Source: Arthrobacter sp. MYb213 (GTDB taxonomy: Bacteria; Actinomycetota; Actinomycetes; Actinomycetales; Micrococcaceae). From it: a stretch of 64,000 nucleotides of DNA. Positions 1 through 64,000 of the stretch are shown here, in pieces (the stretch's first letter is position 1; each line of letters starts with the position of its first letter). The stretch covers positions 62,001 through 126,000 of the forward strand of contig NZ_PCQA01000001.1 of the NCBI RefSeq assembly GCF_002979915.1. The letters are read 5' to 3'. The notes under the pieces were generated by a model. That model was given only the letters and a program-made list of their open reading frames with translations, was not told where the DNA came from and ran no database searches. The position numbers were made by a program, and so were the translations under genes.

Positions 1-196
1 GATCCTGCTCGATGAACCCACCGCACACCTGGGCGAGGATGAAAGCGCAGAACTAATCCACACGCTCCGGGTAGCGCTCGCCGGTCGGACGGTTGTACTG
101 ATCACTCATGATAAGAGACTTGCACAAATGTGTGAGGGTTCGATCAACTTGACCGAACCCTCACACCAGCTGACTAACTTATTGCCAAGGAGTTAG
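1..196 (+). CDS. ABC transporter ATP-binding protein, C-terminal fragment (CydC-like)
   Basis: Only the last 64 codons are inside the window; the frame enters at base 2. The fragment opens with a Walker B and D-loop stretch ([14 protein letters not shown]) and continues into the switch-histidine segment ([10 protein letters not shown]), so it is the end of an ABC ATPase domain. The wording DEPTAHL followed by a short tail is typical of the CydC/CydD heterodimer that exports cysteine and glutathione and is needed for cytochrome bd assembly. The CydC assignment is an inference from this short piece. Its TAG stop overlaps the stop codon of the convergent parC gene. Confidence 0.75.
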
Positions 197-2823
197 AGCA
201 GTACACCGCCGTCTGAGAATGGCAAGGTGTCCTCACCCGGGTGTAGCTCAGGCTTCGCGCGCGGCTTAGTCACTGGTGCGACACTAGGGGCCGATGGGGT
301 TGGCTCATCAGGTAGGGCTTGGGCCGCGCCGGCGATTGGTGTCTGGCCAACAAGGGTGCCGCCAAGAATGTTGATCGTTTGCGCCAACGGGGCGCCGGTG
401 CCGTCGCGCTTGGCGAACTCGGTGGGCAAAGCACGAACCACCCCGGCGGTTGAACTTGCGCGGGCTGGACCATGGCCGGCGTAACCCAACGCCAGGTAGT
501 CTTCACCCTTGGCGAAGCGGTGTGCCCTGACACCTGCGGTAGCACGCCCCTTAGCAGGGAACTCGCTAAAGAGGCTGATCTTCACCGACTGGCCAGAAGT
601 ACCAGGTAAGGTTTGTGAGCCGGCCGCGATGGTGGCCACCACGGCGTCATCATTTGCCTCGCCCACCACACCGAAGTGAATGACCTGATCCTCGCCGGAG
701 AGTTTGATACCTGACATACCCCCAGCGGTGCGTCCCTGCGGGCGTACCGCGCTGGCAGCAAATCGGAGAAGTTGTGCCTGCCGGGTGACAAATACCAGCT
801 CATCATTGTCACCGGATGGTGCAGCGGCAACGACCGAATCGCCATCCTTCAGCGTGATGACCTCAAATTCATCGCGGTTCAGCGGATAGTCCGGGGTAAC
901 TCGCTTGACCACACCGTTCTTGGTGCCTAAGGCGAAGACTTGATTTAGTGGCAGCAAGGCCACCACTCGTTCACGCTTTTCGAGTTTGAGGAACTCATCG
1001 ACCGGAACACCATTGGCCAGCTGCGGGAAGCCATGAATTTCGGGCAGCACGGGGACATCGATCAGGGAGATTCGAATCATTCGTCCGTGACTCGTCAACG
1101 CACCAATTTCACCGCGTGCGGTGGAAGGCACTTGCGATAAAAGCACGTCATGTTTGATTCGGGCGGAGGAAAAGTCAAGGGTTGCTCGGTCATGGGTGCG
1201 GGCGATTTGCCCGGTAGCCGAGAGCAAAACGAAGCAAGGAGAATCTGAGACTTCCAAAGCGAGCTTCGCAGTTTTCCCGGTGCCTACCGCATCTGGAAGG
1301 GCGGTTCCCTTCAACGGTTCCAAGGCCGAAGACTTATTTAGCTTGGTACGTCGCGGGGTGCCGAAGGTTTCTGCTATCTGGCCGAGTTCCTCGGAGACAA
1401 GCGCACGCAGGATCTTGTCGTCGCCCAGAATTTTACGCAGTTCTTCGATTTCGGCGCGTAGCTGTTCGGCTTCGGCCTCCAACTCAATGCGTGAGTATTT
1501 AGTTAGTTGACGCAGACGCAGTTCAAGGATGTGGCTTGCTTGGGGCTCGCTGAGGTCAAAGACCGTCATCAGTCGTTCACGGGCTTCGGCGGTTTGCTCT
1601 GAGGAGCGGATAATGGCGATGACGTCGTCAATATCGACAATCGCAACCAGCAAACCTTCAACCAGGTGCAAACGATCTTCGCGTTTAGCCAGACGGTGAG
1701 CGGTACGTCGGCGCACCACGTCGATGCGGTGATCTACATATACGCTCAACAATTCGCGCAGACCCAAGGTGCGTGGCTGGCCCTCAACCAACGTCACATT
1801 GTTGATACCGAAGGAGTCTTCCAAGGGCGTGTATTTGTACAAAGCGGCCAACACCGCGTTCGGATTAAAACCGTTCTTCAACTCAATAACGAGTTTTAGT
1901 CCGTGATGACGATCGGTGAGGTCAACAACGTCGGAGACACCGACAATTTTCTTGTTGTTGACGCCGTCTTTGATCTTTTCAATGACCTTCTCCGGGCCCA
2001 CCGTGTAGGGCAGTTCGGTGAAGACCAATGCTGACTTGCGTGCGGAAATCTGTTCCAAGGCAACGGTGGCACGGGTACGGAACGCGCCGCGACCGGTACG
2101 GTAGGCATCTTTCACTCCGTCGAGTCCCACAATCGTTCCGCCGGAGGGCAGATCCGGACCCGGAACGATTTTCATGAGATCTTCGACCGTAGCATCAGGA
2201 TTTGCAATCAAATGCTGAGTTGCCGCAATCACTTCACCCAGATTATGTGGTGCCATATTTGTGGCCATGCCCACCGCGATACCGGTAGTGCCGTTGACCA
2301 AAAGGTTCGGGAATGCAGCGGGAAGAACCTCGGGCTGCATGAACTGATTGTCATAGTTCGGGACGAAGTTCACCACGTCTTCGTCGAGGTTCGCGGTCAT
2401 GGCTACCGCGGAAGCAGCTAGTCGGGCCTCGGTATAACGTGCTGCTGCCGGGCCATCATCAAGGGAGCCGAAGTTGCCGTGCCCGTCAATCAGTGGCAAA
2501 CGCAGTGAAAAGTCCTGGGACAGTCTGACCATGGCGTCATAGATCGCAGTGTCGCCGTGTGGGTGTAATTTACCCATCACTTCACCGACCACGCGGGCGG
2601 ACTTTACATGGCCCTTTTCTGGGCGCAAACCCATTTGAGACATTTGGAAAAGTATCCGTCGTTGCACCGGCTTCAAACCATCGCGGGCATCAGGCAGCGC
2701 GCGTGAGTAGATCACCGAGTAGGCGTACTCCAAGAAGGAGGATTCCATTTCGCTGGTGACATCAATATCGACGATGTTTTCGACGAAATCCTCTGGGATC
2801 TCAGGGGTTTTTTTGCGAGCCAT
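193..2823 (-). CDS. parC: DNA topoisomerase IV subunit A
   Basis: Type IIA topoisomerase breakage-reunion subunit of 876 residues, which would pair with ParE to decatenate replicated chromosomes. The N-terminal winged-helix/tower region carries [19 protein letters not shown] and [15 protein letters not shown]. The catalytic tyrosine is in AARYTEARL near residue 130. The C-terminal beta-pinwheel region is present but lacks a recognisable GyrA box (QRRGGKG type), which favours ParC over GyrA. I chose the ATG at 2823 ([10 protein letters not shown]) because it matches the usual family N-terminus and has GAAGGG upstream. A GTG at 2856 and an ATG at 2844 are in-frame alternatives. parE is not in the window. 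Confidence 0.93.
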
Positions 2824-2866
2824 TACTCTGTCTACGCCCTTCATCTGCTGCTTCACGGCCTAAAAT

Positions 2867-2917
2867 GTTCTACTTTCGTGTTGCGTCTGAGCGCAAACAC
2901 GAAAGCGCGACTATTCT
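2867..2917. promoter_or_regulatory. Divergent promoter with 10-bp inverted repeat between parC and pat-like gene
   Basis: Arms CTTTCGTGTT (2873-2882) and AACACGAAAG (2896-2905) are exact reverse complements separated by 13 nt. A minus-strand -10-like TAGAAC (2867-2872) abuts the left arm and faces parC. A plus-strand -10-like TATTCT (2912-2917) lies just beyond the right arm and faces the acetyltransferase gene. The repeat therefore covers the -35 regions of both promoters and could be one operator acting on both. The repeat is seen directly; the operator role is inferred. Confidence 0.5.
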
Positions 2918-2923
2918 AAGCCT

Positions 2924-5584
2924 ATGGTGGATCGTAAACTTTCAGCGGCATATCCAGCCCACTGGGAAGCAGATGTTGTTCTTCGCGATGGCACGACCGC
3001 GCATCTAAGGCCAATTACGCCCAAAGATGCTCAGGCCTTGCAAGATATGCATAAACAGCAATCTGAAACTTCGGTTTACCTACGCTATTTTACGTACAAG
3101 TCATCGCTGACTCCTAAAGAACTCGACCGCTTCACCAATGTAGATCATCACAACCGGGTGGCGTTTACCGTGGTTCGCGGTTCAAAAATCATCGGGGTTG
3201 GTCGCTATGACCGTTTGGATGACCCCACCGAAGCCGAAGTGGCGTTTAACGTGTCTGACGAATATCAAGGCACTGGTATTGGATCCATCCTGCTCGAACA
3301 CCTCGCCGCTGCAGGGCGTGAAAACGGTATCGAGAAATTTACTGCTGAGATTTTGCCGGAAAATCGGAAGATGCTCACTGTTTTCTCCGATGCAGGTTAC
3401 GCGGTGGCACGCCACTTTGAAGATGGCGTGATCATGCTTGAATTCCCCATCAACCCCACCGATAAATCTCGTGAAGTTACCGAAGCCCGCGAACACCGCG
3501 CCGAAGCAAGTAGTGTGGCGGCAATTCTGGCTCCCTCTTCGGTCGCTGTCATTGGCGCTAGCCGCTCTTGGGGGAGTATTGGGCACGATGTGCTTGATCG
3601 ACTGGTCGAAGGCCGCTTCTCTGGAACTGTCTATGCGGTAAATGAGCAGGCCTTCGAAGTGGGTGGGTTGACCAGCTACGGAAAAATCACCGAGGTGCCC
3701 GGCTCCGTAGATCTGGCTATTATTTGTGTGCCGCGCGAACGTGTACTGGAAACCATTACGGAATGCGGCGCTCACGGAGTTAAAAGCCTGATTATTATGA
3801 CTGCCGGCTACGAATCGGTGGACGGACTCCTCGCGCAACGCGAACTTGTGGCTTTGGCTCGCGCCAATGGCATGCGTGTGGTCGGCCCTGCCTCATTAGG
3901 GGTATTGAACACAGACCCGGCGATCCGGCTGAACGCTTCACTAGCTAGGGAGTTACCCATTGCTGGCAAGGTGGGCCTGTTTAGTCAGTCGGCAGCTATG
4001 GGCATCGTCCTGCAGGGCGCGGCAATGCAACGAGACGTGGGCCAGAGCAGCGCCATCTCGGCCGGCCTGCGCGCAGATGTATCTGGCAATGATGCGATGC
4101 AGTATTTTGAAGATGATGAACGAACCGCGGTACTCGCCATGCATCTTGAGTCTTTCGGTAATCCACGTAAATTCTCGCGCATTGCTCGTCGTCTGGCGCG
4201 CAGTAAGCCAGTGATCGTAGCAAAATCAGATTTGCTCGGACGCAGGCTTCCCCCAGGACATTCGGTACGTTTAGGCGAAGCTCCGCCTGAAGCATTGAAC
4301 GCGATGCTCCGCCAATCGGGGGTCATCCGGGTCAGGTCTATCGAAGAGTTGATGGACGTCGCGTCGTTGCTCTCCATTTTCCCTGCTCCGGCCGGGCCGC
4401 AAGTCGCGGTGCTTTCCAACTCCTTAACGTTGGCTGAAGTCGTTTGTGATGTTAGCGAAGGACGGAATTTGTTCGCTACCGTGCAACGCGAAGAGCTTGA
4501 TTATTCGAAGGGGCAATCGCGCTCCACGGGAATTCTTCGAGCCCGAGTCAGAGATCTGGTTCAAGACCCGCAGGTGCACGCTGTGGTGGTGGCCCATTTG
4601 CCGGATATGGGCATGGACGCCAAATCGGTTATCAAAGTGCTTTCCGAATTCAGTGGTCAAGACAAACCAGTTATAGCATTGCTGACCGGATTGACCGATA
4701 CGAAGATCCGCGAGGGGATACATCATTCAATTCCCGTGTTTACCTCGCCAACCGAAACGATTGGTGCTCTTGCTAAGGCCTACGGTTACAGCCAGTGGAT
4801 GAATGTCCCCTACGAGGCCCTACCTGAATTTTCGGACGTTGATGCGTCCGGAGCCCACGAATACTTGGACGAGCTAGTCAACGGCATTTCGGGGACCGAA
4901 CTTCAAGAGCTTACTCACGAACAGTCAGTGAAACTCCTCGGATTTTATGGGATCAAGGTTTTCGACTCGAAGGTAGTCAACAACGCGCAAGAGGCGGTGG
5001 CGGCGGCAAATCGACTTGGCTGGCCGGTAGCGCTCAAAGCCAATGACCCGGACCTGCGCCAGCGGCTAGACCTTGGGGGAGTGCGTCTGAATATTCCTGA
5101 CGCACAGAGCTTAGAAGCTAACTTCAAACATATGAGTGCGTTGATGGCCGCATACAACGTGAACTCCCTCGAAGTGCAAACTATGGCCCCGGCTGGACAA
5201 GCATGCGTAATCAAGGCGGTGGAAGATCCACTCCTTGGACCTGTAATTTCCTTTGGGCTGAGTGGAGATCCAGTCAATCTGCTCAATGACTGGTCCCATG
5301 CTGTGGCGCCGCTGACCATCGAAGATCTTGATACCTTAATCCGCCGGCCGCGTAGTAGCGTCCGTCTGTTCGGATATCAGGGCCTGCCCGCAGTGGACCT
5401 GGTGTCTTTGAAGGACTTCATCGCCCGTGTCTCGTTACTCAAAGATCACCATCCGGCGATCACCATTATGAACTTCACTCCGGTGAGCGTGGCCCAGGAA
5501 TCATCGAGTGTGTTGGGCGTCAGCATAAAAATAGGTGATGCCGAACAGCGTACAGATAGTGTCAGGCGAGCGCTGCGAAGTTGA
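2924..5584 (+). CDS. GNAT acetyltransferase fused to NDP-forming acyl-CoA synthetase domain (Pat/AcuA-type protein lysine acetyltransferase)
   Basis: This 886-residue protein has an N-terminal GNAT domain (about residues 15-175) with acetyl-CoA loop QGTGIG at 115-120. A CoA-binding Rossmann domain follows (about 200-300, VAVIGAS), then a succinyl-CoA-ligase-like domain and a C-terminal ATP-grasp domain. Salmonella Pat has the reverse order, with GNAT at the C-terminus; the N-terminal order is known from Streptomyces PatA. Family members acetylate lysines of acyl-CoA synthetases and other enzymes. The segment equivalent to the phospho-histidine loop (usually SHTGAL) reads GHSVRL, so the synthetase half may be catalytically dead and only sense ligands. 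The ATG lies 6 nt after TATTCT with no Shine-Dalgarno, suggesting a leaderless mRNA. Confidence 0.88.
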   Translation: MVDRKLSAAYPAHWEADVVLRDGTTAHLRPITPKDAQALQDMHKQQSETSVYLRYFTYKSSLTPKELDRFTNVDHHNRVAFTVVRGSKIIGVGRYDRLDDPTEAEVAFNVSDEYQGTGIGSILLEHLAAAGRENGIEKFTAEILPENRKMLTVFSDAGYAVARHFEDGVIMLEFPINPTDKSREVTEAREHRAEASSVAAILAPSSVAVIGASRSWGSIGHDVLDRLVEGRFSGTVYAVNEQAFEVGGLTSYGKITEVPGSVDLAIICVPRERVLETITECGAHGVKSLIIMTAGYESVDGLLAQRELVALARANGMRVVGPASLGVLNTDPAIRLNASLARELPIAGKVGLFSQSAAMGIVLQGAAMQRDVGQSSAISAGLRADVSGNDAMQYFEDDERTAVLAMHLESFGNPRKFSRIARRLARSKPVIVAKSDLLGRRLPPGHSVRLGEAPPEALNAMLRQSGVIRVRSIEELMDVASLLSIFPAPAGPQVAVLSNSLTLAEVVCDVSEGRNLFATVQREELDYSKGQSRSTGILRARVRDLVQDPQVHAVVVAHLPDMGMDAKSVIKVLSEFSGQDKPVIALLTGLTDTKIREGIHHSIPVFTSPTETIGALAKAYGYSQWMNVPYEALPEFSDVDASGAHEYLDELVNGISGTELQELTHEQSVKLLGFYGIKVFDSKVVNNAQEAVAAANRLGWPVALKANDPDLRQRLDLGGVRLNIPDAQSLEANFKHMSALMAAYNVNSLEVQTMAPAGQACVIKAVEDPLLGPVISFGLSGDPVNLLNDWSHAVAPLTIEDLDTLIRRPRSSVRLFGYQGLPAVDLVSLKDFIARVSLLKDHHPAITIMNFTPVSVAQESSSVLGVSIKIGDAEQRTDSVRRALRS

Positions 5585-5624
5585 GCTGAGGGCTGGCTTG
5601 GATGATTTGGGCGGTAGTACTCGG

Positions 5625-5636
5625 TAGAATTGGGTT
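5625..5636 (+). promoter_or_regulatory. -10 element TAGAAT, probable leaderless promoter
   Basis: TAGAAT occupies 5625-5630 and the ATG begins at 5637, leaving 6 nt, so transcription should begin at or next to the start codon. There is no purine-rich Shine-Dalgarno in the gap (TGGGTT). No convincing -35 box was seen. Confidence 0.5.
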
Positions 5637-6221
5637 ATGAACTCACCAACGTATTCCACTACCGCTGGTGCTGAATTGCAGCACGATCTGGTCAGGGCAG
5701 GTTTTTACCCGCAGATGGTGCAGGATGTCTTAGCCGAAGCGATGATGTCCCAACCGGTACTTGACCACTATGTCCATCTAGAGACACACTTTGATCACAA
5801 CGAAGTGCATCGCCATATTACGGTGATGGTGCTCAGTGAAAAAGTCCTGTACATCATCCACGTTGACGATCAGCAACTTGATGATCACGGTAAAGACGTC
5901 ATGGCTCAGGTTTCGACCGAAATGATCGCATTGCACCGTATTGCGTCAGTGGCTACCAACTATGTGTATCACCAGCCACAGCACTACCGCACCGGTGATG
6001 AAGTGCGAGAATTGACGTTTGGAATGTCTTGGAATGGCACTCGTCGTATCGATTTGGAACCTGCCTCTTGCGCAGATCCGCAATGCGACGCGGACCACGG
6101 GCTGAGCGGGACCGCGCAGCCAGAGGATCTGGTAATTCGTGTGAGCGCTGAAGCCGACGGACAACGTGCAGTGAATAAAGCGCGTGAGTTCGCGGTTCGT
6201 CTTCGCCACGAAACTATCTGA
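5637..6221 (+). CDS. DUF5998 family protein
   Basis: This 194-residue cytosolic protein has no signal peptide or membrane segment. Its opening (ELQHDLVRAGFYPQMVQDVLAEAM) and the run of short beta strands with an HFDHNEVHRHITVMVL segment match the actinobacterial DUF5998 family as I remember it. The family has no established biochemical role. It ends 6 nt before the phosphodiesterase gene, so the two are very likely cotranscribed. A cysteine/aspartate cluster (SCADPQCDADH, about residues 143-153) could bind metal, but this is speculative. Confidence 0.75.
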   Translation: MNSPTYSTTAGAELQHDLVRAGFYPQMVQDVLAEAMMSQPVLDHYVHLETHFDHNEVHRHITVMVLSEKVLYIIHVDDQQLDDHGKDVMAQVSTEMIALHRIASVATNYVYHQPQHYRTGDEVRELTFGMSWNGTRRIDLEPASCADPQCDADHGLSGTAQPEDLVIRVSAEADGQRAVNKAREFAVRLRHETI

Positions 6222-6227
6222 TTAGCT

Positions 6228-7412
6228 ATGAGCCAAGAAATCAGCAATTCGACGTTGCCTACGCCGCCGCAGGCGCTGCCGGTTGCTCCCGCTTACGGGC
6301 AGTCAACGTTATCGGAGATTCTTCCGTCGGCTGCTACGGCACTGGGCGTTCCCGGCTATCTGAACCCGTTAGGGCTACAACCCACTAAACGGGTTGCCCT
6401 GATCATGGTTGATGGCTTGGGCTGGAATCAATTCAAATCTCATGTCGCACATGCGCCATATTTACGCTCACTCTTTGAGCGAGCACAGAAATTAGGTACT
6501 GGTTTTCCTTCGACCACTGCCACAAGTTTGAGTAGCTTGGCGATCGGTGTGACACCGGGAGAGCATGGCATGCTTGGCTACGATGTCATCGATCCTGAGC
6601 GCCGCCGCGTGGTCAACCAGTTGGGTGGGTGGCCTGCAGATTTGCGCCCCGATAGTTGGCAAACTCTTCCCACGATCTTTGAGGCAACGCGTGACCACGG
6701 AATTCATGTGGCCTCCGTATCCTTACCATTGTTCGAAAAATCGGCATTAACGCGTGCCTCGTTGCGTGGCCCAAAATTTGTCGCCGCTAGGCAAACCAGT
6801 GCGCGGGCCAGAGCGACCCACGAGATTTTTGCGAAGAATCGTAATGCTCTGGTGTACACGTATTTCAACGAGCTGGACAAGGCGGGCCATAAGTTTGGCG
6901 TGGACTCTAGTCAGTGGAGAGATTCCCTCGAAGAAATTGACTACGTCATTAAGACGTTAGTTTCCCGTTTACCCGAGGAAACCACGGTACTCATCACCGG
7001 AGACCATGGAATGGTGGATGTGCCCAGTTCGCAGCGCATTGACTATAGTCTGGAGCCGGAACTTATTGATGGTGTAGAACTGACCAGCGGTGAACCACGC
7101 GGTGTCCAACTGAGCTTTGCAGCTGAGACTAGCCCGACCCAGCGCCAGCACGTGCGTGAGGCGTGGCAGCGTGCGTATGGCACTAAAGCCTGGGTACTCA
7201 GTCGCGAGGAAGCTATCGACCTGGGCTACTTCGGCAAAATTTCAGCAGAGCACGCAGCACGTCTGGGTGACTTGATGATTCTGGCTGCCGAGCCAATTGC
7301 ATTTTATGATGGCCGCAGAGTCTCTCCCACAGCTTTTGAGATGGTCGGCCAACATGGTTCGTTGACAGCAGGGGAACGATTTGTTCCGCTCTTTACGCTC
7401 CGCACCAAATAA
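6228..7412 (+). CDS. Alkaline-phosphatase superfamily nucleotide pyrophosphatase/phosphodiesterase
   Basis: This 394-residue protein of the type I phosphodiesterase/nucleotide pyrophosphatase family has its two-metal site visible. Asp62 is in MVDGLGWN, the nucleophile threonine is in GFPSTTATS (about 92-100), Asp/His are in FNELDKAGHKFG, and GDHGMVD supplies the last ligands. There is no signal peptide, so it is probably cytosolic. The substrate cannot be read from sequence; nucleotide or phosphonate esters are the family norm. It follows the DUF5998 gene by 6 nt and is closed by a strong bidirectional terminator. Confidence 0.87.
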   Translation: MSQEISNSTLPTPPQALPVAPAYGQSTLSEILPSAATALGVPGYLNPLGLQPTKRVALIMVDGLGWNQFKSHVAHAPYLRSLFERAQKLGTGFPSTTATSLSSLAIGVTPGEHGMLGYDVIDPERRRVVNQLGGWPADLRPDSWQTLPTIFEATRDHGIHVASVSLPLFEKSALTRASLRGPKFVAARQTSARARATHEIFAKNRNALVYTYFNELDKAGHKFGVDSSQWRDSLEEIDYVIKTLVSRLPEETTVLITGDHGMVDVPSSQRIDYSLEPELIDGVELTSGEPRGVQLSFAAETSPTQRQHVREAWQRAYGTKAWVLSREEAIDLGYFGKISAEHAARLGDLMILAAEPIAFYDGRRVSPTAFEMVGQHGSLTAGERFVPLFTLRTK

Positions 7413-7442
7413 TTTATTGCGTGCTAATGCGCACACATTAAA

Positions 7443-7487
7443 AGTGAGAGGCACCGTGCAAAGAATATTTGCACGGTGCCTCTCACT
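7443..7487. terminator. Bidirectional rho-independent terminator
   Basis: A perfect 20-bp stem (arms 7443-7462 and 7468-7487) with a 5-nt loop (GAATA) lies between the convergent phosphodiesterase and sepH genes. Short A/T flanks suit termination in both directions. Confidence 0.88.
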
Positions 7488-7505
7488 ATTCGCGGATCCG
7501 ACTAT

Positions 7506-8558
7506 TTAAGAATCGGTGTCCTTTTTACGCTTTCCAAACATGATGTCATCCCAGCTGGGAACAGAAGACCGCTTTGGTTTACGCGGAGCGTTATCTTCAG
7601 CTGAACCGCCATCGTCCTGGGTGGTATCTTCAGAATCATCCTTATCGGTGACTACTACCAGCTGCGACGTCCTTGAAGACACACCCTGAGATAAATGAGG
7701 GAATGAATCTTCCTCATCCTTGTCATACTTACTCATGCTGCGTTCAATGATTTCGTTCAACCGGTCATCCTTTGCAGGATCTCCGGGAGCTCGCTGACCG
7801 CGGCGGGCGTTGAGCAGGCTGACTAGTTCCTCGGAATCATTGTTCTCCGAGGCCGGAGCCGGAGCAGATGGAGCCTCGGTTTGTCCTACGGCTGCGATCG
7901 GGCGAAAGTACTCAGGAGCCTGCTGCTCACTTAAGGTCTGCGCCCAACGGTTCAGGTTCTTCAAAGATTTACGCGACGGAGTGAAAACCCACTTTGCGAT
8001 ATTTTCTTTGTCCTCATTCGAACCATTGTCTAATGACTCAACATTTTCAGAGTGCAACGGTGAATCAAACTGGACCGTGACAATCCACTGTCCTTCAGGA
8101 TCTTTCCAGGAGTTCCAGCGAGCGTGCTCGGCATCAATATTCAACTGGTGCAGACGATGCACCACCATTGATCCAAGATCCGCTGGCTCTTCGCCGAAGA
8201 CCTCGCGGTATTCGGCGTCGGTTTGTGGTCCTGAGACCTCAACGCGACGAGCTAACTCTGCGATGTGCTCGCGTTCTGCGAGAACAGGGCCCTCATACTT
8301 GATGATTTGCTCTACCGGAACATCCCACTCAAGTGAAAGATCATAGGCAGATGCACCGGCGCGTACCCGCGCCTGAATCTCACGTGGCGAATGAACCGAA
8401 GACTCATCTCGGTTCCGTGGCGCCCGCGCGCGGGCGATTTCGGCCATTGCACTGCGCAGCGCATCGTCGACAGGAAGTTCAAAACTCATCCCATCGTCAC
8501 TGCTGACCTGCAGGCTGGAACCATTTTCATGAATTCCTACCAGTCTCAGCTGACGCAT
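7506..8558 (-). CDS. sepH: Septation protein SepH (DUF3071)
   Basis: This 350-residue protein starts MRQLRLVGIHENGSSLQV, the characteristic opening of the actinobacterial SepH/DUF3071 family. SepH binds FtsZ and stimulates Z-ring assembly in Streptomyces and mycobacteria. The N-terminal DUF3071 domain spans about residues 1-165 and includes an HTH-like segment (VRAGASAYDLSLEWDVPVEQIIKYEGPVLAERE). The rest is low-complexity acidic linker ending in a basic tail (PKRSSVPSWDDIMFGKRKK), a conserved C-terminal feature. The ATG at 8558 is chosen over one at 8573 because GGAGGG lies 5 nt upstream. It is transcribed divergently from the DUF4193 gene. Confidence 0.93.
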   Translation of the reverse strand: MRQLRLVGIHENGSSLQVSSDDGMSFELPVDDALRSAMAEIARARAPRNRDESSVHSPREIQARVRAGASAYDLSLEWDVPVEQIIKYEGPVLAEREHIAELARRVEVSGPQTDAEYREVFGEEPADLGSMVVHRLHQLNIDAEHARWNSWKDPEGQWIVTVQFDSPLHSENVESLDNGSNEDKENIAKWVFTPSRKSLKNLNRWAQTLSEQQAPEYFRPIAAVGQTEAPSAPAPASENNDSEELVSLLNARRGQRAPGDPAKDDRLNEIIERSMSKYDKDEEDSFPHLSQGVSSRTSQLVVVTDKDDSEDTTQDDGGSAEDNAPRKPKRSSVPSWDDIMFGKRKKDTDS

Positions 8559-8569
8559 TACTACCCTCC
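8559..8569 (-). promoter_or_regulatory. Ribosome binding site deciding the sepH start
   Basis: On the minus strand GGAGGG stands 5 nt before the ATG at 8558. This favours that start over the in-frame upstream ATG at 8573, which would place the site inside the coding region. Confidence 0.7.
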
Positions 8570-8715
8570 ACACGGTCTATTTCCTGAGTAAAACTCTGCC
8601 ACTGATGGGCCCAATTTCCTACCACCGCCCCGGGTGTGGCGCAAGATTCGTCTCAAGTTCATATCACTTTGGGTCCTCCGTGTCACCGGAGGGAATGTTG
8701 TGCCCTGTTAAACGT

Positions 8716-8721
8716 TATACT
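8716..8721 (+). promoter_or_regulatory. -10 element TATACT for DUF4193 gene
   Basis: TATACT at 8716-8721 is a good -10 match about 78 nt upstream of the DUF4193 start. No convincing -35 was seen at 17 nt. The rest of 8574-8798 holds no gene that I can support. Confidence 0.4.
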
Positions 8722-8798
8722 TTTAGGCCGGTACCGTTGTTTGCCAACAGGCTCCCGGTAGCGAGCATTTCGCCAGAAGAAAAGAGTTAGAAACGATT

Positions 8799-9101
8799 AT
8801 GGTCAACAAAAACCTTGCTTCACGCGAGACCAGTCAAGACCGGTCCCGTGCCGAGCAGTTGGCCGCGGCAAAAAAATTAGGCACCGTTGCAAGCGCGAAC
8901 CTGATCGATGAGAATGAAGCCGAACTTGCCGAAGCTTTCATCCTGCCAGGTGGAGAAGCCGGTCAGGATGAAGCCAATGTTGACATCGTTCCGGAGCAAG
9001 CCGACGAATTCACTTGTGCCTCATGCTTCATGGTGCGTCACCGTTCGCAGCTGGCGCGTGAAGAGCAGGAACAAAAATATTGCACCGAGTGCGAAGGGTA
9101 A
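8799..9101 (+). CDS. DUF4193 family protein
   Basis: This 100-residue protein has the C-terminal signature QADEFTCASCFMVRHRSQLAREE...CTEC. Two CxxC pairs (about residues 75-78 and 95-98) should form a small zinc site. The acidic N-terminal half is variable, as in the family. DUF4193 is restricted to actinobacteria and has no firmly established function; in Mycobacterium it lies beside DUF3093 and dut, as here. The gene is followed by the convergent DUF3093 gene with a 56-nt gap and no clear terminator. Confidence 0.9.
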   Translation: MVNKNLASRETSQDRSRAEQLAAAKKLGTVASANLIDENEAELAEAFILPGGEAGQDEANVDIVPEQADEFTCASCFMVRHRSQLAREEQEQKYCTECEG

Positions 9102-9157
9102 CCTCGCAAGACTCGATGCAATATGTCTGTCACAAGAACGTCTGAATTACTTAGGCG

Positions 9158-9688
9158 CTAATCGTCTGTTGGTTTTTCGGCGTGGTGAGATTCAGACTCA
9201 CGCTGGCCTTCTTCGGTGTATTCATACATCACACCGTTGAGGGCCGCGGTCAGCTCTTCTGGACGACGTGTAGAGGTGATCCAGTAAGGTGTCTCGTCGC
9301 GTGGATCAGTCACCTCGATGCAAACAACCGCATCTAGCCATCCGCGCAGGTTCATAAAGGCTAAACCGTGTAGCTTCTGACCACGTTGTTTGAAAGCTTC
9401 TTCGCCACGGTAGCCGACCGCTTCGCCGACAAATTTACGCTCGATGGTCGCGCGACCTACGGTGAGGTTTTCGCCGGTGACTTCCAGGGTGGGAACCTTC
9501 AGCAAGAAGATGACTACGATGGCGACTAAGACAATCAGCCCGGTGGCGTAACCCCACGGGACACTGATCGGTGCGATAGCAACACCCGCGGTGATGGCAA
9601 TCAATAAAGGCCAAATCCATGTGCCGGCCGACGGCCATAGCTTTTCACGGAATAAAACATTTGAAGCCTCTGGGCTGGGAGTACTCAT
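9158..9688 (-). CDS. DUF3093 family membrane protein
   Basis: This 176-residue protein has two adjacent hydrophobic segments near the N-terminus (WIWPLLIAITAGVAIAPISV and ATGLIVLVAIVVIFLL), then a cytosolic beta-rich domain (LEVTGENLTVGRATI ... PYWITSTRRPEEL). These are features of DUF3093, whose role is unknown. The ATG at 9688 is preferred to an upstream start at 9733 because the family begins MST and ends with a similar WITSTRRP motif. TAAACT lies exactly 7 nt upstream, so the transcript may be leaderless. That would explain why GGAGGG sits too close to the ATG to act as a normal Shine-Dalgarno. Confidence 0.87.
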   Translation of the reverse strand: MSTPSPEASNVLFREKLWPSAGTWIWPLLIAITAGVAIAPISVPWGYATGLIVLVAIVVIFLLKVPTLEVTGENLTVGRATIERKFVGEAVGYRGEEAFKQRGQKLHGLAFMNLRGWLDAVVCIEVTDPRDETPYWITSTRRPEELTAALNGVMYEYTEEGQRESESHHAEKPTDD

Positions 9689-9695
9689 ACCCTCC

Positions 9696-9701
9696 AGTTT
9701 A
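9696..9701 (-). promoter_or_regulatory. -10 element TAAACT, probable leaderless promoter of DUF3093 gene
   Basis: On the minus strand TAAACT is followed by 7 nt (GGAGGGT) and then the ATG at 9688. This spacing would place transcription initiation at the start codon. Confidence 0.45.
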
Positions 9702-9820
9702 GGCACTATTTCGCTGGCTATGAACCGCCGCAAAAACTGGCGGTCGGGTTGAACTGCTCACGATAGAGTTGGGCAGGTAGAAAATGACCACACAATTCCT
9801 CGGGGGAATAAGCAAAACTC

Positions 9821-10279
9821 ATGAACGAGCCGACGATTTCAGTAAAGATCAAGATGCTGGACCCAGACTTGCCGGTACCAGGCTACGCGCACCCCTCAGA
9901 CGCCGGAGCTGACCTGCATGCTCGCGAGTCCGCAGTGCTCCAACCAGGTGAGCGGGCATTGATCCGCACCGGTCTGGCGATCGCGCTTCCGCACGGTTAC
10001 GTGGGCCTAGTTCATCCACGAAGTGGCTTGGCAGCCAAGCATGGAATTACAGTGGTCAATGCACCGGGTACCGTAGATGCAGGCTACCGTGGCGAGATCA
10101 TGGTCACACTATTAAATACGGATAACAGCAACGCATTTGAAGTGCAGCGCGGGGATCGAATCGCACAGCTCGTCATCCAGAAAGTCGAACTTGCTCAATT
10201 CGAGCAAGTCGAGACGCTAGATGACACTGCTCGCGGAACCGGCGGCTTCGGTTCAACCGGCGGATTTACCGCGAACTAA
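9821..10279 (+). CDS. dut: dUTP diphosphatase
   Basis: This 152-residue trimeric dUTPase hydrolyses dUTP to dUMP and PPi. All five family motifs are visible in order: [50 protein letters not shown] and the C-terminal arm [10 protein letters not shown]. Length is normal. It lies between DUF3093 (divergent) and DUF3710, the order found in other actinobacteria. GGGGG about 18 nt upstream is too far for a good Shine-Dalgarno, so initiation may be weak. Confidence 0.97.
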
Positions 10280-10317
10280 GTACTCTTGATGTAGAGAGCG
10301 CAAAATTTAAGGACATC

Positions 10318-11001
10318 ATGATTTTCAAGCGTAAGAAGTCGGAAGCAAATCCGGTCGAAGAGCCAACCACTGCCTCAAGCTCCACGGAGCCTGAGACGAG
10401 TGCCGGTCCCTTCGACATAAGTGACGTGCCAGATACCGACAGCTACCTCGATTTCGGTTCGATTCTTGTTAAACCGATTCCAGGTATGAAGGTACGCATG
10501 GATATCGAGCAGGCGAATCAGCGAGTTGTTGCTGTTTCTCTAGAAATCGCCGAATCACGCGTGCAGTTGATGGCCTTTGCCTCGTCAAAGTCGGAGTCGC
10601 TATGGCCCGGAATCCGCGAGAAAATCACCGGTGACATTCGCGAACAGAATGGAGAAATTTTCTCCCGCGAAGGCGAACATGGTGAAGAGCTGCTAGCTAA
10701 GGTTCCACAGCAGCTTCCAGATGGCCGTGCCGGACATGTAGCCCTGCGTTTCGTTGGTGTTGATGGTCCGCGCTGGTTCCTGCGCGCCGTGGTGGGCGGG
10801 GCAGCCATCGGGGACGAGAGTGCCACCGAGGTCATCGATAACCTTCTGCGCAGCGTCGTGGTCAACCGTGGGGACAAGCCACTGCCTCCGGCCGAGCTTC
10901 TTCCATTGAACGTGCCAAGTAACGCCAATACACGTGTTGAGACTCCTTCGCCGGAAATTACTCGTCCGGAACGTGGCCCCGAAATAACTCAGATCGGCTA
11001 A
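10318..11001 (+). CDS. DUF3710 family protein
   Basis: This 227-residue soluble protein has a charged, variable first 40 residues and then a conserved domain (YLDFGSILVKPIPGMKVRMDIEQANQRVVAVSLEIAESRVQLMAFA ... WPGIREKI ... GPRWFLRAVVGGAA). This matches the actinobacterial DUF3710 family, which has no assigned biochemical role. AAGGAC precedes the ATG. It starts 38 nt after dut and is followed 4 nt later by the OB-fold gene, so it is probably part of a dut-DUF3710-OB-DUF3159 transcription unit. Confidence 0.9.
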   Translation: MIFKRKKSEANPVEEPTTASSSTEPETSAGPFDISDVPDTDSYLDFGSILVKPIPGMKVRMDIEQANQRVVAVSLEIAESRVQLMAFASSKSESLWPGIREKITGDIREQNGEIFSREGEHGEELLAKVPQQLPDGRAGHVALRFVGVDGPRWFLRAVVGGAAIGDESATEVIDNLLRSVVVNRGDKPLPPAELLPLNVPSNANTRVETPSPEITRPERGPEITQIG

Positions 11002-11005
11002 GGAC

Positions 11006-11380
11006 ATGTCCTGCGAGCCTGCACTCTTATCGGCACAGCTTGGTGGCAGAGAATCAAGACCAGCTCATCGGCATCTTGACTCGTTGTCCGAGCTGCCCGA
11101 CAAGGGGCGTATCGAGCACATCGGGTATATCCAATCGGTTAGCTACTCGGCCCCGAATACTCCACCGCGGCTCACTGCCGTGGTAGTTGACCAGTTAGCC
11201 GCTGCTACCGGTCGACAGCGCACCGTAGCGCATGTGAAGTTACTCTTCATGGGACAAAAACAGGTACCTGGAATCAAGCCTGGAGTGAAAATCAAATATG
11301 CGGGCATGGTGGCCCCAGTTGATCAGGTCCCCAGTATCTTTAATCCCCGATATCTGATCGTTCCGGTAAGCCACGGGTAG
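11006..11380 (+). CDS. OB-fold nucleic-acid-binding domain protein
   Basis: This 124-residue protein has a single OB-fold resembling the tRNA anti-codon/RecG-like wedge. Visible segments are a first strand (RIEHIGYIQSVSYSAP), a central strand pair (TVAHVKLLFMGQKQVPGIKPGVKIKYAGMV) and the ending PSIFNPRYLIVP. The same small OB protein sits between DUF3710 and DUF3159 in other actinobacteria. A nucleic-acid role is inferred from the fold only. The start is 4 nt after the previous stop, with AAGGA almost touching the ATG, so translation may be coupled. Confidence 0.85.
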   Translation: MSCEPALLSAQLGGRESRPAHRHLDSLSELPDKGRIEHIGYIQSVSYSAPNTPPRLTAVVVDQLAAATGRQRTVAHVKLLFMGQKQVPGIKPGVKIKYAGMVAPVDQVPSIFNPRYLIVPVSHG

Positions 11381-11443
11381 TGGCGACGTCCAAAATAGTC
11401 GGGTACCAGGTATTGAGGACCGACCGAGGCAGAAGTGAGAACA

Positions 11444-12133
11444 ATGAATAACGAAGAACAGCCAAGTGAGTCGCAAGCTCCCAAGGAGCACTCGCTAGCT
11501 TCCAGCCTCGGCCAGAACGCAAAGCTATCGCAGAACGCGGACGGCGGGATCGACGTGATCGCCAGCGTCGGTGGCATGCGCGGAATTCTTGAGACGGTAA
11601 TTCCAGGCTTCGTGTTCGTGATGGTCTTTGCGTTAAGCCGCGAATTGTCCTGGGCGCTGATCGCATCGATCGGGCTTGGCGTGATCTTCATGATTGTGCG
11701 GCTGATCAATAAAACGACATTGGTGCAGGCGGCCAGTGGGCTGATCGGCATCCTGATCTGTGCCTTTGCTGCCCGGTCCAGTGGGGAAGCTAGAGACTAT
11801 TACGTTCCAGGCTTCTTCATCGGTGCCGGATACTTGGTAGCTCTTGTCATCTCGATTGTCATCAAATGGCCGCTAGCAGGAGTGCTCTTCGGTTTCATTC
11901 GCAACGAGGGAACCGAATGGCGGCAGCAACCGGGCAGGTTACGCCGCTACACCATCGCCACTTGGATCATCATCGCGGTCTTTATCGCGCGATTGGCAGT
12001 GCAACTGCCGATGTACTTTGCCGACAACGTAGTGGCCTTGGGCCTGGCTCGCGCACTGATGGGCGTGCCACTGTACGCTGCCGGACTGTGGTTCGCATGG
12101 CTGGTCTCACGCCCGGCCCCGGAGAAGTCCTAA
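11444..12133 (+). CDS. DUF3159 family integral membrane protein
   Basis: This 229-residue protein has a 30-40 residue polar N-terminus followed by about six hydrophobic segments (for example ILETVIPGFVFVMVFAL, LIASIGLGVIFMIVRLI, AAGLWFAWLVS). It contains the motif EWRQQPGRLRRYTIATWI, typical of DUF3159. The function is unknown. The ATG at 11444 was chosen; a GTG at 11435 is also possible. Its stop overlaps the stop of the convergent TrkA gene by 4 nt, so there is no room for a separate terminator. Confidence 0.87.
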   Translation: MNNEEQPSESQAPKEHSLASSLGQNAKLSQNADGGIDVIASVGGMRGILETVIPGFVFVMVFALSRELSWALIASIGLGVIFMIVRLINKTTLVQAASGLIGILICAFAARSSGEARDYYVPGFFIGAGYLVALVISIVIKWPLAGVLFGFIRNEGTEWRQQPGRLRRYTIATWIIIAVFIARLAVQLPMYFADNVVALGLARALMGVPLYAAGLWFAWLVSRPAPEKS

Positions 12134-12795
12134 CGCTTTTTCCCGCGCAACGTGGTCCGCAAGGACGCTTCGGCTTCGGGAGTGGTGATGAAGAAGATTT
12201 CATCCCCGCCCTCGATAACATCATCATCGCTAGGTGGGAAAGGTGCCTTGTCTCGCACAATCGCCACAATTGTGGTGTCGTGTGGCCAAGTCACGCGCCC
12301 TAGGGTGCGGCCGATCAGCTCGGAGTCGTGGGGCACGGTGAACTCCGCCATATGAACCTCGCCGCTTTTGAGCGTCAGTAGCCGAACCAGGTCGCCTACC
12401 TCCACGGCCTCCTCGACCAATGCAGTCATCAATCGCGGGGTGCTGACAGCGACATCGACACCCCACGCATCATCAAACATCCACTCATTTTTTGGATGGT
12501 TCACTCGTCCCACGGTACGGCGGACACCAAACTCACTCTTCGCCAACAGCGAGACAACCAAGTTGACCTTGTCATCACCCGTGGCAGAGACAACCACATC
12601 AAATTCTTCGAGTTTGGCGCGTTGTAATACCGCCAGCTCGCAAGCATCTCCAATGAGCCATTGGACATTGTCCAGGTCAGCGCGTTCGGCCATTTCGGCT
12701 TTCTGATCAACGACCAGTACCTCATGAGAATTCAAAACCAGCTCGCGGGCAATCGAGGTGCCTACCGACCCGGCGCCGGCAATCATAACTTTCAC
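12130..12795 (-). CDS. TrkA-family potassium channel/transporter regulatory protein (RCK), second gene
   Basis: This 221-residue protein has an N-terminal RCK_N Rossmann domain (KVMIAGAGSVGTSIARELV, GxGxxG, with acidic VVDQ ending strand 2) and a C-terminal RCK_C domain (ELIGRTLGRVTWPHDTTIVAIVRD ... DEIFFIT). Such proteins gate potassium transport in response to NAD(H), ATP or cyclic di-AMP. Position and pairing match the mycobacterial ceoB/ceoC tandem. The GTG at 12795 is chosen because the protein then starts at the Rossmann strand and leaves a 19-nt gap to the first trkA gene. The longer in-frame start at 12846 would overlap that gene. Confidence 0.9.
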   Translation of the reverse strand: MKVMIAGAGSVGTSIARELVLNSHEVLVVDQKAEMAERADLDNVQWLIGDACELAVLQRAKLEEFDVVVSATGDDKVNLVVSLLAKSEFGVRRTVGRVNHPKNEWMFDDAWGVDVAVSTPRLMTALVEEAVEVGDLVRLLTLKSGEVHMAEFTVPHDSELIGRTLGRVTWPHDTTIVAIVRDKAPFPPSDDDVIEGGDEIFFITTPEAEASLRTTLRGKKR

Positions 12796-12814
12796 GTGGA
12801 TTAGCTCTCTAGTC

Positions 12815-13489
12815 TTAGTCGCTGGCGGCGACCGGTGCGTTGGCAAGGATTTTTTCGACGTCTTTACTTTGGTCCAAATTCATCATCACGTGCACCAAAT
12901 CGCCGCCCTGCAGTCGCGTGCGGCTTTGTGGAATGGTTCCTTCGCCGAAACGAGTCAGGTAGGCCACCCGAACCCCGGCAGCTTCCTCGACTTCTTTGAC
13001 GAGGTGGCCATACCAGTCGCGATGCAAGGCGACCTCGGTCAGCATCAACCGTCCCGATGGTTCGCGGTAATCTCCGCGCATCGAGTAGTCCGGCAAGATG
13101 CGTCGCAGCACTTGGTCGGTACTCCAACGCACCGCTGCGACCGTAGGAATTCCTAGGCGCTGATAAATTTCTGCTCGTCCCGGATCGTAAATACGTGCCA
13201 CAACATGGGGTACGTGGTAACTTTCACGGGCTACGCGGGTGGCAAGAATGTTGGAATTATCACCGCTGGAAACTGCTGCAAAGGCATAAGCTTCCTCTAT
13301 TTTTGCTTCGACTAAGGTGTCTCGGTCAAAGCCGAGGCCAATAACTTTGCTGCCGGAGAACTCTTGTCCTAGCCGGCGAAAAGCCTCGGGGTCTTGATCG
13401 ATGACGGCCACCGAATGCCCGGCTCCGTCTAGCGTATGAGCCAGCGCAACGCCTACGCGTCCACAGCCCATGATCACAAAGTGCGCCAC
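12815..13489 (-). CDS. TrkA-family potassium channel/transporter regulatory protein (RCK), first gene
   Basis: This 224-residue RCK protein starts HFVIMGCGRVGVALAHTLDGAGHSVAVIDQD, a full GxGxxG dinucleotide fold, followed by an RCK_C domain (LMLTEVALHRDWYGHLVKEVEE ... GGDLVHVMM). It forms an operon with the second trkA gene 19 nt downstream and probably builds a heteromeric ring with it. The GTG at 13489 has AAGGAG 6 nt upstream, better than the TTG at 13495 which overlaps that site. It is divergent from the KimA-like transporter, and that context supports a shared role in potassium uptake. Confidence 0.92.
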   Translation of the reverse strand: MAHFVIMGCGRVGVALAHTLDGAGHSVAVIDQDPEAFRRLGQEFSGSKVIGLGFDRDTLVEAKIEEAYAFAAVSSGDNSNILATRVARESYHVPHVVARIYDPGRAEIYQRLGIPTVAAVRWSTDQVLRRILPDYSMRGDYREPSGRLMLTEVALHRDWYGHLVKEVEEAAGVRVAYLTRFGEGTIPQSRTRLQGGDLVHVMMNLDQSKDVEKILANAPVAASD

Positions 13490-13495
13490 CGCCAA

Positions 13496-13501
13496 CTCCT
13501 T
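13496..13501 (-). promoter_or_regulatory. Ribosome binding site AAGGAG deciding the first trkA start
   Basis: On the minus strand AAGGAG is followed by six bases and GTG at 13489. A TTG at 13495 would touch the site, so the GTG is preferred. Confidence 0.6.
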
Positions 13502-13618
13502 GCTTTCTTACCACCAGTAAAACTTTCTTGTGCTGCTCAATGTACAGCTCCGAAAGCAACAATAGCCTTTGGTGCGAAGCACATCATTGACCCAACGCTA
13601 CTGTCTAGGCCGTGCCCT

Positions 13619-13634
13619 GAGATAACGTTATCTC
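13619..13634. promoter_or_regulatory. Perfect 16-bp palindrome abutting the KimA-like start codon
   Basis: GAGATAACGTTATCTC is a complete palindrome ending one base before the GTG at 13635. It contains a possible -10 (TAACGT, 13623-13628) 6 nt before the start, so the gene may be leaderless and the palindrome could be an operator over the -10. The sequence is seen directly; the regulator is unknown. Confidence 0.55.
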
Positions 13635-15650
13635 GTGCCTGCTTTATTTGATGGTCTCAAAAGGATCCTCGTGGGCCGACCGTTTAGCACTGAACAGCTT
13701 AAACGTAAACCGGTCCCACCTAAGATCGCCTTGCCGATCTTCTCCTCCAGCGCGCTGTCATCCTTGGCATACGCGCCTGATGAAATTTTGTTGACCCTTG
13801 CCATGGCCGGAATCGCCGCCACGATGCTTTCACCAGCTGTGGGCGTTGCGGTACTCGTGGTGCTTCTGGTGCTGGTGCTCTCTTACCGTCAGTCGGTAGA
13901 GGCCTACCCATCAGGTGGGGGAGACTATGAGATTGTCCGGAAGAACTTAGGTCCCCGCTCGGGAACCACCGTGGCTTCGGCGCTCCTGGTCGACTTCGTG
14001 TTGACTGTTGCTGTGTCCAGTTCTTCTGCGGCGCAGTACCTGTCGGGTGTTTTCCCGGCCTTAGAGGATCACCGTGCCGCGGTCGCCTCAGCCATTGTTG
14101 CCTTCCTCGTCGTTGCAAACTTGCGAGGACGAGGCCAAGGACGTTGGTCCTTGGCAATTCCGGTGTATCTATTTGTCGGCGGCATGCTGGTGATGATTGC
14201 CGTCGGTGCCGTGCTGGCTTTCACCGGAAACTTAGGGTTGGCCCCTAGCGCCGAATTTACAATCATCCCGGAACAAGAATTTGCCACCGGTATGCATGGA
14301 GTCGTTGGGGCGTTACTGATTCTGCGCGCTTTTTCCACAGGTTCGGCGGCGCTAACCGGAATCGAAGTACCGATTTCCAACGTTCACTACCTCAGCAAAC
14401 CGCGCGCCAAAAATGCGGGTCGCATTCTGTTGGCCATGGGGCTATTGTCCGGCGTGCTCACCCTGGGCACGTTGATGCTGGCGCGAGCTACAGGCATCAA
14501 GGTAGTCGCCGATCCGCAGACCGCACTGATGCTAGACGGGGAACCTATCTCCGAGGCCTATGTGCAAATACCGGTGCTGGGCCAGCTGGCCCAGGCCGTA
14601 TTTGGAAACTTTTTCCTCGGCACCGTGGTGGTTTCGATTCTGACCATCGCGGTACTGTTACTGGCCGGAAACCAAGCTTTTAACTCTTTCCCAAACCTCG
14701 CCAGCCACTTAGCCTCCGATGGCTTTCTGCCGCGCCAACTACGCACCCGAGGGGATCGCCTAGGATTTTCCAACGGCATCTTATCTTTGGGTCTTGCTGC
14801 CATTGTTCTGATTCTGTTGTTCAACGGCGACGTAACAATCCTGGTGCAGCTGTATGTGGTCGGAGTGTTTGTTTCCTTCACACTTAGCCAACTGGGCATG
14901 CTCAAACATTGGTCCCGGGTGCTCGTGACAGTGACCGACCGGAAGATCCGTGCGGCGAAGCGTCGCAAGCGTCTGTTGAACCTGATCGGTTTGATTTTGT
15001 CGCTGCTGGTTTTGGTGGTTGTGCTTGCCACGCGGTTTGTTCATGGAGCCTGGATTGCGGTGCTGGGCATCGTAGCGCTGACGTTGATTATGGAATCTTT
15101 GCAACGTCATTACCAGCAGGTCGACAGCGAATTGTCGATTGATGATGAGCATTCGGCCACCGCGCTACCGGCAAGAGTTCACGCCTTGGTACTGGTGTCC
15201 ACGGTACGTAAACCGGTGCTACGCGCCCTAGCTTTCGCTCGGGCCTCGCGTCCATCAAAGCTGGAAGCGATCATCGTGGATATCGAAGCGGAGAAAACCG
15301 CGCGTACCTTAGCCACCTGGGATCGACTGCAGATCCCGGTTCCGATCACCGCGCTGGCCTCTCCATACCGCGATATAGCCGGACCCTTGATCGAACATAT
15401 TCGGTCGATTAGGCGGGAATCGCCAAGGGATCTCATCGTGGTTTACATTCCCGAATACGTGGTCGGCCACTGGTGGGAGCAACTGGTGCACAACCAGACC
15501 GCCCAACGGGTCAAAAACCGACTTCACTACGAACCTGGAGTGCTCATCGCCTCGGTGCCTTGGCGCCTGCTGAGCTCTTCCGACGCACTACTCGGTGCCC
15601 CGACCGAGGAATCCTCGGCACACCGAAATACCTCACCTCACGAAGGATGA
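13635..15650 (+). CDS. KimA-like potassium importer (APC superfamily)
   Basis: This 671-residue membrane protein has about 12 transmembrane segments up to residue 490 and a cytosolic C-terminal domain. Signature stretches (LSSLAYAPDEILLTLAMAG, LSYRQSVEAYPSGGGDYEIVRKNLG, LLVDFVLTVAVSSSSA, RGDRLGFSNGI) closely resemble Bacillus subtilis KimA (YdaO), a proton-coupled potassium importer inhibited by cyclic di-AMP. Databases often label these simply amino-acid permease. The divergent pair of RCK genes next door supports potassium as substrate. The GTG start has no Shine-Dalgarno and is preceded by a perfect palindrome. The C-terminal domain is the likely ligand-sensing region. Confidence 0.85.
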   Translation: MPALFDGLKRILVGRPFSTEQLKRKPVPPKIALPIFSSSALSSLAYAPDEILLTLAMAGIAATMLSPAVGVAVLVVLLVLVLSYRQSVEAYPSGGGDYEIVRKNLGPRSGTTVASALLVDFVLTVAVSSSSAAQYLSGVFPALEDHRAAVASAIVAFLVVANLRGRGQGRWSLAIPVYLFVGGMLVMIAVGAVLAFTGNLGLAPSAEFTIIPEQEFATGMHGVVGALLILRAFSTGSAALTGIEVPISNVHYLSKPRAKNAGRILLAMGLLSGVLTLGTLMLARATGIKVVADPQTALMLDGEPISEAYVQIPVLGQLAQAVFGNFFLGTVVVSILTIAVLLLAGNQAFNSFPNLASHLASDGFLPRQLRTRGDRLGFSNGILSLGLAAIVLILLFNGDVTILVQLYVVGVFVSFTLSQLGMLKHWSRVLVTVTDRKIRAAKRRKRLLNLIGLILSLLVLVVVLATRFVHGAWIAVLGIVALTLIMESLQRHYQQVDSELSIDDEHSATALPARVHALVLVSTVRKPVLRALAFARASRPSKLEAIIVDIEAEKTARTLATWDRLQIPVPITALASPYRDIAGPLIEHIRSIRRESPRDLIVVYIPEYVVGHWWEQLVHNQTAQRVKNRLHYEPGVLIASVPWRLLSSSDALLGAPTEESSAHRNTSPHEG

Positions 15651-15655
15651 TACTT

Positions 15656-16978
15656 ATGAACGCTCCCGAAACCTTAGAACTACGCCTGGGCTCCATTGCC
15701 CACGGTGGACACACCGTGGCACGCCATGAAGGTCGAGTAATCTTTGTCCGCCATGGGATTCCCGGCGAACTGGTCAACGTGGTGTTGACCGATGCCGGGG
15801 AAGCCGCCAAGTTTTGGCGCGCCGATGTTGTTGAGGTACTCGAAGCCAGCGAACATCGAGTGCCTCATGTCTGGGATCAGGCCGATGCGCTGACTCACCG
15901 CGATCCGGTGGGCGGAGCAGAATTTGGCCATATTAGCCTGGATTACCAGCGTGTGCTCAAAGCGCAGGTGGCCGCGGAACAGCTGACTCGTCTGGGTGGG
16001 CTAAAGGCCGAAGATTACAATTTCCCAGAGGTGCAGGCAGTACCCGGAAATTCGGACGGTCTTGGCTGGCGTACCCGGATGTCCTACTCGGTGACCGAGA
16101 ACGGCCGCTTGGCCATGAGCGGTTTTCGCAGCAATGAATTGACCGAGATTACCCAGATGCCTTTGGCGCATCCTGGGATCGAGGCCATAGGGCTGTACAC
16201 CGTGGACTTTAGCGGAATCGATCGGGTGGAAGTCGCGGTTTCAAGCCAGGACGATTCCACGGTGCTCGTGCTGCTTTCAGAAGTTCGCCCAGGCGCTGCA
16301 TTGCGTGTGGCGAAGCAACTTCCAGAAGGCGTCAACCTTGCCGTCTTTAGCCAGATGGGTGGTTCTGCGGCTGACGGTAAAGGCGAGCTCGAAGTTATCA
16401 CCGGCAACGGTTGGCTCACAGAGCAGGTATTGGGCAATTCCTTCCGCATTACCGGTGAAGGTTTCTGGCAGGTGCACCGCAGTGCCGCAACGCTGTTGAC
16501 CGAGCGCGTCATGGACCTTACGGCCCCGGAATCTGGCGAAGTCATCGCCGACCTTTACGCCGGCGCGGGACTTTTCTCCTTGCCGCTAGCCGAAGCAGTG
16601 GGACCCCAAGGCCGGGTCTTTAGCATCGAAGGTGCACCGGGAACTCACGCGGATGCGAAGAAGAATCTAGCGCAGACCCCACAGGTTACCGTGACACGCG
16701 GCCGGGTAGAACGCTTGATGCGCCAGCTGGCTCGCGAGGCTCAGCTAGACGCGGTGGTCTTGGATCCACCACGCACCGGTTTGGATAAGCAGTCAGCAGC
16801 GGAATTGGCTACTAGCGGTGTTCCACGCATTTGTTACGTCTCGTGTGACCCGGCAGCTTTTGCCCGCGATACTGCCCGTTTGATGGCTCGTGGCTACGAA
16901 TTAGATCACATGGAGATTCACGATTTATACCCGCATACTCACCATATGGAGTCGATTGGTCTGTTCGTCCGCCGTTAG
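15656..16978 (+). CDS. Class I SAM-dependent RNA methyltransferase (TrmA/RlmD-type m5U)
   Basis: This 440-residue protein has an N-terminal TRAM RNA-binding domain (LELRLGSIAHGGHTVARHEGRVIFVRHGIPGE, residues 4-60). Its C-terminal SAM domain carries motif I DLYAGAGLFSLPL, motif IV DPPRTGLD and the catalytic cysteine in CYVSCDPAAFARD. Family enzymes make 5-methyluridine in tRNA or rRNA; which RNA is modified cannot be decided here. The [4Fe-4S] cysteines of RlmD are not evident. The ATG at 15656 has AAGGA 8 nt upstream; an ATG at 15647 overlaps the previous stop. Translation is probably coupled to the KimA-like gene. Confidence 0.9.
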   Translation: MNAPETLELRLGSIAHGGHTVARHEGRVIFVRHGIPGELVNVVLTDAGEAAKFWRADVVEVLEASEHRVPHVWDQADALTHRDPVGGAEFGHISLDYQRVLKAQVAAEQLTRLGGLKAEDYNFPEVQAVPGNSDGLGWRTRMSYSVTENGRLAMSGFRSNELTEITQMPLAHPGIEAIGLYTVDFSGIDRVEVAVSSQDDSTVLVLLSEVRPGAALRVAKQLPEGVNLAVFSQMGGSAADGKGELEVITGNGWLTEQVLGNSFRITGEGFWQVHRSAATLLTERVMDLTAPESGEVIADLYAGAGLFSLPLAEAVGPQGRVFSIEGAPGTHADAKKNLAQTPQVTVTRGRVERLMRQLAREAQLDAVVLDPPRTGLDKQSAAELATSGVPRICYVSCDPAAFARDTARLMARGYELDHMEIHDLYPHTHHMESIGLFVRR

Positions 16979-17096
16979 ACGATGATTTTAAGCGCTTGAA
17001 CCACAAATTAAGCGTAAAATTTCTGCGGATCCGGCATTTTCTCCCAGTTGCGGATAGACTGGTGTTAGCTCTGCAGCAATACAAATATGACATTCT

Positions 17097-17116
17097 CAGT
17101 TAGGAGCGCCTAACTG
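17097..17116. promoter_or_regulatory. Inverted repeat upstream of acnA, candidate operator
   Basis: CAGTTAGG (17097-17104) and CCTAACTG (17109-17116) form an exact 8-bp inverted repeat around AGCG, 52 nt before the acnA ATG. Its position between promoter and ribosome binding site suits a repressor site or a leader hairpin. No TetR-type acnR gene is adjacent. Confidence 0.45.
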
Positions 17117-17168
17117 GAATTATGTTTGAGCATGCATAAAGAATGAGTGTCTGGCGAGAGGAGTCCCA

Positions 17169-19877
17169 ATGAGTAAAGTGGACAGTTTCGGTGCCAAGGG
17201 CGTACTTGACGTCAAGGGAACCGAATATGAAATTTACCGACTGAATAAGGTCGAAGGCTCGGAAAGCCTTCCCTACAGCTTGAAGGTTCTACTTGAGAAC
17301 CTGCTTCGCACTGAAGATGGTGCGAACATCACCGCAGACCACGTAAAGGCCGTAGGCCAGTGGGATGCATCGGCTCAGCCGAACACTGAAATCCAGTTCA
17401 CGCCAGCCCGCGTGCTGATGCAGGACTTCACCGGTGTGCCTTGCATCGTTGACCTTGCAACCATGCGCGAGGCAGTTCAGGAACTGGGTGGCGATCCTAC
17501 CCGCGTGAACCCACTGGCACCTGCCGAAATGGTCATCGACCACTCCGTGCAGATCGATACCTTTGGTTTCGCAGGCGCCGTTGAGCGCAACATGGAAATC
17601 GAATACCAGCGCAATGGTGAGCGTTACCAGTTCCTGCGTTGGGGTCAGACCGCATTTGACGACTTCAAGGTCGTCCCACCAGGCACCGGCATTGTGCACC
17701 AGGTCAACATCGAGTTCCTGGCTCGCACCGTGATGACCCGCGAAGTTGACGGCGTGCTGCGCGCATACCCAGATACTTGTGTCGGCACCGACTCACACAC
17801 CACCATGGTTAACGGTATGGGCGTGCTGGGCTGGGGCGTTGGTGGCATTGAGGCCGAGGCAGCAATGCTCGGCCAGCCTGTCTCCATGCTGATCCCACGC
17901 GTTGTTGGCTTCAAGCTTGCTGGCTCCATCCCAGCCGGCGCGACCGCAACCGACGTGGTGCTGACCATCACCGAAATGCTGCGTAAGCACGGCGTTGTTG
18001 GCAAGTTCGTTGAGTTCTACGGTGAAGGCGTGGCAGCAGTGCCACTGGCTAACCGTGCAACTATCGGCAACATGTCCCCAGAATTCGGCTCCACCGCCGC
18101 AATGTTCCCAATTGACGACGTCACCTTGGATTACCTGCGCCTCACCGGCCGTAGCCAGGAGAACGTGGACCTCGTTGAGGCTTACGCCAAGGAACAGGGC
18201 ATGTGGCACGATCCAAGCCGCGAGATCCGTTTCTCGGAATACCTCGAGCTGGATCTTTCCACCGTCGTTCCATCGATCGCCGGCCCGAAGCGTCCACAGG
18301 ACCGCATCGAGCTGTCCTCGTCGAAGGAACAGTTCCGCAAGGACATCCACAACTACGTTTCGAACACCGAAGACACCCAGGGTGTTGGACGTCCATCGAC
18401 CGCAGTTGAGGTCACCAAGGAAGATGGTCAGAAGTTCACCATCGACCACGGTTTGGTTTCGATCGCTTCGATCACCTCGTGCACCAACACCTCCAACCCA
18501 TCGGTCATGCTTGCCGCTGCAGTTCTTGCACGCAACGCTGCCGACAAGGGTCTGGCCTCCAAGCCATGGGTCAAGACTTCGGTCGCCCCGGGCTCGAAAG
18601 TTGTTACCGAGTACTACGAGAAGTCCGGCCTGATGCCATACCTAGAGAAGCTTGGCTTCTTCGTGGTTGGTTACGGTTGTGCAACCTGTATCGGTAACTC
18701 CGGTCCATTGGATGCCGAGATCTCCGAGGCAATCAACACCAACGACCTCGCAGCCACCGCAGTTCTTTCGGGTAACCGTAACTTCGAAGGCCGCATCAAC
18801 CCAGACGTAAAGATGAACTACCTGGCTTCCCCGCCACTAGTTATCGCTTACGCACTGGCCGGCACCATGGACTTCGACTTCGAAACCGATTCCCTGGGCA
18901 AGGACAACGAGGGCAACGACGTCTTCCTGAAGGACATCTGGCCATCGCCTGTTGAGGTTCAGGAAATCATTGATTCCTCGATCGACGAAGGCATGTTCGC
19001 CAAGGGTTATGAAGGCGTCTTCGAAGGTGACGACCGCTGGAAGGCCCTTGACACCCCAGAAGGCTCGACCTTCAAGTGGGACGAGAAGTCGACCTACGCA
19101 CGTAAGGCACCTTACTTCGACGGCATGACCGCCGAACCAGCACCGGTTGAGGATATCTCCGCTGCTCGTGTTCTGCTAAAGCTTGGCGATTCGGTCACCA
19201 CCGACCACATCTCACCTGCAGGTTCGTTCAAGTCGGAAACCCCGGCTGGTCAGTACCTGATTGCAAACGGTGTGGATCGCAAGGACTTCAACTCCTACGG
19301 CTCACGCCGTGGTAACCACGAAGTGATGATCCGCGGTACCTTCGCGAACATCCGCATCAAGAACCAGCTGTTGGACGGCGTCGAGGGTGGCTTCACCCGC
19401 GACTTCACCCAGGATGGCGCTCCACAGTCGTACGTGTACGACGCTGCGGAGAACTACAAGGCAGCCGGCACCCCGCTGGTCGTTCTTGGTGGTAAGGAAT
19501 ACGGTTCGGGCTCCTCGCGTGACTGGGCTGCCAAGGGCACCGCACTATTGGGTGTCAAGGCCGTCATCACCGAGTCCTTCGAGCGTATCCACCGCTCGAA
19601 CCTGATCGGTATGGGCGTTCTGCCACTGCAGTTCCCACAGGGCGAGTCCGCCGATTCGCTGGGTCTAACCGGTACCGAGAGCTTCTCGATCTCCGGCGTG
19701 ACCGAGCTGAACAACGGCACCACCCCGAAGACCCTGAAGGTGACCGCTACCGCCGAAGACGGCAAGGTCACCGAGTTCGATGCGGATCTGCGTATCGACA
19801 CCCCAGGCGAAGCAGACTACTACCGTAACGGTGGCATCCTGCAGTACGTCCTGCGTCAGATCGCAGCTTCTAACTAA
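17169..19877 (+). CDS. acnA: Aconitate hydratase A
   Basis: This 902-residue aconitase/IRP1-type enzyme converts citrate to isocitrate in the TCA cycle. The [4Fe-4S] ligands are Cys438 ([10 protein letters not shown]), Cys504 and Cys507 ([12 protein letters not shown]), spaced as in E. coli AcnA. The C-terminal swivel domain carries the expected [15 protein letters not shown] and [12 protein letters not shown] motifs. GAGAGGAG lies 5 nt before the ATG. Codon use is more biased than in neighbours (many CCA, GTC and TTC codons), consistent with high expression. It is monocistronic, bounded by an upstream inverted repeat and a downstream terminator. Confidence 0.98.
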
Positions 19878-19915
19878 GGTCTTGACCACTAGTTAGTTTC
19901 AGCTTCTGGAACAAC

Positions 19916-19951
19916 CCGAAGGCCTCAAAGCGCAAGCATTGAGGCCTTCGG
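19916..19951 (+). terminator. Terminator after acnA
   Basis: A perfect 13-bp stem (arms 19916-19928 and 19939-19951, CCGAAGGCCTCAA and its complement) has a 10-nt loop. The T-run after it is weak (TCGCTT). Confidence 0.75.
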
Positions 19952-20061
19952 TCGCTTAACTAGAACTCATTCGCAGACTCACGCCAAGCCTACTTAAGGC
20001 AGCTGCACCGGCAGTATTCAGCGTCCGAAAGCCGCGGTCAGCGACGATATTTGCTTCTAGC

Positions 20062-20091
20062 AAGAGTCACTGCGAAAGCCTATAAAAGGTG
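20062..20091 (+). promoter_or_regulatory. Promoter of kinase gene, TATAAA, near-duplicate of the dxs promoter
   Basis: TATAAA at 20081-20086 follows AAGAGTC and CTGCGAAAGC. The same order of blocks occurs before dxs at 21093-21120. The transcript would start about 45 nt before the ATG at 20139. Confidence 0.5.
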
Positions 20092-20138
20092 AAAATTCTC
20101 CTTAGTATGGAATGTGAACCGCACAAGGAGCTTGGAAC

Positions 20139-20993
20139 ATGAGTCATAGCTGGCACCAAGAACTGCTCAACGAAGACCAAGCCGCACGAATAGAAGAATG
20201 GCTCACCGCACCACAACTTGTCGCAGATCTCTCGTGGGGTCTAACTGACACCAAGGTTCTGCAGCTTCGTTCGAGTGGACGCCAATATATCCTCAAAACG
20301 GCTGGACCGCGCAATCATCACCTGCAACGCGAATTTGTAGCTCACGCGAGGTTTACAAGACCACTGGTTGAGCGAGGAATAACTGCCCAGGCACGCTTTG
20401 TCGATGAATCCTTACGACTTTTGGTGTTGGACTATTTGCCAGGGTACTTATGTGATCATTCGCCGGCCGCATTGGATCCAGAAATCCATGTGCAAGCCGG
20501 ACTTGCGTTGCGGCTTATCCATGAGCAATCTTCGTACAACGACGGGAACTACGAGGAGAATTTCATTCGCAAATGCCTTAGCTGGCTTGCCGATGACCAT
20601 CGAATCGATTCGCACCTCGTAGCGCGTGCGAGTACTGCACTGCATGAATATCGCACCGAGCCTGCCCTGTTGGTACCAACCCATGGTGACTGGCAACCAC
20701 GCAACTGGATCATTAATGGGGACAGTCTTCACATCATTGATTTTGGGCGTTTCGACTTTCGTCCTGCGTCGAGCGATCTGAACCGGTTAGCCGTCCAGCA
20801 GTTCAAAGATGCACCAGAATTGGAATCCGCGTTCCTTGAAGGATACGGAGATGATCCACGAGATTCGCGAACTTGGCCCATCATCTCGTTACGCGAAGCA
20901 ATCGGCACCGCGGTCTGGGCCTATGAAGTAGGAGACAACAACTTTGAAGCGCAGGGGCACCAGATGCTGTCAGATGCGCTAGAACTGTTCTGA
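20139..20993 (+). CDS. Aminoglycoside-phosphotransferase-like (APH) family kinase
   Basis: This 284-residue protein has the APH/choline-kinase fold. It shows an ATP-binding lysine region (RQYILKTAGP), the Brenner catalytic loop THGDWQPRNWII (about residues 186-197) and the metal-binding IIDFGRFDFRP. The substrate cannot be told from sequence; small-molecule kinases and antibiotic-modifying enzymes share these motifs, and nothing nearby points to resistance. AAGGAG lies about 8 nt before the ATG. It is a single gene between acnA and dxs with its own promoter. Confidence 0.8.
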   Translation: MSHSWHQELLNEDQAARIEEWLTAPQLVADLSWGLTDTKVLQLRSSGRQYILKTAGPRNHHLQREFVAHARFTRPLVERGITAQARFVDESLRLLVLDYLPGYLCDHSPAALDPEIHVQAGLALRLIHEQSSYNDGNYEENFIRKCLSWLADDHRIDSHLVARASTALHEYRTEPALLVPTHGDWQPRNWIINGDSLHIIDFGRFDFRPASSDLNRLAVQQFKDAPELESAFLEGYGDDPRDSRTWPIISLREAIGTAVWAYEVGDNNFEAQGHQMLSDALELF

Positions 20994-21092
20994 GAAACCC
21001 AAAAACACCCGACCCGGCGCGAAATTACAGTGACAGTAGCCAAGGTCATTGTCAGGAAATTCGCACCATACCCAAACGTGACGGATAATGGA

Positions 21093-21120
21093 AAGAGTCC
21101 TGCGAAAGCTATAATAAGTG
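21093..21120 (+). promoter_or_regulatory. dxs promoter, -10 TATAAT
   Basis: TATAAT at 21110-21115 is a consensus -10. The preceding AAGAGTCCTGCGAAAGC matches the segment before the kinase gene apart from single-base insertions. A standard TTGACA -35 is not visible at 17 nt. Confidence 0.6.
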
Positions 21121-21160
21121 TTTCGCATGGATTGACCGGTCCGTAATGGGCGAACATGTA

Positions 21161-21167
21161 AAGGGGA
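21161..21167 (+). promoter_or_regulatory. Ribosome binding site deciding the dxs start
   Basis: AAGGGGA ends 5 nt before a GTG at 21173. The upstream in-frame ATG codons at 21146 and 21167 lack such a site or overlap it. Confidence 0.6.
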
Positions 21168-21172
21168 TGACA

Positions 21173-23140
21173 GTGTCTTTATTGGAGACCATCAATAAGC
21201 CTAGCGATCTGCGGGCTCTCACCCTGGACCAGTTGGAAGATCTCGCAGGAGAAATCCGCGCCTTCCTCATCGCCAACGTTGCGCGTACCGGCGGCCATCT
21301 CGGCCCAAACCTGGGTGTTGTTGAACTGACGCTAGGCATCCACCGAGTCTTTGATTCACCGACCGACTCCATCGTTTTTGACACCGGACATCAGTCCTAC
21401 GTCCACAAATTACTTACCGGACGCAAAGACTTCACCACCTTGCGCCAGCAAGGCGGGTTAGCCGGATACCCCGACCGCAACGAGTCCGAGCATGACATCG
21501 TCGAGTCCTCACACGCTTCCGCCTCCCTGTCCTGGGTTGATGGCATTTCGCGAGCCAACAAACTTCGTAAGCAGACCGAGCGTTACGCCATCGCGCTAGT
21601 CGGCGACGGTGCGCTGACCGGTGGCATGGCTTGGGAAGCGGTCAACAATATTGCCGCTGACAAAGACCGCAAGGCAATTATTGTCGTCAACGACAACGGG
21701 CGTTCCTACGCGCCAACCATCGGCGGCCTCGCCAACCAGCTCTCCGGGCTGCGTCAGCAACTAGATAAGTTCCGCACTCACCCTTCCTACGAAGATGCCA
21801 TGAGCAAGCTCAAGGGCAAGCTCAAAGATTCGGGTGCCGTAGGAACTTTCACCTACAAGTCGTTGCACGCCACCAAAAAGGGAATTAAAGACTGGTGGGC
21901 CCCACAGGGATTGTTTGAGGACCTTGGGCTGAAATATATTGGCCCGATCGACGGTCATAACCAGCGCGCCGTTGAAGAAGCATTACTCCAGGCCAAGCAA
22001 TTCGGTGGCCCCGTACTCGTGCACGCGTTGACCGAAAAGGGTCATGGTTATGCTCCGGCCATCGCAGACGTGGCAGACCAGTTCCATGCGGTCGGCGTCA
22101 TTGACCCAGAAACAGGCGTCCCAATATCCAGCGGGGGAGCCAAAAGCTGGACCAGCGTCTTCGGCGATGAAATTGCTTTAGTTGCCGACGAACGTGATGA
22201 CATTGTGGCAATCACCGGGGCCATGTTGCAGCCGGTGGGCCTGAAGAAAATGGCAGACAAATACCCAGAGCGCGTCATCGACGTTGGTATTGCCGAGCAG
22301 CACGCGATGACAGCCGCCGCTGGCTTAGCCTTCGGTGGTCTTCACCCAGTGGTCTGCGTCTACGCGACCTTCCTAAATCGTGCCTTTGATCAGCTCCTAA
22401 TGGACGTTGCCCTGCACAAGGCCGGCGTGACCATCGTATTGGACCGCGCCGGAGTCACCGGTCCAGATGGCCCCAGCCACCACGGCATGTGGGATATGGC
22501 TTTGACCCAGATCGTGCCAAATCTTCATCTGGCCGCGCCTCGCGATGCTTCACGCTTACGTGAAGAACTGCGCGAAGCACTGGCTATCGATGACGCACCA
22601 AGCGTGGTGCGATTCTCTAAAGGCTCGGTCGGTGAAGAAGTTGAGGCGATTGATCGGTTGCCTGACGGGGTTGACGTGCTCGCTCGCCTCGGAGATCGGG
22701 CCGCCCCAGACGTGCTGATCGTTTCGGTAGGTGCCATGAGCGAATTATCGCTGGACGTGGCACAAAGGCTGAACAGCCAAGGCATCTCGGTGAGCGTCGT
22801 TGACCCACGCTGGGTGCTGCCCGTTCCAGCTTCGGTCGTCTCGCTCGCCGCTCGCCACCGTATCGTGGTCTGCATCGAAGATGGCGTGCGCGCCGGAGGC
22901 GTCGGTTCCCGCTTGCGCACCGAGATGCGGGCAGCCGGAGTAGACACGGCACTGAACGAAGTCGGTCTACCTACAGAATTCTTAGCCCACGGAACCCGCG
23001 CACAGGTACTTGAACGGGTGGGACTCACCGCTCAGCAGGTGGCCCGGGACACCTTAGCTCAGGTGCTTGGAACCAAGGTGCCGTTCGCGCGGCCGCTGCC
23101 TGGACAAGATTTACCAACTGGTCAGATCCCCAAGCTGTGA
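21173..23140 (+). CDS. dxs: 1-deoxy-D-xylulose-5-phosphate synthase
   Basis: This 655-residue thiamine-diphosphate enzyme joins pyruvate and glyceraldehyde-3-phosphate in the first step of the MEP isoprenoid pathway. The ThDP motif is [16 protein letters not shown]...VVNDN (starts about residue 144 from this start). The transketolase central domain has [16 protein letters not shown], and the C-terminal domain starts near residue 515. I chose GTG 21173 because the protein then begins [12 protein letters not shown] like other DXS proteins and has AAGGGG at good distance. Its TGA overlaps the GTG of the DUF402 gene, giving translational coupling. Confidence 0.96.
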
Positions 23141-23724
23141 GCGCACCAATGCCGTTTCCCACCGGACTGACGCGCACCCCGGAACCGGTGCGTTTCGGCT
23201 CGCTCATTGTCAGCCGCGCCTGGAAATACGATGGCACGCCGCATTGGGTGGTCCCCGGATTTTATCTTGGCTCCGATGAGCACGGTCATTGGCTGCACCA
23301 ACCGGCTGGTTCCCTGGTAGCACGTCCAGGCACCGCACATTTGGCGCTGACCGATGCGCTTTGCCTCATCCCGCACCATGGTTTCTGGGTTGCTACCCTC
23401 TACTCGGATCCAGCCGACGATTTTGACGTCTATATCGATCTGGCCACCTCGATTGGGTGGCATCAGCTACGCCGTGGGGGATGGGAAGTAAATTCCGTCG
23501 ATATGGATCTCGACGTCATTCGCTCACGTACTCGTGGCACCTTTTTAGACGATGAAGATGAGTTTGAAGAGCACTCGTTGAAGATGAACTACCCCGAAGA
23601 ACTACAGCGTCAGATGCGCGAGACCAGCGCGTCACTCATAGCCAAGGTAGCGGAAAACCTACCACCTTTCACTGACTCACACCGACAGATTTGGCTGGCA
23701 AAGGTCGCGGAACTTCCACGTTGA
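23137..23724 (+). CDS. DUF402 domain-containing protein
   Basis: This 195-residue protein contains the DUF402 beta-barrel ([18 protein letters not shown] ... [22 protein letters not shown] ... [26 protein letters not shown]). Some DUF402 proteins are divalent-metal nucleoside di/triphosphate phosphatases, and the aspartates in DFDVYIDL and DMDLDVI fit that metal site. The exact substrate is unknown. The GTG start overlaps the dxs stop (GTGA), so the two are coexpressed. DUF402 next to dxs recurs in actinobacteria in my recollection. Confidence 0.82.
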
Positions 23725-23758
23725 GCCCAGCATTATCACCACTACTAAGGACAAAAAG

Positions 23759-24328
23759 ATGGCGATTATTCGCACCTACCGCCTGGACGAGAAGAACGAA
23801 CTACAGTTCCGCGAAGCGTGGTACCAGCAGTTTGATGAAGAAGAGCTGGGCCAGTTCGTGATTAATCACGGAACCGTGGGGCACATGTCAAAGACCAGCG
23901 ATGTTCAAGACGTCAAGGTAGAACGAGCCGACGAGCTTTTCGCCGGCTTCCTCGCTACCTGCGAAGAAGATGGCTATGAGCAGATCCCAGCCGAAGAGCA
24001 GAGCTGGGTCATTGTGCAGTATGCGCTCAAAACCAAAGAAGGTACCGAGCGTGACCGCTACATGGAGAAAAAAGCCAAGGAAGCGCTCACCGGACATCTG
24101 GCCTGGCGTGGACTAGGGACCGTGGAATCAAGTGATTTCGCACCCAACAAGCTCAACATTCGGATCCTTTCGCCGGCTCCTAAACTCGCCGTAGCCTCGG
24201 TGAAGGTGTGCGTCCGTGACGCCAAATTGGATACCACCAAGATGAGTGTCGGAGTTGCCCCATACGACAATATCGAAGCGGTCAAGATGGCGCACCCAAT
24301 GCCTGCCAAGCCGTTTTCGCTGAGCTAA
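23759..24328 (+). CDS. Unrecognised 189-residue soluble protein
   Basis: I do not recognise this protein. It is acidic in the first half with no signal peptide or membrane segment. The N-terminal 60 residues (IIRTYRLDEKNELQFREAWYQQFDEEELGQFVINHGTVGHMSKT) look like a small beta domain where a DNA-ligase/PARP-type WGR domain might be suspected, but the key WGR residues are not present. The C-terminal half has a conserved-looking beta hairpin (KLNIRILSPAPKLAVASVKVCVRDAKL). AAGGAC precedes the ATG. It follows the DUF402 gene by 34 nt and is probably cotranscribed with dxs and the next small membrane protein. Confidence 0.7.
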   Translation: MAIIRTYRLDEKNELQFREAWYQQFDEEELGQFVINHGTVGHMSKTSDVQDVKVERADELFAGFLATCEEDGYEQIPAEEQSWVIVQYALKTKEGTERDRYMEKKAKEALTGHLAWRGLGTVESSDFAPNKLNIRILSPAPKLAVASVKVCVRDAKLDTTKMSVGVAPYDNIEAVKMAHPMPAKPFSLS

Positions 24329-24390
24329 AAACCATGGGGCCGGGACTCCGGCCCACACTAGGTTCTTCATGAACTAAGGACAAAGGATAG

Positions 24391-24726
24391 ATGATTCCTC
24401 AAGAGGACCGGGACGAAACCCCGGGGGCCAAGCGTAAGACATCGCAATTTGGTGCTACACGCACACCTCTACACTTGGTGTTTCAGGCTTGCCTCGGCGT
24501 AATTGTTGGTATTGGTATCACCTCGCTACTGAGCGAGGTCTCGCACGTACAGGTGGCCCTAGCTGGGGTGTTCGTGGTGCTTGCCGCGTGGATCGTGGAG
24601 CAGGGATTCCGTTTGCCGGCACCGAATACAAAAACCGGTGCGCGTATCCGGCTGATCTTGCGCCTGGTCGCGCTGGTTGGTTTCACGATCGCCGTGAGCT
24701 CACTGCTGACATTGATCGAAGCCTAA
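24391..24726 (+). CDS. Small hypothetical membrane protein (111 aa)
   Basis: A 25-residue polar N-terminus is followed by three hydrophobic segments (LVFQACLGVIVGIGITSLL, VALAGVFVVLAAWIVEQGF, RLVALVGFTIAVSSLLTL). No family was recognised. AAGGACAAAGGA lies before the ATG. It is the last gene before a strong bidirectional terminator, so it ends the dxs-DUF402-hypothetical unit. Confidence 0.7.
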   Translation: MIPQEDRDETPGAKRKTSQFGATRTPLHLVFQACLGVIVGIGITSLLSEVSHVQVALAGVFVVLAAWIVEQGFRLPAPNTKTGARIRLILRLVALVGFTIAVSSLLTLIEA

Positions 24727-24760
24727 CTGCAGCTAAGAATTTTCGAATCTTGGTGGTTAA

Positions 24761-24804
24761 AATAAGCCGGCCAGAACATCTTTTGATGTTCTGGCCGGCT
24801 TATT
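24761..24804. terminator. Bidirectional terminator between small membrane protein and argG
   Basis: A perfect 20-bp stem (24761-24780 and 24785-24804) has a TTTT loop and A/T-rich ends on both sides (AATAAG and CTTATT). It serves the convergent genes. Confidence 0.92.
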
Positions 24805-24822
24805 GTTATTGACTAAAAATCC

Positions 24823-26259
<1,437 letters not shown>

Positions 26260-26387
26260 CTAATGGATAAATATGCAACACAGTGAATCGAGGTGTGAAA
26301 TGTTCAGCACACCGTCCTACCCGATAGCCTATGGGTAAGTCGCCGCCTAAGTGAAGCGGCACCGCGCAAATTATCAAAGAGGTGCTC

Positions 26388-27362
26388 ATGGAATTTCGTC
26401 AGCTTGGCCGCAGTGGTCTGAGTGTTTCGGTTGTTGGACTCGGTTGTAACAACTTGGGGCGCCCAGGAACGGCCACGGAATCACAAGCCGGAACCGACGC
26501 GGTGATCCACGCCGCTCTCGATGCAGGAATCACCCTCTTTGATGTCGCCGACAGCTATGGGCGTGAGCCTGGACTATCCGAAGAACGCCTTGGCAAGGCG
26601 CTGGGCAATGCACGTAAAGACATCGTGCTGGCCACCAAATTTGGCATGGATATGAAGGGAGTGAATGGTCCAGACTTTGACGCTCGCGGATCTCGGCGAT
26701 ACATCGTGAATGCGGTAGAAGCTTCATTGCGTCGATTGGGAACCGACCACATTGACCTCTACCAATTTCATACCCCTGATGCGAACACCCCCATTGAGGA
26801 GACGCTGAAAGCCCTCGATGATCTGGTGAGCAGCGGAAAGGTGCGTTATCTTGGGCACTCAAATCGCGCTGGCTGGCAAATTGCGCAGGCCGAGTATGTG
26901 GCTCGTGAGTTGGGCACCGAACGCTTTATTTCGGCGCAGAATCATTACAACCTTATTGATCGCCGAGCCGAGCTGGAGGTCTTGCCCGCAGCAAAGGAAT
27001 TCGGGCTTGGCGTGTTGCCTTACTTCCCGCTGGCAAATGGTTTGCTGACTGGAAAGTATTCCAAGGGGCAGGCTCCGGAAGGAAGCCGACTGACACACGC
27101 TCGTCAGGGCTTGCTCGAAACCAGTGACTTCGAGCAGCTGGAAAAGTTTGCTGCATTCGCTGCGCACAGAGATCTCACCCCAGCGCAGCTCGCATTCTGC
27201 TGGCTCGCGGCCCAAGAGCCAGTATCCTCGGTCATTGCCGGGTCGACGCGTCCGGAGCAGGTCACGGCCAATGCAGAGGCTATTAGCTGGGTCCCCACCG
27301 ATACCGAGCGCGAAGAAATCAACCAGATCTTCTCTAGCCCACAGAAGGTGGCCTTGTTCTAA
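26388..27362 (+). CDS. Aldo/keto reductase
   Basis: This 324-residue (beta/alpha)8 oxidoreductase shows the catalytic Asp and Tyr (FDVADSYGREPGLSEERLG), Lys (LATKFGM) and His (DLYQFHTPD), and the NADPH-binding end VIAGSTRPEQV. It resembles AKR families acting on sugar or steroid carbonyls; the substrate is not determinable. The ATG at 26388 has AGAGG 6 nt upstream, better than GTG 26382. It is a single gene, divergent from argG and closed by a hairpin. Confidence 0.9.
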   Translation: MEFRQLGRSGLSVSVVGLGCNNLGRPGTATESQAGTDAVIHAALDAGITLFDVADSYGREPGLSEERLGKALGNARKDIVLATKFGMDMKGVNGPDFDARGSRRYIVNAVEASLRRLGTDHIDLYQFHTPDANTPIEETLKALDDLVSSGKVRYLGHSNRAGWQIAQAEYVARELGTERFISAQNHYNLIDRRAELEVLPAAKEFGLGVLPYFPLANGLLTGKYSKGQAPEGSRLTHARQGLLETSDFEQLEKFAAFAAHRDLTPAQLAFCWLAAQEPVSSVIAGSTRPEQVTANAEAISWVPTDTEREEINQIFSSPQKVALF

Positions 27363-27384
27363 GCTGAATCTTCACTCACCACGA

Positions 27385-27424
27385 ACGCAGGGAATCTCAT
27401 CAAGGCTGGTGAGATTCCCTGCGT
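27385..27424. terminator. Bidirectional terminator between aldo/keto reductase and Rieske genes
   Basis: A perfect 15-bp stem (27385-27399 and 27410-27424, ACGCAGGGAATCTCA and its complement) has a 10-nt loop between convergent genes. Confidence 0.8.
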
Positions 27425-27446
27425 GAGGTACTTATTGAGCTCTTGC

Positions 27447-27923
27447 TTAGGCGTCTAGCGGTGGATAAACCACGATGTCTTTTCCTTTGATGCTCGCGGC
27501 GTAGCGAGTAAGTCCTCGCGGCGCAGGTCCTGCGAGCACACTGCCGTCTTCATAGTTATAACGTGAGCCGTGGCAAGCACAATAAAAATTCGCTTCGGGA
27601 GTTTCTGTGCCCACTGCGCATCCCTGATGGCTACAGATATTCGAGTAAGCCAAAACAGTGCTTGCATCTGGTCGATAGAGCAATACGCCAAGGTCCTTGC
27701 CGCTGGCAGGCCCTCGTACGGTGACCTCGGCCTTTCCCAACTCCGCTAGCTGATCGCTAGGCATCACCTGTTGACCGTCCCCGTCGGGACTGGGTGCTGC
27801 ACTGGCTGGTTCCGTTGAATCGGGCGAGGAGCTAGGGCTGCAAGCGGTGAGTGCCACCCCAAGACCTGTGGCGCCGGCAGCACCTAGAAGGGTGCGACGA
27901 GTGGGCTTCGAAGGAGAATTCAT
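27447..27923 (-). CDS. Rieske (2Fe-2S) lipoprotein, copy A
   Basis: This 158-residue exported protein has a Tat-type N-terminus (TRRTLLGAAGATGLGVAL) that runs into a lipobox (LTAC, Cys about residue 28). It would be folded in the cytosol and anchored outside the membrane. The Rieske cluster ligands are CSHQGC and CACHGS, followed by the proline-loop-like GPAPRGLTRY. There is no cytochrome bc gene nearby, so it is a stand-alone electron carrier of unknown partner. It lies 72 nt downstream of a paralogue in the same direction. Confidence 0.9.
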   Translation of the reverse strand: MNSPSKPTRRTLLGAAGATGLGVALTACSPSSSPDSTEPASAAPSPDGDGQQVMPSDQLAELGKAEVTVRGPASGKDLGVLLYRPDASTVLAYSNICSHQGCAVGTETPEANFYCACHGSRYNYEDGSVLAGPAPRGLTRYAASIKGKDIVVYPPLDA

Positions 27924-27995
27924 GGGCTAAGTGTGGCAGAGTCCGAGGCAAAAAACACTAGAACGCGAACTATTTATTTCTCTTCCTCGCCAGAC

Positions 27996-28463
27996 CTAGC
28001 CCAGGTATACGACGATGTCCTTACCCTTGATTTCGCAAGCATAGCGAGGCAGGGCTTCGATAGCTGGTCCAGCGGTCGCCGAACCGTCTGCGGGACTGAA
28101 GCGTGAACCGTGGCAGGCGCAGTAAAAATCGTTTTTGGAAGACTTCGGGGTCACTGCACATCCTTGGTGAGTGCAGATACTCGAATAGGCCAGCACGGTT
28201 TTTGCGTCCTTGCGGAAGAGCAATACGCCGATCTCTTCGCCCGTAGCTGGGTCTTTGGCAACAACCTGTGCCCGTGCCTTCTCTGGAAGGTCGGCTAAGG
28301 GTAGTACTGTCTGCGCTTCGCCGGCGGCTTGGGGTACCTGTCCCGGTGTGGGGTTAGGAGCGGCGGATTCTCCGCTGCCACAGGCGGTCAGTAATGCGCT
28401 GGAGCCTAGAAGTGCGGAAGCGCACATTACGGTACGGCGGGCGGGGCGAGCAATATCGGTCAT
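27996..28463 (-). CDS. Rieske (2Fe-2S) lipoprotein, copy B
   Basis: This 155-residue paralogue of the adjacent gene has a twin-arginine start (ARRTVMCASALLGSSALLTAC, lipobox LTAC), a proline-rich linker, and Rieske motifs CTHQGC and CACHGS. Both copies end in an almost identical GKDIVVY segment. The pair arose by tandem duplication and diverged in the linker. Role inferred: extracytoplasmic electron transfer. Confidence 0.9.
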   Translation of the reverse strand: MTDIARPARRTVMCASALLGSSALLTACGSGESAAPNPTPGQVPQAAGEAQTVLPLADLPEKARAQVVAKDPATGEEIGVLLFRKDAKTVLAYSSICTHQGCAVTPKSSKNDFYCACHGSRFSPADGSATAGPAIEALPRYACEIKGKDIVVYLG

Positions 28464-28549
28464 AGCTAGAGTCTCTCAGATTAACCTGTGGCAAAGCTAA
28501 GCCGTAGCCCCTCTGCGTAGCAAGTCACAGGCTAATGAGCGCGAAATCC

Positions 28550-28604
28550 AAATACCCCGTGTGGTTGTCATTCACTAAAGGAATAACAGCCACACGGGGT
28601 ATTT
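28550..28604 (-). terminator. Terminator after fadB-like gene
   Basis: Outer 15-bp arms AAATACCCCGTGTGG (28550-28564) and CCACACGGGGTATTT (28590-28604) are exact complements around a 25-nt loop that can pair partly (GTCATTC/GAATAAC). It lies 13 nt past the stop codon at 28618. Confidence 0.8.
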
Positions 28605-28617
28605 GTAGAACGGGAAA

Positions 28618-30732
28618 TTAGGAGTTGAACTTCTTCCCATTGACTCGGTCCGAGGCTCCAACCTGATCGAGGTATGGGGTGATCCCGCCTAGATGCATTG
28701 GCCAACCGGCGCCGGTGATCATACACAGATCAACGTCGGCAGCTTCGGCCACAACACCTTCGGCAAGCAACAAGCCGATTTCTTCGGCCAAGGCGTCCTG
28801 CACACGGGTCAGGATCTGTTCCTTAGTAGAAGGCTTATCGCCAAAGCTCAGCAATCCCTCCAGCGCGGGGTTGAGCACCTGGGCACCCGCTTCATCCTTC
28901 GCCCACAAGGTGGTGATCTTTGCATCGATCAACTTGCCCAGATTCTCTGAGACCGCAAAACGCTCCCCGAAGGACGCATTGAGCGACTCGTTGACGTGTT
29001 GTGCCACGGGCAGACCAACCATGGCCAGCAAGGTGAACGGAGTCATCGGCAGTCCCATTGGACGCAGCGCAGTATCTGCAGTGAGCGCGTCGGTGCCCTC
29101 ATCGAATGCTGCCTGAACTTCACTCATCAAACGTAGTAGCACGCGGTTGACCACAAATGCCGTGGCGTCCTTGGTGCGCACGGTAGTTTTGCGGAGGTTT
29201 TTACCCAAGGCAAAGGCGGTGGCCACCGTTGATTCGTTAGTCCACTGGGTTGCTGCGATTTCCAACAACGGCATCACGGCGACGGGGTTGAAGAAGTGGA
29301 ACCCGACCAGGCGCTCAGGGTGGGCCAGATCCTTGCCCATCTCAGTGACGGATAGTGAGGAGGTATTGGTGGCCAAGATGCATTCGGCAGATACCACCGC
29401 TTCAACCTCGGCAAACACCTGCTTCTTGACATTGAGCTCTTCAAAGACGGCCTCGATGACAAAGTCTGCGTCCGCGAACGCTTCCTTGGTCACCGAACCA
29501 CTCACTAAAGCCTTAGCGCGGTTGACCGCGTCCTGGCTCATCCGACCCTTGGCGTGGAGTTTGTCGATTTCACCGTGAATGTAGGCAAGACCCTTGTCTA
29601 CGCGAGACTGATCAAGGTCGGTGATGATCACCGGAACGTTCAGTCGGCGCACGAAGAGCAAGGCCAGCTGGCTTGCCATCAAGCCGGCACCAACCACGCC
29701 CACCTTTGTAACCGGTCGAGCAAGTTTGGCACTAGGCGCCCCGGCGGGACGTTTGCCACGCTTTTGCACTAGGTCAAGGAACGCGTACACGGTGTTCTTG
29801 AACTCGTGGGTGGCCATCAGCTCGGTCAGCGCAGCGATTTCTAGGTCTGCGGACTGCGCCTGGGTGAGCGTCATGCCCTTGCGGAACACCTCGAGCACCT
29901 TGTATGGGGCGGGGGTTGCGCCGGAAAGCTTCGCATCAACGAACTTTTCTGCCCGATCTGCGGCCTCCAACCAGCGGCGTGCCACCTCTGGGTCGCTAGG
30001 ATCCACCGAATTTTCGCGCTGTACTTCACGTTCACCGCTCAGAACCGAGCCGGCAAACTTGACCGAATTTTCGATGAAGTCCGCTGGCTCGAACAAGGCA
30101 TCGGCGACGCCAAGCTTGTGAGCTGCCGGACCGGAGAGCGTGCGGTTGTTGTTTAGTGGGTTCTCCACCATGACCTTCAACGCATTTTCCGGACCGATAA
30201 GTCGCGGCAAGCGGTAGACGCCGGCCCAACCTGGGATGAGTCCAAGGAAGGCCTCTGGTAGTCCCAGTGCACCGGCGGTGGTGCTGACCGTACGGTAGTT
30301 ACAGGCCAACGCGATCTCTAGTCCACCGCCCAGGGAGAGTCCGTTGATAAAGGCAAATGTAGGGACGCCCAGGTCTGCTAGCAGGTCGTAGGCACGGTGA
30401 CCCAGCGTAGCCATAGCGGTCGCATGCTCAGGCGCGGAGAGGCGGGTGACCGCGGACAGATCCGCACCGGCGATCAAGAAGTACGGCTTACCGGTGATCG
30501 CGAGACCGTGAATTTCTCCCGCTTTGGCGCGCGCAGCCTGCTTTTCAAGTTCCGCACGCAGTTCGATCAGTCCGCTTGGGCCCAGGGTGGTGGGTTTTTT
30601 ATGATCCAGCCCGTTATCCAAGGTCAGTAGCACCAAGGTTTTGCCATCTGGCAGCTGCACATCCTTGGTGAAGGAGTGAGTCACGGTTTCGTCGTGCATG
30701 AGGTCGGTGACTGCCGAATAATCTTGTGTCAT
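28618..30732 (-). CDS. fadB: Fatty-acid oxidation multifunctional protein: enoyl-CoA hydratase / 3-hydroxyacyl-CoA dehydrogenase
   Basis: This 704-residue enzyme carries out steps 2 and 3 of beta-oxidation. The N-terminal crotonase domain (about residues 15-200) has the oxyanion-hole segment GLSLGGGLEIALAC. The NAD-binding domain starts near residue 340 (VGVVGAGLMASQLALLF, GxGxxx) with HFFNPV, followed by two helical dimerisation domains. Function follows from family and from the thiolase gene directly upstream (10-nt gap). FadB versus FadJ naming is not meaningful at this distance. Confidence 0.92.
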   Translation of the reverse strand: MTQDYSAVTDLMHDETVTHSFTKDVQLPDGKTLVLLTLDNGLDHKKPTTLGPSGLIELRAELEKQAARAKAGEIHGLAITGKPYFLIAGADLSAVTRLSAPEHATAMATLGHRAYDLLADLGVPTFAFINGLSLGGGLEIALACNYRTVSTTAGALGLPEAFLGLIPGWAGVYRLPRLIGPENALKVMVENPLNNNRTLSGPAAHKLGVADALFEPADFIENSVKFAGSVLSGEREVQRENSVDPSDPEVARRWLEAADRAEKFVDAKLSGATPAPYKVLEVFRKGMTLTQAQSADLEIAALTELMATHEFKNTVYAFLDLVQKRGKRPAGAPSAKLARPVTKVGVVGAGLMASQLALLFVRRLNVPVIITDLDQSRVDKGLAYIHGEIDKLHAKGRMSQDAVNRAKALVSGSVTKEAFADADFVIEAVFEELNVKKQVFAEVEAVVSAECILATNTSSLSVTEMGKDLAHPERLVGFHFFNPVAVMPLLEIAATQWTNESTVATAFALGKNLRKTTVRTKDATAFVVNRVLLRLMSEVQAAFDEGTDALTADTALRPMGLPMTPFTLLAMVGLPVAQHVNESLNASFGERFAVSENLGKLIDAKITTLWAKDEAGAQVLNPALEGLLSFGDKPSTKEQILTRVQDALAEEIGLLLAEGVVAEAADVDLCMITGAGWPMHLGGITPYLDQVGASDRVNGKKFNS

Positions 30733-30742
30733 GTTCTCTTCC

Positions 30743-31993
30743 CTAAGCCTTCGTGCCGAAATCTGCGTGGTTTGGGTTCTCCCAAATTACGGTGCCACCC
30801 ATGCCCAAGCCGATGCACATGGTGGTGATTCCGTACCTGACCGAATGATCTTCTTCGAATTGGCGAGCCAACTGGGTCATCAGTCGCACCCCGGAGGAGG
30901 CCAATGGGTGACCGACGGCGATCGCGCCACCATAACGGTTGACTCGCTCATCGTTCTGGTCAATACCGTAGAAGTCGAGGAAGGAGAGCACCTGCACGGC
31001 GAAGGCCTCGTTGATTTCAAACAATCCGATATCTGAAATCTTCAGTCCGGCCTTGGCCAATGCTTTTTCAGTGGCGGGGACCGGTCCGTAGCCCATCACA
31101 TCGGGGGAGACCCCGGCGAAGGCAAAGGAGACCATGCGCATTTTTGGGGTTAATCCAAGCTCACGTACGGCCGCCCCGCTAGCGAGCATCGCTGCGGTGG
31201 CACCGTCGTTGAGGCCCGCAGCATTACCCGCGGTGACTCGGCCGTGGGCGCGAAAAGGGGTGCGCAAATCGGCGAGGGATTCCATGGTGGTATTTGGCCG
31301 TGGTGGTTCGTCGACGGTGTTGACCGCCCACCCTTCACCAGGTCGTTGCGCGGCAACCTGCACCAGATCCGGCTGGATCTGGTTGTGCTCGTAGGCCTTG
31401 GCTAGCTTCTGCTGAGAGGCGACCGCGTAGCTGTCTGCGCGTTCCTTGGTGATTGCGGGGAACCGGTCATGTAAGTTTTCGGCGGTATTGCCCATGTTTA
31501 GTGCTTGCGGGTCCACGATCTTTTCGCTCAGAAAGCGTGGGTTTGGATCTGCCCCAGCACCCATAGGGTGATTGCCCATATGCTCGACGCCACCGGCGAT
31601 CACTACGTCGTAGGAGCCGAAGGCGATGCCGCCAGCTAGCGAGGTAACCGCGGTCATAGCGCCGGCGCACATGCGGTCGATGGCGAATCCGGGTACCGAC
31701 TCTGGAATCCCCGAGAGCAATCCAACGGTGCGCCCAATGGTTAGGCCTTGGTCACCGGTCTGCGTCGTGGCAGCCATGGCGATTTCATCAATTTTCTCGG
31801 CCGGAACTTCGGGGTTGCGGCTCAGCAGGCCACGAACGGCTTTGACCGCAAGGTCATCGGCGCGTGTTCCGTGATAGATGCCCTTCTCGCCTGCTCGTCC
31901 GAATGGGGTGCGTACCCCATCGACGAAAACGACATCGCGGTCCTCTAGTGAGGTGTGCGCGGGTGCGGACACGGAAGTAGTGTTGACGCTCAC
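30743..31993 (-). CDS. fadA: Acetyl-CoA C-acyltransferase (3-ketoacyl-CoA thiolase)
   Basis: This 416-residue thiolase carries out the last step of beta-oxidation. The nucleophilic cysteine is in DRMCAGAM (about residue 107). NEAFA, GGAIAVGHPLASSG and CIGLGMGGT carry the remaining catalytic His and Cys. It is the first gene of the fadA-fadB operon, 10 nt before fadB. A perfect palindrome at 32072-32087 in the upstream region is a likely repressor site. Family thiolases can also be biosynthetic, but pairing with fadB supports degradation. Confidence 0.93.
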   Translation of the reverse strand: MSVNTTSVSAPAHTSLEDRDVVFVDGVRTPFGRAGEKGIYHGTRADDLAVKAVRGLLSRNPEVPAEKIDEIAMAATTQTGDQGLTIGRTVGLLSGIPESVPGFAIDRMCAGAMTAVTSLAGGIAFGSYDVVIAGGVEHMGNHPMGAGADPNPRFLSEKIVDPQALNMGNTAENLHDRFPAITKERADSYAVASQQKLAKAYEHNQIQPDLVQVAAQRPGEGWAVNTVDEPPRPNTTMESLADLRTPFRAHGRVTAGNAAGLNDGATAAMLASGAAVRELGLTPKMRMVSFAFAGVSPDVMGYGPVPATEKALAKAGLKISDIGLFEINEAFAVQVLSFLDFYGIDQNDERVNRYGGAIAVGHPLASSGVRLMTQLARQFEEDHSVRYGITTMCIGLGMGGTVIWENPNHADFGTKA

Positions 31994-32071
31994 CGTCGGG
32001 CTCCTTGGGATAGGTTTAGGCTGCCCAGAGATCAGGGGCAGTGGTCAGTATCACAGTGACCTAAACCATAC

Positions 32072-32087
32072 GTTACTCATGAGTAAC
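32072..32087. promoter_or_regulatory. Perfect palindrome upstream of fadA-fadB operon
   Basis: GTTACTCATGAGTAAC is a complete 16-bp palindrome, 79 nt upstream of the fadA start. It lies between fadA and the 3' end side of RNase D. Size and symmetry fit a TetR-type acyl-CoA-responsive repressor site; no regulator gene is adjacent. Confidence 0.55.
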
Positions 32088-32143
32088 TTGAAGTGCAAGT
32101 GCTGACCGAGTGTCTCAGCAATTTCCCGAAGATCTGCGGTGAT

Positions 32144-33361
32144 TTAGTCGCGCAATGCGTCGGCAAGTTTTGCGCTTAAGAGCTCTCGCTGCCAAGGCCT
32201 GGCGCCAAGTTCTTCCAAGGCGCTATCTACGGTTCCAACGCTCAAACTCGCTGGCGGATTCCAGCACAGGGCACGCAGGAATTTCGGAGTCAGTAGGTTT
32301 TCTCCGGGAATGTTCCAGTGCTCGCTAATCTCTGCGAGGACTTCGCGCGCCGCGGTGAGCCGCAGGGCTGCCTGCGGATTCTTCTCGCCCCAGATGCGGG
32401 CGTTGGGTAGGTCCTGTACTCCGGAACGTAATTCTGGAAGCTCGGGGTTATTTCTTCCGCGTTGCATCGCGTCCAGCCAGCGTGGAGCATCTCGTTTTGC
32501 GCTACGCCCGTGGAAACCTGGAATCTGAAGCAGTGTAGGAACACTGTTTGGTCGGTGGTTGACTGCTGCCATGATGGCAGAATCTGGCAGCAAGCGTCCG
32601 GGGGCCACGTCGCGGCTTTCTGCGAGAGACTCCCGGGACTGCCAAAGTTCACGAGCTACCGAGAGGTTGCGGCGGTTTTTGATTTTATGGATACCAGAGA
32701 GCTTGCGCCAAGCTTCGGGTGGGGCCACTGGATCTGGAAGATGGCGTACGTACTCAAATTCTTGGGCAGCAAATTCTAGCTTGCCCTGTTCTTCAAGAAG
32801 TTTGGAGATCTCTTCGCGCAGCTCGAACAGGACTTCCACGTCCAATGCCGCATAGTTCAGCCAGGATTCTGGCAATGGGCGGGTAGCCCAATCCACTGCT
32901 GAATGTTCTTTAGCAAGCTGTAGCCCCAATAGCTCACCGACCATCGTTCCCAGTGCGACCCGGGGGAAACCTGCTAAACGGCCAGCAAGTTCGGTATCAA
33001 ATAATCCGGTCGGGGCTAAACCCTCATCGTGTAAGCACGGCAAATCCTGGGTAGCAGCATGCAAGATCCATGGCAATTCATTCATGAAGTCGACCAGTGG
33101 ATCAAGCGACTCGATGGCTTCGGGATCAATGAGCCAGGTGCTGGCGCCTTCGCGACGTATTTGGATGAGGAAGGCGCGGCGTCCATAACGAAATCCGCTG
33201 GAGCGTTCGGTATCAACTGCGAGATCTCCGGTGCCAGCGCGTAGCGCGCGAATCGCCCGATTCAGTGCCGCAGGGGTGTTGATGACTTCCGGGATACCGT
33301 CTCGTGGAGCGGTCAGTGGAGTCAAGGTTTGCTGGTCTGCGGCTGGATCTGAAGTAGTCAT
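32144..33361 (-). CDS. rnd: Ribonuclease D
   Basis: This 405-residue DEDDy 3'-5' exoribonuclease has Exo I LAVDTERSSG (Asp and Glu), Exo II HAATQDLPCL and Exo III with WLNYAALDVEVL (Tyr and Asp). The HRDC domain follows near residue 220 (ARELWQSRESLAESRDVAPGRLLPDSAI). Role: 3' processing of tRNA and other small RNAs. It lies downstream of the DUF3000 gene with a 34-nt gap, a pairing conserved in actinobacteria. Confidence 0.93.
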   Translation of the reverse strand: MTTSDPAADQQTLTPLTAPRDGIPEVINTPAALNRAIRALRAGTGDLAVDTERSSGFRYGRRAFLIQIRREGASTWLIDPEAIESLDPLVDFMNELPWILHAATQDLPCLHDEGLAPTGLFDTELAGRLAGFPRVALGTMVGELLGLQLAKEHSAVDWATRPLPESWLNYAALDVEVLFELREEISKLLEEQGKLEFAAQEFEYVRHLPDPVAPPEAWRKLSGIHKIKNRRNLSVARELWQSRESLAESRDVAPGRLLPDSAIMAAVNHRPNSVPTLLQIPGFHGRSAKRDAPRWLDAMQRGRNNPELPELRSGVQDLPNARIWGEKNPQAALRLTAAREVLAEISEHWNIPGENLLTPKFLRALCWNPPASLSVGTVDSALEELGARPWQRELLSAKLADALRD

Positions 33362-33395
33362 GGTCCTTCTATTCTAGGACCGATGACCCAAAGTG

Positions 33396-34037
33396 TTAGC
33401 TCATCCGATGGTGTGGCAGTTGTTGGACACCTTCGGGTAGCGGTGGCATGCCCGCAAAGGTACACACCATATCGGCCCAGGCGCTCAGATGTGAGCCGAG
33501 CGCCTCACCATCCTCTGGAGTCCACGAGGCGCGCAATTCGATGTCGATATGGTCGTGTTCGCCCTGTAGCTCACCGAAGGATTCGGAGATGACCCGTGTG
33601 GCGGTGCCACCGGCGGAATGATGTGCGGCCTGACGCTCAGCCAATGCCTCTTCCAACCAGCTCCAAGCTACGGATGCCAACATCGAGTCCTGGCCCATCT
33701 CATGATCTAACCGGGCGCGAATGTAGGTGACGACGCGGAATTTTCCGCCCCATAATTCTTGGCCAGCAGGATCAAATAGCAGGATAAAACGCCCCGTGGC
33801 TAAGGGAGTTCCCGGTAACAAAAATGGGGTACGTGAAAATTCCTGACCATGTTGTCCGTGACTAGGCAACGAATTTTCCAGCACATCACCGCTCAGCGCC
33901 AAGGCGAAGGGTGCCAGCCGGGCGGGTGCAGGAATCTCGGTAATCTTTAGTTCTTTGCGAACATCTGCGCGCGAGAGCTCGCCCAGCGCCTCAGAAAAGG
34001 CGGTGGGAATTCGCGAAGCAGCAGGTTCATTGGACAC
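33396..34037 (-). CDS. DUF3000 family protein
   Basis: This 213-residue soluble protein contains LAPFALALSGDV, GRFILLFDPAGQELWGGKFRVVTYIRARLDHEMG and the ASWTPEDGEALGSHLSAW segment, features of actinobacterial DUF3000. No biochemical function is established. Adjacency to rnd suggests, but does not show, a link to RNA processing. Confidence 0.87.
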   Translation of the reverse strand: MSNEPAASRIPTAFSEALGELSRADVRKELKITEIPAPARLAPFALALSGDVLENSLPSHGQHGQEFSRTPFLLPGTPLATGRFILLFDPAGQELWGGKFRVVTYIRARLDHEMGQDSMLASVAWSWLEEALAERQAAHHSAGGTATRVISESFGELQGEHDHIDIELRASWTPEDGEALGSHLSAWADMVCTFAGMPPLPEGVQQLPHHRMS

Positions 34038-34092
34038 AATCTGAGTCTAAAACGCGCCGTACCGCTGGTGCGGTACGGCGCGCCGAATTAGC

Positions 34093-35154
34093 CTAAGCTG
34101 CGCGGTGTGCGGCCATCAATTCACGCAGTTTTGCGGTAAATGCGCGCACGTCCTCCTCGGTGGTGTCAAAGGAGCACATCCAGCGAACGTGGCCCGCTGC
34201 GCGGTCCCAGTCATAGAAGCGGAAGAGTTCACGCAACTGGTCGGAGACCTCGGTAGGCAACTGTGCAAAAACACCATTGGCTTGTGCCGGGTAGACCAGC
34301 TGAACTCCGTCGATCTCGGTGACCGCAGCGGCCAACTGTGCAGCCATCGCGTTAGAGTGACCGGCAAGCTCGCGCCACAGTCCGGTTCCGTAGAGCTCAA
34401 GCAACTGTGCGGAGATGAAACGCATCTTGCTGCCCAGCTGCATATTCATCTTGCGCAGGTATTTCAAATCCTGAGCTAATGCAGGATCTAGCGTCAGAAT
34501 TCCCTCGCCGAGCAGCAAGCCATTTTTGGTGCCGCCCAAAGAGACAATATCAACGCCAACATCCGTGGTCAGCTCGCGTAGTTCCACGCCAAGCGCGGCC
34601 GCCGCATTGGACAGGCGCGAGCCGTCCAAATGAACCTTCATACCCAGTTTGTGGGCGTGGTCGGTAATCGCGCGAATCTCCGCCGGAGTGTAGAGCGTCC
34701 CCAACTCCGTACCCTGGGTAATGGACACGGCCAAAGGTTGGGCACGATGCTCATCGCCCCAGCCCCAGGCTTCCTGGTCGATCAGTTCCGGGGTCAGCTT
34801 GCCATCAGCCGAGTTCACTTGCAGAAGTTTAAAGCCACCGATGCGTTCGGGAGCACCATTTTCATCCACGTTGATGTGCGCAGTATTCGCACAAATCACC
34901 GCTCCCCAGCGAGGAAGCAATGACTGCAACGCGGTCACATTGGCACCGGTTCCGTTAAACACCGGAAAAATCGCGGCGTTCTCGCCAAATAGTTTCTGCG
35001 CCATCTGATCCAGAGCCGCGGTGTAGTCGTCATCACCGTAGGCGCTTTGATGTCCGCCGTTTGCGCGAGTGATCGCCTCGAGGATGCGTGGGTGCACGCC
35101 GGAGTAATTATCGGAAGCGAATCCGCGCACCGCAGGGTCGTGGCTAATGGTCAT
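34093..35154 (-). CDS. Threonine-aldolase-like PLP enzyme (beta-eliminating lyase fold)
   Basis: This 353-residue fold-type I PLP enzyme has the cofactor lysine in SLGGTKNG (about residue 195) and VHLDGSRLSNA for the pyridoxal-nitrogen aspartate. Low-specificity L-threonine aldolases split threonine to glycine and acetaldehyde. The actual substrate here is uncertain, since it is the last gene of a conserved operon with an SDR and DUF6421. The ATG at 35154 (MTISHDPAVRGFASDNYSG) is chosen with AAAGGAC upstream; an ATG at 35202 is less likely. Confidence 0.87.
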   Translation of the reverse strand: MTISHDPAVRGFASDNYSGVHPRILEAITRANGGHQSAYGDDDYTAALDQMAQKLFGENAAIFPVFNGTGANVTALQSLLPRWGAVICANTAHINVDENGAPERIGGFKLLQVNSADGKLTPELIDQEAWGWGDEHRAQPLAVSITQGTELGTLYTPAEIRAITDHAHKLGMKVHLDGSRLSNAAAALGVELRELTTDVGVDIVSLGGTKNGLLLGEGILTLDPALAQDLKYLRKMNMQLGSKMRFISAQLLELYGTGLWRELAGHSNAMAAQLAAAVTEIDGVQLVYPAQANGVFAQLPTEVSDQLRELFRFYDWDRAAGHVRWMCSFDTTEEDVRAFTAKLRELMAAHRAA

Positions 35155-35185
35155 AGGTATTGAGTCCTTTTGATGGTGGTACGTA

Positions 35186-35224
35186 GGTGGTGGTGTGCTC
35201 ACTTAAAAACGCTACACCACCACC
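35186..35224 (-). terminator. Hairpin between SDR and threonine-aldolase-like genes
   Basis: An 11-bp perfect stem of GGTGGTGGTGT and its complement (35186-35196 and 35214-35224) has a 17-nt loop. There is no T-run after it, so it may attenuate or protect mRNA instead of fully terminating. Confidence 0.5.
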
Positions 35225-35236
35225 GTTGTATCCTGC

Positions 35237-35926
35237 TTAGGCGGTAGCCAATGGCAGGCGTTGGCCGTTGACTTCCGCTGGGTCCGTGCTCAGTAGTTCA
35301 ACGGCTGCCGTGGCCAGAATCGACACGGGAGTGTGGCCAGTTGGCGCCTCAGTAGCCGACTTGTCGCTCAATGCTTTGACAACCCAACTGAGCGCTGCTG
35401 CCTGCGGAGCCTGCTTGCTGAAAAGTCTTGCAATGGCGTTTACCCAGTGCTCGGCTGCGGCCTTAACCGCACCATAATTGGCGTTGGAAGGAGTCGGATT
35501 CGTGACCGCCTGCGCGCTAACAATTGCTAGGCGACCGGCGTTTGAAGCTACCAGATCATCAACGAACACCCGGGTCGTATTACGCAACGTAGTCATCACG
35601 CTGGTATGGAGAAAATCCCAGTCAGCGTCGGACTGCCCGGTGATTGACTTACCGCCGCGCCAACCGCCCACCAGATGCAATAACACGTCGATTTTTCCAT
35701 GCTCCGCGTGTATGTGCTGCCCGAGGTCGGTTACCGCCTGCAGATCCGTGAGATCACAGACGTAGCGTGAGCTGACAAACCCGAGGCGCTCTTCCAAACG
35801 TTCGGCATTACTGCCGACCGCCAAAACGCGCGCCCCGGCATCGGAAAGTTCGCGGGCCACTGCGACTCCTGCAGCCGAGGTAGCCCCGGCGATGAGTACC
35901 AGTGGGTTATTTTCTACTTTGCTCAT
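35237..35926 (-). CDS. SDR-family oxidoreductase
   Basis: This 229-residue short-chain dehydrogenase has the cofactor motif GATSAAGVAVA (variant of TGxxxGxG), VGSNAERLEERL ending beta-2 and catalytic YGAVK with upstream serine in IVSAQAV. Length is slightly short. It starts 10 nt after DUF6421, so the two are one transcription unit. The substrate is unknown. Confidence 0.87.
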   Translation of the reverse strand: MSKVENNPLVLIAGATSAAGVAVARELSDAGARVLAVGSNAERLEERLGFVSSRYVCDLTDLQAVTDLGQHIHAEHGKIDVLLHLVGGWRGGKSITGQSDADWDFLHTSVMTTLRNTTRVFVDDLVASNAGRLAIVSAQAVTNPTPSNANYGAVKAAAEHWVNAIARLFSKQAPQAAALSWVVKALSDKSATEAPTGHTPVSILATAAVELLSTDPAEVNGQRLPLATA

Positions 35927-35936
35927 AAAACCGATC

Positions 35937-37310
35937 CTAGATGCTTGTTGCGCCGGTCATGCCACGAGTCGAGTCGATCACCGCGGCCATCTTCTTGTTG
36001 AGCGCTTCGTAGAACATCGACAGTGGGAACTCATCGTCCATGACCTGGTCGGTGATTTCGCGTAGCGGGGCAGTGAGTGGCAGCGCGTCAGGGCCCTTAG
36101 CCCACACAGAGGCGGGGTTCGGGGTCACCGTGGAAGAGACCAATTCATAGGCGGCCAGCCAGTGCGCAAGCTTCGGGCGGTCGATCGATTTCCAGTACAG
36201 TTCATCGATCGCATCCCCCAAGGCCGCAACGATTTCTGGTACCTGATCCCAATCGATGCTCAACTTGGTGTCGGTCCAGTGTAAAACATGGTGCTGGTGC
36301 ATCCAGGCGAACAATAGCTGGCCACCGAGTCCGTCGTAGTTACGCACTCGCGATCCGGTGATGGCAAAACGGAAGATCCGGTCGAAGATCACCGCGTACT
36401 GCACAAGCTTGGCGGTCTTAGCGGCCTGAGGGTCACTTTTCGGATCACTGGCGATCTTCATGGATTCGCGGAAAGCGGTCAGGTCGCAACGCAACTCTTC
36501 GAGCGAGTAGAGGAAGAATGGCATGCGCTGTTTGATCATGAATGGGTCAAATGGCAGGTCCCCGCGCATGTGGGTGCGATCGTGGATCAGATCCCACATG
36601 ATAAAGGTTTCTTCGGTTAGCTGCTGGTCGCTCAGGAGTTCTGCAGCGTCTTCAGGTAGCTGCAGGTTGGTGATCGCGGCGGCTTCCTTGAGCACCTTGC
36701 GAAAACGTGCGGCCTCGCGGTCCTGGAAGATGGCACCCCAAGTAAATGACGGGGTTTCGCGAATGGCTACGGACTCCGGAAAGAGCACCGCGGAGTTGGT
36801 GTCGTATCCAGCGGTGAAGTCCAAGAAACGCAGTGGTACGAACAGCGCGTTAGTGTAGCTGTTGGCTTCGAGCTCGGAGATAAAGTCAGGCCACATGACC
36901 TGCACCAGTACCGCTTCGAGATAGCGGTTGGTCGAGCCATTCTGCGTGTACATCGGGAAGAGCACCAGGTGTAGCAATCCGTCTTCACGCTGGGTTTGCG
37001 GCTGGAATTGAAGCAGCGCATCCAAAAAGTCAGGGACCCCGAAGTCGGCGCTTTCCCACTTGTTGAGGTCTGCGATGAGCGCGCGGAGGTAGGCCTCATC
37101 ATGCGCGAAGTATGGCAGGAGTTCTTCCAGTGCGGCCACGATGCGGGCGATTAGTTCGCGCGCTTCGCCGTGAGTTGCCGGGTCGGCGAGCGAGCCGTCC
37201 TTGGACTGCAGGCTCTGGAATTGCGTGGCAGAGGCCTTCAAGGTCAGCCATGCATCATGGGAAGCGAGCTGGTCCGCGGTGGCGCGTGGGGAGTGCTGGA
37301 GCTGAGTCAT
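35937..37310 (-). CDS. DUF6421 family protein
   Basis: This 457-residue soluble protein matches the DUF6421 family as I recall it. Segments such as NGSTNRYLEAVLVQVMWPDF, ETFIMWDLIHDRTHMRGDLPFDPFMIKQRMPFFLYSLEELRCDL and FAWMHQHHVLHW contain several invariant-looking histidines, and HDRTHMRGD looks like a metal site. No biochemical role is known to me. It is the first gene of the DUF6421-SDR-PLP operon and carries two 15-bp operator-like palindromes upstream. Confidence 0.85.
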   Translation of the reverse strand: MTQLQHSPRATADQLASHDAWLTLKASATQFQSLQSKDGSLADPATHGEARELIARIVAALEELLPYFAHDEAYLRALIADLNKWESADFGVPDFLDALLQFQPQTQREDGLLHLVLFPMYTQNGSTNRYLEAVLVQVMWPDFISELEANSYTNALFVPLRFLDFTAGYDTNSAVLFPESVAIRETPSFTWGAIFQDREAARFRKVLKEAAAITNLQLPEDAAELLSDQQLTEETFIMWDLIHDRTHMRGDLPFDPFMIKQRMPFFLYSLEELRCDLTAFRESMKIASDPKSDPQAAKTAKLVQYAVIFDRIFRFAITGSRVRNYDGLGGQLLFAWMHQHHVLHWTDTKLSIDWDQVPEIVAALGDAIDELYWKSIDRPKLAHWLAAYELVSSTVTPNPASVWAKGPDALPLTAPLREITDQVMDDEFPLSMFYEALNKKMAAVIDSTRGMTGATSI

Positions 37311-37376
37311 CGTGGGGCACCTCTTGAGATTCTTTGGTCGGTTCGTTGCTTAGCTATCACGCTACGCCCAAAGAAC

Positions 37377-37391
37377 AGCATTAGTAATGCT
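37377..37391. promoter_or_regulatory. Operator-like palindrome 1 upstream of DUF6421 operon
   Basis: AGCATTAGTAATGCT is a perfect 15-bp palindrome around a central G, 67 nt upstream of the DUF6421 start. A related copy lies 31 bp further upstream. Confidence 0.6.
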
Positions 37392-37407
37392 CGATCAGCT
37401 ATGAATA

Positions 37408-37422
37408 AGCATCTCTAATGCT
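37408..37422. promoter_or_regulatory. Operator-like palindrome 2 upstream of DUF6421 operon
   Basis: AGCATCTCTAATGCT matches palindrome 1 at 12 of 15 positions, with identical outer arms. Centre-to-centre distance is 31 bp, close to three DNA turns, so a dimeric regulator could bind both sites on one face. Confidence 0.55.
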
Positions 37423-37456
37423 AAGAGTGAGGTGCACCCCACGACGGTCAGAGGCT

Positions 37457-37864
37457 TTAGCCCTGTGTTTCGCGCAAGGTCAAGCTCAGCGAGTTCATGC
37501 AGTACCGCAGATCGGTGGGCGTTTTAAAACCCTCACCCTCAAAGACGTGACCCATATGCGAATCACAGTTCGCACAGCGCACCTCGACACGTTTCATGCC
37601 CATCGTCTCGTCGGTAATGTAACGCACCCGATCCTCCGCTAGCGGTGCGTAAAACGAGGGCCAACCGCAGCTCGCGTCAAACTTTGTGTCACTAGCAAAC
37701 AACTCCGCGCCACATGCCCGACAGGAGTACACCCCCTGTGTGGTGGTGTCCCAATATTCACCGGTAAAAGGACGTTCCGTGCCTGCCTGGCGCAGGACGT
37801 TAAACTCCTGCGGAGAGAGAACTTGCTGCCAGTCGATTTCTGTCTTCTTTGAATCTTCGCTCAT
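37457..37864 (-). CDS. msrB: Peptide-methionine (R)-S-oxide reductase
   Basis: This 135-residue MsrB repairs methionine-R-sulfoxide. The zinc pairs are CRACG and CANCD, and the catalytic cysteine is in RYCMNSLSL near the C-terminus. CGWPSFY and HMGHVFEGEGF are intact. The ATG at 37864 (MSEDSKK) is used; upstream in-frame starts reach 37885 and none has a clear Shine-Dalgarno. It is divergent from the alpha/beta hydrolase and 147 nt upstream of DUF6421. Confidence 0.94.
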   Translation of the reverse strand: MSEDSKKTEIDWQQVLSPQEFNVLRQAGTERPFTGEYWDTTTQGVYSCRACGAELFASDTKFDASCGWPSFYAPLAEDRVRYITDETMGMKRVEVRCANCDSHMGHVFEGEGFKTPTDLRYCMNSLSLTLRETQG

Positions 37865-37926
37865 GTAAGGCATAACGATTTGCACGGCGAGATGATTCCC
37901 GAGCGTTCATTTGAGAGTATGGGCAC

Positions 37927-39144
37927 ATGGCTCGAAACATCGTCGACACCCTAGAACCGCGCAAAACCCTGCCCGCCACGCTATTGGGCGTCTCCCTAGG
38001 ACTTGCCGCGGGCTCGGTATTTGCTGCCAGCGTCTCGGCGTTGGCCGGATATTTTGCCCGTCGTATGGTCACCCCGGAGGAACGACGTACGGGCAACGCG
38101 CTCATTCGCGCCATCGTCACCGACGATGAAGGGCAAATCTGGTTGCATTTCACCCGCGACGCAGACACCGCCGATCCTGGCGTCTGCATGCTCATCGCCG
38201 AGGATGAAGCCTGCGTGGCCCGGCTATCGGCGCCGCGCCCGGTAGTCGACAAACCCCGGCTGGTAGCCCGCAAACTTGAACAGATTTATCGCGGAAGCCT
38301 GGATGGAGTGCGCCGCGGATATCTTTCCGGGGCCATCTACGAACACCCTAAAGATGCGGGATTTGACGCCCAAGACATCACCCTTGACCTGAGTGTGGGA
38401 CCCGGACCGGCCTGGCTGATTCCAGGCACTACCGCGCCCAATCTCTGGGTGATCGGGGTGCACGGACGCGGTGCCAAACGTACCGAATCTATCCGCGCGC
38501 TACCGGTGCTCACCGAACTGGGAGCCACCGTGGTGCTGATGAGTTACCGCAATGACGGACTTGCCCCCAACGCCATCGACGGGCGTTACGGACTGGGGGA
38601 TACCGAATGGCAGGATGTGGAAACGGCAGTGCGCTACGCTCGGGATCACGGGGCCACACAGATTGTGCTCTTGGGCTGGTCCATGGGTGGGGCGATAGCC
38701 CTGCAAACCGCGGATCGCTCGGCTCTGGCTGCCGAAATAGATTCGCTGATGCTCGTGGGACCGGTGATCAACTGGGTTGATGTCATCTCGCACCAGGCAA
38801 GACTGAATAAAATTCCGCAAACTGTGGGGCGTTTTGCGGGGTGGCTGCTGACAAATAGGGCAGGGCGTTGGGCCACCGGGCTTGCCGCACCGGTAAATCT
38901 TAAAAGGCTCAACTGGGTGGACCGGGCCGCCGAGTTACAGCATCCGACCTTACTTATGCACAGTAAAGATGACCAGTTTGTGCCCTACGGTCCGAGCCTG
39001 AAACTTGCTGCCCTACGCCCAGACCTGGTCACCCTACGAGTCTTTTCCGGTGCCGGACATACCCGAGAACCAAATAGCGACCCGCAGGGTTTTGCCGCCG
39101 CGATCCGCGAGTTCCTCACCCAACGGATGGAAACTCAGCGGTAG
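37927..39144 (+). CDS. Alpha/beta hydrolase with N-terminal membrane anchor
   Basis: This 405-residue protein has one hydrophobic N-terminal segment (LLGVSLGLAAGSVFAASVSALAGYFA, residues 19-45). An alpha/beta-hydrolase domain follows: VIGVHGRGAKR oxyanion region, nucleophile elbow GWSMGG, Asp in HSKDDQFV and His in GAGHTREP. It is a serine hydrolase of unknown substrate, anchored to the membrane. Its last 10 nt overlap the convergent ybaK gene. Confidence 0.88.
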   Translation: MARNIVDTLEPRKTLPATLLGVSLGLAAGSVFAASVSALAGYFARRMVTPEERRTGNALIRAIVTDDEGQIWLHFTRDADTADPGVCMLIAEDEACVARLSAPRPVVDKPRLVARKLEQIYRGSLDGVRRGYLSGAIYEHPKDAGFDAQDITLDLSVGPGPAWLIPGTTAPNLWVIGVHGRGAKRTESIRALPVLTELGATVVLMSYRNDGLAPNAIDGRYGLGDTEWQDVETAVRYARDHGATQIVLLGWSMGGAIALQTADRSALAAEIDSLMLVGPVINWVDVISHQARLNKIPQTVGRFAGWLLTNRAGRWATGLAAPVNLKRLNWVDRAAELQHPTLLMHSKDDQFVPYGPSLKLAALRPDLVTLRVFSGAGHTREPNSDPQGFAAAIREFLTQRMETQR

Positions 39145-39641
39145 CTGGCGATCGGAGCCACCAGTGCGTTCAATATTTTTACCGCATCGTCGGCGGCTAT
39201 TTGTAGGCTGAACCCGCGCCGTCCACCGGAAATAAAAATGGTCTCGAACTGCATTGCACTGGCATCGAGCACGGCCGGGGATATTTGACGCTGGCCAAAG
39301 GGCGAGATCCCGCCCAGCACATAACCGCTGCGCCGTTGCGCGGCGTCCTTGTCTGCCATCTGCGCCTTTTTCGCACCCAAAACCGCGGCCACGGATTTCA
39401 GGTCCAACGTCGAATCCACCGGGACAATCGCCACAGCCAAATCTTCACTGGCCCGCGCACCGGTGGACACCATCAGCGTCTTAAACACCCGCGCAGCCTC
39501 AACGCCCAATTGCGCAGCGGCTTCCGCGCCGTAACTTTGCGCCGAATCACTATGCGTATAACTATGCGCAACATAAGTAATGCCGGCCGCTTCCAAGGCG
39601 GCGGTTGCCGGAGTGGAAGCGGCCTTTGATTTTTTCGCCAC
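39135..39641 (-). CDS. ybaK: Cys-tRNA(Pro)/aminoacyl-tRNA deacylase YbaK/EbsC-type
   Basis: This 168-residue YbaK/ProX-fold protein (KTLMVS, VAIVPVDSTLDLKSVAAVLGAKKAQMA, GYVLGGISPFGQ, ETIFISGGRRGFSLQI) hydrolyses mischarged Cys-tRNA(Pro) or related species. The GTG start at 39641 lacks a clear Shine-Dalgarno. It is the last of a minus-strand run with sufE and the rhodanese gene (32-nt gap after sufE). Confidence 0.92.
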   Translation of the reverse strand: MAKKSKAASTPATAALEAAGITYVAHSYTHSDSAQSYGAEAAAQLGVEAARVFKTLMVSTGARASEDLAVAIVPVDSTLDLKSVAAVLGAKKAQMADKDAAQRRSGYVLGGISPFGQRQISPAVLDASAMQFETIFISGGRRGFSLQIAADDAVKILNALVAPIASYR

Positions 39642-39673
39642 GAACTATTTTCGTTTCATTTCTCTGCCCACCG

Positions 39674-40111
39674 CTATGCGGTGGCTAGCTGTTCGGTGAC
39701 CTGACGCTTAATCCGGCCAAGCATCGCGCTCATTCCACGCATCCGCAGCGGGGATAACGCACGGGACAGGCCCAAGCGTGCAGGCATGTCCTCAGGAACC
39801 GCTAAAATTTCCTCGGCTGAAGACCCGTCAAGGCCGGCGGCGAGCACCGAGGCAAAGCCGCGAGTAGTCGGCGCCTCCGGGGGAGCAGAGAAGAACAAGC
39901 GCACCACTTGATCCGCGCCCACCTCGACGATCAAAAACAACGGCGATTGGCACTCCACTACCTGTTCCAAAAGTTCTGGATGCTCGGCTAAATGCGGCGG
40001 CAACTCGGGTAACTCGCGGGAGTAATCCAACAACAGTTCCAGTCTGTCGGCTTCCGGAACCTCACTGAATTCCTCGACGATTTCTGCCAGCGCCGGGTTT
40101 AGCGCGCTCAT
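39674..40111 (-). CDS. sufE: SufE-family sulfur acceptor protein
   Basis: This 145-residue SufE-like protein has the acceptor cysteine in [13 protein letters not shown] (about residue 54). SufE takes persulfide from a cysteine desulfurase. Here it overlaps the rhodanese gene by 4 nt (ATGA), so it may accept sulfur from that enzyme. No sufS or sufBCD is present in the window. Confidence 0.9.
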
Positions 40112-41022
40112 GCGCGGGCTCCACGCTTAACAGGAAGTTCGCCGTTGGCCTCGCCGCGCACGATAGGCACACCCACCGCATTGCCCCACTCGGTCCATGA
40201 ACCGTCATAGTTACGTACGGATTCGAAACCCAACAGGTGCTTGAGCACAAACCAGGTGTGGCTGGAACGCTCGCCAATACGGCAATAGGCCACCACATCG
40301 TCGCCCGGCTTCAACCCGGCTTCTTCGAAGTAGATCGCTTCCAACTCGGCGCGTGACTTAAACGTGCCATCGGCTGCGGCAGCCTTACCCCACGGCACCG
40401 AGGCGGCGGTCGGAATATGCCCGCCGCGCATTGCTCCCTCTTCGGGGTAATTTGGCATGTGGGTTCGTTCACCGGTGTATTCCTCAAGCGAACGTACGTC
40501 GATGAGTGGGTTGCCCAGGTGTTCGAGCACCTGTGGCAGGTAGGCGCGGATCACGCTGTCGTCGCGTTCGATCACCGGGTATTCGGTGGCGGTGACCGCA
40601 GGCTTTTCGGTGGAAGTCTCTCGCCCCTCGGCGATCCACTTGTCACGTCCGCCATCAAGCAAACGCACATCTTCGTGGCCAAAGAGGGTGAATACCCACA
40701 GTGCATAGGCAGCCCACCAGTTGGACTTGTCCCCATAAATCACCACGGTCGAGTCACGGCTAATGCCCTTGGAAGCCATCAGTTCGGCAAAGGCCGCACC
40801 CTCCACATAATCGCGGGTGACCTCATCGTTCAGCTCGGTGAACCAGTCGATCTTCAGCGCGCCGGGAATGTGCCCGGTGGAGTAGAGCAAAATGTCTTCG
40901 TTGGATTCGAGCACGACCAGGTTCTTGGCGCCCAGATTTGTTGCCAACCAGTCGGTGGATACCAGACGTTCGGGGTGGGCATACTGCGCGTAGTTTGGGT
41001 TGTTCTCCAGCGGTAATGACAT
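40108..41022 (-). CDS. Thiosulfate/3-mercaptopyruvate sulfurtransferase (tandem rhodanese)
   Basis: This 304-residue protein has two rhodanese domains. The C-terminal one holds the active cysteine in [18 protein letters not shown] (CRIGERS loop, as in SseA-type enzymes), and the N-terminal one is inactive ([16 protein letters not shown]). It transfers sulfane sulfur from thiosulfate or mercaptopyruvate. Overlap with sufE indicates coupled translation and a sulfur-relay role. AAGGAA lies about 10 nt upstream of the ATG. Confidence 0.92.
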
Positions 41023-41164
41023 GCGTGATCACATTCCTTGTCTTGCGGTTTTTATCCGCTGGCGCGCGGGCGCCAGCCACATTCTCACCTTCTAGCCTAG
41101 TACCGAAGTGCAAACAATCGTGTGGGGTGCGACATTCTTCTCCATCTTCGAGCCTTAGCCAAGG

Positions 41165-41170
41165 TAAACT
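41165..41170 (+). promoter_or_regulatory. -10 element TAAACT upstream of zapE-like gene
   Basis: TAAACT at 41165-41170 lies 70 nt before the ATG at 41241 in the region divergent from the rhodanese gene. No clear -35 was found. Confidence 0.35.
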
Positions 41171-41240
41171 GGCCGATGGGCCGCAGGTAGTAGACCCAAT
41201 TCATCACCCGCACGTCGAACTGAAGGACACCACCGAACGT

Positions 41241-42281
41241 ATGGCCAAGATCATTCACCTGACACAGACCACACCGAACCTCTCGGTCGATGAACTGTTG
41301 GCCGGCTTCCACCCGTCCTACCGTTTTGGTGAGGTGTCCTTTAACACCTACCGTCCCGACCCTAACCAGCCTTCTCAGGCCGAAGCGGTCAGCAAGCTAA
41401 GCAACTTCGCGCAAACAGTGGGTAAAAACAACGGTGGCGGGCTGTTCTCCAAGCTCTTCGGTAAAAAAACCACTGCCAAAAACGGTATGTACCTTGACGG
41501 CGGATTTGGTGTGGGCAAAACCCACCTGCTCGCCTCGCTATGGCACGCTAGCCCAGGGCCCAAAGCCTTCGGCACCTTTGTGGAATACACCAACCTGGTC
41601 GGTGCACTGTCTTTCCGTCGCACCGTAGAGGTACTCAGCGAATACAAACTGGTCTGCATCGACGAGTTTGAGCTCGACGATCCGGGGGACACCGTGCTGA
41701 TGTCTCGGCTGATGCGCGAGCTCTCCGACGCCGGAGTGAAACTGGCTGCGACCTCCAATACGCTTCCGGGCGCCCTCGGTGAGGGCCGTTTCGCCGCGGT
41801 GGATTTCCAACGTGAAATCAAAACCCTCTCAGAACAGTTTGACGTGCACCGCGTAGACGGTGTCGACTTCCGCCACCGTGGCCTGCCCGATGCACCGCAG
41901 CCGTTGGATGATTCGGCCATCGAGGACTTCGCCACCGAACGTTACCCAGAGGCAACTCTGGCGGTGGATGACTTCGCCGAACTCGTGGCTCACCTGCATA
42001 AGGTCCACCCATCGCGCTACCGCCAGCTGCTGTCGGAAACAGATGCACTGGTCTTACACAACGTGGACACCATCACCGATCAGTCGATCGCCTTGCGCTT
42101 TGTGGTCCTAGCTGACCGGTTATATGACAAAGATGTGCCGATCGTTGCCTCCGGCAAGCCATTTAGCGAGTTGTTCACCGCAGAGATGATGGCCGGCGGT
42201 TACCAGAAGAAGTATTATCGCGCAGTCTCGCGTTTGACCGCTCTTGCCCGCGAGGGGCAGGTCGGCGAGCCCGCACTCTAA
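41241..42281 (+). CDS. zapE: Cell-division protein ZapE-type AAA+ ATPase (AFG1 family)
   Basis: This 346-residue ATPase of the AFG1/ZapE family has Walker A GGFGVGKTH, Walker B VCIDEFELDD, sensor-1 AATSNTLP and ends with a ZapE-like tail (PFSELFTAEMMAGGYQKKYYRAVSRL). In E. coli ZapE associates with the divisome; the actinobacterial role is not established. The reading frame runs open upstream to 40938, but the ATG at 41241 gives the family N-terminus. Confidence 0.87.
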   Translation: MAKIIHLTQTTPNLSVDELLAGFHPSYRFGEVSFNTYRPDPNQPSQAEAVSKLSNFAQTVGKNNGGGLFSKLFGKKTTAKNGMYLDGGFGVGKTHLLASLWHASPGPKAFGTFVEYTNLVGALSFRRTVEVLSEYKLVCIDEFELDDPGDTVLMSRLMRELSDAGVKLAATSNTLPGALGEGRFAAVDFQREIKTLSEQFDVHRVDGVDFRHRGLPDAPQPLDDSAIEDFATERYPEATLAVDDFAELVAHLHKVHPSRYRQLLSETDALVLHNVDTITDQSIALRFVVLADRLYDKDVPIVASGKPFSELFTAEMMAGGYQKKYYRAVSRLTALAREGQVGEPAL

Positions 42282-42308
42282 GCACCGCTTAGTTTTATGA
42301 GTTTTCCT

Positions 42309-42343
42309 ACTTCATCGTCGAGCGCCACGCTCGACGATGAAGT
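42309..42343. terminator. Terminator hairpin embedded in the end of the benE-like gene
   Basis: Perfect 15-bp arms ACTTCATCGTCGAGC (42309-42323) and GCTCGACGATGAAGT (42329-42343) surround a 5-nt loop. It lies between convergent zapE and benE genes and overlaps the last ten codons of benE. Confidence 0.8.
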
Positions 42344-43499
42344 GCGTTAACAGCCCTGCCAGCAGCGCCCAGAACGCACCGCCAATCCCCAGTAGTGTGA
42401 CATTACCGGCGGCTACCAGCACCGTCACCAACGCACTCAAACGCCATTGCACATCGTGCATCGAACCAAGTAATGACTGCGTGAGGGTGGCTAGCAGAGC
42501 CAAACCTGCCGCTGCCTGAAACAACCCTGCCGGCGATGCGCTGGCCACCGAAACAATCAGCGCACTAAACGCCGCGAAGAAAATATAGAAGCCTCCAGAG
42601 CTTACCGCCGCGCGCCAGCGCTTAGCCGGATCCGCTCCCGCTTCGGGCCCGGAGGCCAAGGCCGCGGTAATCGCCGCCAAGTTGATTGCATGCCCACCAA
42701 AAAACGCGCTCACACCAGTTCCAACACCGGTGAGCAACATCGACGAACGCCACGGCACGGTGTACCCGAAGGATTTGGCCACCGCCACCCCGGGGATATT
42801 TTGCGAAGCCATGGTCACGATAACTAGCGGCACGCTAATGCTCATAATCGCGGCCCAAGAAAATTCCGGAGTTACCCATTGAAGGCTCGGAAGTATCTCC
42901 AATTTTGACCACGCATTAGTCCCGGCAATATGCCACAGACCAAAGCCCACCGCCGCCAGCATGCAAAGGACCACCGCAAATTTTGGCAAAAACCTGAGTC
43001 CGAGCAGAAACACCAACAGGATGCCTAAGGCTGGAACCGGAATCGTACCTAGCGCGGTGAACGGTTTCAGGCATAGCGGAAGCAATACGCCCGCGAGCAT
43101 TCCCTGAGCGATCGGCACCGGAATATGAGTCAGTAATCGCTGTAAAAAGGGGAGTAGCCCGGTCGCCATGATCAGCACCCCGCCCACGATGAATGCGCCG
43201 ACCGCCTGCTCGAAGCTAAACGCGCCAGGAGCCAGCGCCGCGAGCATGGCAGCGCCAGGCGTAGACCAAGAAATAGTTAACGGTATGCGGTGTCGTAATG
43301 ACAGCACGATGCTACACAGCCCCACGCCTAGGGAGAGGATCAGCAATCCGGAGGCGGCCTGACTCTCGGTCGCACCGACCTGGAATAGCCCTGCAAGCAC
43401 CACGGCAAAGGATGCAATGAATCCAACCATGGTGGTCACTAGGCCAGCGATGATCGCTTGGGCCAAGCCATTGACGTGAGTATCTGTGCGTTCGGTCAT
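42312..43499 (-). CDS. BenE-family benzoate/H+ symporter-like transporter
   Basis: This 395-residue integral membrane protein has about 12 segments and family motifs at the N-terminus (NGLAQAIIAGLVTTMVGFIASFAVVL, SWSTPGAAMLAA) and HAINLAAITAAL mid-protein. BenE-type proteins import benzoate with protons; no aromatic-degradation gene is nearby, so the substrate is open. The last codons encode a terminator hairpin (HFIVERGARR). Confidence 0.85.
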   Translation of the reverse strand: MTERTDTHVNGLAQAIIAGLVTTMVGFIASFAVVLAGLFQVGATESQAASGLLILSLGVGLCSIVLSLRHRIPLTISWSTPGAAMLAALAPGAFSFEQAVGAFIVGGVLIMATGLLPFLQRLLTHIPVPIAQGMLAGVLLPLCLKPFTALGTIPVPALGILLVFLLGLRFLPKFAVVLCMLAAVGFGLWHIAGTNAWSKLEILPSLQWVTPEFSWAAIMSISVPLVIVTMASQNIPGVAVAKSFGYTVPWRSSMLLTGVGTGVSAFFGGHAINLAAITAALASGPEAGADPAKRWRAAVSSGGFYIFFAAFSALIVSVASASPAGLFQAAAGLALLATLTQSLLGSMHDVQWRLSALVTVLVAAGNVTLLGIGGAFWALLAGLLTHFIVERGARR

Positions 43500-43552
43500 A
43501 GGGACATTCTGTCAGGTCAAGCGCAAGATGAAGCTATTGATTGTTAAAGCAA

Positions 43553-43583
43553 GAAAGGTACCGACAACATGTCGGTACCTTTC
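43553..43583 (-). terminator. Terminator after small antitoxin-like gene
   Basis: A perfect 13-bp stem (43553-43565 and 43571-43583, GAAAGGTACCGAC and its complement) has an AACAT loop. Minus-strand T-rich sequence follows. Confidence 0.85.
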
Positions 43584-43623
43584 CAGGATGCTTGGTCAAG
43601 GCCGAAGCACGAACAATAGGGGA

Positions 43624-43845
43624 TTAGCCCTCGTTGTTCTGTCCTTCGTTTTGCTCAGCGTTGCCGCCAAGTCCACCAAGGAAGTCGTTAGCACCCTGCT
43701 GGGCACCGTCGACCTGTCCTTCGAACTTGCCGCCGGTCTTCTCGTCGACAAAATTGCCAACGTTCTCAATACCTTCTGAGACCTGATCCGGGTTCTGCTT
43801 TGCGAATTCCTCTGCCTTGCCACGCAGATCATCAAATCCTGCCAT
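43624..43845 (-). CDS. Rv0909-family putative antitoxin (orphan)
   Basis: This 73-residue, highly charged, glycine/asparagine-rich protein begins MAGFDDLRGKAEEFAKQNPDQVSEGIENVGNFVDEKTGGKFEGQVDGAQQGANDF. That is the pattern of the small Rv0909-type proteins annotated as TA antitoxins. GGAGGTG lies 5 nt before the ATG at 43845. No toxin-like gene is adjacent (Rv0910-type partners are SRPBCC proteins), so it stands alone and its antitoxin role is uncertain. Confidence 0.72.
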   Translation of the reverse strand: MAGFDDLRGKAEEFAKQNPDQVSEGIENVGNFVDEKTGGKFEGQVDGAQQGANDFLGGLGGNAEQNEGQNNEG

Positions 43846-43970
43846 GCTGCACCTCCATTCGACTGTGGGAACCCTTTTAGCTCCACAATTGGTATCCACC
43901 CTAAAACGAATTCCGTCTGCATGGAAGAGTCTGGGAATTCCCGGGCGTGTTGGTGCTGTGACCTTAAACA

Positions 43971-44003
43971 AAAAAGGGAATCACTTGGAGTGATTCCCTT
44001 TTT
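43971..44003 (-). terminator. Terminator of the tRNA gene cluster
   Basis: A perfect 14-bp stem (43971-43984 and 43990-44003, AAAAAGGGAATCAC and its complement) has a 5-nt loop. On the minus strand it is followed by a T-run, a classical intrinsic terminator. Confidence 0.92.
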
Positions 44004-44012
44004 CATTTTTGG

Positions 44013-44085
44013 AGCGGTCAACGAGGTTCGAACTCGCGACCTCAACCTTGGCAAGGTTGCGCTCTACCAGCTGAGCTATGACCGC
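44013..44085 (-). tRNA. tRNA-Gly (GCC)
   Basis: A minus-strand cloverleaf with acceptor stem GCGGTC/GACCGC, discriminator U, anticodon loop CTTGCCAAG (GCC) and T-loop GTTCGAAC. CCA is not encoded. Confidence 0.95.
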
Positions 44086-44113
44086 ATGAATACTAGTTCT
44101 CACTAATATTCAG

Positions 44114-44185
44114 TGCGCGATACTGGGATCGAACCAGTGACCTCTTCCGTGTCAGGGAAGCGCGCTACCGCTGCGCCAATCGCGC
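44114..44185 (-). tRNA. tRNA-Val (GAC)
   Basis: Acceptor GCGCGAT/ATCGCGC, discriminator A, anticodon GAC within CCCTGACACGG, T-loop GTTCGATCC. CCA is not encoded. Confidence 0.95.
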
Positions 44186-44238
44186 CGAAGGATTCCGAAG
44201 AATCTCGACAGAAAACAAAGTAAACTCTGATTTCTCAG

Positions 44239-44311
44239 AGCGGACAACGAGGTTCGAACTCGCGACCTCAACCTTGGCAAGGTTGCGCTCTACCAGCTGA
44301 GCTATGTCCGC
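44239..44311 (-). tRNA. tRNA-Gly (GCC)
   Basis: Same body as the first Gly gene but with acceptor GCGGAC/GTCCGC. Anticodon GCC, discriminator U. Confidence 0.95.
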
Positions 44312-44345
44312 ATTTGTGAATCTTGATCCGAAAATCAAAAATCCG

Positions 44346-44417
44346 TGCGCGATACTGGGATCGAACCAGTGACCTCTTCCGTGTCAGGGAAGCGCGCTAC
44401 CGCTGCGCCAATCGCGC
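44346..44417 (-). tRNA. tRNA-Val (GAC)
   Basis: Second Val(GAC) copy, identical in the visible sequence to the gene at 44114-44185, including acceptor GCGCGAT/ATCGCGC. Confidence 0.95.
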
Positions 44418-44442
44418 AAAAAGAATAACTAACCTCTTTGCG

Positions 44443-44513
44443 AGGTGGGGACGGGATTCGAACCCGCGTAAACGGCTTTGCAGGCCGCTGCCTCGCCTCT
44501 CGGCCACCCCACC
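44443..44513 (-). tRNA. tRNA-Cys (GCA)
   Basis: Acceptor GGTGGGG/CCCCACC, discriminator U as expected for tRNA-Cys, anticodon loop CTGCAAA (GCA), T-loop GTTCGAATC. Confidence 0.95.
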
Positions 44514-44568
44514 ATACTCGGCCGAAGCCGAGCTGACTAATTTTACTTAGTCGATGTTTCTTTCTGCG

Positions 44569-44641
44569 AGCGGACAACGAGGTTCGAACTCGCGACCTCA
44601 ACCTTGGCAAGGTTGCGCTCTACCAGCTGAGCTATGTCCGC
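44569..44641 (-). tRNA. tRNA-Gly (GCC)
   Basis: Third Gly(GCC) gene, with acceptor GCGGAC/GTCCGC as in the copy at 44239-44311. On the minus strand it is the first tRNA of the array. Confidence 0.95.
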
Positions 44642-44835
44642 AAAAAGTGCTTGTTTTCGCGCCGTTTCCGTTCGCTCCAACGAGTAAAAACTCTATACGA
44701 GTTTCCGCAGGCTTCCAAATCGAGAGCGTGAGATCTGGTTCACAAAGCCCAAAACCCGCGGAACTACGCGGAATATTCATGAATCTCGTTCGGACTAGGA
44801 GCAAAGCGTCCACAGGCCATGTCATGATCGTGTGC

Positions 44836-45699
44836 ATGACGTCACCAAAACTTGCTATTCAAACCGAATTGGGTCGAATGTACAGCCGTCAAGTGGGAGG
44901 GGAAGCGACCGTCCCCTCGATCACCACGGTCATCGGTATGGACAAAATGGACCTCTCCGGGTGGGCTGGCTATCTGGCAGCCAAGACCCTGTCTGAAGAT
45001 CAACGTTTGTCCGAGGCGTTGTCGCAACCGAGCAAAATGCGGTCCTTAGTGCGTGATTCTGCCGCGGCCGCCGAACGCTTTCGGGACTCGGCGGCAGCCC
45101 GCGGGGATCGGGTTCACAACTACGCCGAACATTACGCGCTGCGTGCCTTAGGAGAACCCGAGCAACTTCATAAGGCGCACGCCGAGCTGGAAGCCAATAA
45201 TGAACTGGGCTTTGCCACACACTTTGAAAAGTGGTGGGAACAGTATCAGGTGCAACCACTAGCCACCGAGGTGACGGTGTGGAATCACAGTGTTGGCTAC
45301 GCGGGAACCATTGACCTGGTCGCCCGCATAGGCGGCAAGGTGTGCCTAGTGGACTACAAAACCAAGGCCATGGATCGCGAGGGGTTCGTGAAAACCCCGG
45401 ATGACAAAGTCATCATGCAGCTCGCGGCGGCCGCCAAAGCCGAAGAGCAGGTGCTCGACGCAGAAGCCGGCATCTGGCAGGACTGGCCGCATGGCACAGA
45501 TTCGATGCTGCTGGCAGTCGCGCTAGGGGAGGGCGGGAGTCGAACTTTTATGGCGCCGGTTCAAGCGCTGCCAGATTACTGGTCAAAGTTTTACGCACTG
45601 CGCCGCAACTGGGACGCGCAGTTCAAGATTGCCCAAGCGCGTGCCTCACTGGTGGAAATCACGCCGCCGCCTCAGGACCAGTCGCCTGCGGCACCGTAG
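44836..45699 (+). CDS. PD-(D/E)XK-type nuclease-fold protein
   Basis: This 287-residue protein has the RecB/Cas4-like motif in its C-terminal half: ATEVTVWNHSVGYAGTIDLVARIGGKVCLVDYKTK (Glu, Asp in GTIDLV, and DYK). The N-terminal part is helical (KMRSLVRDSAAAAERFRDSAAARGDRVHNYAEHYAL), with a motif resembling the His/Asp helix of that superfamily. The substrate is unknown. No partner helicase or Cas gene is nearby. An upstream ATG at 44824 is possible; the open frame further upstream runs into tRNA genes and is not coding. Confidence 0.78.
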   Translation: MTSPKLAIQTELGRMYSRQVGGEATVPSITTVIGMDKMDLSGWAGYLAAKTLSEDQRLSEALSQPSKMRSLVRDSAAAAERFRDSAAARGDRVHNYAEHYALRALGEPEQLHKAHAELEANNELGFATHFEKWWEQYQVQPLATEVTVWNHSVGYAGTIDLVARIGGKVCLVDYKTKAMDREGFVKTPDDKVIMQLAAAAKAEEQVLDAEAGIWQDWPHGTDSMLLAVALGEGGSRTFMAPVQALPDYWSKFYALRRNWDAQFKIAQARASLVEITPPPQDQSPAAP

Positions 45700-45771
45700 A
45701 CTGGTGTAGTTAGTGTCGGCACGCCCGGCACTGACACTTCGCACAGCACTACTAAGGGAGCCACACGTACT

Positions 45772-46335
45772 ATGGCGATTTTGGGAATTCGGATCATCGG
45801 TGATCCCGTTCTACGCACACCAGCGCAGGAGGTGACCGAGTTTGGGCCGGAAATCCAGAAGCTGGTCGACGATATGGATCAAACCATGGAAAACGTTGAC
45901 GGTGCGGGCTTGGCGGCCCCTCAGGTAGGCGTGTCACTGCGCGTTTTTACGTACCAAATTGGGGCCGAACGTGGCCACATCATCAACCCGGTACTCGAAC
46001 TGAGCGAAGACTTCCAGACGGACGAGAACGAAGGTTGCCTGTCCATTCCCGGGATCTCCGCCCCAGTTGCCCGCCGGCGCCACGTGGTCGCTACCGGCTT
46101 CGACAAGTTCGGAAAAGCGGTTCGTATCGAGGGTGAAGGTATGCTTTCTCGCTGTGTGCAGCATGAAACCGATCACCTCGACGGGGTGCTGTTCTTGGAT
46201 CGGCTGGCCCCGGATGAGAAGAAAGCCGCTTGGCGCACGCTACGTGCCAGCAACTATGAACAAATGACTACCGCGACGATGGCACAGCGCGCAGGATTCC
46301 TCGGATCCAGCTTCGGCGCAGGACTGGGGAACTAA
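45772..46335 (+). CDS. def: Peptide deformylase
   Basis: This 187-residue metalloenzyme removes the formyl group from new proteins. It has all three motifs: GLAAPQVG, EGCLSIPG (metal Cys) and QHETDHLDG (two metal His and catalytic Glu). A TAGACT -10-like box lies about 70 nt upstream and AAGGGAG precedes the ATG. First gene of def-fmt-rsmB. Confidence 0.97.
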   Translation: MAILGIRIIGDPVLRTPAQEVTEFGPEIQKLVDDMDQTMENVDGAGLAAPQVGVSLRVFTYQIGAERGHIINPVLELSEDFQTDENEGCLSIPGISAPVARRRHVVATGFDKFGKAVRIEGEGMLSRCVQHETDHLDGVLFLDRLAPDEKKAAWRTLRASNYEQMTTATMAQRAGFLGSSFGAGLGN

Positions 46336-46337
46336 CT

Positions 46338-47270
46338 ATGCGCATCCTTTTTGCTGGAACCCCGCAGGTCGCGGTCACCTCACTGAACTATCTAAATGAC
46401 GCGGGTTTTGAGATTGCCGCGGTACTCACCCGCCCGGATGCCCCGCTGGGACGCAAGCGCGTAATGACTCCCTCGCCGGTGGCCGCGCGCGCCGCGGAAC
46501 TCGGGCTGGAAACCATCAAGTCGAACAAAATTGATGCCGAGGTGACGGCCCAATTAGCGGCGCTGAACCTCGACGCGGCAGCCATTGTCGCCTTCGGCGG
46601 GTTAGTCCCACAAGCCGCGCTGGGCGTTCCTACCCACGGCTGGATCAATCTGCACTTTTCCCTCTTGCCGCAATGGCGTGGCGCCGCACCGGTGCAGCAC
46701 TCGATCATTCACGGTGATGACATCACCGGAGCGGTCACCTTCCAGTTGGAAGCTGGGTTAGATACCGGTCCAGTCTTCGGGCAGGTCACCGAACGTATTG
46801 GCGAGCTAGATACCGCTGGAATCATGCTGGAAAAACTCAGCGAATCCGGCTCAATGTTATTGGTACAAACCCTGCAGGCAATCGATTCGGGCCAGGCGCG
46901 AGCAATCGCCCAAAGCGGGTCGCACACCTACGCACCAAAAATTCTCGATGGCGACGCGCAACTAGATTTCACCCGCACCGCCACCGAAATCCGCCGCCGC
47001 GCCCACGGCACAAGCCCCTTCCCGGGTCCTTGGGCCACCGCCGAGGGGTCCAGATATAAGTTTGGGCCGCTCAGTGAACGCCGCGAACGCACCGATTTGG
47101 CACCGGGCGTTGTACATATTGAGCCGGGCAAGCACCCCCAAGTCTTTATCGGCACCGCCACCTGGGCGTTGGAACTTTCAACTATCCAGCCTCCAGGTAA
47201 AAAAATGATGAACGCCTCCGACTGGGCTCGCGGAATCTTGACCCAGGGAACGAAAGTGAGCTTCGCATGA
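46338..47270 (+). CDS. fmt: Methionyl-tRNA formyltransferase
   Basis: This 310-residue enzyme formylates initiator Met-tRNA with 10-formyl-THF. The N-terminal formyltransferase domain has the catalytic stretch NLHFSLLPQWRGAAPVQHSI and GVTFQLEAGLDTG-like sequence, and the C-terminal OB-like domain follows from about residue 205. It starts 2 nt after def and overlaps rsmB by 4 nt. Confidence 0.97.
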   Translation: MRILFAGTPQVAVTSLNYLNDAGFEIAAVLTRPDAPLGRKRVMTPSPVAARAAELGLETIKSNKIDAEVTAQLAALNLDAAAIVAFGGLVPQAALGVPTHGWINLHFSLLPQWRGAAPVQHSIIHGDDITGAVTFQLEAGLDTGPVFGQVTERIGELDTAGIMLEKLSESGSMLLVQTLQAIDSGQARAIAQSGSHTYAPKILDGDAQLDFTRTATEIRRRAHGTSPFPGPWATAEGSRYKFGPLSERRERTDLAPGVVHIEPGKHPQVFIGTATWALELSTIQPPGKKMMNASDWARGILTQGTKVSFA

Positions 47271-48781
47271 GCGAACACGATCCACATAACGAACCTCGAC
47301 GCAACGAAGCCGGGCGTACCCGCAACCGCGGGCAGGGGGACCGCCCCCGCCAGTACAGCCAGTCAGCCCCCGGGCAGCGTAAACGTGCCGCCGATCCGGC
47401 TCGACTAGTCGCTTTTAAGGTGCTGCGCGAGGTTTCCGGCAAGGACGCCTACGCCAACCTGGTCTTGCCCAAGATGATTCGCGAACATCAACTTGAAAAG
47501 CGCGACGCAGGTTTTGCCACCGAGCTGGCTTATGGTGCACTGCGCTCACAGGGTTTCTACGACGCGATCCTCTCCACCTTGGTTGACCGGCCCTTGTCCG
47601 AGCTTGATCCGGCGATTCTTGACGCACTGCGTTTGGGTGCCCACCAGTTGCTGGTGATGCGCGTGCCAAAGCATGCGGCGTTGGATGAAACCGTTTCCTT
47701 GGCACGCGCGCAGATTGGCGCCGGACCCTCGGGACTGATCAACGCGGTCTTGCGCAAGGTCAGCCTGCAGGAGCCCGAACAGTGGGTCGCGCAGCTGACC
47801 GCGGCTACCACCAGCGAGTCGGAAAAACTATCCATCGAGCACTCGCACCCGGACTGGATCGTGCGTGCACTGCGTGGCGCATTGATCGCGCACGGCCGCG
47901 AGGCCACCGAACTTCCTGCGTTGCTTGAAGCGGACAACCTCGCCCCGGTAGTCAACTTGGTCGCCCTGCCAGGTCTAGGCACCGTGGACGCGGCGCTGGA
48001 AGCAGGCGCGGAGCCGGGCACCCTAGTGGTCGATTCGGCCACCTATAAGCATGGTGATGTGGCCCGCGTGCCTGGTGTGCGTGAGGGAACCATCCGTGTG
48101 CAGGATGCCGGCAGTCAACTGGTAGCCCGCGCGCTGGCCAACATTGAGTTGCCGGTGCCAGGCGAAGACACCTATTGGCTCGATCTTTGCGCAGGTCCCG
48201 GCGGCAAGGCGGCATTACTCGGCGCACTAGCGGTTCAGCGCGACGCCCGACTGACCGCAAATGAACCTACCGAACACCGTGCCCGACTGGTTGAACAGTC
48301 CATGTCAGCGGTGCCCGGCGACTTCTGGATGGTCACCACCAAGGACGGCCGCGACTTCGGCACCGAAGAATTTGCCGGGGACTATGACCGCATCATGGTC
48401 GACGCGCCCTGCTCCGGACTCGGCTCGCTACGCCGCCGACCAGAATCTCGCTGGCGCAAACAACCACGTGATATCCCGGAGCTGACCAGCTTGCAGGGTG
48501 AACTACTGGCCGCCGCGTTCAGCGCGGTGCGCGTGGGCGGGGTCATCGGTTTTGTCACCTGCTCGCCACATATGGCAGAAACGCGTCTGGTGGTCGAAGA
48601 TTTCCTCAAGTCCCACCCGAACGCCACACTGCTAGATACCGGGGCCGCGATCAACGCCGTAGCCCTGGAAGGTTTCCCAGCCAGCGGACACGAACTTGCC
48701 GGTGGTAGCACCGCGCAGCTGTGGCCGCATGTGCACGGAACCGATGCCATGTTCATGGCGATCATTACCAAAACCGCCTAG
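47267..48781 (+). CDS. rsmB: 16S rRNA (cytosine-967-C5)-methyltransferase
   Basis: This 504-residue protein has a basic disordered N-terminus (about 40 residues), an NusB-like helical domain ([23 protein letters not shown]), and a Rossmann SAM domain. That domain shows [16 protein letters not shown], motif [21 protein letters not shown] and the second catalytic cysteine in [19 protein letters not shown] overlap with fmt. An Fmu/RsmB-type m5C methyltransferase acting on 16S rRNA. Confidence 0.95.
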
Positions 48782-48821
48782 TTCGCGACCTAATTTCCAG
48801 CGCCCCACCCAAGGAGCACCG

Positions 48822-49484
48822 ATGAGTCACCCGCGCATTAATCCGTCGATCCTATCCGCTGACTTTGCTCGGCTTGCCAGCGAGTTGGAACGTATCCACA
48901 CCGCAGACGCGGTCCACGTGGACGTGATGGACAACCATTTTGTGCCGAACCTGACCCTCGGGCTTCCGGTGGTGGACGCGCTACAAAAGACCAGCAAGCT
49001 GCCGATCGACGTGCACCTGATGATCGAAAACGCCGATCGTTGGGCTCCGGAATATGCGCAGCTCGGTGTGGACTCGGTGACTTTTCACGCTGAGGCCTCC
49101 GCCGCGCCGATCCGACTGGCCCGCGAATTGCGTGCCGCCGGATCCAAAGCGGCCATGGCCTTGCGCCCAGCCACCCCAATCGAACCGTACTTGGACATGC
49201 TCGGTGAGTTGGACATGATCTTGTTGATGACCGTTGAACCGGGTTTTGGCGGACAGAAGTTCCTGGATTTGGTGTTGCCGAAGATCAAACGTACCGCGCA
49301 GGCTATCGCCGGCACCGGCAAGCCGATTGCCCTGCAGGTTGATGGTGGCATCTCTCGGGATACGATCCTGCGCGCCGCCGAGGCCGGGGCTGACGTGTTT
49401 GTGGCGGGATCCGCGGTGTATTCTGCGCCCGAACCGGCCGCAGAAATTGACGCATTAAGAAACCTTGCGCGCATCACCCACTAA
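48822..49484 (+). CDS. rpe: Ribulose-phosphate 3-epimerase
   Basis: This 220-residue TIM barrel interconverts ribulose-5-P and xylulose-5-P in the pentose phosphate pathway. Motifs are [45 protein letters not shown] and VDGGIS. The ATG at 48822 has AAGGAG 6 nt upstream. The open frame continues upstream to 48696 inside rsmB but that part is not used. It supplies ribulose-5-P, a riboflavin precursor, just before the rib operon. Confidence 0.97.
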
Positions 49485-49517
49485 AATGTGTCAGACTAGG
49501 TGTTAATAAACACGAAT

Positions 49518-49654
49518 ACGTGCTCCGGGGTCGGTGTAAGTCCGAACCGGCGGTGATAGTCCGCGACCCGCTTCCAAGGCCACAAGCTAAGGTAAGCGGT
49601 TGAGCCGGTGAAATTCCGGTACCGACAGTTAAAGTCTGGATGGGAGAAGCACGG
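49518..49654 (+). promoter_or_regulatory. FMN riboswitch (RFN element)
   Basis: The conserved RFN core is present: GTGCTCCGGGGTCGGTG, AACCGGCGGTGATAGTCCGCGACCC, GAGCCGGTGAAATTCCGGTACCGACAGTTAAAGTCTGGATGGGAGAAGCAC. P1 is closed by CGTGCT (49519-49524) with AGCACG (49648-49653). It senses FMN and represses the ribM-ribD-ribE-ribBA-ribH operon. The stretch 49655-49767 is the expression platform; TTTGAT (49655-49662) and ATCAAA (49723-49728) might pair there, but I could not settle the mechanism. Confidence 0.96.
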
Positions 49655-49767
49655 GTTTGATTTGCCGTTGGCGTTGCTGACCGGACCGCTCTAGGGAGCC
49701 CTCCGCGCACTACGTCTAGGCCATCAAATGCACACCCCCGGAGCCGCCGCTTCGAGAAGGGTGAATG

Positions 49768-50478
49768 ATGGATATTCTGCGGTGGCTCATTGAAGCTTTT
49801 AACTCACAAATTGCGATCGGTACCTCGGCACTATTAGTGCGCGAGGTCGTCGGCAATATTTTTGGTCTAGCCAGCGCGCTAGGCGGCATGCGCCGTAAAA
49901 TCTGGGCTTGGCCCGTAGGCATAATCGGCAACCTCTTACTGCTCACCGTCTTTTTGGGCAGCATTTTCGACACCGGTTATAGCGCCAACCTCTGGGGTCA
50001 GGCCGGTCGACAAATTATGTTCATCGCCGTGTCCTTCTACGGATGGGTGCGTTGGAAACAGGCCCGAGATGAAAACGGTGCAAGCCACGCGGTCACCCCA
50101 CAATGGGCGTCAAACAGGGCCCGAGTGTCTCTGGTTGCGATCCTCATCGTTGGCACCGTGGCGCTGACCCCACTGTTTAGGGCACTAGGCTCTTACGACC
50201 CGGTTTGGGCTGACGCCTGGACCTTCGTCGGTTCGCTGCTGGCCACCTATGGCATGGCCAAGGGCTGGGTCGAATTTTGGCTGATCTGGGTGGCGGTGGA
50301 CGCGGTCGGCGTGCCGTTACTCTTCTCCGCGGGCTACTACGCCAGCGCCTTCATGTATCTGTTCTACGGCGGCTTCACCATCGTCGGCTTCTTCGTCTGG
50401 ATGAAGGCTAAAAGGAACGAAAAACCGGCGATCGAAACCGAAATGCTCGATCCGACGATCAGGGGGAACAAGTCATGA
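49768..50478 (+). CDS. ribM: Riboflavin transporter of the PnuC-like RibM/PnuX type
   Basis: This 236-residue membrane protein has about seven hydrophobic segments and a PnuC-like layout (REVVGNIFGLASALGGMRRKIWAWPVGIIGNLLLL, QAGRQIMFIAVSFYGWVRWK). Actinobacterial PnuC homologues directly under an FMN riboswitch are riboflavin importers (RibM, PnuX), which is the call here, though sequence alone resembles NMN transporters. Two adjacent ATG codons (49765, 49768) are possible; the second lies 7 nt after GAAGG. It overlaps ribD by 4 nt. Confidence 0.87.
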   Translation: MDILRWLIEAFNSQIAIGTSALLVREVVGNIFGLASALGGMRRKIWAWPVGIIGNLLLLTVFLGSIFDTGYSANLWGQAGRQIMFIAVSFYGWVRWKQARDENGASHAVTPQWASNRARVSLVAILIVGTVALTPLFRALGSYDPVWADAWTFVGSLLATYGMAKGWVEFWLIWVAVDAVGVPLLFSAGYYASAFMYLFYGGFTIVGFFVWMKAKRNEKPAIETEMLDPTIRGNKS

Positions 50479-51533
50479 TCGAAACCACAGATCTGGACCA
50501 GGCACTGCGCACCGCACTGGAAGCTGCGACGCGTGGGGCGCGCGGGGCCAACCCATTAGTTGGCGCGTGCGTGCTGGACGGGGCGGGACGAGTGATCGCC
50601 ACCGGTTTCCACCTCGGAGCCGGCAACCCCCACGCGGAAATCGACGCGCTGCGCCGTTTAGGCCGCATGGATCGCGCCCAAGCGGCCGAGCTGACCATGG
50701 TGGTCACCTTAGAGCCGTGCAACCACACCGGACGCACCGGCCCCTGCGCGCAGGCGATCGCTAACGCCGGCATCGGACATGTGCACTATGCGATGAGCGA
50801 TGACACCAGCGCAGCTAGCGGCGGGGCGCAGTTCCTACGTTCGCGCGGCGTAAAGGTAACCCAGAGCGAAAATAATCAGGCTGCCTGGGAACTAAATCAC
50901 CGCTGGTTCCGTGCCAAGGCAGAAAATCGTCCATTCATCACGGTGAAGACCGCGCAATCCTTGGACGGGCGGATCAATGCGCCCGACGGCAGTAGTCAAT
51001 GGATTACCTCTGATGCCTCGCGCAATCACTCACACGGGCTGCGCGCCCGCGTAGACGCGATCGTGGTCGGTACCAATACGGTGATCGCCGACGATCCGCG
51101 GTTGACCGCACGCACCGCCGCCGGGGGACTGCACGAGCACCAGCCTTACCGCTTTGTGATGGGGCACCGCGAACTGCCAGAAAACCTGGCTCTGGCCTAT
51201 GACAACAACTGGGAACAGCTGCGCACACACGAGGTCTCCGAGCTCATTGAACGCGCCACCGAGTTGGGCTTTAATCACCTGCTCATCGAGGGCGGTTCGA
51301 TCATCGCCTCGGCCTTCATCGAAGCCGACCTAGCAGATGAAATCTACTGCTACCAGGCCCCGGTAATTATCGGCGCCGGCAGTACCTCGGTGAATATCGC
51401 CTCGGTGACCACCCTGTCCCAGGCTCGACATTTTAGGCTCGACGCCCACCAGTCTGACGCACTCACCCGGCTGGACGCCGACGTGATGATGCATCTTGAA
51501 CCGCTGCCCGAGCGCGTAGCCAAAACTTTTTAG
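50475..51533 (+). CDS. ribD: Bifunctional riboflavin deaminase/reductase
   Basis: This 352-residue enzyme performs the second and third steps of the GTP branch. The N-terminal deaminase domain has zinc motif PHAEIDALR and LEPCNHTGRTGPC. The C-terminal reductase domain has FITVKTAQSLDGRINAPDGSSQWITS and IEGGSIIASAF. It overlaps the transporter gene by ATGA. Confidence 0.96.
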   Translation: MIETTDLDQALRTALEAATRGARGANPLVGACVLDGAGRVIATGFHLGAGNPHAEIDALRRLGRMDRAQAAELTMVVTLEPCNHTGRTGPCAQAIANAGIGHVHYAMSDDTSAASGGAQFLRSRGVKVTQSENNQAAWELNHRWFRAKAENRPFITVKTAQSLDGRINAPDGSSQWITSDASRNHSHGLRARVDAIVVGTNTVIADDPRLTARTAAGGLHEHQPYRFVMGHRELPENLALAYDNNWEQLRTHEVSELIERATELGFNHLLIEGGSIIASAFIEADLADEIYCYQAPVIIGAGSTSVNIASVTTLSQARHFRLDAHQSDALTRLDADVMMHLEPLPERVAKTF

Positions 51534-51547
51534 AAGGAAATCACAGC

Positions 51548-52171
51548 ATGTTTACCGGAATTATCACCGGCACCGGAACGGTACTGGCAATCACCAACCA
51601 CCCCGAGCAAGACCTCGCCGTGCTCACGCTCAAGGCTCCCGGGCACGCCGAAGACCTCGGACTCGGTGGCTCCCTGGCGGTCAACGGCGTATGCCTGACC
51701 GCCACCGAATTAGACGGCGACACCGTCAGTGTAGACGTGATGGGTGAAACCTTGCGGCGCACCAGCACCGGAGCGTTGCATCCGGAGTCGGTCGTCAACC
51801 TAGAGCGTTGCACCCCTGCCGGTGCCAGGCTCGACGGGCATGTTGTACAGGGCCACGTCGACGCGGTCGGCACCGTACTGGCCCGCGAGAATCACGGACA
51901 GTGGACGACCTTCCGCATCTCGGTACCCGATGACTACGCACCGCTCACCGCGGAAAAAGGCTCCATCGCACTAGATGGCATCTCGCTAACGATCACCGCG
52001 GTGTCCCCGGCAAGCGCCACCGGCGCGCACTGGGTGGAGGTCGGCATCATTCCGATCACCTTGCAAGAAACCACCATGGGCACCCGCCAAGTCGGCGACG
52101 CTATCAACATCGAGGTAGACGTGCTGGCCAAATACGTGGCACGACTGAACGCGTTTGGAGGCCGAAACTAA
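51548..52171 (+). CDS. ribE: Riboflavin synthase alpha subunit
   Basis: This 207-residue protein has two lumazine-binding repeats (MFTGIITGTGTVL ... LDGHVVQGHVDAVGTV; GSLAVNGVCLT and GSIALDGISLT), the marks of riboflavin synthase. It dismutates two lumazines to riboflavin. AAGGAAATCACAGC precedes the ATG; its TAA shares one base with the ribBA ATG. Confidence 0.96.
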   Translation: MFTGIITGTGTVLAITNHPEQDLAVLTLKAPGHAEDLGLGGSLAVNGVCLTATELDGDTVSVDVMGETLRRTSTGALHPESVVNLERCTPAGARLDGHVVQGHVDAVGTVLARENHGQWTTFRISVPDDYAPLTAEKGSIALDGISLTITAVSPASATGAHWVEVGIIPITLQETTMGTRQVGDAINIEVDVLAKYVARLNAFGGRN

Positions 52172-53394
52172 TGGCCGGCAAGGAACTTGATTCGATCCCT
52201 ACCGCCTTAGCCGCGCTAGCCGGCGGTGGAGCGGTCGTAGTTGTGGACGACGAAGACCGCGAAAACGAAGGTGACATCATCTTCGCCGCGCAATTTGCCA
52301 CCCCAGAGCTGATGGGCTTCACCATTCGTTACACCTCCGGGGTAATCTGTGTGCCATTGGAAGCTGTCCGCGCCGATCAGCTGGGCCTGGCACCGATGGT
52401 CGGCATCAACCAGGATTCTAAAGGCACCGCCTTCACCGTGTCCTGCGATGCTGCTAGCGGGATCAGCACCGGAATTTCAGCCGCTGACCGGGCGCTGACT
52501 TCACGCCTCTTGGCCGATCCTGACACAGTGGCGGCCCAGCTATCGAGGCCCGGGCATATCTTCCCGCTGCGCGCGGCAGCCAACGGCGTGCTTGAACGCC
52601 GCGGTCACACCGAAGCGGCCGTGGACCTTTGCCGCGGTGCGGGACTTGAACCGGTGGGTGTGATCGGAGAAATCGTCAACGACGATGGATCGATGATGCG
52701 ACTCGATGAGCTACGCGTCTTCGCCGAAGAGCACCAATTACCGCTGATCAGCATCGACGATTTAGCTCGCTGGCGCCGGGTTAACGACGAAATTGCGTTG
52801 ACCGAAGCGGTCAAACTGCCCACCCCCTTTGGCATCTTCAGCGCCCGGGCCGCCTCGGTGGAAGGCCACGAACATATTGTGCTCAGCCACCCGGCCCCCA
52901 CCGTGGATGGGCCGACGAACCTGGTGCGCATTCACTCTGAATGCCTCACCGGCGACGTCTTCGGGTCCTACCGTTGTGATTGCGGCGAGCAGCTTCACGC
53001 GGCACTGGAGCAGATTGCCGCCGAGGGCGGACACCTGGTGTACGTTCGCGGACACGAGGGTCGCGGCATCGGGTTATTCAACAAGTTGCGCACCTACGCG
53101 CTACAAGAAACGGGTGTGGATACGCTCGACGCAAACCTGCACCTGGGCTTCCCGGCGGATGCGCGCGAATACTTCGCGGTCGCCGCGATCCTCAAACACC
53201 TGGGTATTGACGAGATCCGCTTGCTGACTAACAATCCAGATAAGCAGGCACAGCTCATTCAAGCCGGCGTGCACGTCACCGAGCTGGTCCCTAGCCGCAT
53301 CGCCCCGCGCAGCGAAAACGAAAGCTACCTGCGCACCAAACAGCAGCGCTTCGGCCACGACCTGCAATTGCCGCACACTAAAACCACCTTCTAA
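52171..53394 (+). CDS. ribBA: Bifunctional DHBP synthase / GTP cyclohydrolase II
   Basis: This 407-residue fusion has an N-terminal RibB (residues 1-205) with the acidic loop [15 protein letters not shown], making 3,4-dihydroxybutanone-4-P from ribulose-5-P. The C-terminal RibA has zinc cysteines in [21 protein letters not shown] and RGHEGRGIG, opening GTP. Both branches of the riboflavin pathway start here. Confidence 0.97.
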
Positions 53395-53429
53395 TAAAGC
53401 TAGAAACCAAGATTTTTAAGGAGAACCCT

Positions 53430-53903
53430 ATGAGCAAGCACGGAGCCCCGAGCAACGTCGCCGATGAACTAAAGGCACTTGACCTCTCCGGTCTTAAAGT
53501 CGCGATCATTGCCGCCAGCTGGCATGAGGTCATCATGAATGGCCTGATCGACGGCGCGCAGCGTGCCGCTCTCGACGCGGGCATCAAACCCACTCTGATC
53601 CGCGTACCGGGCACCTTCGAGTTACCAGTGGCCGCCAGCCATCTGGCACAGAACTACGATGCGGTGGTCGCGCTCGGCGTGGTGATCCGCGGCGGAACCC
53701 CACACTTCGATTACGTCTGCCTGGCCGCGACCAACGGGCTAACCGACGTTTCGGTCAATACCCGTACCCCGGTGGGCTTCGGCGTGCTCACCTGCGATGA
53801 CGAAAAGCAGGCGCTAGACCGCGCAGGTTTGGAAGGCTCCAGCGAGGATAAAGGCTACGAAGCCTTCTCCGCCGCTGTGATGACCGTCGCAGCACTACGC
53901 TGA
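53430..53903 (+). CDS. ribH: 6,7-dimethyl-8-ribityllumazine synthase
   Basis: This 157-residue lumazine synthase has signatures [43 protein letters not shown] and [17 protein letters not shown] precedes the ATG. It completes the rib operon and, with ribE, would form the capsid-like complex. Confidence 0.95.
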
Positions 53904-53961
53904 AATAGGGTTTTGGCGTCACAAAGCGAGCTAGAAGTTCGAGCGTTGGTCGGAAAACCGA

Positions 53962-53974
53962 TAAGCTGGTGCAC
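53962..53974 (+). promoter_or_regulatory. -10 element TAAGCT, probable leaderless promoter of hisE
   Basis: TAAGCT (53962-53967) is followed by 7 nt and GTG at 53975. This would place the transcript start at the codon and separates the his genes from the rib operon. Confidence 0.45.
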
Positions 53975-54238
53975 GTGAAAACTTTTGACGAGCTCTTCAG
54001 CGAATTGTCGCTCAAGGCCCAAACCCGCCCGGAAGGCTCTCGTACCATCGCCGAACTCGATTCGGGTGTCCACGGCATCGGCAAGAAAGTTGTCGAGGAA
54101 GCCGCCGAAGTATGGATGGCTGCCGAGTACGAAAGTGACGAAGAAACAGCGGAAGAAATCTCTCAGCTGCTCTACCACTTGCAGGTTTTGATGATTGCCA
54201 AGGGTCTATCCTTGGCCGACGTTTACAAGCATCTCTAG
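53975..54238 (+). CDS. hisE: Phosphoribosyl-ATP diphosphatase
   Basis: This 87-residue helical MazG-like enzyme of histidine synthesis contains [42 protein letters not shown] with the EExxE and ExxD metal motifs. The GTG at 53975 gives the usual start [12 protein letters not shown]; a GTG at 53969 is possible. It acts before hisI, which lies near 58.6 kb. Confidence 0.93.
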
Positions 54239-54252
54239 CCGTCGCGCTGCTG

Positions 54253-54275
54253 CGACCGGGTTTTCAACTCGGTCG
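54253..54275 (+). terminator. Weak hairpin after hisE
   Basis: CGACCG (54253-54258) pairs with CGGTCG (54270-54275), and GTT with AAC inside, around a T-rich loop, 15 nt after the hisE stop. It may attenuate between hisE and hisG. Confidence 0.3.
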
Positions 54276-54373
54276 TAGGCATCGCCCGGCGGCAGTAACA
54301 ACGGCCAATTAATCCCTTGGCGCTTGTTTTTGGCAACTCGCCGCAGCGCCACACTCATGAAACGAGTAAATAA

Positions 54374-55222
54374 ATGCTACGCGTAGCCCTGCCCAACAAA
54401 GGCGCACTGTCCGAAATCGCTTCCACCATGTTTAAGGAAGCCGGGTACCTCCAGCGTCGCGACACCCGCGAACTGGTACTCGTCGACGAGGAGAACCAAG
54501 TTGAGTTCTTCTACCTGCGCCCCCGCGATATCGCCGTCTATGTCGGTCGCGGCATCTTAGACATTGGAATTACCGGTCGCGATCTATACCTAGACGCCGA
54601 TGTTGACGACGACGTGGAAGAGCAGCTCTCGCTCGGAATCGGCAAGTCGGCCTTCCGCTTTGCCGCCCCGGTGGGCGCGTTCAGTTCCATCGAGGAACTT
54701 AACGGCAAGCGTATTGCCACCAGCTACGACATTCTGCTTGATCACTTCCTGAAGAAGAACGGTATCAACGCCAGCGTTGTCCGACTCGACGGTGCCGTGG
54801 AATCCTCGGTACGCCTCGGCGTAGCCGACGCCATCGCCGACGTTGTCGAAACCGGCAACACCATCAAGGCTGCCGGGATGGAAATCTTTGGCGACGTGCT
54901 GCTACAGTCCGAAGCGGTGCTCATCGGTCGTGTCGGACACAAGCCAGCCGGACTTGACGTGCTGATTCGCCGCCTCTCTGGCGTGCTTGTTGCGCGCCAG
55001 TACGTGATGCTGGACTACGATATTCGTCGCACACAGGTCGAAGAGGCTTGCGCGCTGACCCCTGGTTTAGAGTCGCCTACGGTCTCTGACCTCGCGAACT
55101 CCGACTGGTGCGCGGTGCGCGCAATGGTTAAAAAATCGCAGACCAACAACATCATGGACGAGCTGTACGATGTCGGCGCCCGCGCGATTCTGGTCAGCCA
55201 GATCCACGCTTGCCGCATCTAG
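54374..55222 (+). CDS. hisG: ATP phosphoribosyltransferase, long form
   Basis: This 282-residue first enzyme of histidine synthesis has a periplasmic-binding-protein-like catalytic domain ([48 protein letters not shown]). A C-terminal ACT-like regulatory domain follows (about 205-282), so it is feedback inhibited by histidine as in the long HisG form. AACGAG is a poor ribosome site. 135 nt separate it from hisE. Confidence 0.96.
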
Positions 55223-55248
55223 CCACGCCAACTCAGGAGAAACAGCTC

Positions 55249-56019
55249 ATGACCGTAGCAATCCGTGTCATTCCCTGCCTTGACGTTGACGCCGGCCGGG
55301 TAGTTAAAGGTATCAATTTTGAAGGCTTGCGTGACGCCGGTGACCCGGTGGAACTCGCCCGTCGATACAATCTGGCCGGAGCCGACGAACTCACATTCCT
55401 CGATGTCACCGCGTCCAGCTCCGATCGCGAAACAACTTTTGAAGTTGTCCGGCATACGGCTGAAGAAGTTTTCATTCCGTTGACCGTTGGTGGGGGAGTG
55501 CGCGCCGCAGAAGATGTAGATCGTCTGTTGCGCAACGGTGCCGATAAGGCTTCGATCAACACCGCAGCGGTGGCCCGACCTGAGGTCATCAACGAAATTA
55601 CCGAACGTTTCGGTTCGCAGGTATTGGTTCTTTCGCTCGACGCACGTCGTACCGACGATCCAAATATCGCTTCCGGCTACGAGGTCACCACTCATGGTGG
55701 CCGTAAAGGCACCGGTATGTGCGCGGTGGCTTGGGCCAAAGATGCCGCCGAGCGTGGCGTCGGTGAGATTTTGTTGAACTCGATCGATGCCGATGGGACC
55801 AAGGACGGGTTCGATCTGGAAATGATTCGTGCCGTGCGTGCCGCGGTGAAGGTTCCACTGATCGCTTCCGGCGGCGCGGGCAAGCCCGAAGACTTCCCGC
55901 CCGCGATCGAAGCGGGAGCGGACGCGGTATTGGCTGCTTCGATCTTCCACTTCGGCCCAACCGACATGATCGCCAAGGTCAAAGATAAGATCCGTGAAGC
56001 CGGTTACCCGGTCCGCTAA
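55249..56019 (+). CDS. hisF: Imidazole glycerol phosphate synthase cyclase subunit
   Basis: This 256-residue (beta/alpha)8 barrel has catalytic aspartates in [16 protein letters not shown] and LNSIDADGT, and motif [21 protein letters not shown]. With HisH it makes IGP and AICAR. The ATG at 55249 follows AGGAG by 9 nt. It is the last his gene of this block, with a strong terminator after it. Confidence 0.97.
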
Positions 56020-56030
56020 TCTGTGTTTCT

Positions 56031-56073
56031 AAGATGGGCCAGTTCATTCTCCGTGAATGAACTGGCCCATCTT
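56031..56073 (+). terminator. Terminator after hisF
   Basis: A perfect 19-bp stem (56031-56049 and 56055-56073) has a 5-nt loop (TCCGT) followed by TTTG. It also blocks read-through into the minus-strand gene. Confidence 0.92.
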
Positions 56074-56103
56074 TGTACGTAGACCCTGGCTACTATTGAC
56101 TAA

Positions 56104-57033
56104 CTAATCACGGGCGATGAGTTCCTTTTTCGTTCTCCAGACATCGATTTCAATTGGGTCGCTAGGTACCGCAGCTTGCCCCGGAATTGACTGCCAGGGT
56201 CCGCCATCAACACTGAACTCACCTCGGAACAACGTCGTGAGTCCAACACTGTAGGTACCGGTTTCCTTATAGGAGTGGCTTGTTGGTGTCTCATCGCGGA
56301 GCGTATGGTTTGGAGCCGGCTCACCCGGGAAGTCTAGGTTCCTTGTATTTCCGTCACCGTACTTCCAATTCCATCCGTCTGGAATCGCTTTCACTCGTAC
56401 TTGTGTGCCGAGTACCGTTGAATTGAAAGACTGGCTTTCAGTTTCAGCCCAGAAGTGAGAATTCCCGTTTCGTAACGAGAATTTTTCGGGATCGCTCTGC
56501 AAATCGGACGCCAGTATTGGAAATGCTCTGAACTGTTCGGGGGACACCCTAATTTCAACTACGAATTCGTCTTCGGGAAGTTCAGGGTCGAACGATTCGC
56601 CAGGACAAAGTCTAAAAGTTCTTATGACTTGGCCGGCATCGTCGCCGTCGAGACTGATAATTTGACGCATAAAAGGGACCGAGCCGTCTGGGCACTGGCC
56701 TTCATCTGAGTTTGAATCGCATCCGCTAACGTTCTCAAGTCCAGGAATGCAGATATTTGAATCTTTATACTTATATTTGGGTTTTTCAGGTTTTTGAATT
56801 AATTCAGGCTGTGGCGCTCTGTACCAGGTATCGTTCTTATCCCTAGAATCATTCTCGTTCTGGTCGCATTTCCAATAGATAATAATCTTACGGTCTATAA
56901 GTTTTTCCACTTTTGTGCAGGCTTCTTGCTGCATGGAAGATTTCTCTCCGTAAGAGCTCGGTTCTGACGACGTCGAACCGAGCATCAATGCAATCGCTAC
57001 CGAGAATAGCCCGGCTAAGGTCGAGAGAATCAT
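56104..57033 (-). CDS. PKD-like domain membrane-anchored protein
   Basis: This 309-residue protein has one N-terminal hydrophobic segment (MILSTLAGLFSVAIALML) and an extracytoplasmic region rich in Asp, Pro and Ser. A PKD-like fold lies at about residues 205-285 (GWNWKYGDGNTRNLDFPGE ... TSHSYKETGTYSVGLTTLF). Several cysteines (SGCDSNSDEGQC, LCPGE) could form disulfides. The ATG at 57033 overlaps the upstream stop (ATGA); an alternative ATG at 57072 would add a basic segment. The base composition is more AT-rich than neighbours. PKD domains occur in surface proteins; no function is known. Confidence 0.72.
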   Translation of the reverse strand: MILSTLAGLFSVAIALMLGSTSSEPSSYGEKSSMQQEACTKVEKLIDRKIIIYWKCDQNENDSRDKNDTWYRAPQPELIQKPEKPKYKYKDSNICIPGLENVSGCDSNSDEGQCPDGSVPFMRQIISLDGDDAGQVIRTFRLCPGESFDPELPEDEFVVEIRVSPEQFRAFPILASDLQSDPEKFSLRNGNSHFWAETESQSFNSTVLGTQVRVKAIPDGWNWKYGDGNTRNLDFPGEPAPNHTLRDETPTSHSYKETGTYSVGLTTLFRGEFSVDGGPWQSIPGQAAVPSDPIEIDVWRTKKELIARD

Positions 57034-57668
57034 GAGTTTTCGTCTATCACGAGAATCTTTTCGACAACCCATCCCTTATCAAATTTCAATTGTAGGGTTG
57101 CCTGAGTCGTGCCTGTAGCTTCATATTTAGCGATTGGATTATCAGCGATGGTGTAAGTTTTCGACTCGTTTATTTTAAAATTTAGGGTAACGAGTGCCCT
57201 GTTCTTGGCGGACTTGTACGAATCAACTGCCGCGTATTCATACTCTCCACCAACTTGCCACTGATTAATGGACTTACTATGTGTGGCAGGATCAATAATC
57301 GCTTCGCCACAGAGTTGGCACTGTCGAGACGTCACCTTTTCAATTGGTTTAGTGATGTTCGTTTCGCCGACGTAGTTCATTAGCTGAAAGTAGTACTCAC
57401 CGAATGCCTGCGCACCTTGCTCAGAATTCTTATGGGCTAATGCGGTGTATTCGGGTACTGGAACATTCTTCGCGGGACCTTTAGCCGTCGCTGGCTGATA
57501 TTTAGGCTTCGTCGGTGATGGCGACGGCGTCGGTGAAGGGGATTTTTCAACCGAGGGTGAAGCCGATTCTGGAGGCTGCGGGGGAGAAGCACCGCCGGTG
57601 CAGGCGGTAACCGTCAATGCACAGGCCAAAAGGATCGATTGTGCCATTGCATTTTTCCGAGTGTTCAT
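57030..57668 (-). CDS. DUF6318 family lipoprotein
   Basis: This 212-residue predicted lipoprotein has a signal peptide with lipobox VTAC (Cys about residue 23). A Ser/Pro-rich linker with SPSPTPSPSPTKP repeats follows, then a globular domain starting PAKNVPVPEYTALAHKNSEQGAQAFGEYYFQLMNYV and containing CQLC. I match this to DUF6318, a Micrococcales family of unknown role. GGAGAG lies before the ATG. It is the first gene of a two-gene unit with the PKD-like protein. Confidence 0.75.
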   Translation of the reverse strand: MNTRKNAMAQSILLACALTVTACTGGASPPQPPESASPSVEKSPSPTPSPSPTKPKYQPATAKGPAKNVPVPEYTALAHKNSEQGAQAFGEYYFQLMNYVGETNITKPIEKVTSRQCQLCGEAIIDPATHSKSINQWQVGGEYEYAAVDSYKSAKNRALVTLNFKINESKTYTIADNPIAKYEATGTTQATLQLKFDKGWVVEKILVIDENS

Positions 57669-57753
57669 CAGAACTCTCCGAGCATGTCGAGGATAGCGTG
57701 TGAGCGTTAGCCTAGACCCATTGCGCGGCTATTGGGAGAGGTAAGCCGAAACC

Positions 57754-57762
57754 TGTGGATAA
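57754..57762. other. DnaA-box-like 9-mer within an inverted repeat
   Basis: TGTGGATAA is the reverse complement of the classical DnaA box TTATCCACA. Flanking AGCCGAA and TTCGGCT (about 57744-57783) make a 7-bp inverted repeat around it. A single box is not an origin. Confidence 0.35.
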
Positions 57763-57802
57763 CGAAAGATAGACCTTCGGCTAGGAAAAGTGCCGAACGG
57801 AG

Positions 57803-58444
57803 TTAAAGCGAAGGGTGGTATCCGCGGATAATTTGCAACGCGCTTTCGCCAGCTTCGAAGGTGACTAGGGCTTCCGAAGTGCGACCGGAGGCATACATGG
57901 TTAACTCGGTCACCGGTCCATTTACGGAAACCGCGTTAGGTGCTTTCTTTGCCACATGACGCTGTCCATCGGGGCGACAAAGAATGATTCCGACCGGAGC
58001 TTTACGGAAAAAGTAACGCGAGGTTTTGAGCAGTGATTGCCACAATAGCTCGGTGTATTCCTTGTCCAGTACGCGCGGGGCCCACTGGCTGCGCGCGCGT
58101 CGAACGTCTTCGGTATGAATGAAAAACTCGTTCAGGTTCAGCGCCTTATCAAGTTTCTCAAATGCGAACGGCGAGTAACTTTTCGGCCCAGAACGGAATC
58201 GTCGCACCAGGGCGGCGTAGCGTTCGGGGGTTTGTGATTCATCGGCGAGCTCGTGCAGGCGCGCTTCAAGTTTCGAAGCGACTGGCTTGAGGACAACGCC
58301 GGCGCTGAGCAATGAATTTTCGCGCAGAACGAGGTGCGCGGCGAGGTGTCGAGTCTGCCAACCGGCACACAGGGTATCGGCGGTGGGGCCTGCTGCGAGC
58401 AGGGTCTCGGCCAACGCTAAACGGGAAGCTTGAACTAGGTGCAT
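57803..58444 (-). CDS. TIGR03085-family (DinB-like) protein
   Basis: This 213-residue protein has the DinB/mycothiol-dependent maleylpyruvate isomerase-like helical fold. The motif [18 protein letters not shown] carries metal-binding histidines, and a second histidine lies in [16 protein letters not shown]03085 proteins are actinobacterial and of unknown function. The ATG at 58444 ([20 protein letters not shown]) fits the family start; GTG 58462 is possible. Confidence 0.87.
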
Positions 58445-58565
58445 CACCTCTGAAACTAGCACGTACAGCGGGTTCTTGCGCGCTCCATGCGGCGGGTGTC
58501 GCCCAACGGTTAACTTTGACTCTCAGCGGTGCGTCATGCTCGGGCACCTCGGCGGTGAAACCCAG

Positions 58566-58578
58566 TATGCTAAAGGGG
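58566..58578 (+). promoter_or_regulatory. -10 element TATGCT, probable leaderless promoter of hisI
   Basis: TATGCT (58566-58571) is followed by 7 nt (AAAGGGG) and the ATG at 58579. The purine-rich stretch is too close to act as a normal Shine-Dalgarno. Confidence 0.45.
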
Positions 58579-58980
58579 ATGTCTACTTCGCATAGTGGCT
58601 CGAATTCGAGCTCCGAAACAGAAAAACTTGACCCGCAGATCGCGCAAAAACTAAAGCGTGATGCCAATGGGCTCTTCGCCGCGATCGTGCAACAGCATGA
58701 CACCGGGATGGTGCTGATGCTCGGCTGGATGGACGACGAGGCGTTGCGCCGCACCCTGACCAGTGGGCGAGTCACCTTCTATTCGCGCTCACGGCAAGAA
58801 TATTGGCGCAAGGGTGATACCTCCGGGCACTCGCAGTATCTGAAGTCAGCCGCGCTGGACTGTGATGGCGACGCGTTACTGCTCAAGGTTGACCAAGTGG
58901 GAGCCGCTTGCCATACGGGCACGCAATCTTGCTTCACCGATCGTGAGCTGCCGGCCACCATCGGCCACCGCCCGAGCTAG
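58579..58980 (+). CDS. hisI: Phosphoribosyl-AMP cyclohydrolase
   Basis: This 133-residue HisI follows hisE in the histidine pathway. Motifs are [30 protein letters not shown], the metal-binding [11 protein letters not shown] and the cysteines in [12 protein letters not shown]. The ATG at 58579 (MSTSHSG) lies 7 nt after a -10. It precedes trpE, linking his and trp genes. Confidence 0.95.
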
Positions 58981-59060
58981 TTCTGCGCCGGTAGTACGGC
59001 CGCGCCCGGGCCGATTTTCGGGCGGCATCACCTGAGTTTTAAGCGTTGAAAAGAAGTTAA

Positions 59061-60623
59061 ATGAAAACCCTAGGCAAGATATCCCCGTCCCGCGAAGCCT
59101 TTTTGGCTATGGCACCGAACCGCCGCGTCATTCCGGTCACCATTTCGGTGCTGGCAGATTCGCTGACCCCGATCGGTTTATACCGCTCGTTGGCTGGCGG
59201 ACGCCCGGGCACCTTCTTGATGGAGTCGGCCGCCCCCGGTGGGGTGTGGAGCCGCTACTCCTTCGTCGGGGTGAACTCGCCGGCAACGCTGAGCACCCGC
59301 GGCGGGGAAGCGTATTGGCAAGGACATGTACCCGAGGGCTTGCCCACCGGTGGGGTGAGCGTTGAGGTTTTGCGCGACACCGTGCGCGCGCTGCACACCG
59401 AACCGGTGCCCGGAATGCCTCCGCTAACCGGCGGCATGGTCGGCTTCATCGGCTGGGAATGCGTACGGCACTGGGAGCATCTGCCCAATCCGCCGATCGA
59501 TGACCTAAACATCCCGGAACTGAGCATGAACCTGGTTGCCGACATGGCAGCGCACGATGCGACCGAGGGGACCGTGACGCTGATTGCCAACGCGATCAAC
59601 TTTGACGGTAGCGCGCAACGCGTCGAGCAGGCCTACGATGGCGCGGTGGCTCGACTGCAGGCGATGCTCGATCAGCTGGGCAGCCCACTAGAAACGACCG
59701 CCACCACCTTGCAAGGCACCGATGTGCCACGCGAGAAGTTGATGGAAGAGGTCACTCACTCCTGGGCGGAAAATCAGTACCTGGACGCGCTAGCCAAGTC
59801 GAAAGAGGCGATCGTGGATGGGGAAGTCTTCCAGATCGTCGTTTCGCGGCGCTTTGAACTTGAAACGCAGGCCGACGCGTTGGACGTCTACCGGGTGTTG
59901 CGGGCGACGAACCCGAGCCCATATATGTACCTGTTCAACTTTGAAAACGAGGATGGCGAGCCGTTCCAGATCGTCGGTTCATCCCCGGAGGCGCTGGTTA
60001 CGGTCAACGACTCCCACGTGGTCACACACCCGATCGCCGGATCCCGGCCACGCGGGGCAAACTACGAGGAAGATCAGCTCCATGAAAAGTCCTTGCTGGC
60101 CGATGAGAAGGAACGCGCCGAGCACCTGATGCTGGTGGATCTCTCGCGCAATGACCTCTCCCGGGTCTGCAAGGCAGGCACCGTGGAAGTCACCCAGTTT
60201 ATGGAGGTCGAACGCTTCAGCCACATCATGCACCTGGTCTCCAATGTGGTCGGTAAGGCGCGTGAGGATGTTGACGCGTACGACGTGCTCGCGTCCACCT
60301 TCCCGGCCGGGACCCTGTCAGGGGCGCCCAAACCACGCGCTTTGCAGCTCCTGGATCAGTACGAACCGTACCGCCGCGGGGTGTACGGTGGCGTGGTGGG
60401 TTATCTGGACTTCGCCGGCGACATGGATATGGCCATCGCGATCCGTTCCGCCTTGCTCAAAGACGGCCGCGCCTATGTGCAGGCCGGCGGCGGTATCGTC
60501 AACGATTCAAATTTCGCCGATGAAGCGCTAGAAACCGTGAATAAGGCTGCGGCTCCGCTGCGTGCGGTATACGCCGCCGCAACGATGCGCCAAGCCCAAA
60601 CCGAAATTGGTGAAAGCAAGTGA
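59061..60623 (+). CDS. trpE: Anthranilate synthase component I
   Basis: This 520-residue chorismate-using enzyme is the first step of tryptophan synthesis. The feedback-inhibition motif is FLMESAAP (near residue 53). The catalytic C-terminal domain has PSPYMYLF, GSSPEALV, PIAGSRPRG, ERAEHLMLVDLSRNDL, GTLSGAPKPRALQLLD and QAGGGIVNDS. No trpG fusion or Trp-rich leader peptide is visible. It overlaps trpM by 4 nt. Confidence 0.96.
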   Translation: MKTLGKISPSREAFLAMAPNRRVIPVTISVLADSLTPIGLYRSLAGGRPGTFLMESAAPGGVWSRYSFVGVNSPATLSTRGGEAYWQGHVPEGLPTGGVSVEVLRDTVRALHTEPVPGMPPLTGGMVGFIGWECVRHWEHLPNPPIDDLNIPELSMNLVADMAAHDATEGTVTLIANAINFDGSAQRVEQAYDGAVARLQAMLDQLGSPLETTATTLQGTDVPREKLMEEVTHSWAENQYLDALAKSKEAIVDGEVFQIVVSRRFELETQADALDVYRVLRATNPSPYMYLFNFENEDGEPFQIVGSSPEALVTVNDSHVVTHPIAGSRPRGANYEEDQLHEKSLLADEKERAEHLMLVDLSRNDLSRVCKAGTVEVTQFMEVERFSHIMHLVSNVVGKAREDVDAYDVLASTFPAGTLSGAPKPRALQLLDQYEPYRRGVYGGVVGYLDFAGDMDMAIAIRSALLKDGRAYVQAGGGIVNDSNFADEALETVNKAAAPLRAVYAAATMRQAQTEIGESK

Positions 60624-61207
60624 ACAAACACCTATCTGCCCGCAATACCGCGCTGCTCGGCGTGCTCGGTGCGTTGCTGGGCCTGTGGACCGCGACGCGT
60701 ACCTGGATTACCGTCGACGTGGAATCGGGCACCGTGCAGGTCCCGCAAATTGTCGTCGATGGGTCCACCGCCGCAGCCTCGGTGACCGCGGTCTGTGTGG
60801 CGGTGCTGGCCGGAGCGCTGGCGCTGCTGATCGCCGGAAAGATCGCGCGCTACATCATCGGGGTAATTACCGTCTTAGCCGGTGCCTCGGTGATCACCTC
60901 CGGAATCAGTACCCTAGCTAACCCGCAGGCGGCGGCGACCAGTGCCGTCGCGGAGGCCACCGGGCTGACCACTAGTGCCGGGGATTATGCGGTGTCCGTG
61001 TGGCCCACGATCACCGTGCTGGCCGGGGTGATCATCGTGCTCCAAGGCCTACTTGTTCTGGTGATCAGCGGGCGCTGGAAGAAGAGCTCAAAGTACGACC
61101 GGAAGGTCAGTACCGCCGGGCAGCCGCCGGCGGATCCACAATCGCGTGGCATCTCCGATTGGGAGCAGCTGTCCAAGGGTGAGGATCCCACCACCGGCGA
61201 ACGCTAA
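60620..61207 (+). CDS. Trp biosynthesis-associated membrane protein
   Basis: This 195-residue protein has four hydrophobic segments (TALLGVLGALLGLWTATRTWI, VTAVCVAVLAGALALLI, YIIGVITVLAGASVI, TVLAGVIIVLQGLLVLVI) and a basic cytosolic tail ending SDWEQLSKGEDPT. This is the actinobacterial Trp-operon membrane protein (PF09534/TIGR02234). It occurs between trpE and trpC in many genera; its role, perhaps transport or enzyme anchoring, is not settled. Confidence 0.87.
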   Translation: MNKHLSARNTALLGVLGALLGLWTATRTWITVDVESGTVQVPQIVVDGSTAAASVTAVCVAVLAGALALLIAGKIARYIIGVITVLAGASVITSGISTLANPQAAATSAVAEATGLTTSAGDYAVSVWPTITVLAGVIIVLQGLLVLVISGRWKKSSKYDRKVSTAGQPPADPQSRGISDWEQLSKGEDPTTGER

Positions 61208-61354
61208 GTGATGCCCACCACCAAGGTGAAATGAAGCGCCGTGGAATAGGCCAACTGTGCGGGCAAGTGGCAGAATAGTAATCGAAGACCAAAGCGCTGG
61301 CCGTTTCACGCAGACGGAGCGCACCCCCAGAAGAGTAAAGGGACACATCTAGTT

Positions 61355-61603
61355 ATGTCGCAAAACACCGAGATTGATCCGGTATACACCGAAGAAATCG
61401 GCCACGGCAACTCGATCGCAGCCTGGGCCTGCGTCGGCATTATGACCATCGGCTTCATCATCGGCGGGATCGCTTTCGCATTCCACAATTCCACCGTGGT
61501 GTACGCGTCCATCGGTGTCGTAGTGCTCGGCTTGATCGTCGGCTGGATCATGAAGAAGGCCGGTTTTGGTGTGGGCGGTTCGCGCAGCGGAGCAGCACAC
61601 TAA
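61355..61603 (+). CDS. HGxxPAAW-motif small membrane protein
   Basis: This 82-residue protein has two hydrophobic segments ([38 protein letters not shown]). The signature is HGNSIAAW here, with Ile where the motif has Pro. Known as a small protein encoded between trp genes in actinobacteria, of unknown function. AAAGGGA precedes the ATG. It ends 1 nt before the trpC start. Confidence 0.85.
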
Positions 61604-61604
61604 A

Positions 61605-62429
61605 TTGAGCGTACTTGATGACATCATCGCGGGCGTCCGGGAAGACCTGGGCGCCCGTCGCGCCATCCTGAGTCTGGACTCGGTCAAAGCCGCGGCGCAG
61701 GACACCCCGGCCGCGCTCGATGCCTACGCCGCACTGGGTGGACACGCAGATCAGGGCGCCCGAGACACCACCTTAAAGGTGATCTCCGAGGTCAAACGCA
61801 AGTCGCCCTCCAAGGGAGCGCTCGCGCAGATCTCAGAACCAGCGGTGCTTGCCGCAGCCTACGAGGCCGGCGGCGCGTCGGTCATCTCGGTGTTGACCGA
61901 AGCCCGACGTTTTGGTGGCTCCCTAGCCGACCTGGACGCGGTGCGTGCCGCGGTGCGTATTCCGGTGCTACGCAAGGACTTCACGGTCGATGAGTACCAG
62001 ATTTACGAGGCCCGCGCCCACGGTGCGGACCTGATATTGCTAATTGTTGCGGCCCTAGATGATGAAACCTTGGCCAGTTTCCTACAATTAACTCACCAGC
62101 TAGGCATGAACGCTCTGGTGGAGACGCATACCGAAGAAGAAATCGCCCGAGCCGTGAAGGTCGGAGCGAAAATTATCGGTGTGAACGTGCGCAATTTGAA
62201 AACGCTCGACGTGAACGTTGACACCTTCGCACAGTTGGCTCCGTTGTTGCCGCTCGACGCGGTGGTCATCGCCGAATCCGGTGTGGAGTCGGTGGCGCAG
62301 GTGCAAACCTATGCGGCGGCCGGCGCCGACGGCATTCTGGTCGGTGAGGCGCTGGTGAAACACGCTGACCCGCAGGCTACCGTGGCGCAGTTCATCGCCG
62401 CCGGGACAGCTGCCAAACCGGCACGCTAA
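61605..62429 (+). CDS. trpC: Indole-3-glycerol phosphate synthase
   Basis: This 274-residue TIM barrel of tryptophan synthesis has motifs [51 protein letters not shown] and [10 protein letters not shown] use TTG at 61605 because the protein then begins [17 protein letters not shown], the family start; the frame is open upstream but overlaps the previous gene. A hairpin follows before trpB. Confidence 0.95.
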
Positions 62430-62453
62430 GCACGGCGCATCCAGTTTTTGATG

Positions 62454-62481
62454 CCCCGCCAAGGAACGCTCCTTGGCGGGG
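62454..62481 (+). terminator. Hairpin between trpC and trpB
   Basis: A perfect 12-bp stem of CCCCGCCAAGGA (62454-62465) and its complement (62470-62481) has loop ACGC and no T-run. It may be a partial terminator or an mRNA-processing element inside the trp operon. Confidence 0.55.
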
Positions 62482-62514
62482 TATCGCCCAACATTTTCAA
62501 GAAAGAGGGAGTCG

Positions 62515-63774
62515 ATGAACGCATCGGATGACTCGTTGAAACATGCAAGTGGACCCTACTTTGGCCAGTATGGGGGACGTTGGATGCCCGAATCGCTGAT
62601 GGCGGCCATGGATCAGTTGACGCAGACTTTCGAGGATGCCAAGGCCGATCCAGCGTTCATCGAAGAGGTCAAAGAGCTCAACCGGAACTACTCCGGACGC
62701 CCCTCACTGCTCACCGAGGCGAAGCGTTTCTCCGCACAGGCCTGTGGCGGCGTGCGGATTTTCTTGAAGCGTGAAGACCTCAACCACACCGGTAGCCACA
62801 AGATCAACAACGTGCTCGGCCAAGCACTACTGGCCAAGCGCATGGGTAAGACCAGGATCATCGCGGAAACCGGTGCCGGCCAGCACGGCGTCGCCTCGGC
62901 TACCGCGGCCGCCTTGATGGGCCTTGAATGTGTGGTCTACATGGGCGCCGAAGACACCCGCCGACAGGCGTTGAACGTCGCGCGCATGCAGCTGCTTGGC
63001 GCCACCGTGATCCCGGTGACCGTAGGCTCCCAAACGTTGAAAGACGCGATCAATGAGGCGTTGCGCGACTGGGTCGCCAACGTAGATAACACCCACTACC
63101 TATTGGGCACCGCTGCCGGCGGCCACCCATTCCCGGCCATGGTGCGTTACTTCCACCAGGTGATCGGCGAAGAAGCCCGCGAACAGGTGCTCGCACAGAC
63201 CGGACGCCTACCGGACGCCGTGACCGCCTGCATCGGCGGTGGCTCGAACGCCATCGGCATCTTCCACGGTTTCCTGGATGACAAAGAGGTTGAACTGTAC
63301 GGCTACGAGGCCGGCGGCGACGGCGTGGATACCGGCCGTCACGCCGCGACCATCACCCTGGGCAAGCCCGGCGTGCTGCACGGCGCGAAGAGCTACCTGA
63401 TGCAGGACGATGACGGTCAGACCATCGAATCCCACTCGATTTCCGCTGGGTTGGACTACCCAGGTGTGGGCCCGGAGCATTCCTACCTGGCCGACATTGG
63501 CCGGGTGCACTATGAGCCGGTCACCGATACCGAGGCCATGGACGCGTTTAAGATCCTGTGCCGCACCGAGGGTATTTTGCCGGCGATCGAGTCCGCTCAC
63601 GCCTTGGCCGGAACCATTCGTTTGGCCCAGCGCAAGCTCGCCGAGGGCGCAAAGCCCGAGGACACGATCATCATCGCGAACCTCTCGGGGCGTGGAGACA
63701 AGGATGTTTCCACCGCCGCGCAATGGTTTGGAATGCTCGAAGACGATGCAGCTAACACCCCGGAAGGCAACTAA
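62515..63774 (+). CDS. trpB: Tryptophan synthase beta chain
   Basis: This 419-residue PLP enzyme joins indole and serine. The cofactor lysine is in HTGSHKINN, the phosphate loop is GGGSNA, and AETGAGQHG is the carboxylate loop. GAGGGAG precedes the ATG at 62515. The frame extends upstream to 62473 but begins with non-family residues. It ends immediately before trpA. Confidence 0.97.
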
Positions 63775-64000
63775 ATGTCGCGTGTGACAAGTGCAGAAAA
63801 GATCGCGGCGGCACGTGCCGAGGGACGTCCGGCGCTGATCGGTTACCTGCCGGCGGGCTTTCCAGATGTGGAAACCAGCATCGAGGCAGCCGTCGCGCTA
63901 GCCGAGAACGGTGTGGATGTTATCGAAATGGGCATCCCCTACTCGGATCCGGTGATGGACGGCGCGGTGATCCAAGAAGCCACGGTCCAGGCGTTAGCCA
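63775..64000 (+). CDS. trpA: Tryptophan synthase alpha chain, N-terminal part
   Basis: The first 75 codons of trpA start directly after the trpB stop. RPALIGYLPAGFPDVETSIEAAVALAENGVDVIEMGIPYSDPVMDG includes the catalytic glutamate (EMGIPYSDP). Truncated by the window edge, not broken. Confidence 0.95.
   Translation, partial: MSRVTSAEKIAAARAEGRPALIGYLPAGFPDVETSIEAAVALAENGVDVIEMGIPYSDPVMDGAVIQEATVQALA

Follow-up and report, generated by a model that had tools for sequence, protein, structure and literature searches.

A gene for a DUF6421 protein, a gene for an SDR oxidoreductase and a gene for a PLP enzyme of the aldolase type form a three-gene unit in the window (the whole stretch of DNA that was analysed, 64,000 nucleotides in length), and comparison across genomes indicates that this partnership is genuine, conserved and, as far as can be judged, obligate, and that it is built around an enzyme family defined only recently. 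We favor the reading, to which we give a probability of roughly 0.45, that it is an amino-acid oxidation operon in which the DUF6421 protein would oxidize an amino acid, the SDR would re-reduce the pterin, and the aldolase would cleave the product.

DUF6421, SDR and aldolase genes lie together well beyond the genus

The three genes of the window are on the minus strand. The DUF6421 gene (35937–37310) encodes a protein of 457 aa that matches PF19985 with 780.1 bits against a cut-off of 25. It is followed after 10 nt by the SDR gene (35237–35926; 229 aa; PF00106, 76.8 bits) and, after a further gap of 34 nt, by the gene for a PLP enzyme of the L-threonine/phenylserine aldolase type (34093–35202; 369 aa; PF01212, 163 bits), in which an in-frame ATG at 35154 is a possible alternative start. 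Between the SDR and PLP genes is a predicted stem-loop (35186–35224, minus strand; −27 kcal/mol, z −3.38), and stem-loops at this location may mean that aldolase expression is subject to attenuation or processing. An earlier note on this DNA, the coordinates of which (35237–37422) exclude the PLP gene, had described a DUF6421 gene, an SDR gene 10 nt on, a hairpin and a threonine-aldolase-like PLP enzyme, and the open reading frames, gaps and fold energy all agree with that description. The stem-loop is identical in the sister locus L060, and its sequence is not kept in the six other congeners compared. Strong stem-loops unrelated to that of the window are present in the SDR–aldolase gap of two congeners (L053 and L059). 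Beyond the PLP gene come genes for a DUF3000 protein and for an exonuclease/HRDC protein, msrB lies upstream of DUF6421, and the closest named genome is that of Glutamicibacter ardleyensis (98% for DUF6421).

The same three genes had been named in the earlier note as neighbors in other actinobacteria, and a neighbor search bore this out, with the unit conserved far beyond the genus. Among 57 full-length DUF6421 loci, taken from relatives and from a phylum-wide sample (a partial PolE-like locus, L106, was set aside), the SDR gene is downstream in 55 and within 150 nt in 53, and the aldolase gene is near DUF6421 in 51 and within 300 nt in 50. We confirmed 531 related DUF6421 stretches in a named collection and used the best 80, which are mostly Arthrobacter-like; in these best 80 of 531 the SDR is present in 80 and the aldolase in 79 (in the remaining one, L179, the contig stops), and 4-nt overlaps between DUF6421 and the SDR gene are frequent. 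When 13 duplicates are removed and the window is excluded there are 124 distinct loci, with the SDR in 122 and the aldolase in 118, a count that includes aldolases at distances of 1.6–3 kb (L097, L183, L194, and L207). One locus, L074, was scored as aldolase-positive though its match consists of three short pieces.

Within the family to which the window belongs, the unit is present in 43 of the 60 genomes examined, and the block msrB–DUF6421–SDR–aldolase–DUF3000 is largely syntenic, so that linkage within that family alone is weak evidence. The order is also kept in eight loci of group f21 (genomes of 7.1–9.9 Mb) and in L108 and L109, which come from another class of the phylum; at L109 about 0.7 kb separates DUF6421 from the SDR gene. 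The flanking genes of the window's own family were not found at L099–L105, L107, L108, or L109, and still the order of the unit is kept. At two loci (L075 and L085) DUF6421 has an adjacent aldolase gene and no SDR gene. Extra open reading frames between the SDR and aldolase genes or past the aldolase gene (L183, L194, L207, L142, L150, and L077) appear by eye to be lineage-specific, with no recurrent pathway gene among them, and a crude clustering of neighbors gave no further shared biosynthetic gene; both results come from simple calling of open reading frames, which antisense frames in GC-rich DNA confuse. We note that the genome of L074 (G026:C17) has DUF6421–SDR twice, L074 being the second copy; an amino-acid permease gene diverges from it, a gene that by eye is LysR-like is close by, and it is preceded by an operator-like box, CACAAGAGTTTCTTATG.

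The presence of the three genes is nested across genomes

We surveyed 98 genomes, the window's own included, of which 46 contain DUF6421 and 52 do not, using cut-offs of E ≤ 1e-35 for the SDR profile (a strict value, with at most 28 first-look candidates scored per genome) and E ≤ 1e-50 for the aldolase. The SDR is present in 44 of the 46 genomes with DUF6421 and in 0 of the 52 without it (outside the window's genus, 26 of 28 versus 0 of 52; Fisher, 4.9e-19), and the 45 SDR matches listed all adjoin DUF6421. The corresponding figures for the aldolase are 45 of 46 and 18 of 52 (outside the genus, 27 of 28 versus 18 of 52; 2.2e-8). Because related genomes are not independent, both of these p values overstate the co-occurrence. 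The sole genome that has DUF6421 without the aldolase, G045, has a completeness of 82% and a contig that breaks off at this point, and the two in which DUF6421 is present and the SDR was not detected are G030 and G043. At four genomes (G032, G042, G079, and G085) the operon is without the aldolase and a copy lies elsewhere in the genome, as judged by a search for unlinked aldolases that left out the genome of L098 (G359); the unlinked copy of G085 has an identity of 53%, a value not above that of aldolases from genomes that lack DUF6421.

Taken together, in the 98 genomes the SDR was never detected without DUF6421, DUF6421 was never detected without the aldolase except in the incomplete G045, and the aldolase can stand alone. 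This nested presence suggests most simply that the SDR serves DUF6421 and that the aldolase either receives the product of DUF6421 or supplies its substrate. Pterin-4a-carbinolamine dehydratase was considered as a further partner, being present in 36 of 46 genomes with DUF6421 versus 26 of 52 without (p 0.006 in the 98 genomes), and was rejected on the counts from outside the window's genus (18 of 28 versus 26 of 52, p 0.25).

The DUF6421 protein belongs by sequence and modeled fold to the Fe/pterin (PolE) family

The earlier note treated DUF6421 as a protein of unknown function, a description that is outdated: PolE is a characterized DUF6421 member and an Fe/pterin oxidase, which in the polyoxin pathway carries out the Fe/pterin-dependent 3,4-desaturation of L-Ile (PMC12614342). 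According to that paper, PolE requires Fe(II), O2, and BH4, its activity is raised about 2–3 fold by dihydropteridine reductase, its metal motif is HE/DxxHx(21–23)E, and of its motif mutants one was insoluble and the rest were inactive (PMC12614342). The same paper likens PolE to DPP III and reports no sequence or structural homology to the pterin-dependent aromatic amino acid hydroxylases (PMC12614342). Among open-licence PMC papers this was the single one found on DUF6421, and none was found, by title or abstract start, on the DUF6421–SDR–aldolase operon.

The DUF6421 protein of the window contains the published motif in the form H243-D-R-T-H247-x23-E271. Two putative Fe ligands are provided by HDRTH (residues 243–247; 36570–36584, minus strand), and the putative third is one of E271–E272 (36495–36500, minus strand), the spacing H247-x23-E271 fitting that given in the PolE paper (PMC12614342). 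HDR[TS]H is found in all 57 fetched full-length loci and a Glu at the matching spacing in 56 of them, the script having reported another HDxxH first in L077; in a 44-row alignment (A2), H243, D244, H247, E271, and E272 are invariant. The protein matches the SnPolE and SmPolE chains with phmmer E values of 1.5e-10 to 3.5e-9. In a Foldseek search with its structural model, which has a mean pLDDT of 82.4 and is low at residues 250–254, just after the metal motif, PolE chains rank 1–6 (E 4.0e-12 to 1.2e-11; TM 0.71–0.72 by target length) and DPP III chains rank 7–18; the DPP III matches agree with the likeness to DPP III published for PolE (PMC12614342).

The protein thus shares with PolE (SnPolE 9j2e/9j2r and SmPolE 9j3g) its Pfam family, its HD/ExxH...E site and its fold, and its Asn-Tyr-Asp around Y325 aligns with that around Tyr280 of SnPolE. 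It differs in length (457 aa, whereas the PolE chains have 373–391 aa), in having an identity to PolE of 16–18% (Foldseek rows), and in being encoded in an operon with an SDR and an aldolase. Sequence and model together firmly favor placing the protein in the Fe/pterin (PolE) family. Separately, L106 (region G264:C1:6569105-6569509) encodes a remote protein of the DUF6421 type, ~373 aa long, that has HEYHH like SnPolE; it is the second such protein of an f21 genome in which an ordinary operon (L105) is also present, and L106 is perhaps a PolE-like copy for secondary metabolism.

The SDR shares a loop motif with dihydropteridine reductases, and the PLP enzyme resembles L-threonine aldolase

Where classical SDRs have NNAG, the SDR of the window has GGWRG (residues 87–91; 35654–35668, minus strand), its loop after strand β4 reading GGWRGG. 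The motif GGWRG is present in 55 of 55 SDRs of the fetched set and is invariant in the 44 rows of alignment A1, and the aligned position reads AGGW[AS]GG in the 5 dihydropteridine reductases, of 7, for which alignments were listed. GGWxGG is found in 0 of 25 other SDR loci of the window's own genome, these being the loci that a crude script parsed out of 28, with the operon SDR among the three left unparsed. Thirteen residues ahead of the catalytic Tyr, where SDRs usually have Ser, 29 of the 55 SDRs have Ala (including that of the window and those of all eight f21 loci) and 26 have Ser. Besides the GGWxGG-type loop, the operon SDR has in common with quinonoid dihydropteridine reductases (1hdr, 1dhr, 1ooe, 3orf, and 8b5t) that it is an SDR of similar length with YxxxK; it differs from them in that identity is 28% over 107 residues of the catalytic half. 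A pterin oxidase requires re-reduction of its pterin, and quinonoid dihydropteridine reductase activity is the function to be expected beside a pterin-dependent oxidase.

Membership of the dihydropteridine reductase family was not established by the whole fold or by the tree. The whole-sequence neighbors of the SDR are FabG/ribitol-dehydrogenase types, that is, classical SDRs; its neighbors by sequence and fold, also classical SDRs, include E. coli serine dehydrogenase 3asu, and dihydropteridine reductase is absent both from its listed whole-sequence matches and from its best 50 structural matches. In the tree, the SDR and the dihydropteridine reductases form a clade with support of 0.87–0.91 when the motif is included and of 0.53–0.81 on the part after the motif, and this clade is lost in 3 of 3 models once the motif columns are removed. 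Since the neighbors are classical SDRs and the clade depends on the motif, we suggest that the operon SDR probably works like a quinonoid dihydropteridine reductase, and not that it is one.

The PLP enzyme matches the L-threonine aldolase 5vye over residues 26–364 (phmmer E 3.9e-86) and contains a Beta_elim_lyase domain (PF01212) and a stretch, GGTKNG, that aligns to 5vye and that we take to hold the PLP lysine. The 5vye match and GGTKNG liken it to enzymes of the L-threonine aldolase type (5vye, 7w0i, and 1v72, which is labeled Aldolase), from which it is set apart by its linkage to a pterin-type oxidase and its retention alongside that oxidase. It scores below the NCBIfam cut-offs both for LtaE (the equivalog NF007825; 56.8 versus 312 bits) and for GntG (79.4 versus 230 bits).

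A distal operator is conserved upstream of DUF6421

The region upstream of DUF6421 contains a perfect palindrome, AGCATTAGTAATGCT (37377–37391, centre 37384), the 7-base arms of which (AGCATTA and TAATGCT) flank a single G, and a second copy (37408–37422, centre 37415) that is identical to it at 12 of 15 positions. Their centres are 31 bp apart, and these coordinates and matches agree with what the earlier note reported. The second copy is held within a putative distal operator box, TTAGCATTAGAGATGCTTATT (37404–37424, minus strand), which is conserved. With three mismatches or fewer allowed, the window contains 6 matches to the 15-mer on both strands, 4 of them being both strands of the two sites; 0.72 matches are expected, and 0 of 100 shuffles reach 6.

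When the promoters of the window and 17 congeners are aligned, their distal sites fall into a single box. Using a 21-base matrix made from these boxes and a threshold of p < 0.05 from 60 Markov shuffles per region, we found the box outside the genus in 86 of 110 regions, or in 82 of 105 after removal of duplicates, where about 5 would be expected; 69 of the 82 matches have the same strand orientation and lie between −60 and −165. Excluded from this test were the congener loci L129–L136, as well as L166 and L181 (short upstream DNA). The box was not found in the f21 loci except L105 (a minus-strand match, p 0.033), nor, at p < 0.05, at L108, L109, L076, L096, or L097. The distal box reads AGCATTAGnnnTGCT in the window's clade, and in the congener L057 the distal site is exactly AGCATTAGTAATGCT, which makes the proximal 15-mer a credible operator sequence.

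Among the window and the 58 fetched loci, the perfect proximal palindrome is present at its position in the window and L060 only. It lies just upstream of GCGTAGCGT; its left half resembles the other congeners, and only the window and L060 have the right half in full. This restriction means that the phased pair is not general. The earlier note had taken the paired operator to imply specific control; what stands of this is a conserved, imperfect distal operator upstream, and what does not is the generality of the proximal palindrome and hence of the pair. From the aligned promoters, the second site, over the promoter and 31 bp from the first, seems to have been gained in the window's lineage. 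The sequence GCGTAGCGT itself (37359–37367, minus strand), a possible −10 region, shows no variation among the congener promoters aligned (18 of 18), and a consensus sigma-70 scan of the promoter found no site; GCGTAGCGT may mark a core promoter of unusual type or an additional binding site.

A scan for further palindrome-like sites, which the earlier note had suggested, showed no excess over the control and detected no regulon. The 15-mer has no second exact copy in the window's own genome, and sites with three mismatches or fewer number 26 and 29, versus 33 and 32 for a reversed-pattern control. The congener form MATAAGN5CTTATK occurs at 6 sites in 17 genomes (the window's own and 16 congeners), 4 of which are upstream of DUF6421. 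The other two, which precede amino-acid transport genes (L111 and L115), are attributable to chance, the reversed control giving 9 sites in the same genomes. With no excess of the pattern over the control elsewhere, no wider regulon is visible. A gene of the Lrp/AsnC type lies upstream of DUF6421, on the opposite strand, in 4 of the 57 loci (L076, L096, L097, and L109), all of them loci at which the conserved box is absent at p < 0.05; Pfam gives this assignment for the L076 gene and for the first 90 residues of that of L109. These genes are candidate regulators of their respective operons. In the window's own genome, none of 13 AsnC-type loci is an obvious orthologue of the L076 regulator gene (identities 26–33%), and the closest operator-like matches at these 13 loci have 2 mismatches or more.

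A possible pathway and its alternatives

In the amino-acid oxidation operon that we propose, the DUF6421 protein, whose family assignment is well supported, would be an oxidase or oxygenase that uses non-haem Fe(II) and a tetrahydropterin and acts on a free amino acid, and it would most likely hydroxylate the β carbon of that amino acid. As PolE is remote and is a desaturase, hydroxylation by DUF6421 is an assumption. The SDR, as a dedicated partner, would most likely re-reduce the quinonoid dihydropterin with NAD(P)H, and the aldolase-type lyase would split the product of DUF6421 into glycine and an aldehyde, with expression controlled through the conserved distal operator and, in the window's lineage, through the second copy over the promoter. 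Pterin-dependent aromatic amino acid hydroxylases work with a carbinolamine dehydratase and a dihydropteridine reductase. The proposed operon is like these systems in coupling an Fe/pterin oxygenase to a pterin-recycling partner, and unlike them in having no consistent dehydratase partner and an extra aldolase. A narrower version, in which a DPP III-like Fe/pterin β-hydroxylase, a private SDR pterin reductase of separate descent (with GGWxGG convergent) and a glycine-releasing lyase would make up a previously undescribed system widespread in actinobacteria, we put forward tentatively, as something we would hesitate to bet on. The earlier note had raised an undescribed amino-alcohol or amino-acid pathway; the conserved unit and the PolE family make the amino-acid part plausible, and no finding bears on the amino-alcohol part.

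The same oxidase could instead be joined by an SDR that oxidizes a β-hydroxy amino acid or reduces the aldehyde from the aldolase, leaving a general reductase to recycle the pterin. E. coli YdfG oxidizes L-allo-threonine and serine, the SDR has classical SDRs, the E. coli serine dehydrogenase among them, as its neighbors in sequence and fold, and its strict co-occurrence with DUF6421 would suit an enzyme acting on an intermediate equally well. We regard this as a serious but somewhat unlikely alternative, against which count the Ala that replaces the usual catalytic Ser in 29 of 55 SDRs, the GGWRG that replaces NNAG as it does in dihydropteridine reductases, and the two loci without an SDR (L075 and L085), which are easier to explain if the SDR is a replaceable recycler.

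The pathway might also run in the biosynthetic direction, with the aldolase joining glycine to an aldehyde to give a β-hydroxy amino acid that DUF6421 would then desaturate or oxidize to a non-standard amino acid. PolE is itself biosynthetic, acting in polyoxin synthesis, and its authors infer unusual-amino-acid pathways from the many DUF6421 genes that lie beside putative amino-acid-modifying enzymes (PMC12614342). Nested co-occurrence is compatible with either direction, but the neighbor clustering, crude as it was, brought out no shared biosynthetic gene beyond the unit, and presence in 43 of 60 own-family genomes is more housekeeping-like than would be usual for a producer cluster; we therefore hold the biosynthetic direction to be improbable. 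Least of all do we expect that the genes merely share a conserved neighborhood and no common pathway: the synteny of the own-family block would fit this, whereas the retention of gene order with different flanks (L099–L105, L107, L108, and L109), the frequent 4-nt overlaps of DUF6421 and the SDR gene, and the dependence seen at the level of genomes speak against it.

For the main DUF6421 branch (531 stretches in one collection), the one paper found, PMC12614342, establishes a role solely within an antibiotic pathway. Two partners of DUF6421 emerge from the nested presence, one of which, the SDR, was seen only with DUF6421 in the surveyed genomes, and the role of DUF6421 in ordinary bacteria, together with the recycling of its pterin, becomes a three-protein question that can be put in vitro. 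If the proposed amino-acid oxidation operon is real, it would also supply a bacterial reductase that serves one pterin oxidase specifically, a helpful component for producing unusual amino acids.
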